The notes under the pieces are model-generated. The model made no database searches, was not told the origin of the DNA, and was given only the letters and a program-made list of their open reading frames with translations. The translations under genes and the position numbers were made by a program. Below are positions 1-50,756 of a stretch of 50,756 nucleotides of DNA, in pieces. Origin of the DNA: Candidatus Eiseniibacteriota bacterium (lineage in GTDB: Bacteria; Eisenbacteria; RBG-16-71-46; CAIMUX01; WJJG01); assembly GCA_014729815.1 (NCBI GenBank), contig WJJG01000105.1:1-50756 (forward strand), written 5' to 3'. The first letter of the stretch is position 1; each line of letters starts with the position of its first letter.

Positions 1-18
1 GAAGCGGAAGGAGGCGCA

Positions 19-447
19 ATGTCGAAGGTCAAGAGCGGAGATCGTGTGAAGGTGCATTTCACCGGTCGTCTGCCCGACGGATCGACCTTTGATAGCTCGC
101 GTGAGCGCGAGCCGTTGGAGTTCGAGGCCGGCGGAGAAGAGGTCATCCGCGGCTTCAGCGATGCCGTGATCGGCATGGAGAAGGGGGAGACCAAGACGGT
201 CACCGTAGCGCCCGCGGAGGGATTCGGTGAACGGCATACGGAGCTGGAGCACGAGGTGCCGCGCTCGGCGCTGCCCGATGGCATCAACGTGGGAGATCAG
301 CTCCAGGCGAAGGCCGGCGAGCGGGTGATCCCGATCTGGGTCAAGGACCTTGGGGAGGAGAAGGCCACCGTTGACGCCAACCATCCCCTGGCAGGCGTCG
401 AGCTGCAGTTCGAGATCGAGCTGCTCTCGATCGAGCCGGCGGCGTAG
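19..447 (+). CDS. SlyD-like FKBP-type peptidyl-prolyl cis-trans isomerase
   Basis: This 142-residue protein isomerises Xaa-Pro bonds and probably acts as a folding chaperone in the cytoplasm, as no signal peptide is visible. The N-terminal FKBP half shows 'VKVHFTGRLPDGSTFDSS' and then 'VIGMEKGETKTVTV'. The region from about residue 70 to 125 is the insert-in-flap chaperone domain typical of the SlyD branch, and the chain closes with the FKBP strand 'LQFEIELLSIEP'. The metal-binding His/Cys-rich tail of E. coli SlyD is absent. A GGAGG site sits just upstream of the ATG. Upstream neighbours lie outside the window. Confidence 0.95.
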   Translation: MSKVKSGDRVKVHFTGRLPDGSTFDSSREREPLEFEAGGEEVIRGFSDAVIGMEKGETKTVTVAPAEGFGERHTELEHEVPRSALPDGINVGDQLQAKAGERVIPIWVKDLGEEKATVDANHPLAGVELQFEIELLSIEPAA

Positions 448-539
448 AATCCGTCGGCCGTCGCATCCACACTCCGGCTTGGATGCGGCACCGGGACGAC
501 TTCCGGCGGCAGGCGATCGCAGGCACGAGGGTGACGCGG

Positions 540-2291
540 ATGGGTCGCAGGTCCGCGGATTCGAGCGGAGACCAGAGAAGCGCGCGCGGGGAGAGAGATC
601 GCAGGAGCGTGCGTGCCGGGCGGTCCGGGACGGACCCCGCGCGCGTGGACCGGATCTGGATCCTGGGCGCGGCGGCGCTGACCTTCGCTGCCGCGGCCGT
701 CCTCTCGGCGATGCTCTTTGGCCGGATGCCCCACGTGCAGGACTCGATCGCGCAGCTCTTCCAGGCACGCATCTTCGCGGGCGGCCGACTCTGGGCGCCT
801 GCCCCCCCGGTGCCGGAACTCACCGACTACGCCAATATGGTGATCGCCGAGGGCCGCTGGTATTCGCAGTATCCACCCGGGCACGCGCTCCTGCTCTCGC
901 TCGGGGTGATCGCGGGCCTGCCTTGGCTGATCAATCCGTTGCTCGGGGCGCTGAGCGTCCTGGTGATCGGGTTGCTGGCGCGTGAGCTCTGCGGGCGCAC
1001 GGTGGCGCGTCTGACCGTGCTGATGGCGGCCATCTCACCTTTCCTGCTGCTGATGTCGGCCGGTTTCATGAACCACGCCACCAGTCTGCTGGGAATCTCG
1101 TTGGGACTGCTTGGCTACTTCCGTCTGCTGCGCACCGGACGCCCTCGCGACGGCCTCCTGGCGGGCGGCGGGATCGCCCTGGCCCTGCTCGCGCGACCCT
1201 ACAGCGCCTTCGGCGCTCTGCTGCCAATCGCGCTGCACGCCGCATGGCGCTGGGGGTGCGAACGAGGACGTTTCACGCGCCCGATGATGGCCATGGGACT
1301 GGTCGCCGCGGCGGGTGGGGTGCTGCTGCTGCTGTACAACTGGGCGACCACGGGTGCGCCGCTGCGCTTCGGCTACTCGGTGGCCTGGGGCGCCGGGTTC
1401 GGCCTCGGTTTCGGTCAGGGCTTCCCCGAGGATCCCCACACACTCTCCGACGGGCTCGCCTACACATGGGACACCCTGCGGCGATTGAACGGCCGGCTGT
1501 TCGAATGGCCACTCACCTCGCTCTGGCCGCTGGTTCTGGGGCTGCTGATCACACTGCCGGGATGCCCGCGCAATCGGCGCTGGTTGCTGGCGAGCGTGCC
1601 TCTCGGACTGCTGCTCGTCTATCTCTTCTACTGGTACCATGACGGGAACGACTGCTTCGGTCCGCGCTACGTCTACGGCGCGCTCGGGCCGCTGCTGATC
1701 CTCTCCGCCGCGGGGCTCGCGGCGCTGGGCGGATGGGTCACGCGACTGTTCGGTGGCCAGGCGCCGCCGCTGCGCGACCGGAACGGGGCGCACCACTGGA
1801 CGCTGGCAATCGCCGGGGGGCTGATCCTCCTGCTCGGCGTCTGGGGCGGTCTGACGCGCTGGCCGGCGCTGGTCTGCGCCTCGCGAGACGTGGCGGAAGC
1901 GGATGCTCGCACGTCCGCGCGCAGCGCCTTCGACTGCTTCGGCCCCAACTACTGGGGCGTGAGCCCCGCTCTCGGCCGCGCGGTGGCCGAGCGGATCCCG
2001 GGCCGTGCGCTGATCTTCGTCGATACGCAGGTCGCCCGGCATCCGAATCCGCGCATGCGCCGCACCGCCCGCCACCTGCTCTTCGGCGCGGCCTTCGCGC
2101 ATCAGGAGCCGCAGCTGGAGCAGGCGCGCGTCGTCTACCTGCATGCCACGCCCCCGGACTGGCACCCGCAGACCGAGGATCCGGGCGCGGAGATCGGGGC
2201 GATCATGCGCGCCGCGGCCGCGCATTTCCCCGGGCGCCGGCCTTATCTCTATCGGCGAAGCTTCCCCGCCCCGCGTCCGCTCGATCTCTGA
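540..2291 (+). CDS. GT-C type polytopic membrane glycosyltransferase-like protein
   Basis: This is a hydrophobic protein of about 583 residues. It looks like the GT-C fold family that uses polyprenyl-phosphate sugars outside the inner membrane (ArnT/PMT/GT39-like). The first external loop contains 'QDSIAQLFQARIFAGG', an acidic-residue loop typical of this fold, followed by 'YSQYPPGHALLL'. About ten further hydrophobic segments follow, then a soluble C-terminal region of roughly 130 residues. The ATG at 540 is preferred because GAGGGTG precedes it; the in-frame ATG at 483 has no ribosome site. The first 35 or so residues are Arg/Ser-rich and cytosolic. Substrate unknown. Confidence 0.75.
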   Translation: MGRRSADSSGDQRSARGERDRRSVRAGRSGTDPARVDRIWILGAAALTFAAAAVLSAMLFGRMPHVQDSIAQLFQARIFAGGRLWAPAPPVPELTDYANMVIAEGRWYSQYPPGHALLLSLGVIAGLPWLINPLLGALSVLVIGLLARELCGRTVARLTVLMAAISPFLLLMSAGFMNHATSLLGISLGLLGYFRLLRTGRPRDGLLAGGGIALALLARPYSAFGALLPIALHAAWRWGCERGRFTRPMMAMGLVAAAGGVLLLLYNWATTGAPLRFGYSVAWGAGFGLGFGQGFPEDPHTLSDGLAYTWDTLRRLNGRLFEWPLTSLWPLVLGLLITLPGCPRNRRWLLASVPLGLLLVYLFYWYHDGNDCFGPRYVYGALGPLLILSAAGLAALGGWVTRLFGGQAPPLRDRNGAHHWTLAIAGGLILLLGVWGGLTRWPALVCASRDVAEADARTSARSAFDCFGPNYWGVSPALGRAVAERIPGRALIFVDTQVARHPNPRMRRTARHLLFGAAFAHQEPQLEQARVVYLHATPPDWHPQTEDPGAEIGAIMRAAAAHFPGRRPYLYRRSFPAPRPLDL

Positions 2292-2590
2292 TCCGCGAGG
2301 CGCGATCCGTGGGGGGGTGAGGGCGAGCGGTCTGTCGTGCCGATCGCGAGATCCTGGAATCGGTCGCTCACAGAATCGGAACAGTACGAATCTCCCTGCG
2401 ACCGACTGTGCGCGGCAGACGGCTTGTGACCCGCGGCGCGATCGGTGACACTCGGAGCGGCCCCGCCCGAGGGGTCAGCGGATCGCATCGCGGCGGGTGG
2501 GCTGGTTTGTTGTGTCGCGGTGTGGCGCTGCGAGCGGGCTCAGCCCCTCTCGGGCGATCGGATCGGCAGCGCGGCAGGGGGAGAAGCAGC

Positions 2591-4435
2591 GTGCGACTAC
2601 ACGGGAAAGCCGGACGACGCGAGCTGATCGGAACCAAGATCGTAGCCACGCTCGGCCCGGCGCGCGCCGGGATCCACGATCCCGATGGATCCGAGTGTCG
2701 CGAACCCGTCGCGCAGGAGACCGCCTTGCGATGGTTTGCCGAGGCGGGGGCGGATCTCCTCCGCCTGAACATGGCCTACTTCGAGCCTCCCGGCGGCCTG
2801 CAGCGCGAGATCATCCAGATCCTGGATGCGCACCGCGCGGGCTGGGCGCGTCGATTGGCGCTGCTGGGGGACCTGCCCGGCCCCAAGATCCGCCTGCGGA
2901 TCCCCGCCGGCGGGGCGCTCGAGCTGACGCGCGGCATGACACTGCTCGTCGACGCCTCCGGCCGCTGGGCGGAGGGCGCCGCACCCGAAGCCGCCGTGTC
3001 GTCCGGCGCCGAGCCGCTCGTGCGCGTGGTCGCCTCGGGCGAGCCCTTCGATGCTGCCGTGACGGGCATCGATGGACAAGCCACCCTGGCCGACTACGTT
3101 CGCCAGGCCCGGCTGCGTGGCCAAGCGCCGGTCTTCTACATTGGTGACGGACCGGAACTTATTCTGCAAGCGATCGGCATCGCGGAGGGAAGCATCCGCT
3201 GCCGGGTCGAGGAGGGGGGACGGCTCGAAGAGAACAGCGCGTTCACGATCAAGTACGCCCGGGTCGACCTACCGTCGTTCCAGGAGGCCGATCGACGGGC
3301 GCTCGACTTCCTGCTCGAGGAGGCCGGCGACCTGCTGGCCTGCGTGGGGGTCTCGTTCGTGCGCGACAGCCAAGACATCATCCAGGTGCGCCGCCACATC
3401 GAGACCCACCTCTGCGCGCGGCGCAAGTGGGACGAGTCCCGGGCACGGCGGTGCAGCCCCGCGATCATCGCCAAGATCGAAACCGCCGACGCCTACCACC
3501 ACATCGACGAGATCCTCGATGTGGCCGACGGGATCATGGTCGCGCGCGGCGATCTCGGATTGCAGCTCGATCCCGAGGACGTTCCTCAGATCCAGAAGGA
3601 GATCATCCGCCGCTGCAATCTACGCGGCAAACCGGTGATCACGGCCACGCAGATGCTCAACTCGATGATCCAGGGGGATCGCACACAGCCGACGCGGGCC
3701 GAAGCGACGGATGTCTTCAATGCGATCCTCGATGGCAGCGATGCCGTGATGCTATCCGGGGAGACGTCCGTGGGACGTCACCCGATCGCCGCGATCCGCA
3801 TGCTGGGCCGCATCGCGCAGAAGGCCGAGGCCTACTTCCGGCAGGGCGGATTGGATGCGACGGCTCGTCGGCGCGGAACGATGAATCGCTTTCGCGACCT
3901 GCTGGGCGATTCGGATGCGCTGATCGATGCGACGACGCGTCGTCTCCAGGAGCGGGCCGTGGCGGCGATGGAGGCCGGCGACACCTGGCTGCAGGGCTTC
4001 TATCAGGAGAAGTTGCGCAAGATCCGCCGCCAGCGAACGACCGATGGCATCACCCATTCGGCCTGCATGCTCAGCGAGGGCAGCGCGGAGTATCAGGCGA
4101 TCGTCGCCGCCACGGCATCGGGCCGCACGCCGCGCATGCTGGCGCGCTACCGACCCAACGTGCGCATCATCGGGGCCGCGCACGACCCCTGCAACTTCCG
4201 CAAGCTGCTGATCAGCCACGGTGTCTATCCGGTGCTGATCGGACAGGACCAGCAGACCCACGCCGAACTGTTCCGCGATGCGGTGTCCGCCGCCACCGAA
4301 CCGGAATGCGTTGCCTGGGCGCCGCGCTTCCGTCTGCTGCGCCGCCAGGGCGAGGTGATCTTCACCGCCGGCACGCCGATGTTCACCCCGGGGACGACGA
4401 ACGTCATCCAGGTGCGCCCGCTCGGGGCCGCTTGA
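2591..4435 (+). CDS. pyk: Atypical pyruvate kinase with inter-domain insertion
   Basis: This enzyme converts phosphoenolpyruvate and ADP to pyruvate and ATP in glycolysis. With the GTG start at 2591, preceded by AGGGGGAGAA, it has 614 residues against about 470-480 for most bacterial enzymes. Core motifs are present: 'GTKIVATLGPA' near residue 14, 'GDLPGPKIRL' at 93-102, 'SFVRDSQDI' near 255, 'AKIET' with catalytic Lys295 and metal ligand Glu297, 'ARGDLG' with Asp321, and 'TATQMLNSM'. A C-terminal domain with 'TASGRTPRMLARYRP' and 'GTPMFTPGTTNVIQV' closes it. About 65 extra residues (around 418-483) lie between the barrel and the C domain. The usual RLNFSHG motif reads 'RLNMAYF', losing a potassium-ligand Ser. 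The 3' end faces the next gene with 5 bp between. Confidence 0.9.
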   Translation: MRLHGKAGRRELIGTKIVATLGPARAGIHDPDGSECREPVAQETALRWFAEAGADLLRLNMAYFEPPGGLQREIIQILDAHRAGWARRLALLGDLPGPKIRLRIPAGGALELTRGMTLLVDASGRWAEGAAPEAAVSSGAEPLVRVVASGEPFDAAVTGIDGQATLADYVRQARLRGQAPVFYIGDGPELILQAIGIAEGSIRCRVEEGGRLEENSAFTIKYARVDLPSFQEADRRALDFLLEEAGDLLACVGVSFVRDSQDIIQVRRHIETHLCARRKWDESRARRCSPAIIAKIETADAYHHIDEILDVADGIMVARGDLGLQLDPEDVPQIQKEIIRRCNLRGKPVITATQMLNSMIQGDRTQPTRAEATDVFNAILDGSDAVMLSGETSVGRHPIAAIRMLGRIAQKAEAYFRQGGLDATARRRGTMNRFRDLLGDSDALIDATTRRLQERAVAAMEAGDTWLQGFYQEKLRKIRRQRTTDGITHSACMLSEGSAEYQAIVAATASGRTPRMLARYRPNVRIIGAAHDPCNFRKLLISHGVYPVLIGQDQQTHAELFRDAVSAATEPECVAWAPRFRLLRRQGEVIFTAGTPMFTPGTTNVIQVRPLGAA

Positions 4436-4440
4436 GCGAC

Positions 4441-5313
4441 CTACGCCCCTTCTCCCCACGCCAGCCAGATCAGAACCAGGGGCCGATCGCCATCGTTGCG
4501 CATCTGATGGGTCACCTGCGGCGGGATGTAGTAGCTCTCGCCGGCGCGCACCGCACTCTCGGCATCCCCCACCCGCACGTGGCCCTCTCCCTCGAGTACG
4601 ATGTAGGCCTGCCGGTACGAGAAGGCATTGCCTCGCCCGTCGAGCTGCTCGCCGGGCTCGAGCTGGTGCCAGGCGCTGCGCATCCCGACCGCGAAGTAGA
4701 GCGGGATCGTCTGCGTGCCCTGAATGCGCCGCGCATGTTCGGCGCCCAGCGGAATCCGCTCGGGGCGGGACGGATTGAAGAAGCGTTGCAGGAACTCCAT
4801 CATCGTCTCGCGCATGTCCGGAACACGACTCGCGGCGGCCGTGGGACGGAACTCGAGCGGCGGCCGATCGGCGGCCGTCGCCTTGGCGATGGCGGTCGCG
4901 GCGGTCATGCGCCCTTCATCGATCGCGCGCAGCGTGCTATCGGACACCGCGAAGATGAACGCACTCTCGGCGTGTCCCCCCTCGAGCAGGCGGGGCGCTT
5001 GGCCCGGCCGAATCAGAAGGTGCCAGCGACCTTCCTCGGCCGCCGCCGGGGACCCCTCGGCCGCCATGGGGTCCCCCGCGTCCGCCACCCCCGCCGCGGA
5101 GGCGGTGGGCCGCACACGGAACTCGACCACCAGCGAGAGGCTCTCGGGCACCTCGGTCTGGTAGGCCTCGGTCCAGGCCGCGAGGATCGCGCCCGGCTCC
5201 TTCGAGGCCGAGGCCTCACAAGCGGTCGGGTGGAGTGTCGTGAGCAGCAGACAGGCCAGTAGCAGGAGCGGTGCCGGGGCGTCCGGGCGAGGCCGGATCG
5301 GTTTGCGGGCCAT
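4441..5313 (-). CDS. Exported protein with SCP2-like and cupin domains
   Basis: This 290-residue protein has an N-terminal hydrophobic segment around 'APLLLLACLLLTTLHPTAC', so it is probably exported. Residues about 40-170 resemble an SCP2/sterol-carrier-like fold, with 'GRWHLLIRPGQAPRLLEGG' and later 'AIDEGRMTAATAIAKATA'. The C-terminal 100 residues are a cupin barrel: 'AYIVLEGEGHVRVGDAES', then 'GESYYIPPQVTHQMRN'. A His remains in the second cupin motif, but the first motif is poorly conserved, so metal binding is uncertain. The start has GAGGGG upstream. It converges on pyruvate kinase. The cupin call is firm and the SCP2 call is an inference from pattern. Confidence 0.7.
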   Translation of the reverse strand: MARKPIRPRPDAPAPLLLLACLLLTTLHPTACEASASKEPGAILAAWTEAYQTEVPESLSLVVEFRVRPTASAAGVADAGDPMAAEGSPAAAEEGRWHLLIRPGQAPRLLEGGHAESAFIFAVSDSTLRAIDEGRMTAATAIAKATAADRPPLEFRPTAAASRVPDMRETMMEFLQRFFNPSRPERIPLGAEHARRIQGTQTIPLYFAVGMRSAWHQLEPGEQLDGRGNAFSYRQAYIVLEGEGHVRVGDAESAVRAGESYYIPPQVTHQMRNDGDRPLVLIWLAWGEGA

Positions 5314-5615
5314 CGGGGTTCCCCTCTAAGTCCATTGCCTATAAGGAGTTAGGGTCTGGTCACTTGCCGCCCGAGGGTTGTGGAACGAAGATTGGATCTC
5401 GCGCCGCCCTCCATCCTCGACCCGGTATTGTGATCGGCGGCGCCTGCCGCGTCCATCCCTGCATCTTCCCGCAGGATGCCTAGCGCCATGGGCCTGCCCG
5501 GGGACCCGCTCCAATCTTCGTTCCACAACCGTTGGGATGAACATTCCGGCAGGGGTAAGCGTCCTACTCGATGGAGGCTATGCAGTTCTGTCCCTGCTGA
5601 GTACGGGAGGCGAGC
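5314..5615. other. Intergenic region holding a MITE-like inverted-repeat element
   Basis: This 302-bp gap lies between the divergent cupin gene and the small hypothetical gene. No convincing protein is visible in it. Its main content is the element with inverted ends at 5376-5530, listed separately. The stretch 5341-5366 is AT-richer than its surroundings and may carry the cupin promoter, but no good -35/-10 pair was found. Confidence 0.5.
5376..5530. repeat. 155-bp element bounded by perfect 21-bp inverted repeats
   Basis: The left end, 5376-5396, begins GGTTGTGGAACGAAGATTGG. The right end, 5510-5530, is its exact reverse complement. The 113-bp interior is non-coding and contains a smaller stem (GCATC...GATGC). 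No target-site duplication is obvious next to either end. The structure resembles a small non-autonomous mobile element or a REP-like hairpin unit. No transposase is adjacent. Confidence 0.75.
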
Positions 5616-6194
5616 ATGTCCGTGCGCCGCGAGAGTCCGGGATCGCGCATGCCGATGCGCACCGGAGCGCGCCCGCGCCATGGCCGGTGTGTCCAGCCGT
5701 TTCGGCACTGGGCTCCGGGGCGTCGGCCTTGCTCGAACAGCCCCGCGTATCGCTGGCTGACGGGGGCGCTCCTGTACTCCCTCCTGTCCTGGGTCGTCCT
5801 TTTCCCCGTGTTCGCGTCCGCCTGCACTGTCGATGATGAGTCGCCAGCTCCCCCTCGACGCGGGGGACGCGACGCGGGGAAAGCTGTCTGTTCGGCTGTC
5901 CCGGCCGCCGAGGCGGCGACACCGGCGGCCGGTGCCGAAGAGATGGCGGCCATCTATGAATCCGCGGAGTCAGACGCCGGCGGGCTGCTCACCGACCCCC
6001 ACATAACCCGCACCCGGTCCGAGCGGTCCGCCGGGTCGGCTCCGGACTGGATCTGGAATGCACCCGAGCGTCTCCTGCGTCGCATCCCGGCGGCGCTGCG
6101 CGCCACGGTGCGCGCACAGGGCAGACTACTGCGTGCGATCGGAGAGACGGTGGAGATTCTCCTGCGCGCCGCGGTGGTGGGGATCCAGTCGTAG
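5616..6194 (+). CDS. Hypothetical exported or membrane-anchored protein
   Basis: I do not recognise this 192-residue protein. Support for it being real is a good ribosome site (GGGAGGCGAGC before the ATG) and one hydrophobic segment near residues 48-70, 'GALLYSLLSWVVLFPVFASAC', followed by an Ala/Pro/Glu-rich stretch. The C-terminal 45 residues are basic and amphipathic ('ERLLRRIPAALRATVRAQ'). The Arg-rich first 45 residues would make an unusually long n-region, so the true start may be internal. Its 3' end overlaps the convergent glycosyltransferase-like gene by 69 bp. This could still be a spurious frame. Confidence 0.4.
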   Translation: MSVRRESPGSRMPMRTGARPRHGRCVQPFRHWAPGRRPCSNSPAYRWLTGALLYSLLSWVVLFPVFASACTVDDESPAPPRRGGRDAGKAVCSAVPAAEAATPAAGAEEMAAIYESAESDAGGLLTDPHITRTRSERSAGSAPDWIWNAPERLLRRIPAALRATVRAQGRLLRAIGETVEILLRAAVVGIQS

Positions 6195-8033
6195 CACTTC
6201 GCGCCACTGCGCGGCCGCTTCCTCGTATCGTCCCAGGTTGGCCAGCGCCATGCCGAGATGATTCCGGTAGTCGGGTTGGCGAGGATTCAGCTCGACCGCC
6301 CGCTCCAAGGCCGGCACCGCCTGCGCATCGTTCCCGGCACGATGATAGGCTACGCCCAGGGCATAGTAGGTGATCGCCGAGCGTGGCATCCGTTCCAGCG
6401 CTTCCTGATAGGCGCGGATGGCTGCGGCATACTGATGCACCTGATAGTGGATGGTTCCCAGTCCGTGCCAGGCCTCGCCGAAGTCCGGCGAGAGTTCGGT
6501 CGCCCGGCGGTACCAGCGTAGCCCCTCGGCGAGATTCCCCTGCTGCATCTGTCGCAGACCGACCGTATAGGCATCGAAGGCGCGGGCGGCAGCCGCCGGG
6601 TAGCTGGGCGGCAGCAGATGCATCACCAGGATCGCGAGCGCCGCCGCTCCCGGCAGTAGCCAGCGCCGGGCGCGAATCTCCCGCACCGCAAAGGCGAGTC
6701 CGGCGCCCGCCAGTCCGATCATCGCCGGGTAGGCGACGATCCGGTAGCGGCCGGCCGCGAAGAAGAGGATCACCTGCAGCCAGACGATCCCGATCAGCGC
6801 CAAGTAGGGCGTCAGGCGGCTGCGTGACGCGGACGCGCGGCGACGCCAGAGCAGGACCGCCGCTAGACCCAACCCTAGGAGGGGCACGAGCCAGGCGGCG
6901 CGGACGAATGCCAGCCGCAAGGGCAGGGTGGTGGCCGAGAGCGCATCGTAGTTGTAGATCTGCGGGATCTCACGCGGGGCGAAGAAGAGCAGCGCCTTGC
7001 GCGCGAAGAGCCGTAGAGCCTGGAGTGGCTCGGTGCGGATGAAGTCGAGGCCGCGCCGCAGCCAGTGCCGGGAGGACTCGGCGAGGGTCAGCTCACGGCC
7101 GGCCTGGATCGAGGCCGCGCGGCGGGCCGTCAGGTCATCGTTCAGATCGATCTGGGGCGGATTGCTGAAGATGCCGCGGGCGTAAGGGTTGTTGCCGATG
7201 TAGAAGTTCAGCCCGCCGTTGAGCGTCAGCAGTTGCAGGTGCCCGGTGGTTCGCGTCTGATGCATGGCCTGCGGCAGAAGAGGCAGCAGCGCCCCCAGGA
7301 GGATCAGGGCCGGCGCCACCCAGCGCCGCCCGCCGCCGTGCGACGGCCGCCGCCCGCCCGCGGACCTCCATGCGATGACGATCCAGACCACCGCCGCGAT
7401 GGGAAGGAGCAGGAAGCTCGCCCGCCCGAGTGCCATCAGACCGGCGGCGAGTCCGAATCCCGCGGCGGGCAGCGGATGCCGCGCAGAGCCGAATCGCGGA
7501 TCGGTCCACGTCCAGAGCATGACGGTGGAGAGGAACAGCAGCAGCGACTCCATCAACACCACGTTCTCGATCGCCAGGATCGGTCCGGCGAGCACGAAGA
7601 GGGCCGCGGCGAGATGGCCGGCCAGCGAGCCGAAGCTGCGGCGCGTAGCCACGAAGAGCAGGCAGAGGCTGGCGAGTCCCAGCGCGGCCTGAGCGATCTG
7701 CACGGTGAGCGGCTGCGCGGGGGCGACGCGAAAGAGCCCCGAGAGGAGCGCGGGGTAGAGGGCGCCGAAGAAGAGCGGCGCATGGGGCCATCCTTGGCCC
7801 TCGCTCAGGCGGAGCGCCAGGTCGAAGTAGTGCCGCGAGTCGAGAACCGGATCGGTGATGTGCGGATCGCGGGCCAGCGCAGCCACGGTCCAGATGCGCA
7901 GGGCGGCGCCGGCGCCCAACCAGGGGAGCAAGGCGCCCAACGTGCCACCGCCGGTCGCGCCGCGCCCGGACTCCCGCGCGACGGCTGCACCGGCCCGGCC
8001 GCCCCGTCTGCCGGATGGATCCGATCGGCGCAT
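6126..8033 (-). CDS. GT-C membrane glycosyltransferase-like protein with C-terminal TPRs
   Basis: This protein has about 635 residues. The first ~490 are a polytopic membrane region with a GT39-like first loop: 'DSRHYFDLALRLSEGQGWP' then 'FFGALYPALLSGL'. The final ~140 residues hold about four tetratricopeptide repeats, for example 'GLRWYRRATELSPDFGEAWH' and 'AIRAYQEALERMPRSAITYY'. The TPRs would follow the last membrane span and may recruit partners. The ATG at 8033 was chosen; a GTG at 8090 in the same frame is possible, and neither has a good ribosome site. It resembles the gene at 540-2291 in fold but has a different tail. Sugar donor and acceptor cannot be inferred. Confidence 0.8.
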   Translation of the reverse strand: MRRSDPSGRRGGRAGAAVARESGRGATGGGTLGALLPWLGAGAALRIWTVAALARDPHITDPVLDSRHYFDLALRLSEGQGWPHAPLFFGALYPALLSGLFRVAPAQPLTVQIAQAALGLASLCLLFVATRRSFGSLAGHLAAALFVLAGPILAIENVVLMESLLLFLSTVMLWTWTDPRFGSARHPLPAAGFGLAAGLMALGRASFLLLPIAAVVWIVIAWRSAGGRRPSHGGGRRWVAPALILLGALLPLLPQAMHQTRTTGHLQLLTLNGGLNFYIGNNPYARGIFSNPPQIDLNDDLTARRAASIQAGRELTLAESSRHWLRRGLDFIRTEPLQALRLFARKALLFFAPREIPQIYNYDALSATTLPLRLAFVRAAWLVPLLGLGLAAVLLWRRRASASRSRLTPYLALIGIVWLQVILFFAAGRYRIVAYPAMIGLAGAGLAFAVREIRARRWLLPGAAALAILVMHLLPPSYPAAAARAFDAYTVGLRQMQQGNLAEGLRWYRRATELSPDFGEAWHGLGTIHYQVHQYAAAIRAYQEALERMPRSAITYYALGVAYHRAGNDAQAVPALERAVELNPRQPDYRNHLGMALANLGRYEEAAAQWREVLRLDPHHRGAQENLHRLSDRTQ

Positions 8034-8148
8034 GCCGAAGGAGTAGCCGAAGCGGGGGGCGGAGTCGAGTGCTGATGGCCGGCGGTCCACGGCCGGCCCC
8101 CCCGCACCGGCTCCATCGGGACCGTCCCCGCAGCAGGCGCGAGGTCTA

Positions 8149-9006
8149 TCAGAAGATGAACGAGATGCCGACCTTGTAGGTCTCGAGCATCAGTGCCGGC
8201 TCGGTGTCGAAGGGCCAGTTCATCTCTTCCGTGCGCAGCTCGTACCAGGCGTAGGCCAGAGCGTTCTTGAGAACGAAGTGGACGAGCGGCGCGGCCTTGG
8301 GCGAACGATCGTGGATCTCCTCGATGAATGCGTCGAGCGCCTCCTGAGCCGTGTGTTCCAGACCGGCACTGAGCAGCCACTTCCAGAACAGCCAGCGGCG
8401 AAAGACCGCCGTGCGCTCGTATCCGGCGCTCAGCTCGACCATCGGTCCGAAGCGCAGGCGCAAACCGCCTTCCATCTTCGAGCCGAAGCGGAACTCGTCC
8501 CGATAGAGATCGATCAGCGCCTGATCGGTCCTGCGATCCAGCGGCGCGTCGACCGTCAGCTGCGTGGCGTTGAGGCCCCAGCCGTAGTAGGGCGTGATCG
8601 CCGAGCCGCGGATGCGGTAGCCATATCCCGATGCGCCATCGAACCCGATGCGCCAGAATTCGCCGTCGATCGTGCCGGCCTCGGCCTGCTCGCTCAGTTC
8701 GGTCGAGAGACGCGCGAACGAGAGCGCCCCGTAGGTGTAGTCGGTGATGCCATTCTCGTTGAGCTCATAGTCCGAATAGCCGAGCGCCAGCTCGGCCTGT
8801 CCCAGCTCGGCAAAGTCGGTCTCCAGTCCATCCAGCGTGACATCGCAGAGACCGTAGCCGAGGCGGATGGTGGGCGCCTCGGCCAGCTCGGCGATGTCGA
8901 GCTCTTCCATCACGCGGATCTTGGCGCTGGCCGTCGTCAGCAGGCCGAAAAGCATGCAGAAGAGCAGCCCCGCAAGGACATGGGGTGTGCGATGGGGGCG
9001 AAGCAT
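8149..9006 (-). CDS. Putative outer-membrane beta-barrel protein
   Basis: This 285-residue protein starts at the ATG preceded by CCAGGAGGTACC; a start 15 codons earlier has no such site. An N-terminal signal peptide is clear ('VLAGLLFCMLFGLLTTASA'). The mature part alternates polar and aromatic residues, as in 'GYGYRIRGSAITPYYGWGLN' and 'KMEGGLRLRFGPMVELSAGY'. It ends in Phe ('TYKVGISFIF'), as many outer-membrane barrels do for assembly. No specific family was recognised. It is divergent from the lipoprotein at 9370 across a repeat-containing spacer. Confidence 0.65.
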   Translation of the reverse strand: MLRPHRTPHVLAGLLFCMLFGLLTTASAKIRVMEELDIAELAEAPTIRLGYGLCDVTLDGLETDFAELGQAELALGYSDYELNENGITDYTYGALSFARLSTELSEQAEAGTIDGEFWRIGFDGASGYGYRIRGSAITPYYGWGLNATQLTVDAPLDRRTDQALIDLYRDEFRFGSKMEGGLRLRFGPMVELSAGYERTAVFRRWLFWKWLLSAGLEHTAQEALDAFIEEIHDRSPKAAPLVHFVLKNALAYAWYELRTEEMNWPFDTEPALMLETYKVGISFIF

Positions 9007-9369
9007 GGTACCTCCTGGTTTCGTTTTGCCGTCCTCGTTTCCTCTCTGCATTCCCTACGCTTCCCCGCCAGAGGAGGTTGCCACCGCCCGAAGGGCGGAA
9101 CCCCTGTGTGCGGAGGCTGCCGCCAGGGTGGACCGGCGGGACCCCTCTGTGCGGAGGCTGCCGCCAGGGTGGACCCGCGGAACCCCCCGCCGCACGCGAG
9201 GGGTGTGCGTAGCGTATGCGGCGCGGGACGGCGTCGTCCAGGGAAACCCGTCCATTGCGGGCAGTTGTCCACCGCGCCCGACTCCCGTACAGTCGAATCC
9301 GAACCGAAGACAGATCGTCTCGCAACACTCCCCGCCGTAGCGGCGCTGCCCACCGCTCGGAGGTGTCCG
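9007..9369. other. Divergent intergenic region with tandem repeats
   Basis: This 363-bp spacer separates two divergent exported-protein genes, so it must hold both promoters, although none can be assigned confidently. It contains the 41-bp tandem repeats listed at 9098-9179. The remaining sequence shows no protein-like frame with a ribosome site. Confidence 0.5.
9098..9179. repeat. Two tandem 41-bp GC-rich repeats
   Basis: The units lie at 9098-9138 and 9139-9179 and differ at only a few positions. Both contain TGTGCGGAGGCTGCCGCCAG. A degenerate half-copy lies just upstream (about 9072-9097) and another begins at 9180. Complementary GGCGG and CCGCC blocks recur, so each unit can fold into a hairpin, which is suggestive of a REP-like family. 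Confidence 0.75.
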
Positions 9370-10785
9370 ATGCCAGCCCCTCTACAGTTCGCCCGCAGGC
9401 CCGTCGGACTGCCGGGTCGCGCGCACCGCCCTGTGATGGCGATCTTCGCCACGCTTCTCGCGCTGCTGGCTTGCTCATGCAGCGAGGATCTTCAGGACGT
9501 GGTCACCGAGACGGAGTTCGTCGCCGAGCTGAGCGTGGCGCAGAACCATCCACAGATCCGGATTGCCTCGGAGGATTCCGTGGCGGTCGAGACGCTCGAC
9601 TGCGCGCAGATCTGGGACGATCCGGAGGAGTCGCGTCTGGGCTGTCTTCTCGAGAAGCGCCGCTATGCGAGCGGCAACCGCTACCGCATCGCCGTGGGGT
9701 TGACCGACTACGATGCGGCCGACAGCCTGGTCGGCTACGTTGCGACCATCAACGCGCGCAACTTCTACTACGGCACGGTGGATTCCGGGTCGGTGGCCTG
9801 CGGCCAGGAGTCCGAACTGCCGATCGTCGAGCTCGAGATCGACATCGCCCCGGCCAGTCGGCTCTCTGCCCATCGCGCCGCGGCGGGGATCTCGGAGGTG
9901 CTGATCGATCTCGGAGCCGGCACGCGCTACGGCTGCCATTTCGACGCCGAGTCCGAGATCGAGGAGGAGTGGATCATCTTCTCGCTGCCCAGCAGCAGTC
10001 AATGCCGTCCGAGCGATCTGGGAAGCAGCTTCATCCCGGACGTCGGGGGGGAGTATCTCCTGGGATGGCGGCTGACCAGTCCGGCCGGATCGGATACCGA
10101 TTCGCTGCAGCTCGTGGCCACTGAAGAGCACCGCATCGAGTATCTCGCCGGCACGGTCCTGCCCGAGGGGCCGGGCATCTGGTGGGAGGATCCCGGCTTC
10201 TGGTACGTGGACACCGGCGGGCTACGCCAGGTGCGTGTGAGTGGCAGCGGCCTCGATTTCATCCCCTACCCGGTGGCCATCGACGATCCAGCGGGCATCT
10301 GCTCCCGCGGCGACGAGCTCTGGATCAGCGGCGGAGACGGGCTCGGCGGGATGCAGCTCTTCGCCATCGGCCGCGACGGGAGCCTGACGGACAACGTGCC
10401 GATCAGCGATCTGGGGGTCACGCGGGCGGTGCTGGCCTGCGACAGCACCCGGCTCTGGATCGGAGCCTGGCAGGGCACGGACGTGCAGATCATGGGATCC
10501 GATCAGCAGATCGTCGGCTCCTTCGAGGTTCCCGACTCGCTGGGGGTCATCACCGATCTGGCGTGCGACGGCGAGGCGCTGTGGGTCGCGGTCGAGGCGC
10601 TGGATGGCAGTCGCGGCGGCCTGCTGCGCCTGAGCGGCGCGGGCGACTTGTTGGCGACCTGGCCGCTGGAGTTCGTCCGTCCCATGGGGGTGGCCTTCGA
10701 CGGCACCACGCTCGTGGTCCTCGACGAAGCGTCGGGGGGCATCACTCCCGGCAGGCAGGTGGTGAAGCTGACGCTGCAGCGGTGA
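9370..10785 (+). CDS. Exported lipoprotein with C-terminal beta-propeller-like region
   Basis: This 471-residue protein starts at an ATG preceded by GGAGGTGTCCG. The signal segment 'AIFATLLALLACSC' contains a lipobox-like LLAC, so the protein is probably lipidated. Residues ~40-240 form a beta-rich region with Cys residues that I do not recognise. Residues ~260-470 carry repeated motifs such as 'ICSRGDELWISGGDG', 'LACDSTRLWIGAWQG' and 'LACDGEALWVAVEALDG', typical of blades in a propeller. Its 3' end is followed by a hairpin at 10810-10861 and faces a protease remnant on the other strand. Confidence 0.75.
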   Translation: MPAPLQFARRPVGLPGRAHRPVMAIFATLLALLACSCSEDLQDVVTETEFVAELSVAQNHPQIRIASEDSVAVETLDCAQIWDDPEESRLGCLLEKRRYASGNRYRIAVGLTDYDAADSLVGYVATINARNFYYGTVDSGSVACGQESELPIVELEIDIAPASRLSAHRAAAGISEVLIDLGAGTRYGCHFDAESEIEEEWIIFSLPSSSQCRPSDLGSSFIPDVGGEYLLGWRLTSPAGSDTDSLQLVATEEHRIEYLAGTVLPEGPGIWWEDPGFWYVDTGGLRQVRVSGSGLDFIPYPVAIDDPAGICSRGDELWISGGDGLGGMQLFAIGRDGSLTDNVPISDLGVTRAVLACDSTRLWIGAWQGTDVQIMGSDQQIVGSFEVPDSLGVITDLACDGEALWVAVEALDGSRGGLLRLSGAGDLLATWPLEFVRPMGVAFDGTTLVVLDEASGGITPGRQVVKLTLQR

Positions 10786-11635
10786 GCGGGTCGTGAGTCC
10801 AGATCCGGACGCCCCCCTCGCCGTGGCGGCCAGGTGCCGCTCGGCAGACCGAGGGGGGGCGCTCCCGCAGGGGGAAGCTGATCGAGGCGCCCGTGTGCTC
10901 CCGTACGAACGTCTCGGTTCCGCCGCCGCGCCCCGCCCATGGGGCCCCGACGATCCGCGCCCGCTCGCGCCGCACCCCCAGCCGCATCTCCGGCAAGCGG
11001 TCGAGGATCGGCGCGAAGGACTTGACCAGCGAGAGATTGCGCGCCGCCACCTCGCGGGGGGCCAGCGGCGTCGATTGCGGTTCCCGTTGGCCGAGAAGGG
11101 CGAGGTACTCCGCAACTGGGCGATCGTGGATGGCAACGATCCGGTCGCCCGGACGCAGGGAGCAGGGATGGACGGGATAGGTCCTGACGACCCGCACCGT
11201 GCTGTCGGCGTCGCACGTGGCGGCAAAGCCCAGCCTGTAGAAGCCGTCGATCGGTCGGCGGGCCTCCGGAATCCGCCAGGCGAAGTGTCCGTCCGGGACC
11301 ATCGCACGCAGACTGCGCAGCTCTGTGATGAACGAAGCTGCCTTCCAGTCGATGCTGTCGGCATGCGCGCGGCGCTGCGCGAGGAACTCCGCACGCGACG
11401 AGGAACACTTTCGCTCGAAGTAGACACAGTCCGAGGCGATCGGATCGCACGCCTGCAGGTAGTCGGGGCGCAGGTCGGCTGCCGGCAGCGGTGCGGCCGG
11501 GGTTGCGGCCGGGGCTGCTCGACCTCCGCGCAGACGTGTGCCGCAAGAGGGATGGCAGCGATCGCGATGTGCGCGCGTCCGATCCTGCCGGGCGGGGTTC
11601 GAGGAGACGCTGGCAGGCACACAGAAGAGGCGCAA
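10742..11635 (-). pseudogene. Truncated S41-family protease remnant
   Basis: The open frame resembles only the N-terminal half of S41 tail-specific-type proteases: 'FITELRSLRAMVPDGHFAW', then a PDZ-like 'PCSLRPGDRIVAIHDRPVAE'. Recognisable homology stops near 10867 (about 'TGASISFPLRERP'). The catalytic core with the nucleophilic Ser and its Lys is missing. The final ~40 codons run antisense into the neighbouring lipoprotein's 3' region. A signal-peptide-like stretch ('AHIAIAAIPLAAHVCAEVE', around 11515-11575) lies in a different reading frame, which suggests a frameshift near the 5' end too. The outer limits given are those of the open frame, not of a functional gene. Confidence 0.5.
10810..10861. 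terminator. Hairpin between convergent genes
   Basis: CGCCCCCCTCG at 10810-10820 pairs with CGAGGGGGGGCG at 10850-10861, enclosing a 29-nt loop that has smaller stems. There is no T-tract, so factor-independent termination is unproven. It lies 24 bp past the beta-propeller lipoprotein stop and close to where homology in the S41 remnant fades. Confidence 0.35.
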
Positions 11636-11831
11636 GCCGCGCGCCGGGCGAGCGTGTGCCTCAGGCTCGTAGAAGCCAAATGAGCTCCCGCGCTCGGCGC
11701 TCGGGGACGATCCTGTGCGTAGTCACGCCCAGCCACCAGAGGATGGCGCCGGATTCGGGGATGTCCGCCGGGTTGGCGTCCCTTCTGGCGATCTGCGGGA
11801 GAGCGGTGCACGACCGCTCGGGCTACCCACC

Positions 11832-12341
11832 TCACCCCGAGGGGTGCGTCACCGGAAGACCGGCCGACACCCAGGCGGCGAAGCTGCCATCGAGGCGGTA
11901 GACCTCGACGAATCCCAGATCTAGGAGCTGTTGTGCGGCGACGCGCGAGATCTCGTCATCGTGTGCGTAGATCAGATAGGGCCGCTCGGAATTCAGGCGC
12001 GGGGCTACGATCTCGAAGACACCCCCGGCGTAGCTGTAGTTGACCGCGCGGGGGATGAAGCCGGAGATGTACGCATCGGAGACATCGATGATGTAGAGAT
12101 CGGTGCGGTTCTCTGTCAGCGCGAACGCCTCGATGGGATCGAGATCTACGTATGTCGAGGGAGGTTGGAACGGCGTTCTGTCATCCGAGCTGCAACCGGC
12201 GATCCAGACCGCGGCAAGAAGCGCGGCCACCAGGGTCAGCATGCGCAGCGGCGCGCGGAGGGCCTTGCGCACCACGCGCGACGCCCGCATACGGCGCCGC
12301 ATCGCTCGAGCCAGCGGCTGTCTCGATCGCATCGCCTGCAT
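11832..12341 (-). CDS. Lipoprotein with catalytically dead rhodanese-homology domain
   Basis: This 169-residue protein has a long basic n-region, then 'LVAALLAAVWIAGCSSD' with a classical lipobox (IAGC), so it should be lipid-anchored in the envelope. The mature part is a rhodanese fold: 'YIIDVSDAYISGFIPRAVNY' for the first motif, 'RPYLIYAHDDEISRVAAQQL' for the active loop, and 'VYRLDGSFAAWVSAGLPV' at the end. In active rhodaneses a Cys opens the loop after the 'YLIY'-like strand; here the position is Ala (YAHDDE). Sulfur transfer is therefore unlikely, and a binding or scaffolding role is more plausible. CGTAGGAGG precedes the start. Confidence 0.85.
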   Translation of the reverse strand: MQAMRSRQPLARAMRRRMRASRVVRKALRAPLRMLTLVAALLAAVWIAGCSSDDRTPFQPPSTYVDLDPIEAFALTENRTDLYIIDVSDAYISGFIPRAVNYSYAGGVFEIVAPRLNSERPYLIYAHDDEISRVAAQQLLDLGFVEVYRLDGSFAAWVSAGLPVTHPSG

Positions 12342-12943
12342 GATGGGCCTCCTACGTCTCTGCTGCTCTGGTTGCTGTCCCAGAGCGCGGCAGGCGAGCG
12401 ATGGTCGAGCCCGCCACGCCTCGTTGACTCAATGTGGTCACGGGGCGCCGCGATCCTTCGCGACGCCCCGCTCACTCCGCATGACCTCTCCTGCGCGTGC
12501 GCTGGAAAGTCACCTGCGATGAAACTGCTGGCTCGGCCTCTTCCTTTCCTTGGAGCCGGTCGCTCCAAAAGATTCTGCGGAACGGCAGCCCGCGTGTGGC
12601 AACTGAACTCCCCCATTCCGTGCCGACGAACCTCGGGTGCCGTCCCGCAAATCCATCGAATTTCTACTATATCTACAGACCCCGCCAAGACTGGTTCCCC
12701 AGAAGCGCCATCGAATGCCCCTCTTGTCCAAGTCTATGCGATATAGTTGATTCCGCACCTCCCGGCGGGGGGGATTGCGTCATGGGCCCCCAGTGGGATC
12801 GGTGCGAAGCCTGGGTGCCGCTCTCCCGACCCGCGCCCTCCCCGCCCACCCCTGCCCCTGGCGACGCGCGTTGTCCCGCCATCGCGCGGGCGCTACCATC
12901 AGCGCCGCACCCGCTCCGGCGCGTGAATCCTGGGAGGGATCGG
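12342..12943. other. 602-bp intergenic region with hairpin and AT-richer segment
   Basis: This lies between divergent genes. It contains a strong hairpin at 12442-12469 and an AT-richer stretch at about 12655-12755 ('TCTACTATATCTACAG' and 'GCGATATAGTTGATT'). That stretch is the likeliest promoter region for the downstream methyltransferase gene, but no -35/-10 pair with proper spacing could be fixed. No protein-like frame with a ribosome site was found. Confidence 0.5.
12442..12469. terminator. Strong hairpin without T-tract
   Basis: GGGGCG at 12442-12447 pairs with CGCCCC at 12464-12469. After one mismatch, CGCGA pairs with TCGCG around a TCCT loop. It sits about 100 bp upstream of the rhodanese-like lipoprotein start, and no gene is known to end here. 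It may be a regulatory or structural element rather than a terminator. Confidence 0.35.
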
Positions 12944-13669
12944 ATGCTCCGCCGCCTGGTCTGGATCGCCCTGCTGCTCACCTCGCCGCTCCTTCTGGGG
13001 CCGCCGGTCGGCTGCTGCGCGGACACCGGAGAGCAGAGCTGGGCGGCGAAGCGGAACAAGATGGCCGCCGAGCTGCGAGCGTGGGGCATCGCCGACAGCT
13101 CGGTGCTCGGTGCCCTGAAGGCGGTGCCCCGGCATCTCTTTGTGCCCGAGGGGCATCGGGCTCGCGCCTACGAGGACACACCGCTTCCCATCGGCTTGCG
13201 GCAGACGATCTCGGCTCCCTCGATCGTGGCCCTGATGACCGAACTGGTCCGGCCGGAGCCGGGCGATCGCGTGTTGGACGTGGGCACCGGTTCCGGGTAC
13301 CAGGCCGCCGTGCTGGCGGAGCTGGTTGCCGAGGTTTGGAGCATCGAAATCCTCTGCCCCCTGGCCGAGGAGGCGCGCGAGAGGCTGGCCTCGCTGGGGT
13401 ACGAGAATATCGAGGTGCGCTGCGGCGACGGGTACCGCGGCTGGCCGGAGCAGGCGCCGTTCGACGCCATCATCCTGGCGGCGGCTCCCGATCATGTGCC
13501 TCCGGCCCTGATCGAGCAGCTCGCGCCCCGCGGCCGGCTGGTGCTGCCGGTGGGGGATCTCTATCAGGAGCTGATCTTGATCGAGAAGGACCGCAAGGGG
13601 AACGTGGCGCGGCGGTCTGTGCTGCCGGTTCGCTTCGTGCCGATGACCGGGGAAGCGCAGGAGAAGTGA
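12944..13669 (+). CDS. pcm: Exported protein-L-isoaspartate O-methyltransferase
   Basis: PIMT methylates L-isoaspartyl residues in aged proteins using SAM. This 241-residue copy has an N-terminal hydrophobic segment 'LRRLVWIALLLTSPLLLGPP', so it is predicted to enter the secretory pathway, unlike cytosolic Pcm. Family motifs are 'VPRHLFVPEGHRARAYEDTP', 'LPIGLRQTISAPSIVALMTE' (the PIMT signature) and the SAM-binding 'VLDVGTGSGYQAAVLAEL'. The ATG at 12944 follows TGGGAGGGATCGG. It probably forms an operon with the enoyl-CoA hydratase homologue 61 bp downstream. How SAM would reach an exported enzyme is unclear. Confidence 0.9.
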   Translation: MLRRLVWIALLLTSPLLLGPPVGCCADTGEQSWAAKRNKMAAELRAWGIADSSVLGALKAVPRHLFVPEGHRARAYEDTPLPIGLRQTISAPSIVALMTELVRPEPGDRVLDVGTGSGYQAAVLAELVAEVWSIEILCPLAEEARERLASLGYENIEVRCGDGYRGWPEQAPFDAIILAAAPDHVPPALIEQLAPRGRLVLPVGDLYQELILIEKDRKGNVARRSVLPVRFVPMTGEAQEK

Positions 13670-13730
13670 CGCGCATCCTGCCGCTGCCGAGCCATGTTCC
13701 GCTCCTGGCCCGCGAGCTTCGGGAGGTCGT

Positions 13731-14495
13731 GTGAGCTACGTGCGGCTCAGTCGGAACGAGAAGCTGGCAACCGTGATCCTGGCTCGCGATGTGATCAACG
13801 CCGTCGATGCGCAGATGGTCGAGGAGCTGGCCGCAGCCTGCGCGGAGGTCGCCCGCGATCCGGATCTGCGGAGCTTGGTGCTCACCAGCGAGAGCGAGAA
13901 GTTCTTCTGCATCGGGTTCGATCTGCCGGCGCTGCTGCCGTTGCCCCGCGAGACGTTCCAGGCCTTCTATCAGGCCTTCAACCGGCTCTGCCTCGCGCTC
14001 TACACCCTTCCGAAGCCGACCATCGCCGCACTGCCGGGGCATGCCACCGGAGGCGGCTGCATTCTGGCGCTGTGCTGCGACTATCGTTTCATCGCCGAAG
14101 GGCGGCGACTGATCGGCATGCCCGAGCTCCAACTGGGCGTCCCCGTTCCCTATCCTTCGGTCTGCATGCTGCGCGACCTGGTGGGTTCCCGGATCGCGCG
14201 CACCATCATGGACGAAGGCGACTTCTACGAGCCCGAGCAATCGCTGACCTGGGGGCTGGTCGATCGCATCCTGCCCGCGGCGCAACTACGGAGCGAAGCT
14301 GCGGCTTGGGCGACGCGCCTCGGCGGGGCGCCCGGCAACAGCTTCGCGCGTATCAAGCGCAGTCGCACGCAGCGCATCGAGGCCGAGATCACGCGGGATC
14401 TGGCCGAGCGGGAACAGTGGTTCCTCGACTGCTGGTTTTCGTCCGAGAGCCGTCCCAAGCTGCAGGAGGCCGCTCAGCGCATCCAACGCGGCTAG
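13731..14495 (+). CDS. Enoyl-CoA hydratase/isomerase family protein
   Basis: This 254-residue crotonase-fold protein starts at GTG 13731, with GGGAGG upstream. Family landmarks include 'SEKFFCIGFDLPALLP' near residue 60 (the oxyanion-hole strand, normally xAFxAGADL) and 'KPTIAALPGHATGGGCILAL' near residue 95, which gives the second oxyanion Gly. The usual catalytic Glu positions of true enoyl-CoA hydratases are not clearly kept: 'GMPELQLGVPVPYPS' has one Glu, in the place shared with many isomerases. Substrate cannot be assigned. It is probably cotranscribed with the exported PIMT, a pairing with no obvious metabolic logic. Confidence 0.85.
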   Translation: MSYVRLSRNEKLATVILARDVINAVDAQMVEELAAACAEVARDPDLRSLVLTSESEKFFCIGFDLPALLPLPRETFQAFYQAFNRLCLALYTLPKPTIAALPGHATGGGCILALCCDYRFIAEGRRLIGMPELQLGVPVPYPSVCMLRDLVGSRIARTIMDEGDFYEPEQSLTWGLVDRILPAAQLRSEAAAWATRLGGAPGNSFARIKRSRTQRIEAEITRDLAEREQWFLDCWFSSESRPKLQEAAQRIQRG

Positions 14496-14818
14496 GTCCG
14501 CTCGCGCAACTCCCGCGCGCGGCGGGCGGCGCAGGCGGCGGCATCCACCTGCGGGCAGGATGCAGACGGCCGCCGAGCGGGTCTCACGTAGCATCCTGCA
14601 CGGTGTAGCCTGCATTCTGAACGCGCCGCGCCCCTGCGGCGCCGGCATCGAGCCCCGGAGTTCCGCCCCGCCCTGCCCCCAGTGGTGCAGCGCAGCCACC
14701 GGCCTTGCGTCATCTCAGACGCTCGCCGCTTTGGCGTAGATGGGCGCTGGCGAGCACGCCCCGGCCGCCGATATCTGCTTGGGTACGTCGCAAGCACACC
14801 GTCACCAGGAGGTCCAAT
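14496..14818. other. Intergenic, nothing recognised
   Basis: This is a 323-bp GC-rich gap between the crotonase-fold gene and the first of two paralogous lipoprotein genes. An antisense frame runs through it and continues far into the lipoprotein genes, but it has no ribosome site or protein-like composition. Nothing else was seen. Confidence 0.5.
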
Positions 14819-15751
14819 ATGAGGCAAGCGTTCGTTGCTTTCGTACTCTCCGCTTTGCTCGGGATGACTGTCTGGGGTTGCTCGGAGACCATGGGACCCG
14901 TGGAAGACCACTCCTTGCCGCCGGCAACGCCGCGTACGGCGATCGTCGATGATCCCTGCGGCGAGATCTTCGAAACGGCTCTGCTTGCCGGGCAGCAGAT
15001 CGTCATCGGCCACATCGTGGTCAGCAACAACGAGACGACACTGCAGGTCGAGATCGTGGTCACGGAACCGGGATGGGTGATGAGCGAGACGCATGTCGGC
15101 ATCGAAGATACGTTCGAGGATCTGCCGATGACCGGTTCCGGAAATCCGAAGGTCGGCAAGTTCGAGTTCTCGACCGAGTACGATGAGCCGGTGATGATCT
15201 GGGCCTATGAGATCGATCTGGCCGAATACGGCTACGCGCCTCTGACACAGCTCTATGGCGCCGTTCACGCGGCCGTCGAGCTCCGCGATGAATACGGCAA
15301 CACGGTCCAGGAGGAGACCGCCTGGGCCGAGGGGCCCGAATTCCCGGGCAATAGCTGGGCGATGTACTTTGGGTACGTCGTGCAGGAATGCACCTTCGGC
15401 CCCGGCTTCGAAGTCACCTACCCGACCGCCGGCACGCAGATCTGGCCGGGAGACACAATCGAAGTGACGTGGAGCGAGGAGTTCTGGACGCCGGTGATGA
15501 TCGAGCTGCTCTATGACTCGGCGGTCATCGACAACATCACCTACGATCCCGAATGGGGCCTGCCCTTCATCATCCCCGAGGAGGGCATGTCGCTCTCGAG
15601 CTTCACCTGGAGCGTCGGGTGCTACGTCGAAGCCGAGAATCCGGATCTCTACCAGCTGCGCGTGACGGCGATCGCCGGCGAGGGGGAGGAGGAGAACATC
15701 TGGACCACCTCTGACTACTTCACCATCGTGCCCGATTGCGGCAGCGAGTAG
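14819..15751 (+). CDS. Lipoprotein with Kre9/KNH-like Ig domain (paralogue 1)
   Basis: This 310-residue protein begins at an ATG behind CCAGGAGGTCC. 'SALLGMTVWGCSE' holds the lipobox (VWGC). Residues ~50-200 match an extracellular domain recognisable by 'GWVMSETHVGI', 'GNPKVGKFEFSTEYDEPV' and 'ETAWAEGPEFPGNSWAMYFG'. Residues ~205-300 look like the Ser/Thr-rich-anchor (Kre9/KNH) Ig-like fold: 'VTYPTAGTQIWPGDTIEVTW', then 'PVMIELLYD'. A surface-binding role is inferred, ligand unknown. The next gene is a diverged paralogue, and a hairpin follows at 15795-15830. Confidence 0.8.
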   Translation: MRQAFVAFVLSALLGMTVWGCSETMGPVEDHSLPPATPRTAIVDDPCGEIFETALLAGQQIVIGHIVVSNNETTLQVEIVVTEPGWVMSETHVGIEDTFEDLPMTGSGNPKVGKFEFSTEYDEPVMIWAYEIDLAEYGYAPLTQLYGAVHAAVELRDEYGNTVQEETAWAEGPEFPGNSWAMYFGYVVQECTFGPGFEVTYPTAGTQIWPGDTIEVTWSEEFWTPVMIELLYDSAVIDNITYDPEWGLPFIIPEEGMSLSSFTWSVGCYVEAENPDLYQLRVTAIAGEGEEENIWTTSDYFTIVPDCGSE

Positions 15752-15794
15752 CCGGCGGAATTGGCGATCGACCAGCCGCCAGACCACGTAGAAG

Positions 15795-15830
15795 GGGCCC
15801 GGCACGCGCTTGGGCGGCGCGCCCGGGCCC
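15795..15830. terminator. Strong GC hairpin after first paralogous lipoprotein
   Basis: GGGCCCGG at 15795-15802 pairs with CCGGGCCC at 15823-15830. The stem continues inward through CGCGC/GCGCG with a small bulge. There is no T-tract. Its position 43 bp past a stop codon suggests a terminator or 3'-end stabilising hairpin. Confidence 0.45.
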
Positions 15831-15934
15831 TGATCGCAACGCTCGTCTCTGCTGCGATTGGCACGCCTCAGCCACTCCGCCCGCCGCGGCACAGAACCTG
15901 CTCGCCTTGCGGCTACAAGGAAAGGAGGCCAGCC

Positions 15935-16831
15935 GTGCACAAGTCGCCAATCTTCTATGCCGCCGCGCTGCTGCTGGTCGTTGGGGCATGGGGATGCTCC
16001 GACTCCTCGACGCCCGCGACCGCGCCGGCAGCCTCGGATCCGTCGATCGGCGCTCCGGTCACCCTCTATCTGGAGGATCCCTGCGGAGAACCACTGGAGC
16101 TGGGGATGATCACTCGCCGGCAGGAGGAGCCGGGCCGGGTGACGGTGGCCAACGACACAGAACTGCTGCAGGTGACCTTCGATACGCGTGGGACCGGCTG
16201 GGTGATCGCCAAGAGCCGCCTCTTCGTGCGCACGCTGGCGCCGAGCGGCAAACATCTGCGCCCCGCCCGCACGCTGCGCCGTGGTGCCGGGGAGCGGCTA
16301 TCGGGACGTCACGATCCCCCGGTGACCCTCTACAGCTACGATCTCGCCCTCAGCGATCTGGGTGTGAGCGCCGGAGACCGGGTGGTCGTCTCGGCACGGG
16401 CCGTCGTCCAGATGCTCGATGAGGAAGGGCACCCGGTCCGTACAGCGGTCGCCTGGGCGGTCCTGCGGGAGACGCTACGCCCGCGCTGGTCCTTCCTCAC
16501 ACCCTACGAGATCCAGGCCTGCGAGGAGCCGGACCCCTGCAGCGTTGCGGTGACCTACCCGAACGGTGGAGAGTTCTTCTGCGTCGGGTGGCAGGTCGAG
16601 GTGCTCTGGGACAGCTCCCAGTGCGGAGCCGAGGTCATGATCGAGCTCCTCTGGGATGGGGAGCCTTGCACGACGATCGCCACGTCGGCGCCGAACAGCG
16701 GCAGCTACAGCTGGTACGCCGCGCCGTGTACGTGGGAGACAGAAGGCTATGCGATCCGGGTGACCGACCTCGAGAGCGGCGCCTACGACGACAGCGACCA
16801 GAGCTTCGTGATCGGGGAGTGCGGCGAGTAG
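15935..16831 (+). CDS. Lipoprotein with Kre9/KNH-like Ig domain (paralogue 2)
   Basis: The 298-residue product starts at GTG 15935 after AAGGAAAGGAGG. Its lipobox is 'LLLVVGAWGCSD'. It shares the plan of the preceding gene: a 'DPCGE' motif shortly after the lipid anchor, a 'GWVIAKSRLFV' domain, and a C-terminal Ig-like domain with 'VTYPNGGEFFCVGWQVEVLW', then 'EVMIELLWDGEPC'. The middle domain has diverged and lost the 'ETAWAEG' block seen in paralogue 1 (now 'TAVAWAVLRE'). Extra cysteines suggest disulfides and an extracytoplasmic location. Tandem duplication followed by divergence is the simplest history. Confidence 0.8.
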   Translation: MHKSPIFYAAALLLVVGAWGCSDSSTPATAPAASDPSIGAPVTLYLEDPCGEPLELGMITRRQEEPGRVTVANDTELLQVTFDTRGTGWVIAKSRLFVRTLAPSGKHLRPARTLRRGAGERLSGRHDPPVTLYSYDLALSDLGVSAGDRVVVSARAVVQMLDEEGHPVRTAVAWAVLRETLRPRWSFLTPYEIQACEEPDPCSVAVTYPNGGEFFCVGWQVEVLWDSSQCGAEVMIELLWDGEPCTTIATSAPNSGSYSWYAAPCTWETEGYAIRVTDLESGAYDDSDQSFVIGECGE

Positions 16832-17158
16832 CCCCGATCTGGAAGACGAGTTCCCGTTCCCCCCGGCAGCGCACGCGCGCCCCCGCGAGTCGGCCGGACG
16901 GTACGCGCACCGTCCGGCCGCACTCTTGGGGGTCACATGGTGCAAATGCGCCACCGGGGGCGAGCTCGCATCCGCGCGCCCGCGATTCACCGTCCGCGCC
17001 CGCGATTCGCCGGATCAACGCCCCCGTGCCCGCAAGCGATCCGTCGCGCTAAGCCTCTCCGCCGGACCGCCGATGCATCCTCCATAGGGAGCTCAGCCCA
17101 CCATCCTGCGCCGCATCGCGTGCTCTCTCTCACACGACCCGATGATGGGAGGTTCACG
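16832..17158. other. Intergenic region with hairpin and short direct repeat
   Basis: This 327-bp gap holds the hairpin at 16891-16920. It also contains a near-identical pair of GCGCCCGCGATTC-type words around 16975-17005. No coding potential with a ribosome site was seen. Confidence 0.45.
16891..16920 (+). terminator. Perfect 12-bp-stem hairpin after second paralogous lipoprotein
   Basis: CGGCCGGACGGT at 16891-16902 pairs perfectly with ACCGTCCGGCCG at 16909-16920 around an ACGCGC loop. It is followed by CACTCTTGG, only a weak T-content. Position and stem strength favour a terminator for the lipoprotein pair. Confidence 0.6.
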
Positions 17159-18793
17159 ATGCTCTGTCCGCTCTCCACCGGCGCAGCGCGGCGGGCTGGC
17201 GCCACGATCCCGCGTCTCCTGGCCGCCGTTGGCCTCTGCCTTCCCCTGCTGCTGTCGGGCTGCCTCGGCGGCGATGAGGCTTCGAACACGACTGGCCCGG
17301 GGGCCGAGGAAGAGAGTGCCCAAGAGGGGATGGCCGAGGCGGTGAGCGATGCCGATGGCATCGCCCTGGTCACCGGCAGCGATGGCACGGTGCAGTTCGA
17401 AGCCGAGCTGCTGGATCCCGATGGCGCTCCGCTCAGCGGTGTCCAGATCACCTACCTGGCGACGGCCCAGAACCCGGTGATCTGCTTGAACGACTCGGCC
17501 AGCGGGGATCCGTACGGCATGTTCGAACTGGTGCCGGGACTGGAGGTCATGTGCGGCGACACCGATCCGCGGGTGCCCGCGCATCCCCAGGGCGATGCAT
17601 CACACGAGGTCGGGGTTCTGATCCTCGAGCTCCTGGATCCGGCGTCCGGACACATCTACGATCCCGCACGCGACCATGGAGATCCGAACCGCACCAGTAC
17701 GCTCCAGACGATCAACCGGGTCGTGGACTTCGACGATCTGCTCTTCTTCATCGAGACGACCCCGGGCGTCGAGCACAGCGGGGAGTTCACCGCAGGCTCG
17801 ATTCGGGACCACTCCAAGACGTACGCGCGCTTCTTCGAAGCCTTCATCGATTCGGAGGATCCCGCACGGCAGGCCATCGCCCAGCGCATCGCATCCTACG
17901 CCAGCTTCGTCATCGGACAGCATGACAGCTACCGCTATCGCAGCTACCGGTATGACCCGAACGGCGACTGCGATGAGGATGACGATGCAGACTGCATCAA
18001 GATGGCGATTCCTCTCGGGGTCCAGGCGGCGATCACGATCGACAATCCGGTCGATGGCACCACCTACACGGATCCCGACGATCGGCTCCAGGAGCTGAGC
18101 GGAGCGATCAACCTGCCCCCCGATGTGATCACGCTGGATGGTGGGGGCGTCGAGCTCTACGCCAATGGCGTCCTGCTCACGGACGCCGTGGGTGTCGGCG
18201 GCGATGGGACGGGCGAGGGATCGCTCTTCTCCACCGGCGAGATGCAGCTCGCCGAAGGCCAGAACATGCTGCAGATGATCATCTACGTTTCAAACGTCAA
18301 CCGTGGCATGGAGAATGGCGACAACGGCGAAGCCGGCCAGGCCACCGTGACCGTCAGCTATGAACCCGGCGCGAGCGCCCCGACCGCCCCGGTGCTCAGC
18401 GACGTCAGCCACCCGACAACCTACGGATGTCCGAATGGCGTGGTGCCGGTTTCGTTTCACTTTTCCGACCCGGATGGAGACGTCGTGACGGTCTACGAGA
18501 GCTTCGTCTGGAACGTTGGCGGCGAGGACGGCAGTCGCAGCGGTAGCGTGCCGCTCGATGAGCTGCCGCACCTCTCCTGCCTGGGCGGCACCGCAGGCGA
18601 CTGCCAGGTGGACGTGGGCTACTATGGTCTCCACGACGGAGACTGGTTCACGTGGGAGTTCTGGGTCGAGGACGCCGAGGGCCTGCAGAGCAACCACATC
18701 GATCTGACGGTGACGATCACCGGGTGCGCGCCTCTGACGCAGCACGTGGCTCGGACGCTCACCGGCGGCCTGCTCGAGGTCCCTGGCGACTAA
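17159..18793 (+). CDS. Large lipoprotein with Ig-like regions, function unknown
   Basis: This 544-residue protein has an ATG behind GGGAGGTTCACG. 'VGLCLPLLLSGCLGGDE' is a strong lipobox (LSGC). After an acidic linker comes a beta-rich region 'GTVQFEAELLDPDGAPLSGV', which looks like a carboxypeptidase-regulatory or Ig-like fold. The region around residues 155-280 is not recognised. It is followed by 'AITIDNPVDGTTYTDPDD' and a cadherin/Ig-like segment, 'VVPVSFHFSDPDGDVVTVYE'. An Asp-rich 'DCDEDDDADC' could bind calcium. No enzymatic motif is visible. It is probably a surface-exposed structural or binding protein. Confidence 0.75.
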   Translation: MLCPLSTGAARRAGATIPRLLAAVGLCLPLLLSGCLGGDEASNTTGPGAEEESAQEGMAEAVSDADGIALVTGSDGTVQFEAELLDPDGAPLSGVQITYLATAQNPVICLNDSASGDPYGMFELVPGLEVMCGDTDPRVPAHPQGDASHEVGVLILELLDPASGHIYDPARDHGDPNRTSTLQTINRVVDFDDLLFFIETTPGVEHSGEFTAGSIRDHSKTYARFFEAFIDSEDPARQAIAQRIASYASFVIGQHDSYRYRSYRYDPNGDCDEDDDADCIKMAIPLGVQAAITIDNPVDGTTYTDPDDRLQELSGAINLPPDVITLDGGGVELYANGVLLTDAVGVGGDGTGEGSLFSTGEMQLAEGQNMLQMIIYVSNVNRGMENGDNGEAGQATVTVSYEPGASAPTAPVLSDVSHPTTYGCPNGVVPVSFHFSDPDGDVVTVYESFVWNVGGEDGSRSGSVPLDELPHLSCLGGTAGDCQVDVGYYGLHDGDWFTWEFWVEDAEGLQSNHIDLTVTITGCAPLTQHVARTLTGGLLEVPGD

Positions 18794-18958
18794 ACGGCTT
18801 CGCGTCGCTGGGGGTGCGGCGCGGTGCCCGGCGCGGGAAAACGTCCTACGAGACGGGCGCCCCCTGCGTCCCCGCACGCGCCGCCCCGATCGGCTCCACG
18901 CATCCGTGAGCGAGGCGCGTCGACTTCGGGCCGATCTGCGGGAACCGCGTGAAGCCGC

Positions 18959-21808
18959 CTAGCGTGACATCCCGCCCCGACGCCCCCGGGGCGCTGCGGA
19001 TGGCCCGGCCGAGCCCTCGGCGTGCGCCTCCGCGTTCGCGAAGTCGCCGGCCCGGACGATCGAGATCTGCTCGAGATCGATGTGTCGCTGCACCGCGGCA
19101 TGGATCTCGGCGGGCGTCAGCTCGGCGATGCGCGCCTCGAGCGCCGCATCCCAGGCCATCGTGCGGTCGACGTAGGCCAGGGAGGCCAGGCGATGCGCCA
19201 GCTCCCGCCCCTGGCTGCGCGAGACGGTCTGGCGTTGCAGCCAGCCGGCGCGCGCCTCGGCGACCTCCTGCGCATGAAACCCCTCGGCGCGGATCCTCTC
19301 GATGACCTCACGAAAGGCGCGCAGCAGACGGGTGTCGTTCTGCGGGGCATAGATCGCGTAGGCGCCGAAGTAGCCGCTGCGATCCTGCGCATCGGCGTGG
19401 AACATCGAGCGCACCCCGTAGCTGAGCCCCTCCTCTCCCCGAATGCGCTCCGCCAGGCGGGAGTTGAGGAAGCCGCCCCCGGTCATCACGTTCGCCAGGA
19501 CGAGCGCCGGGTAGTCGGGATCCTCCTCGCTGATCTCGAGTCGCAGTCCGCCGGTGAAGACGGCGCTCTCCTTATCGGGCGTCTCGATCGACTCCAGAAT
19601 CGGCGGGCGCGCTTCATACCGTTCGACGATGCGCGCGTACGGGGTAGCGCCTGGCCAGTCTCCGAGAAGCTCCTCGATGAGGCCCCGCATCTGGGCCGGA
19701 TCGAAATCACCCACCAACGCGATCTCACCGGCGGAAGCGCCATAGAAGTCGTTGTGAAAGCGACGCAGATCCGCGAGCTCCACTTCCTGGGTCTCGGCGA
19801 TCTCTTCTTCTGGGGTAGCGTTGTAGCGCACGTCGTCGGGGTCATAGGGATAGAGATGACGCTGCAAGGCCGTGAAGGCACGGCTCCGTGGGTCGCTGCG
19901 CGCCTCTTCGAGTCGTGCCAGGTGTTGCTGCTTGAGCTGGGCGAACTCCTGGGCTGGGAAGGAGGGGTTGCGCAGCAAGTCGGCGAGAAGCCGAACGGCG
20001 TCAGGGAGATTCACACGCGTGACCTCCAGACGGCCGTAGACGCCCGTGGCCGATCCGTAGAGTCGCAGGCTGGCCTGCAAACGGTCCTCCTCGTCCGCGA
20101 TCTCCTCTCGGGTGCGGCTTCGTGTTCCGCGTGTCAGCATGCGTCCCGCCAAGTCTCCGGCCATGCCGCGCCCGCGCAGAGTCTCGCGGCTGCCGAAGTG
20201 CAGGCGCACGCTCATATCGACGGTCTCGCCACGGGTCTTGCGTGGCAGCATGACCAGCTTCAGTCCCACCGGCAACGTCTCGCGCAGGACGTGCGCTTCG
20301 ATGTTCTCCGGTGATGGGTCGAACGCTTCACCCTGCGCCATGCCGCGCCCGCCCGCATAATCCCCGATCGTTTCCTCCAGCGGCGGCGCGGGCGGAATCT
20401 CGGCCCGCTGCGGCGCATCGGTCGGGATGAAGAGGCCGACGGTGCGGTTGGCGGGGATCAGGTAGCGCTCGGCAACCGCCCGCACCTGCTCGGGCGTGAC
20501 CGCGTGCAGACGATCGCGGTGCACGAAGATCAGGCGCCAGTCCCCCATGGCGGCCCACTCGCTCAGGTTGATCGCCGCCCAAGAGGAGTTGCGCATGCGA
20601 GTCTCCCAGCGGCTGAGGAGGCTGGCGCGCGCACGCTCGACCTCCTCGGCCGTCGGCGGATCGGAAGCCGCGCTTTCGGCGATGCGCACGATCTCGTCCC
20701 GCACCTCCGCCAGTGGCTTCTCCTTCCGCACCTCGGCCGAGATATAGAAGAGCCCCGGGTCGCGGAAGCGATCGGCGCTGGCGCGCACCCGGGTGGCGCG
20801 CTCGGTTTCGACCAGCGCCTTGTGCAGGCGTCCGGAGGGCGTGTCTCCGAGCAGATGCGCTAGGACCGCCAGCGCGGGAAAGTCGGGATGTGGTCCGGCC
20901 GGCATGTGATAGGCGACGCCGATGGCCTGCGTATCGCCCACGCGCCGCAGGGTCACGCTGCGCTCGCCATCCTGGGCCGGCTCGTCTGTATACAGTGCGG
21001 GCGGTGGGATCTCGGGAGACTCGATCGGGCCGAACGTCTCGCTGACCAGTTCCAACGTCCGCAGCGGGTCGATCTTCCCCGAGACGACCAGCATGGCGTT
21101 GTCCGGCCGATACCAGGTGCGATAGAAGGCCTGCAAGCGCTCGATCGGAACGTTCTCGATGTCCGCCCGCGCCCCGATCGTCGTGTTGCCGTAGTTGTGC
21201 CACAGGAAGGCGGTCGAGTAGACGCGCTCCTCCAGGATTCGGCCGGGATTGTTCTCCCCGGCTTCGAACTCGTTGCGCACGACGGTCATCTCGGAGGCCA
21301 GGTCGTCGGCGGCGATGAAGCTGTTGACCATGCGATCGGCTTCCAGCGCGAGGGCCCAGGCCAGGTTCTCCTCGGTGGCGCGGAAGGTCTCGAAATAGTT
21401 GGTGCGGTCGAACCAGGTCGAGCCGTTGGGGCGGCAGCCATGATTGGTCAGCTCGTCGGGGATGTCGGGATGGTCGGGCGTCCCCTTGAACATGAGATGC
21501 TCGAGCAGATGGGCCATGCCGGTCTCGCCGTAGCCCTCGTGCAGGGAGCCGACGAAGTAGGTGATATTCACTGTGGCGGTCTGCGTCGCCGGATCAGGGA
21601 ACAGCAGGAGCTGCAGGCCGTTGTCCAAGCGGTACTCATGGATGTCCTCGACGGAGGTTACGTGGCGGAGGCCGTCGGGGAGGTCAGTGGTGGGGATCGC
21701 GTCCTCTGCACCGCAGGGCACGGCGCCGCCGGCGAGCAGCAGCAAACCGAGGACCGGGATGGACGGCCGCATGAACCGGGGTCGGGGAGCGGGATGGGCG
21801 AACTGCAT
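18959..21808 (-). CDS. Exported M16 (insulinase/pitrilysin family) zinc metallopeptidase
   Basis: This 949-residue single chain carries two M16 units, as in PqqL-like enzymes. The signal segment is 'IPVLGLLLLAGGAVPCGA'. The active unit has the inverted zinc motif HLLEH at about residues 100-104, within 'GYGETGMAHLLEHLMFKGT', and a downstream acidic ligand region 'VVRNEFEAGENNPGR'. The second half has the M16 fold ('DMSVRLHFGSRETLRGRGMA') but no HxxEH, so it is the inactive partner lobe. The ATG at 21808 is chosen because GGAGG lies 5 nt upstream; the ATG at 21820 overlaps that site. It likely degrades peptides in the periplasm. Confidence 0.92.
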   Translation of the reverse strand: MQFAHPAPRPRFMRPSIPVLGLLLLAGGAVPCGAEDAIPTTDLPDGLRHVTSVEDIHEYRLDNGLQLLLFPDPATQTATVNITYFVGSLHEGYGETGMAHLLEHLMFKGTPDHPDIPDELTNHGCRPNGSTWFDRTNYFETFRATEENLAWALALEADRMVNSFIAADDLASEMTVVRNEFEAGENNPGRILEERVYSTAFLWHNYGNTTIGARADIENVPIERLQAFYRTWYRPDNAMLVVSGKIDPLRTLELVSETFGPIESPEIPPPALYTDEPAQDGERSVTLRRVGDTQAIGVAYHMPAGPHPDFPALAVLAHLLGDTPSGRLHKALVETERATRVRASADRFRDPGLFYISAEVRKEKPLAEVRDEIVRIAESAASDPPTAEEVERARASLLSRWETRMRNSSWAAINLSEWAAMGDWRLIFVHRDRLHAVTPEQVRAVAERYLIPANRTVGLFIPTDAPQRAEIPPAPPLEETIGDYAGGRGMAQGEAFDPSPENIEAHVLRETLPVGLKLVMLPRKTRGETVDMSVRLHFGSRETLRGRGMAGDLAGRMLTRGTRSRTREEIADEEDRLQASLRLYGSATGVYGRLEVTRVNLPDAVRLLADLLRNPSFPAQEFAQLKQQHLARLEEARSDPRSRAFTALQRHLYPYDPDDVRYNATPEEEIAETQEVELADLRRFHNDFYGASAGEIALVGDFDPAQMRGLIEELLGDWPGATPYARIVERYEARPPILESIETPDKESAVFTGGLRLEISEEDPDYPALVLANVMTGGGFLNSRLAERIRGEEGLSYGVRSMFHADAQDRSGYFGAYAIYAPQNDTRLLRAFREVIERIRAEGFHAQEVAEARAGWLQRQTVSRSQGRELAHRLASLAYVDRTMAWDAALEARIAELTPAEIHAAVQRHIDLEQISIVRAGDFANAEAHAEGSAGPSAAPRGRRGGMSR

Positions 21809-21911
21809 GAGATCCTCCATTCGTATCCGATCGTGACGGCGCCAAGCGACGGCGTCGCCGTAGCATTTGCTGTGGGGAGAGAGGGAGGATACCCGATCGG
21901 CCCCATCCCGA

Positions 21912-23219
21912 CTACCGCCCGAAGGCCGCCTTCACCGCCCCCCAGCTCGTGACCCGGGCCGGCGATCCTCCGCAGCCCACCGGCCAGGCGCCGATTCGGT
22001 CGCACTCGGGATTGGGCGGGGAGAAGGGCGCGCAGGGCGAGAGGCAGTCGATCTGGAAATCGCCCGCCTCCGGATCGCAGAAGAGCGGATCCTCGCAGAT
22101 GTTGCCGCGCTGGCCGAGCTGATCCTCGATCGCGCCCACCCAGTCCCCTCCCGCGTTTCCGAAAACGTCGCAGCAGGAGAGCTCGGCGTAGTCGTAGTGG
22201 GACGCCACGCCCGGACCCTCGGCGGCGAAGGCCACCACGCAGTTCTCCAGTACGAAGCGCTGATTGCCGGCGAGAACGGTTGCGTCGGGAGAGGCATTGC
22301 CCCAGAAGGTGCATCCGCGCACCTCCGTGTCGCTGATCTTCTCCGACCAGATCGCCGCGCCCTCGCCGGCGGAGCGGTTGCCGGTGAAGGTGCAGCTCTC
22401 GACCAGATTGGGACCCGAGAGCCAGAAGGTGAGTGCGGCACCGGAGGCAGAGGCAACGTTGTCGGCGAACCAGCAATCTTCGATTTGGGCCGTGCTGAAA
22501 TCCGTGCAGGTGACCGCGGCTTCGCGCCGCGCCGTGTTACCGATGAACTGGCAGTCGGTGAGTCCGACGTCTGCATCGTAGGCGAAGAGCGCTCCGGCGA
22601 CTGCTTCGGCGACGTTCTCCCGAAAGGTGCATCCGTCCAGAAGCAGCGTGCAGTGCTCGCCGTGCAACGCGCCTCCATAGAGGCCTTGGTTCGTGGTGAA
22701 GTCGCAATCGGTGAACCGGGGCGCCGATCCGTTGCCACAGGAAACGGCGCTGCCGGCACTCGTAGCGATCACACATCCGATGATCTGCGGAGCGCATCCA
22801 TCCCCGCAATGGATCGCGCTGCCGACCTGCGGGTGGGAGACCCAGCCGCCCCGGATCGTCACGTCCCGTAGCTGCGCGCCCTGCGGCTCACCGTTGCGGA
22901 ACTGCACGCCGCGATGCGGATCGGCCGCGCTGCCCTCGCAATCGATCACGCATGCGTCCGGATCCCCGCTCTGAGACAAAAGCAGGAGAGCCTTCCCCGC
23001 GTAGTCGAGATCGCGGTTCCCCTCGCCGGTGAAGAGTCCATCGGTCAGTTCGACCGTGTCTCCGTCGGCGGCGGCATCGATGGCCGCTTGGATGGTGGGG
23101 AAGTCGCCCGAGCCATCGGGGGCCACGACGTGGGTCGTCGCCGCAGCGGGGATCGACGCCAGGATCAGCGCTAGTGCAGTTGCCAGGCGGAGGATGCAAG
23201 AGAACTGGTGATCGCGCAT
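21912..23219 (-). CDS. Secreted right-handed parallel beta-helix protein
   Basis: The 435-residue product starts behind AAGGAGGGCCGA and has a signal peptide 'LRLATALALILASIPAAA'. It then has the classic helix entry 'GDFPTIQAAIDAAADGDTVE', followed by repeated coils with C and G/N ladders ('CVIATSAGSAVSCGNGSAP', 'CTFRENVAEAVAGALFAYD', 'CTFTGNRSAGEGAAIWSEK'). A conserved cap 'GDFQIDCLSPCAPFSPPN' leads to 'IGAWPVGC'. The last residues, 'TSWGAVKAAFGR', follow a short linker and may be a terminal sorting or capping peptide (inference). Such folds usually bind or cleave polysaccharides, but no catalytic residues can be assigned. Confidence 0.88.
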   Translation of the reverse strand: MRDHQFSCILRLATALALILASIPAAATTHVVAPDGSGDFPTIQAAIDAAADGDTVELTDGLFTGEGNRDLDYAGKALLLLSQSGDPDACVIDCEGSAADPHRGVQFRNGEPQGAQLRDVTIRGGWVSHPQVGSAIHCGDGCAPQIIGCVIATSAGSAVSCGNGSAPRFTDCDFTTNQGLYGGALHGEHCTLLLDGCTFRENVAEAVAGALFAYDADVGLTDCQFIGNTARREAAVTCTDFSTAQIEDCWFADNVASASGAALTFWLSGPNLVESCTFTGNRSAGEGAAIWSEKISDTEVRGCTFWGNASPDATVLAGNQRFVLENCVVAFAAEGPGVASHYDYAELSCCDVFGNAGGDWVGAIEDQLGQRGNICEDPLFCDPEAGDFQIDCLSPCAPFSPPNPECDRIGAWPVGCGGSPARVTSWGAVKAAFGR

Positions 23220-23282
23220 TCGGCCCTCCTTCCAGTGCGCGTCAGCGAACGAGCGTCTCTGGGGCCGGGGAAAACCCAAGGA

Positions 23283-23311
23283 ATTCTAGCAGATCACGCC
23301 GCGGGTCGCCA
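23283..23311 (-). promoter_or_regulatory. Candidate promoter of beta-helix gene
   Basis: On the minus strand TGGCGA (23306-23311), a 17-bp spacer, then TAGAAT (23283-23288). The -10 matches five of six consensus bases and the -35 only three. It would give a leader of roughly 57 nt to the ATG at 23219. Sequence inference only. Confidence 0.25.
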
Positions 23312-23498
23312 TCCACGTCCCCCGGGGCGGCAGTGCAGCCATGCGCACCGCGGCACGGACGCTCGGCGCGAGCACGCACCCGTGTCCGGACGCGTCGCGC
23401 CGGCACCCATCGTCGCGCTCGTCCGCCGCGCCGCGCGAGCACGCATCGTCAAACGCACGCGCCGCACGGTGTGCGAGACGCCGCCTGGCATCGCGGGA

Positions 23499-24839
23499 TC
23501 AATCCTGGTCCGCGTCGTCCTCCGCCGGCAGCAGTCCGGCCAGCCGATCGCGATGCACCATGGCGCTGAGCATTTTGAGGCGGATGTAGTCGCCCTGGAA
23601 GAAGTAGTAGCCCGCGTGCTCTCCCAGGCGGGAGCTGCGATTGCTGTCCTTGTCGAGGAACCAGTCTCCACCATCCAGCTGCAGGTAGCCGACCAGATGG
23701 AATCCGTGGTCGTCGGTGGTCGTGCGATTGTAGATGCGGAACTCCCGGCTGGCCTGATCGATGCAATCGCGGGGAATGTCGAAGCTCGGGACGACCGCCG
23801 CATCCTGCTTGCCGTCGACGCCCGGCTCACTCGTGTCACCGCCCACGCATACCGTATAGCCCTCCTGCACCGCCGAGCGGATCACGCCGTAGAAGCGCTC
23901 CAGCGGCAGATTGAGGTAGTCCTCACGGCGCCGCCAGTTGTCGTGGACGTCGAGCCGCATCCAGTCGCCGAACGGCTGGCGCATCGTGGAGCAGATCTCG
24001 AAGTAGTCGTCCATATCGAGTTCGAGGATGCTGCGCAGGAAGACGCGGGGCGTATAGGTGCGCTGGTTGTAATCGAAGAGCTGCGGCGGGATTCCCAGAT
24101 GCTCATCGAGGATGCCGCGCACGTAGTCGACCACCCGCTCCTCGAACCAGTAGTCATTCTCCTCGACCCAGTGGAGGTAGCGATGGATCTCCCTGCTCAT
24201 GAGGGTGTGATCGTGCCGTCCGTCCTCGCGCCGGTTTCCGGGATAGGCCTCGAGTGGAACGGCGCCGTATTGGCGATAGATCTCGCGCGTGGCGTGTAGC
24301 TGCGAGCCGGGGCCGAGGTTGGAGTGCCCGTATTCGCGGACGAAGCGCCGCACCTTCTCGACCCATTCCCAGTAGACGGTCCACATCTCGGAGAGGCGGA
24401 TCTGTTGCCCCGTGAGGCGATGCACCTCGGATTCGAAGAAGGAGGTCGTGGCGAACGCCCAGCAGGTGCCCGTAGCATGCTGGGGTTGAGGCGGGAAGTG
24501 GAACGCGCTGGCGAACGCAGCCGGATCCTCCGGCGTCTCGACCCCGCTCCAGTCGAGCCGCAGCCGCTGCTCCTCTGCTTCTTCGCGTTCGGCTTCCTCC
24601 TCGTAGCGTTCGTCGGCCAGTTTGCGCAAGGAGTCTCGCTCGGCCAACAGCGCCTTGCGCGCCTCGCGCAGCTCGTCGAGCACCGGATAGTCGTACTCGG
24701 GCCCGTAGACGGGGCAATCGGCCGGCGCGGCTTCATCGGCCCAGGGCGTTCCCACGCCGGGGAGCCCGAACAGCAGGCAAGCGGCGGTGCAGATCAGAAC
24801 GGCTGCGGCGCGGCGGCGCGACCCGTTGCGAGACGGCAT
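23499..24839 (-). CDS. Exported papain-like (C1 family) cysteine peptidase
   Basis: This 446-residue protein starts behind GAGGAGGATGG and has the signal segment 'AAVLICTAACLLFGLPGVG'. A Glu/Arg-rich helical propeptide-like region spans ~55-95. The catalytic block is 'QPQHATGTCWAFATTSFFE', with the oxyanion Gln at 120 and nucleophile Cys126. The catalytic His is in 'TDDHGFHLVGYLQLDGGDWF' (His378). The third papain residue, normally Asn in KNSWG, reads Asp in 'LDKDSN' (Asp398). The ending 'GYYFFQGDYIRLKMLSAMV' resembles the aminopeptidase C-like branch. It is the third of three consecutive minus-strand exported proteins but is probably transcribed separately. Confidence 0.85.
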   Translation of the reverse strand: MPSRNGSRRRAAAVLICTAACLLFGLPGVGTPWADEAAPADCPVYGPEYDYPVLDELREARKALLAERDSLRKLADERYEEEAEREEAEEQRLRLDWSGVETPEDPAAFASAFHFPPQPQHATGTCWAFATTSFFESEVHRLTGQQIRLSEMWTVYWEWVEKVRRFVREYGHSNLGPGSQLHATREIYRQYGAVPLEAYPGNRREDGRHDHTLMSREIHRYLHWVEENDYWFEERVVDYVRGILDEHLGIPPQLFDYNQRTYTPRVFLRSILELDMDDYFEICSTMRQPFGDWMRLDVHDNWRRREDYLNLPLERFYGVIRSAVQEGYTVCVGGDTSEPGVDGKQDAAVVPSFDIPRDCIDQASREFRIYNRTTTDDHGFHLVGYLQLDGGDWFLDKDSNRSSRLGEHAGYYFFQGDYIRLKMLSAMVHRDRLAGLLPAEDDADQD

Positions 24840-25109
24840 GCCATCCTCCTCTTCTCGTGTGCGACCCGGTGGACGTAGCCTCAGATTCGGTAGGCAATTG
24901 TAACGGCATCCGCGCAACACCGAAAGCGCCGCTTCGTAGGGATCAGATGAATACTCCTGGGAAGTGGGGGTAAGGACGGGTAGATTCGGGCGAGTGTGAC
25001 ACGCCGCGATCCCCCCGGATCGGCATCGATCGAGCGGCGCGAGCCAGCGGGACGGATCCGCGCGATCCGCTGCCAGCGGCCGCCGCGTGGGAATCGAAAG
25101 GAGATCAGG

Positions 25110-26381
25110 ATGAGCAACCCAAATGGTGTGCGACCCCCCCGGCTCGCAAGCCTCTGTGTCTTGGTGCTGCTGGCGACATTCCTCACCCCGCTCGCACGGG
25201 CGGGGGAGGAGGTCACGATGGATGGGGTGCCGCACATCAAGAACGGGACAACGCCGACGCAGGGGCACGAGATGATGGAGCTCGAGGAGCTGTGGAGTGC
25301 GGGGGGCGAGGATGATGAGGATGTCCTCTTCGGGCTGATCGCCCAAGCCCGCGTCGGGGATGATGGCAACATCTACCTGCTCGACCTGCAGCTCTCCGAG
25401 ATCCAGGTCTTCTCTCCCGACGGAGAGTATCTGACCTCGCTGAGCCGCGAGGGCGAGGGTCCGGGCGAGGTGCGCATGCCTCGCGACTTTGTCTTTCTCT
25501 CCGACGGCAGCATCGGCATCCTGCAGACCTTCCCGGGCAAGATCGTCAAGATCGGGCGCGATGGGATCCCCGCCGGAGAGGTCGTGCTCAGCACGGGAAA
25601 AAAGGGCGCGGGGGGGCAGATCGCGCTCCTCGACGCCGGCCTGCGTGGCGGCAACTTCGTCGTCGCCGGCGTGACGATCGAGCAGGCGCCCCCGGCGGGA
25701 CAGAACCGCCACCTCTTCCTCGCGCACTATAGCGAGGATGGCAAGGAGCAGAACCGCTACGCCGAGCACACGATCGAGATGGACTTCAGCAACTTCGATT
25801 TCCACGAACGCGAGCAGTACTTCGGGGCGCCCCAGCGCTGGGCGCTGGGGCCGGACGGCCGCGTCTACTTCCCGCCAAAGCGTGAAGCCTATGTCATCGA
25901 GGTCTATGCGCCCGATGGCACGTTGGAGCGGGTCATCGAGCGCGAGTTCACGACGCCCCAGCGGACCGCCGAGCGGATGGAGCTTCTCGAGTCGGCGCGC
26001 GATAGCCAGATCGAAGCCATGAAGGCGCAGGGGATGGACCCCAAGATCGGTCTCTGCGAGACCGAGCCGGCGATCTCGGGGATCCATGTAACCGAGGACG
26101 GCATGATCTGGGTGCTCACACCGGCGGGGACGCAGGATCAGCCCGAGGGTGTGATGGCGACCTACGATGTGTTCGATCCCGCAGGCCACTTCGTCAAGCA
26201 AGTCTCTGCCGGGTGTGAGGGTGACGGGGAGAACGACGCACTATTCCCGGCCGGAGAGGATCGCCTCATCAAGGTTACCGACATCATCGCCGCGGCCGTG
26301 GCCATGCAGGGCGGCCTGGGCGCCGAGGCGCAGGAAGAGTCGGAGCCGATGGAGGTCGTCTGCTACCGCATCGTGCAGTAG
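25110..26381 (+). CDS. Exported six-bladed beta-propeller (NHL/6-bladed type) protein
   Basis: This 423-residue protein starts at an ATG behind AAAGGAGATCAGG, with signal peptide 'LCVLVLLATFLTPLARAGE'. Propeller blades show 'ARVGDDGNIYLLDLQLSEIQ', 'FSPDGEYLTSLSREGEGPGE', 'WALGPDGRVYFPPKREAYVI' and 'GIHVTEDGMIWVLTPAGT'. The 'REGEGPGEVRMPRD' loop is characteristic of 6-bladed propellers common in FCB genomes. No enzymatic residues are evident; ligand or partner binding in the periplasm is likely. It is divergent from the C1 peptidase, with about 270 bp between the two starts. Confidence 0.82.
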   Translation: MSNPNGVRPPRLASLCVLVLLATFLTPLARAGEEVTMDGVPHIKNGTTPTQGHEMMELEELWSAGGEDDEDVLFGLIAQARVGDDGNIYLLDLQLSEIQVFSPDGEYLTSLSREGEGPGEVRMPRDFVFLSDGSIGILQTFPGKIVKIGRDGIPAGEVVLSTGKKGAGGQIALLDAGLRGGNFVVAGVTIEQAPPAGQNRHLFLAHYSEDGKEQNRYAEHTIEMDFSNFDFHEREQYFGAPQRWALGPDGRVYFPPKREAYVIEVYAPDGTLERVIEREFTTPQRTAERMELLESARDSQIEAMKAQGMDPKIGLCETEPAISGIHVTEDGMIWVLTPAGTQDQPEGVMATYDVFDPAGHFVKQVSAGCEGDGENDALFPAGEDRLIKVTDIIAAAVAMQGGLGAEAQEESEPMEVVCYRIVQ

Positions 26382-26472
26382 GTACGGCGGCGCGGCAAAT
26401 GGGATCGGAAGCGGCGACGACGCCTCCTGCCTCGAGCGCGGTGGGGGGCGTTTCGTCTGCGGGGAGATCTAC

Positions 26473-27249
26473 ATGCACTCGAATCCGGTGATCGAGACGC
26501 TCCTGCGTCATGCCTCGGTGCGCAAGTTCCGTGATCGAATGCCCGATGAAGAGATGATCGCGACGGTCGTCCGCGCCGGCCAGCAGGCGCCCTTCGCCAT
26601 GCAGTTGGGCAGCGTGATCCTGCAGCGTGGGGGGGGCTTCGCCTGGGGGGCGCCGCTCAACTTCATCATCTGTGCGGATGCCCATCGCATCCGTCTCATC
26701 GCACGCCAGCGTGGGTGGGACATCGAGACCTGCGACCTCTCGCTACTGCTCTTCGCCATCCAGGATGCGGCCTACATGGCGCAGAACATGGTCGTGGCCG
26801 CGGAGTCGCTGGGTCTGGGAACCTGCTACATCGGTTCTGCACCGATGCTGGCGCCCAAGATCGTTGCCGAGTGCCACCTGCCGCCCAAGGTCTTTCCCCT
26901 GGTCATGCTGGTGATGGGCTATCCGGCCGAGTCGCCGCCCCCCCGGCCGCGCTACCCGCTCTCCTTCACTCTGTTCGAGGAACGCTACCCGTCGTTCAGC
27001 CAGGAGCAGCTCGACGAGGCGATGCGCGTCATGGACGAGGGCTACCTGGCGCAGGACTACTACAAGGCGGACGGTCTGAAGCTGCCGGTGCCCGAGGATC
27101 GCGAGGATCGCTACACCTTCGACGACTACTCCTGGACCGAGCACATCTCGCGCAAGATGCAGTGGGCGAAGTCGCCGGAGAAGCTGCTCGAGCATCTGCG
27201 GGCCTGTGGGTTCGAGCTGGGCGTCGGCACACCGCGATGGGAGCGATGA
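26473..27249 (+). CDS. Nitroreductase family flavoprotein
   Basis: This 258-residue protein has the FMN-binding nitroreductase N-terminus 'IETLLRHASVRKFRDRMPDE' and 'AGQQAPFAMQLGSV'. The core 'AAYMAQNMVVAAESLGLGTC' and 'MLVMGYPAESPPPRPR' follow the NfsA/flavin reductase pattern. The C-terminal 80 residues are extended and charged, 'YTFDDYSWTEHISRKMQWAK'. It would use NAD(P)H to reduce nitro-compounds, quinones or flavins. The ATG at 26473 follows GGGGAGATCTAC. It sits 91 bp after the propeller gene and could be cotranscribed. Confidence 0.85.
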   Translation: MHSNPVIETLLRHASVRKFRDRMPDEEMIATVVRAGQQAPFAMQLGSVILQRGGGFAWGAPLNFIICADAHRIRLIARQRGWDIETCDLSLLLFAIQDAAYMAQNMVVAAESLGLGTCYIGSAPMLAPKIVAECHLPPKVFPLVMLVMGYPAESPPPRPRYPLSFTLFEERYPSFSQEQLDEAMRVMDEGYLAQDYYKADGLKLPVPEDREDRYTFDDYSWTEHISRKMQWAKSPEKLLEHLRACGFELGVGTPRWER

Positions 27250-27704
27250 GCCTTCTCGGTCCGCGCCGGCATCGATCGATCACGCCATCGCGGAGAAGTG
27301 AGCCCGTGCTTGGATGAGGAGATCGGAGTGATGACTATCAAGTACGAGACGGTTCCGGAGCACCTGCTGCCCAAGTGCCCCATTGCAGCAACCGCTCGAC
27401 CGAGTCTGGATCCTCCGCAGAGGTTCGGGGGTGATCGAGCAGCAGCAAGTGATCGTCTGTCCGAAGTGCGAATGCTTCCTGGGATACGGGTCGGTCAGCA
27501 AGTACTAGGTGCGCTCGCGTGACTTCGCAAAGAGTCCTCTGCGGCGCGTAGGCGCTCTTGAAGGTCAGGCGCAGCCGTTTGGATGTACGGGGCGGGCATT
27601 GGGTGCCTTGGGGACGCGCCGGTTCCCGACGCGCATCCAGGATGTCGTGCGGCTGGTACATCTCCGGCGATGCATAGCGCCATCCGATGGCCTAGAATCC
27701 GCGT
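27250..27704. other. Intergenic region containing a frame-broken mini-gene
   Basis: This 455-bp gap separates the nitroreductase from the radical SAM gene. Its first half contains the apparent zinc-ribbon gene at 27331-27508 with two frame breaks. The second half, 27509-27704, shows no protein-like frame or clear signal. Confidence 0.5.
27331..27508 (+). pseudogene. Frame-broken two-CxxC zinc-ribbon miniprotein
   Basis: The first frame reads 'MTIKYETVPEHLLPKCP' from the ATG at 27331. Adding one base in the C4 run at 27378-27381 continues it as 'HCSNRSTESGSSAEVRG'. Adding one in the G5 run at 27427-27431 continues it as 'VIEQQQVIVCPKCECF' and on to TAG at 27508. The restored ~59-residue protein has CPHC and CPKC pairs about 24 residues apart, as in a zinc ribbon or rubredoxin-like knuckle. 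Both breaks are in homopolymers, so sequencing or assembly error is as likely as real decay. AGGAGATCGGAGTG precedes the ATG. Confidence 0.45.
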
Positions 27705-28466
27705 ATGCGCCCAACGGTCGTCCGCGAGGTCCACGCCAAGTCGATCCTCAATCGCTCGAAGATCCACGACTACTGCATCAACCCCTACACCGGCTGTGAA
27801 GTCGGCTGCGTCTATTGCTATGCGGCGCTCTTCATGCGTCGCTACAGCGGGCACAGTGAGCCGTGGGGGCAGTTCGTCGATGTGAAGATCAATGCGCCGG
27901 CCTTGTTGGCCCGGCAGATCCTGCGAGCCAAGCGCGGGTCGATCTGGATTGCATCGGTATGCGACCCGTATCAGCCGCTCGAGGAGCGCTACCGTCTGAC
28001 GCGCCGGATCCTGGAACTGCTTGCCGAGAGGGACTTCCCGATCGTCATCCAGACGAAATCGGCCCGCGTCCGCCACGACCTGGATGTCATTCGCCAGATC
28101 CCAGACGCGACGCTGGGACTTACGATTGCGACGGAGAACGAGGCGACCGCACGCCTCTTCGAACCCCATGCATCTCCGATTGCCGAACGCGTCGCCGTGT
28201 TGCGGGAGTTCAAGGCGGCGGGCGTAGCCACGTACGCCTTCGCGGGCCCGCTGCTTCCGGGCGATCCGGAGCACCTGGCAGCGCTGCTGGATGGCGCGGC
28301 CGACCGCGTGCTGATCGATCGCATGAACTACGTGCCGACCGTGCGGCGGTTCTATGCCCGCCATCGACTCCTGGATGCGCTTGGAGAGCCCTTCTTCAGA
28401 ACACAGGCGCGGAGGCTGGCGCTGGCTCTGCGGAAGAGAGGAGTCGCGGCGGACGTCGTCTTCTGA
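27705..28466 (+). CDS. SplB-like radical SAM protein
   Basis: This 253-residue protein has the radical SAM cluster motif in 'INPYTGCEVGCVYCYAALF' (Cys31, Cys35, Cys38), which binds a 4Fe-4S cluster and SAM. 'SIWIASVCDPYQPLEERYRL' and 'VIQTKSARVRHDLDVI' are the typical blocks of the spore-photoproduct-lyase-related family (COG1533 type). It is shorter than true SplB (~340 residues), and there is no sporulation context. Its reaction is therefore unknown. The ribosome site before the ATG is weak. A transposase remnant begins on the opposite strand within 30 bp of its stop. Confidence 0.88.
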   Translation: MRPTVVREVHAKSILNRSKIHDYCINPYTGCEVGCVYCYAALFMRRYSGHSEPWGQFVDVKINAPALLARQILRAKRGSIWIASVCDPYQPLEERYRLTRRILELLAERDFPIVIQTKSARVRHDLDVIRQIPDATLGLTIATENEATARLFEPHASPIAERVAVLREFKAAGVATYAFAGPLLPGDPEHLAALLDGAADRVLIDRMNYVPTVRRFYARHRLLDALGEPFFRTQARRLALALRKRGVAADVVF

Positions 28467-28489
28467 ACCCACTCCGGCAAGAATCCACC

Positions 28490-29177
28490 TCCGGAGCCGT
28501 TTCGGTTCAGCCAGCGTCTTCTCCTGAGCCCCGCGGCCCGCCAGGAAGCACCCCAGGTTGCCAGGCGCCAGGCGCCTGGTGGTCGCGACCGCCGCGTACT
28601 CGCAGGTGCCATCGTCGGGAGAGAAGAGATCGAGCTGGCAGTTCTTGGTCGTGGGGAGGGAGATCTTCTTGCGATAGCAGACCGCGCGCAGCTTCACACC
28701 CCACTGCGCGCTGAGGGATGTCAAGGCTCCGGTGAATGACCGCTGACGGATCTTCAGGGTCGTGGGGAACGCCGAGACGCCTGGGGCCACCGGCTGCCAG
28801 CGTGTGCGCATCTGAGTCTGCTCCCGCAGCCCCAGCCACTGACACATCGGCACCTGGAGGGCGAACTCGCAGCCCCGCCGAAGCAGCCGGTGCAGAATCC
28901 TAGGCTGGAAGAAGCCTCCATCCATCCGCAACTCCAGAGCCATCTTCGATTCCAGGGAACGGCGCGGGTCTCGCCTCAGATCCTCGAGAAGGCGCACCGC
29001 GCGGCGGCCAGCGTGGATGTTCCCGGGCCGGTTCTTGCAGGCCAGGATCTGGCCGGTTTGTGCCCAGTGGGCCAGGACGGGATCGTAGCGGGGCAGGTTG
29101 CGTTGGTGGGGGGCATGGCCCCGGAAGGCCCAAGCGACCTGCAGGCTGGTGGAGATGACCGTGGCTGCTCTCGAAAA
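28490..29177 (-). pseudogene. IS1380-family transposase remnant
   Basis: One uninterrupted minus-strand frame of about 230 codons matches the middle of IS1380-type DDE transposases: 'YDPVLAHWAQTGQILACKNR', 'PGNIH', 'ALELRMDGGFFQPRIL', 'VPMCQWLGL', 'QLDLFSPDDGTCEYAAVATT' and 'FLAGRGAQEKTLAE'. The second catalytic Asp is probably the one in RMDGG. The N-terminal ~100 or more residues are gone; the usual D-S-T around the first catalytic Asp reads 'RAATVIST'. The C-terminal part with the final acidic residue is also lost. It cannot be active. The break at its 3' side abuts the radical SAM gene. Confidence 0.75.
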
Positions 29178-29441
29178 ACCGCCCGGGAGAAATGCCGGAT
29201 TGGGGCTGAGCAACCGCGCGTGATTCCCGAGTGTGGCCAGACGCCGAGTGCGAGAACGTCGGACGGGGTGCACGCAGCGTGTCCGAGGGCCGTTCTGTTT
29301 CCGGCGCCAGGGGGATCGCGCGCTCCATCCGAGGCGCCATCGGCCGCCGATCGGTACGGGGCGCGACGCGCCCCATCGACCTTCTCCGCGCTCGGCAGCC
29401 GAGAGTGATCCTCCGCGCAATCATGCCGAGCCACTCGGTGC

Positions 29442-29480
29442 AAAAGCCCCGCCACCTCCGGGGGGAGATGGCGGGGCTAT
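29442..29480 (-). terminator. Rho-independent terminator of the C25 protease gene
   Basis: Read on the minus strand, AGCCCCGCCA pairs perfectly with TGGCGGGGCT around a C/G-rich loop, and the stem is followed by TTTT (the A-run at 29442-29445 on the plus strand). It lies about 60 bp past the stop codon at 29537. It is the most textbook terminator in the window. Confidence 0.85.
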
Positions 29481-29536
29481 GGGCTCCGTGCTCGTCCGCA
29501 GCCGATCGCGCGACGAATCGGATCGCGCCGACGGCG

Positions 29537-32500
29537 CTACCTGGTCAGGATCAGCTTCCGCGTGACGTCGATCCCATCGGCCCGGAACTGGTAGAAGTAG
29601 ACGCCCGAGCCCAGAGCCACGCCGCGCGCATCGCGCCCGTCCCACGTGACTACGTAGCTCCCCGCATCGACGCTGCCGTCCTGCAACGTGCGCAGCAGGC
29701 GGCCGCTCGGATCGAAGATCTCCAGCCGCACGTCCGAGCGTGCGGGCAGGCGATAGCTGATCATCGTCTGGTTGCCGAACGGATTGGGCCGGTTCTGATC
29801 GATCGCCGGGCGCAGCACCAGGGGCGTCGCCTCCCCGCCGTCCGACGGATCGAGCTGCGTGCCCGAGAAGGAGACGTCATCGATGTACCAACCCTCGCGG
29901 GTGTCGGCGCCGTCACTGCCGAAGCGGAACCGGAAGCGCGCCTCGCCGGCATAGCCGACGAGCTCGAAGGTTGCCGCGGCCCAGTCGATGTTGCCCGAGT
30001 AGACGGGGGTTTCCGCCGGGAACGGTCCGGGTGTGCTGCCCTCCCGCACCAGGTAGGGATACCCGCCGACGGGTGTGATCTGCTCCCACGGAGCCCCATC
30101 GACCGACATCTCGACCAGGCCACCGTCGTAGCAGTAGTCCGGATAGGCACCGCTGGTCTCGGCCTCCATCCAGTGCCGGAAGCGCAGGTAACACTGATTG
30201 CGCAAGGCGACCGGCTCGGTCTCCAGCGCTCCATCGGCCAGATTGGTGTAATCGCCGCTGCCGGTGTCGCCGAACTTCCAGCTCGTCGCGCCGCCCGGCG
30301 TGTAGTTGCGCTGTGTCGACTGGTGCCACTGATCGACGAACCCGCCCGTGACGATGTAGTGGGTCCAGAGCCCGTAGCCGCTTTCCATATCGTCCCAGAA
30401 CCCGCCCACCGGCAGGTCGAAGGTCGGTGACGCCGTCTGCTCCCAGTCGGCATTGATCACCAGGCAGCCGCAGAGGATGTCCGGCTCGGGACACTCCGGG
30501 GCGATCGTGACCTCGAAGGCCGTGGCCGGGGGGGCCTCGCCCCCCGCCGGCAGCAGATCCAGCGTCGCCATGCCCTGGTCGATCGTCACGTACTGCGAGT
30601 AGACGTGCAGGTGGATCGCCAGGCCGGTGGCATCCTCGCTGCCCGTGTTGCAGAGCATCGGGAGGAGCTGCACCGTCTCGCCCGGCTCGGCCAGACCGTC
30701 GCCATCCCCGCCGGCCGCATCCATGACGCTCACCGCACCCAGTTCCAGGACCGGCGCCTCGACGAGCAGGTTGAACTCCTTCTCCCAGACCATCCGGTTG
30801 TCCGACTCGACCAGCACGTCGAAGGCCAGCAGGTGCCCGTCCGGACAGGCGGGGGAGATGTGGAACTCGAAGTCGTCGATACAGAATCCTTGCTCGTCCG
30901 GGGCGATGTCACCGTACTCCTCATAGGCATCGAGGATCTCGACGTGACCATCCTCACTGCTGATCGTGGCCCGCACGTTGGTGGCGGTCTCGATGCCCAC
31001 GTTGCGCAGGCCGAGCAGCAGCTCGAGCGTCTCGCCGGCATCGCAATCGCCGTCGGCATTGCCCGCGCTGTCGTCGGCCAGGTCGTCGTCGAGGATCCGA
31101 TCGCCGACCGAGATGTAGGGGCCGTCGGGCGGGATGATCGGGGTCTCCCCGTTGAAGGTCAGATAGTCGTGGGCCGTGACCTTCAGATAGAGCGTGCCGG
31201 GCTCCTGCGGCTCGACGAGCAGGGTCACCGCACCGGTGGCATCCGTGACCCCGGTCGCATAGACGCCGAAGTCCGCCGTGTAGGCCGTCACTCGCGCGCC
31301 GGCTACCGGGCCGCCGCCGCCATAGACCGTGACCTCGTACTCCGGCACGCCGATCAGGACGACATCCGGGTAGCTGACGTTCAGCGCCACCGGATCCTCG
31401 GTCCAGAGATGCATGGCCGGATCGCCGAAGAGGTTGAGCTGGTAGTAGCACCAGCGGTTGGCTCCGAAGTCGATGGCCCAGATGACGTCCATGCGCGAGT
31501 CGTCGTTGACGTCGGCCAGCGGGTAGATCTGCTCGTCGAAGATCGCATCGAAGAACTCGCGGTCGAAGTACTGCGACGAACCATTCGTGCCGCCGGGATC
31601 CCCCCAACCGTAGCGCGAGTTCATCACCAGCGCCGCCGCGCCGTCATCGTCGGTCTGGAACTCCTCGGCGAAGGAGTTCGAGTCGAAGGCGCCGCAGTAG
31701 CAGCCCTGACTGTAGACGAAATTGTAGCTGTGCTCGGTCCCGTCGTTGTCGAACGAGGGGATGTCGCTCAGGTACATCTTCATCGCGTAGTCGGTGTTGC
31801 AGTGGCCGAGATGATTGACGATGTTCAGGCCGCTCTCCATCATGTTGATCAGCGTGGTCTTCGACCAGGTGGCGTCGCGGTCGTAGAGCGTGCCGACGTT
31901 CATCGGGCCCGGGATGAAGCCGACCGTCGTATAGCCGTTCGCGCTGGATCCATCCTTGATCTCGTCCTTGTAGGTCCCGCCCCAGGTCAGCGGACTCGAC
32001 CAGAGCAGCTCGCCGACCATCAGCGCTTCGTCGCACTCGGCCACGATCGGTTCGTCCGTGTAGCGCAGCGTCTTGGTGATGAAGTTCTCCATCTCGCCCG
32101 CGTCGGTGACGCAGGCCCGTCCGACGCCGATCTCGAAGTAGAGATCGTCCTCGCCCTCCTCGCCCCAGCGGCCGTCGCCGTCATCGTTCCAGGTGCCGTC
32201 GAGGCAGCCGTAGTAGAGGTCGGCCGGGATGTTCGAGTCGGTCTCTCCGTAGGCGTAGGCGTAGAAGCCGCGGTGGGGAATGCCGCCGCTGTCGTTGGCG
32301 TCGCCGACCAGCAGGACGTATTCGACGTCCCAGGTCTGGTAGGCATCGATGATGAAGTCGCGGATCCGCCACTGATCGTCCTGCCCGGCCGGGTAGTTGC
32401 TGACGATCCAGGACCGGGAGAAGACGCCGGCCTTGTGGCCCCGCGCGGTCTGGAACTGGACCAGCGGATCGACCGCATCGACCCAGTCGTCGCCGGCGAT

Positions 32501-33229
32501 GATCAGGTAGGTGTAGGCCTCGGCCGGATCGAGTCGCGAATCCTCGTCGCGCAGGCGCAGGATCGGCTCGTAGGCTCCGATCCGCTCGGGGTTGTCGATC
32601 AAGGCCGCCACGCGGGCCTGAGTGCCTGCGTCGGTGCGGATCATCCGTGCCGTCTCACGCATCGCCGCGCCGCTCGGGGCGGTCGTGAGGACGACCTCCA
32701 GGCTGCGGTAGTAGGCCAGCGTCCCGGAGGCCGGGACGTACTCGACCGGATGCAGCGCCAGCGTCGCGATGCGATGGCCACGCATCATCCCGGTCTGCAC
32801 CGCATCGTGCAGGCGGCCGGGGTACGCGCGGTCGCTTTCGTAGATCTCCGGATCGGCCGGCACGGCGGCCACCGGGCCGGTGTGGCTCAGCGGCATCTGC
32901 GGCTGACCGACGGCCACGGCGTGGCTGCCCGGCAGCTCGATGCGCGCCCCGGGGATCACCTGCACATCGGTGACCGTCTCCCCCGGCGGCAGGAGGATCC
33001 GCGCGCCGGCGAGCGGCAAGACGGGCGCGCCCGGATCGCCATGGCTCCAGGCCTCCTCCATCTCGACCCGCACACTCCCGCCCGCGGCGGTGAGCGTGGG
33101 CGCGGTGAAGTCATAGGTGACGCGCGTGACGCCCGCCTGGGCGATCGCGGCGCCCAGGGTGATGCACGCCAGCAAGCACGTGATCTGCACGAGCGCGCCG
33201 GCGACCGGTCGACGGTTCCCTCTTCTCAT
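29537..33229 (-). CDS. Gingipain-like (C25) surface cysteine protease with C-terminal sorting domain
   Basis: This 1230-residue protein starts behind CGAGGAGGTCTCGAG and has the signal region 'ITCLLACITLGAAIAQA'. A gingipain prodomain-like region (~30-230) precedes the C25 catalytic domain. The catalytic dyad is predicted at His476 in 'NIVNHLGHCNTDYAM' and Cys510 in 'YSQGCYCGAFDSNSFAEEF'. Ig-like and CARDB-like modules follow ('DCDAGETLELLLGLRNVG', 'DGDGLAEPGETVQLLPM'), then a jelly-roll module ('GWYIDDVSFSG'). It ends in an FlgD-like/type IX C-terminal domain ('NRPNPFGNQTMISYRLP', then 'GVYFYQFRADG'). It is presumably exported across the outer membrane and used for extracellular proteolysis. 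Confidence 0.93.
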   Translation of the reverse strand: MRRGNRRPVAGALVQITCLLACITLGAAIAQAGVTRVTYDFTAPTLTAAGGSVRVEMEEAWSHGDPGAPVLPLAGARILLPPGETVTDVQVIPGARIELPGSHAVAVGQPQMPLSHTGPVAAVPADPEIYESDRAYPGRLHDAVQTGMMRGHRIATLALHPVEYVPASGTLAYYRSLEVVLTTAPSGAAMRETARMIRTDAGTQARVAALIDNPERIGAYEPILRLRDEDSRLDPAEAYTYLIIAGDDWVDAVDPLVQFQTARGHKAGVFSRSWIVSNYPAGQDDQWRIRDFIIDAYQTWDVEYVLLVGDANDSGGIPHRGFYAYAYGETDSNIPADLYYGCLDGTWNDDGDGRWGEEGEDDLYFEIGVGRACVTDAGEMENFITKTLRYTDEPIVAECDEALMVGELLWSSPLTWGGTYKDEIKDGSSANGYTTVGFIPGPMNVGTLYDRDATWSKTTLINMMESGLNIVNHLGHCNTDYAMKMYLSDIPSFDNDGTEHSYNFVYSQGCYCGAFDSNSFAEEFQTDDDGAAALVMNSRYGWGDPGGTNGSSQYFDREFFDAIFDEQIYPLADVNDDSRMDVIWAIDFGANRWCYYQLNLFGDPAMHLWTEDPVALNVSYPDVVLIGVPEYEVTVYGGGGPVAGARVTAYTADFGVYATGVTDATGAVTLLVEPQEPGTLYLKVTAHDYLTFNGETPIIPPDGPYISVGDRILDDDLADDSAGNADGDCDAGETLELLLGLRNVGIETATNVRATISSEDGHVEILDAYEEYGDIAPDEQGFCIDDFEFHISPACPDGHLLAFDVLVESDNRMVWEKEFNLLVEAPVLELGAVSVMDAAGGDGDGLAEPGETVQLLPMLCNTGSEDATGLAIHLHVYSQYVTIDQGMATLDLLPAGGEAPPATAFEVTIAPECPEPDILCGCLVINADWEQTASPTFDLPVGGFWDDMESGYGLWTHYIVTGGFVDQWHQSTQRNYTPGGATSWKFGDTGSGDYTNLADGALETEPVALRNQCYLRFRHWMEAETSGAYPDYCYDGGLVEMSVDGAPWEQITPVGGYPYLVREGSTPGPFPAETPVYSGNIDWAAATFELVGYAGEARFRFRFGSDGADTREGWYIDDVSFSGTQLDPSDGGEATPLVLRPAIDQNRPNPFGNQTMISYRLPARSDVRLEIFDPSGRLLRTLQDGSVDAGSYVVTWDGRDARGVALGSGVYFYQFRADGIDVTRKLILTR

Positions 33230-33706
33230 CTCGAGACCTCCTCGATTGCTTGGGATCCATAGATGTGTGGAACGCCGCGCGGGCGTGTCCGAAACGGCAC
33301 CCCAGGAGCGTGACCTGTGCGCTCGATCCTCACCGCTCCCTTCCTCCAACGCGCGGACGCATGATGGCGGGGCGTTGCCAGGCCGCCCGCGCGCCGGCGA
33401 GCGAGCCTATGCAACACAATTGATTCTATCACGCTGGGCGAGCGCGGTCACCCGCGCTGCTGCCTCGGGCAGGCGCCGACGTCGCGGCGGGTAGGGACGC
33501 GGCGTCACGACCAGCCGTGGCGAGGCCCATACGTGTATGCGGGACAATGGATTCGGTCCACCCGCAGCCCATCGCGGACCCCCGGCAGAGCACCAGGGCA
33601 CCACCGGCCGACCGCCGCAAACACCGCCCCCGTCGCCCGCACTGGTGCCCCTTGCTCTGGGGCGAGAGCCAAGGCAGACTCGCGCGGCGAAGAGTGGGGA
33701 GGGGGC
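33230..33706. other. Divergent promoter region between C25 protease and patatin genes
   Basis: This 477-bp spacer carries the candidate C25 promoter (33423-33451) and an AT-richer patch around 33405-33430. A plus-strand frame extends upstream of the patatin start, but its composition is not protein-like. No other signal was found. Confidence 0.45.
33423..33451 (-). promoter_or_regulatory. Candidate promoter of the C25 protease gene
   Basis: On the minus strand GTGACC (33446-33451), a 17-bp spacer, then TAGAAT (33423-33428). These match four of six -35 and five of six -10 consensus bases with ideal spacing. The leader to the ATG at 33229 would be about 190 nt, long enough for post-transcriptional control. 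Confidence 0.4.
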
Positions 33707-34639
33707 ATGACACGCTTCGGTCTGGCGCTCGGCAGCGGCGGTGCTCGCGGACTGGCGCATCTCGGCGTGCTCGAGGTGCTCGAGGAAGCCGGTCTGGCCC
33801 CGCGCTACATCGCCGGGACCAGCATGGGCGCCATCATCGGCGCTCTGTTCGCCGAGCTGCAGGACGCGCAGGCGGTCATCGAGAAGACCGAACGCTACAC
33901 GGCCGATCCCCGCTTCCGCGAGAGCTGGGAGGCCTTCGTCCAGGAGCCTGCCGAGCAGGAACGCACTCTCTTCGACGAGCTGCGGCGCTCGATCCAGCGG
34001 CGGATCCTCACCCTGCGCGGCTTCACTTCGCCCTCGATGCAAAGCGCGCAGAGTCTGCTCGAGCCGCTGCAGCAGATCTACCGCGTGCGCCGCATCGAGG
34101 ATCTCGCGCTGCCGTTCGCCGCCGTGGCGATCGATCTCTACAGTGGCCAGCCGCGGATCTTCCGCCGCGGGGATCTGGTGCCGGCGATCTATGCCAGCAG
34201 CGCGATTCCGGCCGTCTTCCCGCCGCTCTCGCTCGACGGGCAGCTGCTAACCGACGGAGGCGGGCCCTATCGGGTGCCCGTGCAGGTCTGCCGCGACCTG
34301 GGGGCCGAGTTCGTCCTGGCCGTCGATATCCCCTCTTTCGCCGCCGAGGGCGGCGAGTTCCATCGGGGGATCGAGGTGCTTCTGCGCAGCGACCAGATCG
34401 CGCGCAATCGTCTCAACCAGTTCGTGCTCCGCGAAGCCGACTTCGTCGTGCAACCCCGGGTCGAGCGCTTCCACTGGGCCAGCTTCTGCTCCGCCGAAGA
34501 GATCCGCCAGGCCGGGGCGCACGCAATGCGCGCCGCCCTCTCCGACCTGCGCCGGCGCCTGCGACGCCGTGGATCGCCCCTCGGGCGCCTGAGCGCGTAC
34601 GCGCGGCGGCGGCTCGCACGCGAACGTCCTATAGGTTGA
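33707..34639 (+). CDS. Patatin-like phospholipase (RssA type)
   Basis: This 310-residue cytoplasmic protein has all patatin landmarks. The oxyanion-hole loop is 'LALGSGGARGLAHLGVLEVL', the nucleophile elbow is 'YIAGTSMGAIIGAL' (Ser39 in GTSMG), and the catalytic Asp is in 'LLTDGGGPYRVPV'. It would hydrolyse acyl esters of phospholipids or related substrates. The ATG at 33707 follows GGGGAGGGGGC. The C-terminus is Arg-rich. Its last 11 bp overlap the end of the convergent transporter gene. Confidence 0.92.
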   Translation: MTRFGLALGSGGARGLAHLGVLEVLEEAGLAPRYIAGTSMGAIIGALFAELQDAQAVIEKTERYTADPRFRESWEAFVQEPAEQERTLFDELRRSIQRRILTLRGFTSPSMQSAQSLLEPLQQIYRVRRIEDLALPFAAVAIDLYSGQPRIFRRGDLVPAIYASSAIPAVFPPLSLDGQLLTDGGGPYRVPVQVCRDLGAEFVLAVDIPSFAAEGGEFHRGIEVLLRSDQIARNRLNQFVLREADFVVQPRVERFHWASFCSAEEIRQAGAHAMRAALSDLRRRLRRRGSPLGRLSAYARRRLARERPIG

Positions 34640-35543
34640 TCAGGATCAAGGCCACGACGGTCAGCAGGATCGCCAGGCGTTCGCGCCGCGTCGGCCGCTC
34701 CCGAAATGCGGTGACGCCCACCAGGTGGATGATCACGATCGTGCCGGCGCCGTAGGCCGGAAAGGCCACCGCGGCGGGAATCGTCTCCAGCGCGGCGATC
34801 AGAAAGAAAGACGAGAAGAGATTGGGAATCCCCACGGCGACGCCGGTCAGGAGTTCCGCTACGCGCACCGGACGGCGGCGGGCCACCGCCACCGAGCTGC
34901 TACACAAGAACGCGATGAAGAAGGTCACCAGCAGGAAGACCAACTTGTAGTCCTGCAGCGCGTACTTCTGGAAGATCTTGTTGCTGAACTCCGCCGTGCC
35001 TCCGAATAGGAAGAGCAGCAACAGGGCCACGCGAATCGCCGCGCGCCAGTTGCGTCCGGGGGGCCAGTGCACCAGCAGGATCGAGGCGATCGCCAGGGCG
35101 ATGCCCAGCCACTGGATCGCGCGCGGATACTCCTGCCACAGCAACAGCGAGAGTGACATCGGTACCAGGATGCCCAGCTTGGCAAAGGCGCCCGCCAGGC
35201 TCACGCCGTGCTCGCGCACGCTGATCTGGTAGTAGACGAACGCCAGGAAGAAGACCACGCCGGCGCCGAGTCCCACGAGCAGCGCCCAGGCGAAGCTGCC
35301 GGACGGTGAGAGGCGAGCGTCGCTCGCTCCCAGTGCCGAGGAGATTTCCACCAGATCAGCCGGCGGCGCGGGCGGGAGCCCGAGCGGTGGCGGGCGCAGC
35401 GCGAGCAACAGGATGCTGATCAGGCAGGCGGTCAGGTAGTTGGCGCTGGTGACCGCGTAGCGGTTCATGCCGGCTGTTTCGCTGCGCCGGAAGATCAGTG
35501 CGATCGACGCACTGCAGGCGATTGCCAGCCAGAGCACCCACAT
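34629..35543 (-). CDS. EamA/DMT-superfamily transporter
   Basis: This 304-residue protein has about ten hydrophobic segments in two halves, as in drug/metabolite transporters. Examples are 'WALLVGLGAGVVFFLAFVYY', 'LAGAFAKLGILVPMSLSLLL' and the terminal 'LAILLTVVALILINL'. The motif at the end of each half, 'AVAFPAYGAGTIVIIHLVGV' with 'RERPTRRERLAI', matches EamA modules. The transported compound is unknown. The start has only a weak ribosome site. It is divergent from the S9 peptidase gene, with a 131-bp spacer. Confidence 0.82.
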   Translation of the reverse strand: MWVLWLAIACSASIALIFRRSETAGMNRYAVTSANYLTACLISILLLALRPPPLGLPPAPPADLVEISSALGASDARLSPSGSFAWALLVGLGAGVVFFLAFVYYQISVREHGVSLAGAFAKLGILVPMSLSLLLWQEYPRAIQWLGIALAIASILLVHWPPGRNWRAAIRVALLLLFLFGGTAEFSNKIFQKYALQDYKLVFLLVTFFIAFLCSSSVAVARRRPVRVAELLTGVAVGIPNLFSSFFLIAALETIPAAVAFPAYGAGTIVIIHLVGVTAFRERPTRRERLAILLTVVALILINL

Positions 35544-35674
35544 GGCGCCGCAGCGTAGCAGTCGCCTGACGCCTCTGCTAGCATAGGCCCGCGACGTTCC
35601 CTGCCGCGGCGCGCGCCCGGCGGGCCGCGAGCGGTCGGACTGCGGTGCAGAGCATTCGCAGGGAGGAGGTCGAG

Positions 35675-37747
35675 GTGGCAGCGCGCAAGAGCAATCGGCG
35701 ACCGATTCGGATCGAAGACCTGCACGGGCTGAAGTTCATGCCGCCCGGGGCGCTGTCCCCCACGGGGGAGCGCTACGTCTTCCCGGTCAAGTCGGTGCGC
35801 GAGGATCGCAAGGGCTATGATACGCACTTGTATATGGCCGAGGTCCACGAGGGAGGCGTGCGGCAGCTCACCTTCGGCGAGCGCTCGGATGCCTCCCCGC
35901 ACTTCTCCCCGGATGGATCGCACCTGGCCTTTCTCGGCACGCGGGGTCGCCATCCCGGCATCCAGCTCCTGCCGATGGATGGGGGAGAGGCGCGCACGCT
36001 GGTCGAGCGGGACGGACAGTTCGCCGACCTGACCTTCTCCCCCCACGGTCGCCAGATCGCATGCACCTTCCGGCCCAACGATCCCCCCCAGACCCTCTCC
36101 AGCGAGGAGGGGCGAAAGGAGACCGCCCCGGAGCGCGGCGGCTCGGACGGTGAGGCCAGCCGAGCCGAGCGGCAGGCCAAGGAGCGCGCATCGAAGGTGC
36201 CGATCTACCGCCACATCGACCGGCTCTTCTACCGTCTGGATGGCCAGGGCTTCCTGCCCAAGGCCGAGCCGCAGATCTGGCTCTACGACGTCGAAACCGG
36301 TGAGGGCCGACAGCTCACGCGCGGGAAGCGGGGCTGCCATGCGCCGAGCTTCTCGCCCGACGGCCGGCGCATCGTCTACTTCTCGAACGTGCGTCCGGAT
36401 CCGGACCTGGAGATGGCCCGCACCGATCTCTTCGTGATCCCCACGCGCGGGGGGCGCGCGCGGCGCATCCCCACGCCCCCGGGTCCGGCCTACCTGCCGA
36501 CGTTCTCTCCGGACGGGAAGTCGATCGCCTATCTGGGCCACGACGACATCGATGCGCTCTGGTATGGAAACAACCGCGTCTGGATCGTGCCGGCCAGCGG
36601 ACGGGGCGCGGCGCGCTGCACCTGTCCCGGCTTCGATCAATCCGCCGAGGACCGCACGCTGGGCGATGTGGGCGGCGGATGGTTCCAGCTCCGTCCCACC
36701 TGGAGTCCGGATGGTCGCTGGATCTACTTCGTCTCGTCCCATCACGGTGCGACCCGCCTCTATCGGGTGACCGCACGCGGCGGCACTCCGCAGCCGCTGA
36801 CCCCGGATCGCCAGCATCTGATGAACGTCACGCTCTCGGCGGACGGGAGATCGGCCGCCGGTACGGTTTCGTCCGCCACACGGCCCCCGGAGGTCTTCCG
36901 CTACGATCTGCGCCGTCGCAGCGGCACGCCGCTCTCCCATCTCAATCGCGATTGGGCCGCCGGCCTCCAGATCCAGCGGCCGCGCCACGTGCGCGTGCGC
37001 TCGACCGAGAAGACGGTCGTGGATGCCTGGATCCTCAAGCCACCGCGCTTCTCGATGCGCCGGAAATACCCGGCGGTCGTCGAGGTGCACGGCGGGCCGC
37101 AGGGGCAGTACGGCTACACCTTCTTCCACGAGATGCAGCTTCTCGCGGCGCAGGGCTACGTCGTGATCTACAGCAATCCGCGCGGTTCCGGCGGATACGG
37201 CCGGGCCTTCTGCGAGGCGATCCGCGGTGCCTGGGGCACGCGCGACTTCGACGATGTCACGGCCGTGACCGACTACCTCGAGAAACTGCCGTACGTCGAT
37301 CGCAACCGCATCGGCATCACCGGGGGTTCCTACGGCGGCTACATGACCAACTGGGCGGTCGGCCACACGCGGCGCTACAAGGCGGCCGTCACCCAGCGAT
37401 CGGTGGTCGATCTGGTGCCCTTCTTCGGTTCCTCCGACATGGGCTTCTCGTTCCACCACACGTTCGATCACTATCCGTGGCAGGACCTGGAGGGCTACCG
37501 CCGACAATCGCCGCTGACCTACGCCAAGCAGATCCGCACGCCGCTCCTGATCATCCACTCGGAGAACGATCTGCGCTGCAACATCGAGCAGGCCGAGAAC
37601 CTCTTCGCCACGCTGAAGGTGCTCAAGCGGCGGGTGGAGTTCATCCGCTTCCCCGAAGAGCCGCATGGCCTCTCGCGCGGGGGACGGCCGGATCGCCGGC
37701 AGGTGCGGCTGGAGAGGATCCTCGACTGGTTCGAGCGATATCTGTAG
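35675..37747 (+). CDS. S9-family prolyl oligopeptidase-like serine peptidase
   Basis: This 690-residue enzyme has an N-terminal beta-propeller of WD40-like TolB repeats ('ASPHFSPDGSHLAFLGTRG', 'APSFSPDGRRIVYFSN', 'LPTFSPDGKSIAYLGHDD'), which gates the active site. A C-terminal alpha/beta hydrolase follows. The triad is Ser552 in 'GITGGSYGGYMTNWA', Asp632 in 'HSENDLRC' and His664 in 'EEPHGLSRGG', as in acylaminoacyl-peptidases. No signal peptide is visible, so it probably degrades peptides in the cytosol. The GTG at 35675 follows GGGAGGAGGTCGAG and is preferred to the GTG at 35645, which has no ribosome site. Confidence 0.93.
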   Translation: MAARKSNRRPIRIEDLHGLKFMPPGALSPTGERYVFPVKSVREDRKGYDTHLYMAEVHEGGVRQLTFGERSDASPHFSPDGSHLAFLGTRGRHPGIQLLPMDGGEARTLVERDGQFADLTFSPHGRQIACTFRPNDPPQTLSSEEGRKETAPERGGSDGEASRAERQAKERASKVPIYRHIDRLFYRLDGQGFLPKAEPQIWLYDVETGEGRQLTRGKRGCHAPSFSPDGRRIVYFSNVRPDPDLEMARTDLFVIPTRGGRARRIPTPPGPAYLPTFSPDGKSIAYLGHDDIDALWYGNNRVWIVPASGRGAARCTCPGFDQSAEDRTLGDVGGGWFQLRPTWSPDGRWIYFVSSHHGATRLYRVTARGGTPQPLTPDRQHLMNVTLSADGRSAAGTVSSATRPPEVFRYDLRRRSGTPLSHLNRDWAAGLQIQRPRHVRVRSTEKTVVDAWILKPPRFSMRRKYPAVVEVHGGPQGQYGYTFFHEMQLLAAQGYVVIYSNPRGSGGYGRAFCEAIRGAWGTRDFDDVTAVTDYLEKLPYVDRNRIGITGGSYGGYMTNWAVGHTRRYKAAVTQRSVVDLVPFFGSSDMGFSFHHTFDHYPWQDLEGYRRQSPLTYAKQIRTPLLIIHSENDLRCNIEQAENLFATLKVLKRRVEFIRFPEEPHGLSRGGRPDRRQVRLERILDWFERYL

Positions 37748-37783
37748 CCGCCGGCGTGGGGCGATTGAAGCGCGGCGGGCTGG

Positions 37784-37837
37784 CGCGGCATCTACCGAGT
37801 GGCGGCCTTGCGCGGCGTCTACCGGGCGGCGGCCTTG
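37784..37837. repeat. Tandem 27-bp duplication across a stop codon
   Basis: The units at 37784-37810 and 37811-37837 agree at 24 of 27 positions (core CTACCG...GGCGGCCTTG). The unit contains the last codons and the TAG stop of the minus-strand caspase-like gene, so the second copy is a translated-looking echo after the stop. It lies between convergent genes. Confidence 0.75.
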
Positions 37838-38475
37838 CGCTGCTTCTTCTCGGCGGCTGCAACCTTGCGGCGGGCCTTGGCCGTGGCCTCGGCGGTGTCC
37901 TTCTCGGTGGCCATGCGGAAGTCGAGCTCCGGAAAAGAGCCGGCGATCACATCTGCGGCCTTGTGGATCGCAGAGATCCCGCGGCCGGAGAACTCGTTGC
38001 GCTGCATCTGTGAGAAGAGCAGCAGCTCGAAGGCCAGCGACTTCATCCAGTCGACGTCCACGCGGTATCCGCAGACGCCCAGCGCCCCGGTCTTGCGCAC
38101 GAAGCGCTGTAGCTTGCGCTTCTCGATTCCCAGCGTGCTGCACGAGGAGAACATCAGCACTCGGTCCTCGCACTTTCCCTCGAGCAGGCGCGCCATGCGG
38201 CTCAGCTTGTAGACCTTGCCCTGGATCTCGACTCCGCTCTCCATGCCGTGGCTGGCCAGGTACAGGATCGGGAAGGCGGCGTACCGCCTCTGAGTCCAGC
38301 GCTCGAGATAGAACTCCAGCTCCTCGCGCGTGGCATACTCGCGATGGATGTACTCGATGCCTTCGTGCAGGCGCAGCAGCTCGAGGATCGGGCGCACCGT
38401 GGAGGTCACGCGCAGATCCGGATCCCAGAGTCCTTCGATGCAGAAGATCCCCTTCTTCTGCTTCCGTTTGCGCAC
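37819..38475 (-). CDS. Caspase-like cysteine protease-fold protein (DUF6642-like)
   Basis: This 218-residue soluble protein opens with 'KGIFCIEGLWDPDLRVTSTV', matching what I recall of the DUF6642 family. The core has the clan CD arrangement: His76 at the end of a strand in 'FPILYLASHGMESG', then Cys112 in 'DRVLMFSSCSTLGIEKRK' about 36 residues later. 'GVCGYRVDVDWMKSLAFELL' follows. The last ~30 residues are Ala/Lys/Arg-rich and probably disordered. Caspase-like and CHAT proteins often act as effectors triggered by a partner, but no such partner is adjacent. The substrate is unknown and the family name is from memory. Confidence 0.65.
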   Translation of the reverse strand: MRKRKQKKGIFCIEGLWDPDLRVTSTVRPILELLRLHEGIEYIHREYATREELEFYLERWTQRRYAAFPILYLASHGMESGVEIQGKVYKLSRMARLLEGKCEDRVLMFSSCSTLGIEKRKLQRFVRKTGALGVCGYRVDVDWMKSLAFELLLFSQMQRNEFSGRGISAIHKAADVIAGSFPELDFRMATEKDTAEATAKARRKVAAAEKKQRKAAAR

Positions 38476-38556
38476 ATATCCCTCCGCTGGCGATGCGCGT
38501 TGCGTGGGGGCGGTGCGAGCATCTCGCGCGCTGTCTTGCCGCTTGCGGACAACTGC

Positions 38557-40023
38557 CTATCGAATCCGGATCATCCTGCGGGTCTGCATGAAGTCGCCGG
38601 CCGTCAGGCGGTAGTAGTAGATGCCCGCCGGCACCGCCGCCCCGCGGCCATCGCGCCCGTCCCATTGCAGCGCATGCAGCCCGGCGCGGCGGCGGGCCCG
38701 CACCAGGGTGCGGATCGCGCGTCCCTGGGCATCGTAGAGCTGCAGGCGTACATCGGCGTCTCGGGCGAGTCGGTAGCTGAGCTCGGTATGCGAGCGGAAC
38801 GGGTTGGGGTAGTTGCCTTCCAGGATGCTGAAGCGCGGCGGATGCCGGTCCGGGGCGCCAGACCCCGTGAGGATCTGCTCGAGCACGGTCAGGAACGACT
38901 GCATCTCCTCGAGCGTGCCGGTGGAGACGCGCAGATGGTTCTGCATGCCCCATCCAGTGCGCACGTAGATCCCTTCGTCGGCCAGCGCCGCCGAGACGGG
39001 CCCGGCCGGCTGGCCCACGTCGACCATGAAGAAGTTCGTCTCTGAGGGGATGTAGTCGAGGCCCAGTGCATCGAATCCGTCGAAGCAGAGCTGTTTGGCC
39101 TGATCGTTGAGCGCCACGGTGTCGCTGATGTGCTGCGCGTCGGTCAGCGCCGCCCGGCCGCCCTCGAGGGCCAGACGCGAGACGGTGCCCCAGTTGTGCC
39201 ACATCGTCATCGAGCCGATCAGGCTCTGCTTGCCCACCGCGTAGCCGAGTCGCACGCCGGCCATCCCGAAGATCTTCGAGAAAGTACGGATGACCACGAC
39301 GTTCTTGCCCTGGCGCACGAGCTCCATGGCCGACTCGTAGGCCGGGTCGTGGATGTACTCGTGATAGGCCTCGTCGATGATCACGGTGACATGCTCGGGC
39401 AGCGCATCGACGAACGCGGCGATGTCGACCGCCGGCAGAACGGTGGCCGTGGGGTTGTTGGGGTTGGTGAGGCAGACCGCGGTCGTGTGCGCGTCGACCT
39501 GCGAAGCCATGTCGGCCAGATCGATGCGCCAGTCCTGATCGAGACCCGAGTGACGCACTTCGGCGCCCATGAAGGCGCAATCGGAGCCGAACTGCCCGTA
39601 GGAAGGAGTCGGTACGACGACGTTGCCCTCCGGGTCGGCAAAGGCGAAGGCCGCCAGGCGCAAGATCTCGGTGGCCCCGCAGCCGGCGATCGTCTGAGGA
39701 CGCTCGACCTGATGCAGGTCGGCGAGGTCTTCGCGCAGCGATTCGGCGTACCAGTCGCCGTAGCGATGGCCCATCGGCACGGCATCGACCATGGCGGCCT
39801 GCGCGAGGGGCGAGGGGCCCAGGGGATTCTCGTTGTAGCAGAGCCGGCCCACGTAGTCGTCGCGCACCGGCAGGTCGGCCGGCGCCGTCGCGCCGATGCG
39901 CGGCCCGCGCAGCAGGGCCAGGGCGGCCATGCCGGCGGTGGCGCCGAAGAAGGAGCGACGCGAGAGGCCCGAGGACCCCAAGCGATGGTCTCTGAGTGAA
40001 TTGCGAGTTCTGCGGAGTGCCAT
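38557..40023 (-). CDS. Tat-exported HisC-like PLP aminotransferase with FlgD-like C-terminal domain
   Basis: This 488-residue protein opens with a twin-arginine signal, 'SGLSRRSFFGATAGMAALAL'. It then has a complete fold-type I aminotransferase resembling histidinol-phosphate aminotransferase: 'CYNENPLGPSP', 'CGATEILRLAAFAFADPEGN', 'CLTNPNNPTA', 'IIDEAYHEYI', and the PLP lysine Lys250 in 'RTFSKIFGMAGVRLGYAVG'. After residue ~400 comes 'NYPNPFRSHTELSYRLA' and 'GIYYYRLTAGDFMQTRRMI', the same kind of terminal domain as on the C25 protease. Tat export would allow PLP loading before export. The ATG at 40023 follows CTCGAGGTGCGCC. The substrate is unknown. Confidence 0.88.
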   Translation of the reverse strand: MALRRTRNSLRDHRLGSSGLSRRSFFGATAGMAALALLRGPRIGATAPADLPVRDDYVGRLCYNENPLGPSPLAQAAMVDAVPMGHRYGDWYAESLREDLADLHQVERPQTIAGCGATEILRLAAFAFADPEGNVVVPTPSYGQFGSDCAFMGAEVRHSGLDQDWRIDLADMASQVDAHTTAVCLTNPNNPTATVLPAVDIAAFVDALPEHVTVIIDEAYHEYIHDPAYESAMELVRQGKNVVVIRTFSKIFGMAGVRLGYAVGKQSLIGSMTMWHNWGTVSRLALEGGRAALTDAQHISDTVALNDQAKQLCFDGFDALGLDYIPSETNFFMVDVGQPAGPVSAALADEGIYVRTGWGMQNHLRVSTGTLEEMQSFLTVLEQILTGSGAPDRHPPRFSILEGNYPNPFRSHTELSYRLARDADVRLQLYDAQGRAIRTLVRARRRAGLHALQWDGRDGRGAAVPAGIYYYRLTAGDFMQTRRMIRIR

Positions 40024-40054
40024 GGCGCACCTCGAGGGTGATCGGGATCCAGGT

Positions 40055-40157
40055 CGACGAACCACCCACAATGATACGTCATCTGCGGCGGCAGCGAAAC
40101 GTTCCCCTGCGCCGCCCGCGCGGCGGAGCCCCTCGCCTCATGGTGGGTGGTTCGTCG
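40055..40157. repeat. 103-bp structure bounded by 20-bp inverted repeats
   Basis: CGACGAACCACCCACAATGA at 40055-40074 has an inverted copy at 40138-40157, differing at one base. The 63-bp interior is GC-rich and non-coding. It lies 32 bp upstream of the exported aminotransferase start and 90 bp past the phosphatase stop. In RNA it would form a long hairpin in the aminotransferase leader, and as DNA it resembles a small inverted-repeat element. Confidence 0.75.
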
Positions 40158-40247
40158 GGAGCCCGCGGGGCTCTCGATCACCGCATCCCCACCGGCAGTC
40201 CTCCGCACCCCCCGCCCGGGAGCGTGTGGGAGAGCCGGTGCGGCGGC

Positions 40248-41267
40248 TTAGCGTTCGCCGTCCGGCTCGACCTTGATGACGACCAGGGTGGCTTCGTCGG
40301 TCATCGGTTCGCCCTGCAGGAAGCCGCGCATCTCCTCCACGATGCCGCGCGCGATCGTTGCTGCGTCCTCCTCGCGCAGGCGCTGGAGGACTGCACGCAC
40401 CCGCGCGCGTCCGAACATCTCCTCGGCGGCTCCCATCGCCTCGGTGATGCCGTCGGAGTAGAGCGCCAGGACGTCACCGGGTTCGATCGGCACGCGCACG
40501 TCGTCGTAGGTCAGCTCGCGCGTCACACAGAGCAGAAGCTGGGTCTGGCTGAGATGGATGTATTCGCCATTGGCGCGGATCACGATCGGGGTCTCATGAC
40601 CGGCCGAGGCGTAGGTCAGCGTTCGGGCGATCGGATCGACGACGCAGTAGAGCGCGGTGACGAAGCGGCGGTGAGACTGACAGGCATCGATCAGACCCTG
40701 ATTGAGCGCCGATAGGACCTCCTCGGGACGATCGAGGTCGACCGGGCCGCGCCGGCTGGCCCACGACTCGCGCATCTCGGTGAAGCTCCGCTTGGCCAGC
40801 GCCTTGAGCCTCGTCGACTCCAGGCCGTGCCCCATGATGTCGTAGAGAAAAAGCCCCAGGGCCCGTCCGTCGCGCGGGCGCGTCAAGGGCACCGTGTCGA
40901 GGAAGTCGCCTCCGATCATCTCCATCGGCAGCGAGACGGCCGCCAGATCCAGCCCACGGGTCGATTGCAGGCGACGCAGGTCGAAGTCCTCGGGCACATG
41001 ATAGCTGACGTGCTCGGCGGCGATCGCCTCCTCTGCGGAACCGCGTAGCAGGAGCCGTTCGAGCTTGCGCAACTCCTCGAGCAGAATCGCGCGATGCTTG
41101 CGCTCCTCTTCGGCGAGCTGCAGAAGCAGAGCCTCGGACTCCGGCACGTGTGCCCGCGCCCGCGCCTTCTGATAGTAGTTGAAGGCGTCGGTCTCACGTT
41201 GGATCGCCTCGCGCAGGATTTGGCGCATCGCCTCTCGGCGACGGGTGTGTGGCGCTGGTTCTCCCAT
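40248..41267 (-). CDS. Ferritin-like/SpoIIE-type PP2C serine phosphatase fusion
   Basis: This 339-residue protein has two parts. Residues ~13-75 are a two-helix ferritin/rubrerythrin-like unit with metal-type ligands: Glu25 and Tyr31 in 'QRETDAFNYYQKA', and Glu55-x-x-His58 in 'LAEEERKHRAILLEELRK'. Residues ~85-335 are a SpoIIE/RsbU phosphatase: 'EMIGGDFLDT' (Asp121), 'LYDIMGHGLESTRLKAL', 'LTYASAGHETPIVI', 'ALYSDGITEAMG' (Asp272) and 'TDEATLVVIKV' (Asp324). RsbU-type enzymes dephosphorylate anti-sigma antagonist proteins. Here the input module could sense iron, oxygen or peroxide. No anti-sigma genes are adjacent. AAGGGAG precedes the ATG. Confidence 0.85.
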   Translation of the reverse strand: MGEPAPHTRRREAMRQILREAIQRETDAFNYYQKARARAHVPESEALLLQLAEEERKHRAILLEELRKLERLLLRGSAEEAIAAEHVSYHVPEDFDLRRLQSTRGLDLAAVSLPMEMIGGDFLDTVPLTRPRDGRALGLFLYDIMGHGLESTRLKALAKRSFTEMRESWASRRGPVDLDRPEEVLSALNQGLIDACQSHRRFVTALYCVVDPIARTLTYASAGHETPIVIRANGEYIHLSQTQLLLCVTRELTYDDVRVPIEPGDVLALYSDGITEAMGAAEEMFGRARVRAVLQRLREEDAATIARGIVEEMRGFLQGEPMTDEATLVVIKVEPDGER

Positions 41268-41378
41268 GGGCGGCTCCCTTCAGCGGTCGACGAAGCGGCC
41301 ACGCGATCGCGCACTGCATCGTTGCAGAGACGATCCTACCCGAGGGCAGGATGGCGGTTCCGCGAGACGGGGCGCGTG

Positions 41379-41906
41379 TCACAGGAAGCGTTCGAAGCGC
41401 TCCTGCTTGGCCTTGCAGATCGGGCAACGCTCGGGCGGCCCGTCGCGCCCGCAGAGGTATCCACACACGCGACAGCGCCAAACGGGGGTCGGGAGCTTGG
41501 CCGATCCTGCGGCGGCAGCCGCTCCGGGTTCCGTCCGCGGCGCACGCGCCTGCGCGCGGTGCTCCTCGTCCGGACGCCGCTCGGGAATCGGCGCAACCTC
41601 CTTCTCTCCGCCCAGGACGCGCTCCGAAACGTAGAGCCCGCAGTAGCAGGCGTCGTACTCGTTCAGGTCGGCGTCGCGATAGTCGCAAGGACAGATGATA
41701 TCCAGATCCTCCTGCTTGCTTCCCGCGGCCAAACGACACGGACAGGCCCAGTACCCGTAGCGTCGCTCGTTGACCAGGAGTCCCTCGACCAGGTCACGGG
41801 TGAACTCCCGGTCCGGATTGAGATGGTAGCCGCCCTCCTCGGCCTCCCGAGCGAGACGCTCGTGGAGTCGCTCGATCTCCTCGGACGGGATCTCGGGTGC
41901 GCTCAT
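41379..41906 (-). CDS. Ferredoxin-thioredoxin reductase catalytic chain fused to rubredoxin-like domain
   Basis: This 175-residue protein has an N-terminal FTR catalytic domain with three CxC motifs: '[10 protein letters not shown]' (Cys55, Cys57), '[10 protein letters not shown]' (Cys72, Cys74) and '[12 protein letters not shown]' (Cys87, Cys89). These would hold a 4Fe-4S cluster next to a redox disulfide. The CHC His of plant FTR is Tyr here. After an Ala/Pro/Glu linker, residues 143-175 form a rubredoxin-like iron site: '[11 protein letters not shown]' and '[13 protein letters not shown]'. It would pass electrons from a ferredoxin to the glutaredoxin encoded upstream, with which it shares an ATGA overlap. 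The architecture resembles the ferredoxin:disulfide reductase of methanogens. Confidence 0.9.
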
Positions 41907-42184
41907 GACTCCAACTCCTCGCGAATGCGCCGCTCGTCGTAGCCGCGGATGCAGATCTTCTCGTCGATGACCAGCGTGGGATAGGAAGCGCGCGGATTCC
42001 AGCGGCGCAGCTCCGCGACGGCCCGCGCCTTCTCCTCCCCTTCGAGGAGGTCGACATCGATGAACTCGTGGGCCACCCCCAACGCCTTGAGCAGTCGCTT
42101 GGTCTTCCTGCACCAAACGCAAGTGCTGATGGCGAACATGAAGACTTTGCCGCGATTCGTCCCAGGGACGTGCGTGGACTTCAT
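41903..42184 (-). CDS. Glutaredoxin-like protein
   Basis: This 93-residue thioredoxin-fold protein has the active site '[17 protein letters not shown]' (Cys22, Cys25). It also has '[20 protein letters not shown]' and the cis-Pro segment '[19 protein letters not shown]'. The pattern resembles NrdH/glutaredoxin-like redoxins that are reduced by an FTR-type enzyme rather than by glutathione. It overlaps both neighbours by ATGA, so translation of the three genes is likely coupled. Likely roles are reduction of ribonucleotide reductase or of peroxidases (inference). Confidence 0.9.
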
Positions 42185-42771
42185 CGAGAGGCTCCGTTGT
42201 TCCGCTCCGTCGTGGGGGCGGGATAGCGATTCTCGTACGCGAACTCCGCGAGCGCGCGGCGCGCGGGCCGTTGCCGCTCGCTGGTCCGCTGCTTCTCGTT
42301 GAGCTCCGAATCGATCTCCGCCGCGCGCGCGCCGATAACGACCAGTGTGATGACCCGCATATCCTCGGGGATTTCCAGGACCGCCTTGACCCGCGACTCG
42401 CGGAAGCCGGCGATTGGATGGGCGACCAGGCCGCGTTCGGTGGCGCGCAGGATCAGCAAGGCGGTGGCCATGCCGGTATCGAAGAGATAGTAGACGCGCT
42501 TCTTGACCACGCAGTCGAGATCGCGCCGGCTGGCGACGGCCACGATCAGCGAGGCCTTGCGCGCCCAGGCGTTTCCCGAGGAGAGCGCTTCATGGAGCCG
42601 GCGAAGCTGCCGCGGCTCGTAGGTGAAGACGAATCTCCAGGGCTGATGGTTGAAACAGGAAGCGGATAGGCCAGCGTGGGTCGCAAGATCCTCGACCAGC
42701 GCTTGATCGATCTCCAGCGGGGCCAGCGAGCGATAGGCGCGTCGCTCGCGGATGGCCTGGGATACATCCAT
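42181..42771 (-). CDS. Nitroreductase family flavoprotein (first gene of redox operon)
   Basis: This 196-residue protein has the FMN-binding signature '[20 protein letters not shown]' and '[19 protein letters not shown]', then '[20 protein letters not shown]' and '[19 protein letters not shown]'. It is of typical family length and shorter than the nitroreductase at 26473. The start has a strong AAGGAGG site. It leads a three-gene operon with glutaredoxin and FTR/rubredoxin genes that overlap by 4 bp, which suggests a common thiol-redox or oxidative-defence role. The electron acceptor is unknown. Confidence 0.9.
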
Positions 42772-42900
42772 GCGGGCCTCCTTGCACTCGAATCGGCGAG
42801 TGTGCCGGAGGTCCGGCGGCTACGCAAGGCCCCTCGCGATGCTCCCGAACCGCGCGAGGTCTTTGGCCTCCACAAAGTCCGGCGCGTTGCTTCCGTCCCG

Positions 42901-43938
42901 TCACGCACCCAGCTTCTGCAGATTGACATGTTCCTGCACCATTGTGGTGAGTCGCGCGATCTTGTCCGACTCCTCCTTGGTCAGCAGATGCTCGATGTCG
43001 TCGATGCGTTTGGCGACCTGATAGGTGTCCTCGGCCACCAGCAGCATCGGCACGCCCCGCTCGGCGACCTGCGAGATGATGTTGGCCGGTGGCATGACGT
43101 TGTTGGTCAGCACGATGCCCACCGTGTCGCCCTCCAGCGCGGCCAGGATCATGTCGCTGCGATCCCCGCTGGTGATGACCAGGCGCTGCTCCTCGGCGAA
43201 GCGTGGTTCCCGGCGTGCGGCGTCGGCGTCCATGGCGCCGACGAAGATGTGCTTGACCGTGCGGTCGAGCTGCCCCTCGCCGGAGAGGATCTTGGCGAAG
43301 AGCACGCCGGCCAGGAAGCCGACCGAAGGGTGCGTCAGCTCGGCATCGAAGGGAATCACGCCCAGCAGGGGAATGCCCAGCTCGTCGATGTGACGGCGGT
43401 AGGTGTTCTCGAAGTCGTCGGGATCCTTGACCTGATTGGCGATCGCTCCGATCAGAGGCACTCCGCGCAGGTCGATATGGTGCTTGAAGAACTGCAGATC
43501 GTCGAGGATCTCGTCCTCGGGCCCACTGGCCACCAGGAGCAGCTGCGCCTCGGCATGCTGCGCCACTGTGAGTGCATCCAGGTGCACCGAGCCGCCGAAG
43601 CCGAGATCCTTCCCGGCCTCGATGAAGACCAGCTGCTTGCCCTCTTCGATCTGCGCCAGCAGCTGGCCCAGCTTGGCGCGGGTCGACGCCTGGTCGTACA
43701 TGAATCGCAGCTTCGAATGATCGAAGCCGATACTCATCTCCTCCGGCTCGGAGTCGAGCCCCAGGATGTTGACCACCAGCGCCGAGTCGTAGTCCCACAG
43801 GCGCTTCTTGCGGTAGAGCAGCCGATCGCCGAACGGCTTCATGTATCCCACCGGCTTCTGCAGCGTGCGCGCCATCCCGATGATGGCGCTCGTCTTGCCG
43901 GCGCCCTCACGCGTCGAGGCAACGACCAGTCTAGGCAT
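42901..43938 (-). CDS. BioD-like P-loop / DRTGG domain protein (phosphotransacetylase-family N-terminal module)
   Basis: This 345-residue protein matches the N-terminal, non-catalytic part of long phosphotransacetylases. It begins with a dethiobiotin-synthetase-like P-loop, 'VVASTREGAGKTSAIIGMAR', and 'GYMKPFGDRLLYRKKRLWDY'. A DRTGG-like domain follows, around 'VKHIFVGAMDADAARREPRF', 'LVITSGDRSDMILAALEGDT' and 'GIVLTNNVMPPANIISQVAE'. The catalytic Pta domain is absent. Its start overlaps the stop of the acetyl-CoA synthetase gene by 8 bp, with GGAGGGAG upstream. A regulatory role for that enzyme is inferred from the gene coupling and the Pta parallel. Confidence 0.8.
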   Translation of the reverse strand: MPRLVVASTREGAGKTSAIIGMARTLQKPVGYMKPFGDRLLYRKKRLWDYDSALVVNILGLDSEPEEMSIGFDHSKLRFMYDQASTRAKLGQLLAQIEEGKQLVFIEAGKDLGFGGSVHLDALTVAQHAEAQLLLVASGPEDEILDDLQFFKHHIDLRGVPLIGAIANQVKDPDDFENTYRRHIDELGIPLLGVIPFDAELTHPSVGFLAGVLFAKILSGEGQLDRTVKHIFVGAMDADAARREPRFAEEQRLVITSGDRSDMILAALEGDTVGIVLTNNVMPPANIISQVAERGVPMLLVAEDTYQVAKRIDDIEHLLTKEESDKIARLTTMVQEHVNLQKLGA

Positions 43939-46069
43939 CTGTACTCCCTCCGGCAGTCTCGGTGAGCAATACCCGCACATCGACCGCCTTGGCTCCGTGG
44001 CCCTGTTCGTAGGCCACCAGCGGGTTGACTTCGATATCGGAGATCTCCGGGCAGTGCCGGATGATCGTGGCGAGGCGGATGATCGCATCGGTGACGCTCT
44101 CGATGTCGCGGCGCTCCTCGCCACGCACACCGAGCAGCAGGGGATAGGCGCGGATCTCCTTCATCATCGCCAGCACTTCGCGCCGATCGAGCGGCGCCGC
44201 GCGGAAGGAGACATCCTTGAGCACCTCGACGTAGATCCCGCCCATGCCGAACATGACGATCGGCCCGAAGCTGGCATCGCGCCGCGCGCCGGCGATCAGC
44301 TCGACGCCCGAGGCGACCATCTCGGCGACCTCGATCCCCTGGATCCGCGCCTGCGGCATGCGCGTGCGGCAGTTGCGCATGATCGCCTGGTAGGCGTCGA
44401 TGACCTCCTCGCGGTCTTCCAGATCGAGCGCCACGCCGCCCACATCGCTCTTGTGCAGGATGTCGCGCGAGACGACCTTCAGCACCAGCGGGTAGCCGAT
44501 CTGCTCGGCGGCCTGTACGGCCTCGTCCAGATTGCGCACCACGCGACTGCGGGGCAGCGGGATGCCGATGGCGTCCATCAGCGCCTGCCCTTCATGCGCC
44601 AGCAGAAAGCTCCGCTTCTCCGACCGCGCACCGCGTACGATCCGGTCGATGGCGGCGGTGTCGATCTCGGTCTCGTCCGTCGCATCGCGGCGCTGCTGCA
44701 GGTAGCGCCCGTAGCTGTAGAGCCCGCCCATGCAGGCCACGGTCTCGTAGACGTCCCCGAAGACCGGCACGCGCTCCTTGGTGAGCGTATCGAGGCTCGT
44801 CTCGGTGTCGGCGCCGCCAAAGATCGAGAAGAGCAGCGGCTTGCCGCGCTCCTTGTACCGCGCGTAGTTGCGGCGGATCATCTTCATCAGGGACTCGGCG
44901 TCGAAGAGCGCCGTCTCGCAATAGAGCGCCAGGACAGAGTGGATCTTCTCGCTCGTGAGCGCCGCGTCGAGGGCTACGCGGTAGTGTTCGGCGCTGGCTT
45001 GGCCGGTCAGATCGATCGGATTCTTGGTCGAGCCGAAGTCGGGTGTGACCGGACTGAAGATCTCCTTGAGGGTCTGGGCATCATCATAGAGCGGCACGTC
45101 GTATTTCTCGCAGGCATCCGTGGCCAGCACGCCGATGCCGCCGCCGTTGGTGACGATGACGGCATGGCGGCCCGCGGGCGGAGGCGTCTCCGAGAGGAAC
45201 TTGCAGAGGTTGAAGGCTTCCTCCACGCTCTCGGCGCGCAGTACGCCCGCCTGGCGCATGACCGCCTCGAAAATCGCGTCCGACCCGGCCAGCGAGCCGG
45301 TGTGCGAGGCGGCCGCTACCGCGCCGCGCTTCGAGCGCCCCGACTTGATCGCCACGACCGGCTTCCGGCCGGTCGTCTCGCGCAGGACCTCGAGCAGCTC
45401 CTCGCCCTCGCGCACCCCTTCGATGTACATCAGGATCGTGCGCGTGTTGGCATCCTCCATCAGATAGCGCAGCAGGTCGGCCTCGTCGATGTCGGCCTTG
45501 TTGCCCACCGAGATCATGGCCGAGATGCCGACGTTCTCGACGGCCGTCTTGCCGATCATCGCCAGACCCAGGGCGCCGCTCTGCGTGATGATCGCCACGC
45601 TGCCGTGGCGGATCCCACCGGGCCCGAAGGTCGCATCCAGCGAAGCGGAGGCCGAGAACATGCCGAAGATGTTGGGCCCCAGGATGCGCATGCCGCGCTC
45701 GGTGGCGTAGCCGACGAGCTGGCGTTCCTCTTCGAGGTTGCCGACCTCGGAGAAGCCCGAGGTGATCACCAGATTGTACTTCGTGCCCCGATCAGCCAGA
45801 TCCTGCACCGCACCCAGTGCGTACTTGGCGGGCACGCAGGTGACCGCCAGGTCGATCTCGGTCGGGACGTCCGCGGCCCTGGCGTAGACCGGGCGGCCGA
45901 GGATCTCGCCCCCCTTGGGATTGACCGGGTAGATCTTGCCCCCGTAGCCGCCCTCGATGATGTTCTCGAGGATCGTGTGCCCGATCTTGCCCGGCGTGTG
46001 CGAGGCGCCGATCACCGCGACCGAGCGCGGCTCGAAGAGACGGCGAATGTGCGGTCCGTTACCCGGCAT
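43931..46069 (-). CDS. ADP-forming acetate-CoA ligase, fused alpha-beta subunits
   Basis: This 712-residue enzyme interconverts acetyl-CoA (or acyl-CoA), ADP and Pi with acetate, CoA and ATP. It allows substrate-level ATP formation in fermenters. The N-terminal CoA-binding domain shows 'SVAVIGASHTPGKIGHTILE'. The CoA-ligase domain carries 'ILGPNIFGMFSASASLDATF' and the phosphorylated His256 in 'GAVAAASHTGSLAGSD'. The C-terminal ATP-grasp domain has 'GYPLVLKVVSRDILHKSDVG' and 'FGPIVMFGMGGIYVEVLKD'. The start overlaps the upstream CoA-transferase gene by 11 bp, so the genes are probably cotranslated. Confidence 0.95.
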   Translation of the reverse strand: MPGNGPHIRRLFEPRSVAVIGASHTPGKIGHTILENIIEGGYGGKIYPVNPKGGEILGRPVYARAADVPTEIDLAVTCVPAKYALGAVQDLADRGTKYNLVITSGFSEVGNLEEERQLVGYATERGMRILGPNIFGMFSASASLDATFGPGGIRHGSVAIITQSGALGLAMIGKTAVENVGISAMISVGNKADIDEADLLRYLMEDANTRTILMYIEGVREGEELLEVLRETTGRKPVVAIKSGRSKRGAVAAASHTGSLAGSDAIFEAVMRQAGVLRAESVEEAFNLCKFLSETPPPAGRHAVIVTNGGGIGVLATDACEKYDVPLYDDAQTLKEIFSPVTPDFGSTKNPIDLTGQASAEHYRVALDAALTSEKIHSVLALYCETALFDAESLMKMIRRNYARYKERGKPLLFSIFGGADTETSLDTLTKERVPVFGDVYETVACMGGLYSYGRYLQQRRDATDETEIDTAAIDRIVRGARSEKRSFLLAHEGQALMDAIGIPLPRSRVVRNLDEAVQAAEQIGYPLVLKVVSRDILHKSDVGGVALDLEDREEVIDAYQAIMRNCRTRMPQARIQGIEVAEMVASGVELIAGARRDASFGPIVMFGMGGIYVEVLKDVSFRAAPLDRREVLAMMKEIRAYPLLLGVRGEERRDIESVTDAIIRLATIIRHCPEISDIEVNPLVAYEQGHGAKAVDVRVLLTETAGGSTDA

Positions 46070-47978
46070 GATGTCCTCTGAAACGCATGCGCAGCTCCAC
46101 GACCCCTTCGGCCGTGCGGCGCTGGATGTCGAAACCCATCTTCTCGAAGAGACTCAGCATCGGGCGGTTCTCGATCAATACCTCGGCCGAGAAGCCCAGC
46201 AGGCCCTGCTTCTGGGCCAGCTGCGTCAGATAGGAGAGGATCTCCGTGCCGACCCCGTGTCCCTGGTAGTCGTCGCGCACCACGAGCGCCACCTCGGCGG
46301 TGTGCGTGTGTTCGTCGATGCCGTACTGCCCCACACCCAGGAGCTTTTCGCGCTCCTCGTCGGGCGCCTCGCCGGCTTCCACCGCCAGGATGACCATCTC
46401 CTTCGTGTAGTCGATGATCACGAACTCCTGCAGTCGCTCGTGGGGCATATCCAGCCGCTGCGAGATGAAGCGCTTGTAGATGCTCTGGTCCGAGAGCGAG
46501 TAGAAGAACTCCTTGAGAAGCGGCTCGTCGCTGATCTTGACCGGTCGCAGCTGCATGCTCAGACCCGAGCGCGTCGTGCGCACCACCTCGAGGTCCTCGG
46601 GGTACTCGCCGCGCTTGCCGGGGATGAAGGCCTGGTCCGTGTAGATCAGCTTGCGGCGCTTGGCCTCGGCGATCAAGTCGGAGCGGAACTTCGGGTGAGC
46701 GATCGCCACCAGGGCCATCGCCCGCTCGCGGATATTTTTGCCGTGCAAGTAGGCGATCCCGTATTCGGTGACGACGTAGTGCGTGTCGCCGCGATCGAGC
46801 GTCACACCGGCCCCCTTCTCGAGATAGGGGACGATGCGTGAGACCTCCCCGTCCCGCGCGGTGGAGGGCAGCGCCAGGATCGTCTTGCCGCCGGGCGCCA
46901 GCACCGCGCCGCGCATGAAATCGGCATGCCCGCCGATGCCGCTGAAGAAGGTCTCGCCGATCGAGTCGGCCGTGGCCTGTCCGGTCAGATCGATCTGCAG
47001 CGAAGAGTTGATGGCCGTCATGTTCTCGATGCGCGCGATCGTCAACGGGTTGTTCGTGTAGCTGATCTGGCGGAACTCCACGGCCGGGTTGTCGTCGAGG
47101 AACTCGTAGGTCTCGCGGCGGCCCATGCAGAAGGTGCCCACCGCCTTGCCGCGATCGATCGACTTGCGCGAGTTGTCGACCACGCCGCGCTTCATCAGCT
47201 CGACCAACCCGTCGCCGATCAGCTCGGTATGGATGCCCAGGCGCTTCTTGTCACGCAGGTTGCGGATCACTGCATTGGGAATGCTGCCGTAGCCGACCTG
47301 GATCGTATCGCCATCCTGGACGATGCGCGCCACATACCCGCCGATCCGCTCGGCGATCTCGTCGGGCGCGTCGTCCTTGTACTCGAGGATCGGCTCGTCG
47401 TGGGGCAGGAGGAAGTCGACGTCGCGCATGTGCACGAACGTATCGCCGTGCACGCGCGGGAAGTGGCTGTTGACCTGGGCGATCACCAGCGAGGCGTTGT
47501 CGACCGCGGCCTTGGTGATGTCCACGCTGACGCCCAGACTCATGTAGCCGTGCTCGTCGGGACGCGAGACCTGGATCAGGGCTACATCGACCGGCACCTG
47601 CCCGCGCTGCAGCAGATCGGGGATCTGCGAGAGGAAGACCGGCGAGTAGTCCGCCAGGCCCTCGTTGACCGCCTCGCGCGAGCTGTTGCTGATGAAGAAG
47701 GAGTTGTGACGGAAATTCCGCTGGAACTTCCGATCCGTGTAGGGCGCCACACCCAGTGTCCAGACGTGGAAGACCTCGGCGCCGAAGATCGCCTTGGGGT
47801 GATCGCGCACGTAGTCGATCAGGGCCTGCACGAGGTACTGCGGCTCGCCGCAGCCGGTGCTGATGAAGATCCGATCGCCGCGATGGATCCGCGCGAAGAT
47901 CTTCTCCTCGGGCGCGAACTTCTCCGGATACTGCTCGCGCAGCAACTCGAGGCTCTTCTGTGTCCGCTCGTCAGCCAT
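46059..47978 (-). CDS. Acetyl-CoA hydrolase/CoA-transferase fused to GNAT acetyltransferase
   Basis: This 639-residue protein has an Ach1/4-hydroxybutyrate CoA-transferase module in residues ~1-450: 'GDRIFISTGCGEPQYLVQAL', 'DTIQVGYGSIPNAVIRNL', 'GLVELMKRGVVDN' and 'VVTEYGIAYLHGKNIRERA'. Residues ~475-639 are a GNAT domain: 'QLRPVKISDEPLLKEFFY', then the acetyl-CoA-binding 'VVRDDYQGHGVGTEILSYL'. This fusion is known in other bacteria. The GNAT part may acetylate lysines to tune the pathway. The ATG at 47978 is chosen over a GTG four codons upstream because GGAAGGTGG fits it. It is the first gene of the acyl-CoA operon. Confidence 0.9.
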   Translation of the reverse strand: MADERTQKSLELLREQYPEKFAPEEKIFARIHRGDRIFISTGCGEPQYLVQALIDYVRDHPKAIFGAEVFHVWTLGVAPYTDRKFQRNFRHNSFFISNSSREAVNEGLADYSPVFLSQIPDLLQRGQVPVDVALIQVSRPDEHGYMSLGVSVDITKAAVDNASLVIAQVNSHFPRVHGDTFVHMRDVDFLLPHDEPILEYKDDAPDEIAERIGGYVARIVQDGDTIQVGYGSIPNAVIRNLRDKKRLGIHTELIGDGLVELMKRGVVDNSRKSIDRGKAVGTFCMGRRETYEFLDDNPAVEFRQISYTNNPLTIARIENMTAINSSLQIDLTGQATADSIGETFFSGIGGHADFMRGAVLAPGGKTILALPSTARDGEVSRIVPYLEKGAGVTLDRGDTHYVVTEYGIAYLHGKNIRERAMALVAIAHPKFRSDLIAEAKRRKLIYTDQAFIPGKRGEYPEDLEVVRTTRSGLSMQLRPVKISDEPLLKEFFYSLSDQSIYKRFISQRLDMPHERLQEFVIIDYTKEMVILAVEAGEAPDEEREKLLGVGQYGIDEHTHTAEVALVVRDDYQGHGVGTEILSYLTQLAQKQGLLGFSAEVLIENRPMLSLFEKMGFDIQRRTAEGVVELRMRFRGHHAG

Positions 47979-48065
47979 GGTCCGTTCCACCTTCCGCTCG
48001 CTGCGTAGCGGGCGCCGGCCCGCTCGAAGGAATCCAACATTCTGCTACCGCCCGGCCCCCGCGCG

Positions 48066-48093
48066 GAATGATATTTTGGCATCTCGATCATTC
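48066..48093. promoter_or_regulatory. AT-rich inverted repeat upstream of acyl-CoA operon
   Basis: GAATGAT and ATCATTC form a 7-bp inverted repeat separated by 14 bp in an AT-rich patch, about 90-115 bp upstream of the CoA-transferase start. It has the shape of a dimeric repressor site. A TATCAT -10-like word on the minus strand lies inside it, but no good -35 was found. Confidence 0.3.
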
Positions 48094-48176
48094 GATAGGA
48101 TGGTGCGCCCGACCAAGAGGCGTAGTCCACTGTGCTGCAAAGTGTTGCCAGGTCGAAGCGGCCTCGCCGCCGATCG

Positions 48177-48707
48177 CTAGCGCGCGATCGTCAGACGAAT
48201 GTCGTCGATCCAGACCGTTCCGGTGCCGGTGACGACCAGATTCAGCTTCACGTTGTCGGGGTTCTCGCCCTCCTTGAGGAAGAAGGGGATCTCCTGCGAG
48301 GTCCAATCGTTGGACCCGCTGAGCGCCGACTGCATTCCGCGCGAGAAGGCCTCCCCGATCCCCGGGAAGTGGCACCACATCTCCAGGTAGGTTTGCCCCT
48401 CGAGATCCTCGGTGCGCAGGCGCGCCTGGTAGTCGAGGCGTCCGTTCTCGACATCCAGATCCCCGGTCTCGAAGAGATTCACCACCAATGGCTCGGACGC
48501 GGTGATGCGCAGCGATCCACCTCCATCGGCGCTGATCTCGCCATCCAGCTCCACGTCTGAGGAGCGGATCACACCCTCGAGGCTATCGAGCGGGTAGTGC
48601 TTGAGCTCGGTCACCTCGGGGGGGCCGCTGCTACAGCCGGCGCACAGCAGCGCGGCGCAGCAGAGGCTGGCCCACACGAACGCCCAGACCCGGGAACGGT
48701 ACCTCAT
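48177..48707 (-). CDS. Lipoprotein with carbohydrate-binding-like jelly roll
   Basis: This 176-residue protein starts behind GAAGGAGGAGGCC. The signal 'AFVWASLCCAALLCAGCSSG' ends in a lipobox-like AGC followed by SS. The mature part looks like a beta-sandwich of the carbohydrate-binding or CIA30 kind: 'GEISADGGGSLRITASEPLV', 'QARLRTEDLEGQTYLEMWC', and the terminal 'GTGTVWIDDIRLTIAR', a common end strand in such folds. The ligand is unknown. A 28-bp spacer separates it from the small membrane protein gene upstream, so they may be cotranscribed. Confidence 0.75.
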   Translation of the reverse strand: MRYRSRVWAFVWASLCCAALLCAGCSSGPPEVTELKHYPLDSLEGVIRSSDVELDGEISADGGGSLRITASEPLVVNLFETGDLDVENGRLDYQARLRTEDLEGQTYLEMWCHFPGIGEAFSRGMQSALSGSNDWTSQEIPFFLKEGENPDNVKLNLVVTGTGTVWIDDIRLTIAR

Positions 48708-48735
48708 GGCGATGGCCTCCTCCTTCTCGGCGATC

Positions 48736-48981
48736 CTACGGCTCCTCTTCCTCAGACTCGTCCGACGGCACGGTTCGATAGGGCACGTCGATGACCTCCT
48801 CGGGCGGCAGCTTGACGCCCTGCGAGGAGCCCCGACGGCGCATCCGCTGCGGACCGGATGCGGGGCCCGCGCGGCGACGGGCATTGCGGCGCTGCAGCCA
48901 GGTGCCCAGCGCCCGCACGCCCGACATCACCAGGCTGAAAACCAGCACGGCCAGGATGGCCCGCAGCAAGAGCGCGATCAT
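48736..48981 (-). CDS. Small single-span membrane protein
   Basis: This 81-residue protein has one N-terminal membrane segment, 'ALLLRAILAVLVFSLVMSGV', then a basic stretch 'RRNARRRAGPASGPQRMRRR'. It ends in an acidic tail, 'PPEEVIDVPYRTVPSDESEE'. A short 'EVIDVPYRTV' motif resembles the 'xDVDYEEV' tails of DUF4834-like small membrane proteins (weak recall). GGAGAGGGAACC precedes the ATG. Function unknown. Confidence 0.7.
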   Translation of the reverse strand: MIALLLRAILAVLVFSLVMSGVRALGTWLQRRNARRRAGPASGPQRMRRRGSSQGVKLPPEEVIDVPYRTVPSDESEEEEP

Positions 48982-49068
48982 GGTTCCCTCTCCGGGGGCG
49001 ACCGTAGCACAGCGCCCGAGGACAGGGAACCAGACCGCCAGCCTACGAACCGCGCTGGGCCCCGCGTA

Positions 49069-50112
49069 CTACCGGCGCCGCGGCGGCGGAGGCGGCGGCT
49101 TGCGACGGTGCCGCGGCGGGGGCGGCTTGCGTCCCGGACCCGCGTGGCGGCGAACGACGCGCCGATGGTGGAGCACCCGCTTGGCCAGCTTCGGGTGGCG
49201 ATAGTGGAAGCGCGCATGACGGCGCAGCAGCGGCTTGCGCGCGATCAGCAGACGATGGCCCCAGACACGCCGCGCCAGCGCCGGCCGGCGACCGAGCCAG
49301 ACGCGGCGGGACCAGAGAAGCCGGTGAATCCGCGGGGTCCGGGCAGCGCGCAGGCGATAGCGCCACCAGGTGCGCCAGAGCGCAGGCCGCGGGCGCCACC
49401 AGCGCCAGTGTGCGCGCAGGGCGCGCGCGATCGGCGGACGGGCCCGCACGTAGTGGTGCAGTCGCCACCAGGCCCGATAGAGGCCCGGGTGGGCACGCAG
49501 GTAGTCGACGAGCACAACGATCTGCGGATCGGATCCACTGTACGTGGGCGCGGCTTCACTGGCGAAGATCTCCTCGGCCAGATCCGCGTCACCCTGCACC
49601 TCGGCCACCGCCTCGGCGTGTGCCTCGAAGTCCTCGGCGTCTTCGGCGGCGGCCGTCTCGAACGCCTCCATGCGTTCGCCCAGATCCTCGTCGCTGGCCA
49701 TCAGGCTGTCGAAGGCCGCCATCTGGGATTCGGCCTCCGGATCGTCGGCCGCGGCCTCCTCGAGCTCCTGGGCGCGCTGGGCGAGCAGCGAGTCCTCGGC
49801 CAGCGCCTCGTAGTAGGCCGCTTCGTGCTCGGCCAGCTCCGGATGCGCGTCGACCGAATCCTGGTAGGCCAGGAAGCTCTCTTCGGCTTCCGGGTCTTCG
49901 GAGAGGGCGCCCTGCAGCGCCTCGATTTCCTCACGCTCCCCGGGGTTCTCGGCGAGCAGCTGATCGTAGTCCGAATCGGTGGACGGCTCCGCAGCCGATA
50001 TGCCGGGCGCGGCGAGCAGCGGGAGGACCAGCAATCCCAGCCGGAGCCCCCAGCGGGGCACGGACGTGGCGCGTCGGCGGCGGTTCGGCACACGAATCGA
50101 GGCAGCCATCAT
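49069..50112 (-). CDS. Exported charge-segregated protein of tandem 17-residue repeats
   Basis: I do not recognise a family for this 347-residue protein. A signal peptide ('GLRLGLLVLPLLAAPGISA') is followed by seven consecutive 17-residue acidic units (residues 56-174), for example 'HPELAEHEAAYYEALAE'. A linker follows (175-194), then a 13-residue unit. Next come five 17-residue basic/aromatic units (208-292), for example 'RPALWRTWWRYRLRAAR', another 13-mer and a last 17-mer. Units mostly begin with X-Pro and have Leu/Ile at position 4. The tail (323-347) is Pro/Arg-rich. The 13 versus 17 lengths differ by one helical turn, which suggests stacked helices. Acidic and basic halves could pair within or between molecules. 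AAGGAGG precedes tandem ATGs. Confidence 0.85.
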   Translation of the reverse strand: MMAASIRVPNRRRRATSVPRWGLRLGLLVLPLLAAPGISAAEPSTDSDYDQLLAENPGEREEIEALQGALSEDPEAEESFLAYQDSVDAHPELAEHEAAYYEALAEDSLLAQRAQELEEAAADDPEAESQMAAFDSLMASDEDLGERMEAFETAAAEDAEDFEAHAEAVAEVQGDADLAEEIFASEAAPTYSGSDPQIVVLVDYLRAHPGLYRAWWRLHHYVRARPPIARALRAHWRWWRPRPALWRTWWRYRLRAARTPRIHRLLWSRRVWLGRRPALARRVWGHRLLIARKPLLRRHARFHYRHPKLAKRVLHHRRVVRRHAGPGRKPPPPRHRRKPPPPPPRRR

Positions 50113-50502
50113 CGTTCCTCCTTGGCAAGCGAGTCGGTTCGGTTCCTCCTCCCTGCGGTGGGTGGGAAGCGATCTTCCGGGAACGGGCGCGGGTGCGTCT
50201 GCGGCGATGTGGGACCGTTCGCCTCCTGTCTATCCCGCTTGGCAGCCGCGGTCAAGCCGCCCGGGGCTCGGGGGCCGCCACTCGGCGCTCGGGGGGGCGT
50301 CGGACGGGGCCCCGGACGGGCCGAGGCGCCCCGGGGGTGTCGGAAGTGGCCTCGGGGGGTGCTCGAGACTGTACCCGGGGTGGCCGGGGTTGCCGCGCGA
50401 GTTCCAAACCCCGGGAGTGGAACCGGCCGGCGGCCAGGGCGTAGGATGGGATCCTGCAAGAGGCGCAAGGGACGTATGTCACCGGAAGCGAGGAGGTGCG
50501 GG
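50113..50502. other. GC-rich divergent intergenic region
   Basis: This 390-bp spacer lies between the charge-segregated repeat protein and the glycine-zipper lipoprotein genes, which diverge here. It is extremely GC-rich between 50270 and 50420, with runs of G. No promoter, repeat or coding frame could be assigned. Confidence 0.45.
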
Positions 50503-50756
50503 ATGCGTTCGATGACAGTCTACCGTGGAAGGACGATCCTGATCGTCTTGCTCCTGCCGGCTCTGATCGGCTGGAGCGGCTGCGGCTCGCGCACCAAGAA
50601 GGGCGCCGGGATCGGCGCGGCGGCCGGTGCTGTGACCGGCGCGGTGATCGGGCATCAGAGCGGTCACAAGACGGAAGGCGCGGTCATCGGGGCCGTGGGC
50701 GCCCGCCTGGACAAGCAGGCCGAGGAGCTGGCGCAGATCGCCGAGACGCGCCGCAC
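50503..50756 (+). CDS. Glycine-zipper lipoprotein, probable OmpA-family (partial)
   Basis: The gene runs off the window after 84 codons. The ATG follows GAGGAGGTGCGGG. 'VLLLPALIGWSGCGSRTKKG' contains a lipobox (WSGC). It is followed by a glycine-zipper segment, 'GAGIGAAAGAVTGAVIGH' then 'GAVIGAVGARLDKQAEEL', as found before the OmpA peptidoglycan-binding domain in YiaD-like lipoproteins. The OmpA domain itself would lie beyond the window. It is likely anchored in the outer membrane. Confidence 0.8.
   Translation, partial: MRSMTVYRGRTILIVLLLPALIGWSGCGSRTKKGAGIGAAAGAVTGAVIGHQSGHKTEGAVIGAVGARLDKQAEELAQIAETRR

Follow-up and report, generated by a model that had tools for sequence, protein, structure and literature searches.

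A putatively exported 17-residue repeat protein with a conserved acidic-to-basic charge switch in Eisenbacteria, a candidate envelope scaffold

Prothymosin alpha and histone H1 bind each other in a charge complex in which the partners carry opposite net charges of about 44–53 (PMC11592313). The protein described here resembles that pair in combining opposite net charges of comparable size, a likeness of principle only and without homology. Whereas prothymosin alpha and histone H1 are two separate eukaryotic proteins, both charges lie here in one predicted helical chain. Among repeat proteins, tetratricopeptide repeats (TPR) share with its acidic half the 34-residue (2 × 17) spacing and the position of Pro, but the present protein has a Pro at every 17 residues and no Pfam-level or fold match to TPR. 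The MHB/mycobacterial haemophore-related proteins (PF16525, TIGR04529) have in common with it a helix start of the form HP-[ED]-hydrophobic-A; however, their domain is short, while the present protein is a long array. The 17-residue bufferin repeats are unrelated, being β-helices, and a literature search found no papers on a charge-switching 17-residue repeat of this kind.

Gene, repeat register and predicted structure

The window, i.e. the whole stretch of 50,756 nucleotides that was analysed (contig WJJG01000105.1 of the Candidatus Eiseniibacteriota assembly GCA_014729815.1), contains on its minus strand an ORF at 49069–50112 with a translation of 347 amino acids. The features assigned to it are as follows:

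49069–50112, minus strand: complete gene of a putatively exported charge-switch repeat protein, 347 aa (translation, orthologues, codon-position test)
50119–50126, minus strand: AAGGAGG Shine–Dalgarno sequence just 5′ of the ATG (seen in the sequence)
49990–50112, minus strand: signal peptide region, approximately residues 1–41 (seen in the sequence; variable among orthologues)
49591–49947, minus strand: seven acidic 17-residue units, residues 56–174 (period test, unit table and charge, predicted helices)
49525–49590, minus strand: 13-mer and Pro-Thr-Tyr linker up to an invariant Asp-Pro, residues 175–196 (orthologue alignment)
49237–49491, minus strand: five basic Trp/Arg/His-rich 17-residue units, residues 208–292 (period test, invariant residues)
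49147–49236, minus strand: end of the basic array, a 13-mer (293–305) and a final 17-mer (306–322) (period test, unit table)
49072–49146, minus strand: Pro/Arg-rich C-terminal tail of low predicted order, residues 323–347 (sequence, low pLDDT)

The ORF is a real gene: five genomes keep its frame, and in every orthologue pair divergence is greatest at the third codon position (0.46–0.69, compared with 0.20–0.41 at the first two). Both lines of evidence also rule out an artefact of a GC-rich frame, and a search against Rfam found no RNA family in the window. The leader, read from the sequence, consists of a basic n-region, a hydrophobic core and an Ala-X-Ala-like cleavage site near ISA/AEP. Elsewhere in the window, positions 29537–33349 encode a 1270-residue C25 (gingipain-type) peptidase with a propeptide and a C-terminal FlgD-like Ig domain, and a cluster at 42901–47990 comprises an acetyl-CoA hydrolase/transferase fused to a GNAT domain, an NDP-forming acyl-CoA synthetase (ATP-grasp) and a DRTGG/AAA_26 protein. 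A putative ORF of 1524 codons without any Pfam match lies on the minus strand at 35495–40069.

The initial annotation had parsed the mature protein without gaps into 17-residue units, and this parse was reproduced on the translation. The acidic units begin at residues 56, 73, 90, 107, 124, 141 and 158 and the basic ones at 208, 225, 242, 259 and 276; between the two arrays, the gap-free parse places a 13-mer from residue 175 and a linker of residues 188–207. At lag 17 the autocorrelation greatly exceeds that of shuffled sequences in both halves (z = 4.9 in the acidic and 5.7 in the basic half), its score being reached by no shuffle at any lag in either half. Eleven of the 15 units in the unit table start with X-Pro and eleven carry Leu or Ile at position 4, as had been described. 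The proposal that both halves share one repeat geometry also stands, with the hydrophobicity register, the 17-mer profile of a related repeat (HPEVA, see below) and the predicted helices in agreement: the unit hydrophobicity profiles of the two halves reach their highest correlation (0.53) when the X-Pro registers are matched, and the correlation of the hydrophobic fraction by unit position is then 0.69. Compared directly at the profile level, the halves align over 14 columns with a probability of 2% and a score of 17 versus 7 for column shuffles.

AlphaFold2 modelled the full protein with a pLDDT of 73 and a pTM of 0.65, and the best model of the mature core reached a pLDDT of 86.3 and a pTM of 0.80. 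Predicted helices are spaced approximately 17 residues apart in both halves, with boundaries on the unit register. This is consistent with the regular helical repeat anticipated by the annotation, as judged from the core models, one of which was confident among five (pLDDT 86, 65, 59, 50 and 48). Foldseek found no PDB fold matching the core model with an E-value below 0.2, and no match to the full-length model in a viral structure library.

Orthologues and the charge switch

Four orthologues of the protein were identified, three in the same order (genomes G004, G007 and G003) and one on a contig (L011) of a MAG labelled Zixiibacteriota. Their identity to the window protein is 42–49% over the full alignment and 47–51% over the core. 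The distribution is patchy, with a strong match in 4 of the 47 genomes of the phylum; the remaining two matches in this set are TPR proteins. Orthology was rejected for weak matches in G008, G013 and G135, which are TPR or TPR-like proteins, and four matches in G114 were set aside, the one that was read (L032) being an unrelated short tandem repeat on the other reading. In the scan of genome contigs, a single-sequence query returned no relatives, and an alignment query returned L011–L013. A search of 116 genomes around L011 found no other full-length copy, and the L011 copy may represent a transfer or a mis-binned contig. No relatives were found on viral contigs and plasmids. The Eisenbacteria loci have no conserved neighbour genes in common; the G007 orthologue adjoins a run of haem-synthesis genes (L015:11718–18906) that is absent at the other loci, and the G003 orthologue (L016:3812–4840) carries tandem LLPAALLVA copies within its signal peptide.

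The 17-residue period is retained in the orthologues: the top lag is 17 or 34 in each half of all four, although the period is weak when the basic half of G007 and the acidic half of G003 are taken singly (z of approximately 2.5, p over all lags 0.2–0.3). The switch from acidic to basic, the other central element of the initial annotation, is present in 5/5 proteins; it is genuine and conserved in its lineage. With net charge defined as Lys + Arg minus Asp + Glu, the acidic part as residues 46–187 and the basic part as residues 196 to the end, the five orthologous proteins have acidic/basic net charges of −44/+45, −37/+33, −40/+38, −31/+30 and −43/+41. The charges of the halves cancel to within 4 in every case, where a random spread of approximately 9 would be expected from some 80–90 charges, so that near-neutrality could also arise by chance. 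Acidic and basic charges covary (r = 0.96, p = 0.01, n = 5, the sequences not being phylogenetically independent). The G003 protein, in which the 13-mer 293–305 and the final 17-mer of the basic array are missing, has lost units in each half, yet its charges remain balanced. We regard this near-exact charge balance as the most interesting new fact of the analysis; it is compatible with each of the three behaviours that had been suggested, namely fold-back of the chain, head-to-tail polymerisation and condensation with polyanions.

Over the orthologues, the basic half contains 30–46 Lys/Arg, 12–17 His and 17–26 aromatic residues. Six Trp, three His and seven Arg are invariant in this half in the five-row alignment, and the invariant positions within residues 208–292 are H208, P209, W216, R217, H235, W236, R237, W238, P241, R242, W246, W250, H263, W267, R269 and R270. 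With Trp, His and Arg fixed at defined positions, the basic half is more than a charged tail or polycation. Mean pairwise identity is 47% in the acidic and 53% in the basic half, and the C-terminal tail is Pro/Lys/Arg-rich in every orthologue.

Homologous repeat proteins in other phyla

The initial annotation knew of no described family like this protein. That holds for curated resources, as searches of Pfam, NCBIfam and the PDB yielded no family, but the protein is not without relatives, since homologues exist in other phyla at the profile level. The first group, for which we coined the name FPWW (loci L049–L060), belongs to another phylum and is present in 22 of the 147 genomes around G382. 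The profile of the window protein family (A4) aligns with FPWW over 174 columns (probability 98.5, E = 3.2e-15) at a score of 106, compared with 15 ± 3 for shuffles and 21 for the reversed control. No Pfam model matches FPWW at cut-off. FPWW proteins share a putative signal peptide, the 17-residue period (lag 17 is their strongest pooled period), Pro-punctuated helices, a Trp/Arg/His-rich second half and a Pro/Arg-rich tail. In contrast to the window protein, they show no charge segregation, with −9 to +1 in the N-terminal and −10 to +8 in the C-terminal part. At most loci whose contigs reach far enough, FPWW genes lie behind genes for a Fis-type regulator and a glycerol-1-phosphate dehydrogenase (G1PDH)-like enzyme; the cluster (L061–L070, e.g. 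L064:6166–9163) comprises the Fis-type (HTH_8) regulator, the Fe-ADH_2/G1PDH-like enzyme and the putatively exported FPWW protein. The Eisenbacteria loci differ in having neither gene linked, and a search at E 1e-15, run without a positive control, found no G1PDH-like gene in the 47 genomes of the phylum.

The second group, the HPEVA proteins of other phyla, are putatively exported proteins that combine an EF-hand with near-perfect HPEVAKxLYxNRxWLxx 17-mers, for which Pfam holds no repeat model. Those at L018:1231–2286, L020:1003–2373 and L029:1420–2346 have up to approximately 11 repeats and a basic C-terminus. The basic half of the window protein family (A2) aligns with the HPEVA alignment at a probability of 97.4 (E = 1.5e-11), and the HPEVA 17-mer profile scores 50 with the basic and 34 with the acidic half, against approximately 8 for column shuffles and 15–16 for reversed sequences. 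HPEVA proteins resemble the window protein in their putative export, in their X-Pro 17-residue helical units and in placing an acidic module before a basic repeat array; unlike it, their acidic part is an EF-hand pair without repeats, their charges are only loosely matched and the Trp/Arg-rich HWRW block is lacking. X-Pro-Glu is a generic helix cap. The profile comparisons suggest that the acidic and basic halves likely share ancestry through an HPEVA-like unit.

Within the wider group formed by FPWW, HPEVA and the window protein, a 17-residue period and in-register profile homology were both found, and an N-terminal hydrophobic leader was visible by eye in the complete members that were read. 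Because the homologues in other phyla lack a strong switch, the switch appears to be a lineage-specific addition, most simply read from these sequences as derived within the Eisenbacteria branch.

Possible roles of the opposing arrays

Several functions could be considered for a protein of this architecture. In a rather unlikely but serious one, the protein would be a polyanion-binding envelope protein whose basic Trp/Arg/His array binds LPS, peptidoglycan, polyphosphate or extracellular DNA, while the acidic array provides solubility and a total charge near zero. The richness of the basic half in Lys/Arg, His and aromatic residues, the Pro/Arg tail of all orthologues and the retention of the Trp/His/Arg motifs in FPWW relatives without a strong acidic half all point this way; however, the acidic half is more than a solubility tag, since its conservation comes close to that of the basic half and it keeps its register. 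The Trp/Arg-rich composition, the charge-matched acidic region at the N-terminus, the Pro-Thr-Tyr linker between the halves and the C25-type peptidase encoded in the same window would also suit a secreted cationic effector whose membrane-active half is freed from its acidic shield by proteolysis, much as certain cationic proteins of host defence carry acidic pro-regions. We consider this effector improbable: the loci have no linked immunity, export or maturation gene and no conserved neighbours, the peptidase is approximately 16 kb distant, FPWW relatives lack charge segregation, and helices are conserved exactly across the whole basic half, unlike in short antimicrobial peptides.

A haem- or metal-binding periplasmic protein, akin in function to mycobacterial haemophores, is very improbable. 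The haemophore models PF16525 and TIGR04529 pick up HPEVA relatives, one orthologue weakly matches TIGR04529 (E = 0.0012), His and Tyr are invariant and the G007 gene lies beside haem-synthesis genes, but the window protein matches neither model at cut-off, the matches are short and centred on the HP-E-V-A helix cap, and the other loci have no haem genes. Similarly, there is little to favour a divergent TPR-type solenoid of 34-residue repeats (2 × 17 = 34) that binds partner proteins. The acidic half resembles TPR in sequence, matching TPR chains in the PDB (E = 6e-4) and scoring 25 against a TPR profile compared with 8 for shuffles; yet no Pfam TPR model matches at the curated cut-off, the basic half scores 9 and is unmatched, the acidic half is closer to HPEVA (34 versus 25), and Foldseek with the core model, the one confident model of five, returned no TPR structure. 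TPR membership was rejected on the absence of a Pfam match, the profile scores and the lack of a fold match, and the TPR reading is weakened because Pfam and fold matches are absent, although the acidic half has this resemblance.

We tentatively favour, at somewhat less than even confidence, an exported envelope scaffold in which the array of acidic helices pairs with that of basic helices. According to this proposal, the protein would be an exported structural protein, periplasmic or on the surface, in which each 17-residue unit forms one amphipathic helix with an X-Pro N-cap. We infer the mutual binding of the halves, the envelope location and the scaffold role: since the same chassis carries matched opposite charge, the two arrays would bind each other, either intramolecularly, by folding back, or from one molecule to the next in head-to-tail fashion. 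Specific packing could come from the Trp/Arg/His pattern in the basic half, and the Pro/Arg tail may anchor the particle to an anionic polymer of the envelope. Charge pairing could not be the ancestral function, because FPWW relatives fulfil the role of the family without segregated charges. More speculatively, the wider group may constitute a new one-helix-per-unit repeat class without a solved fold, in which one lineage has made the two halves charge-matched and thereby created a self-complementary envelope building block, as a fold-back unit or a polymer; we consider this full scenario possible but doubtful.

In summary, this protein draws attention to a set of putatively exported helical proteins with 17-residue repeats, spread over several phyla, for which the resources searched contain neither a curated family nor a solved fold. 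A functional charge match would make it a natural self-complementary repeat scaffold, in which one helical chassis presents two opposite surfaces.
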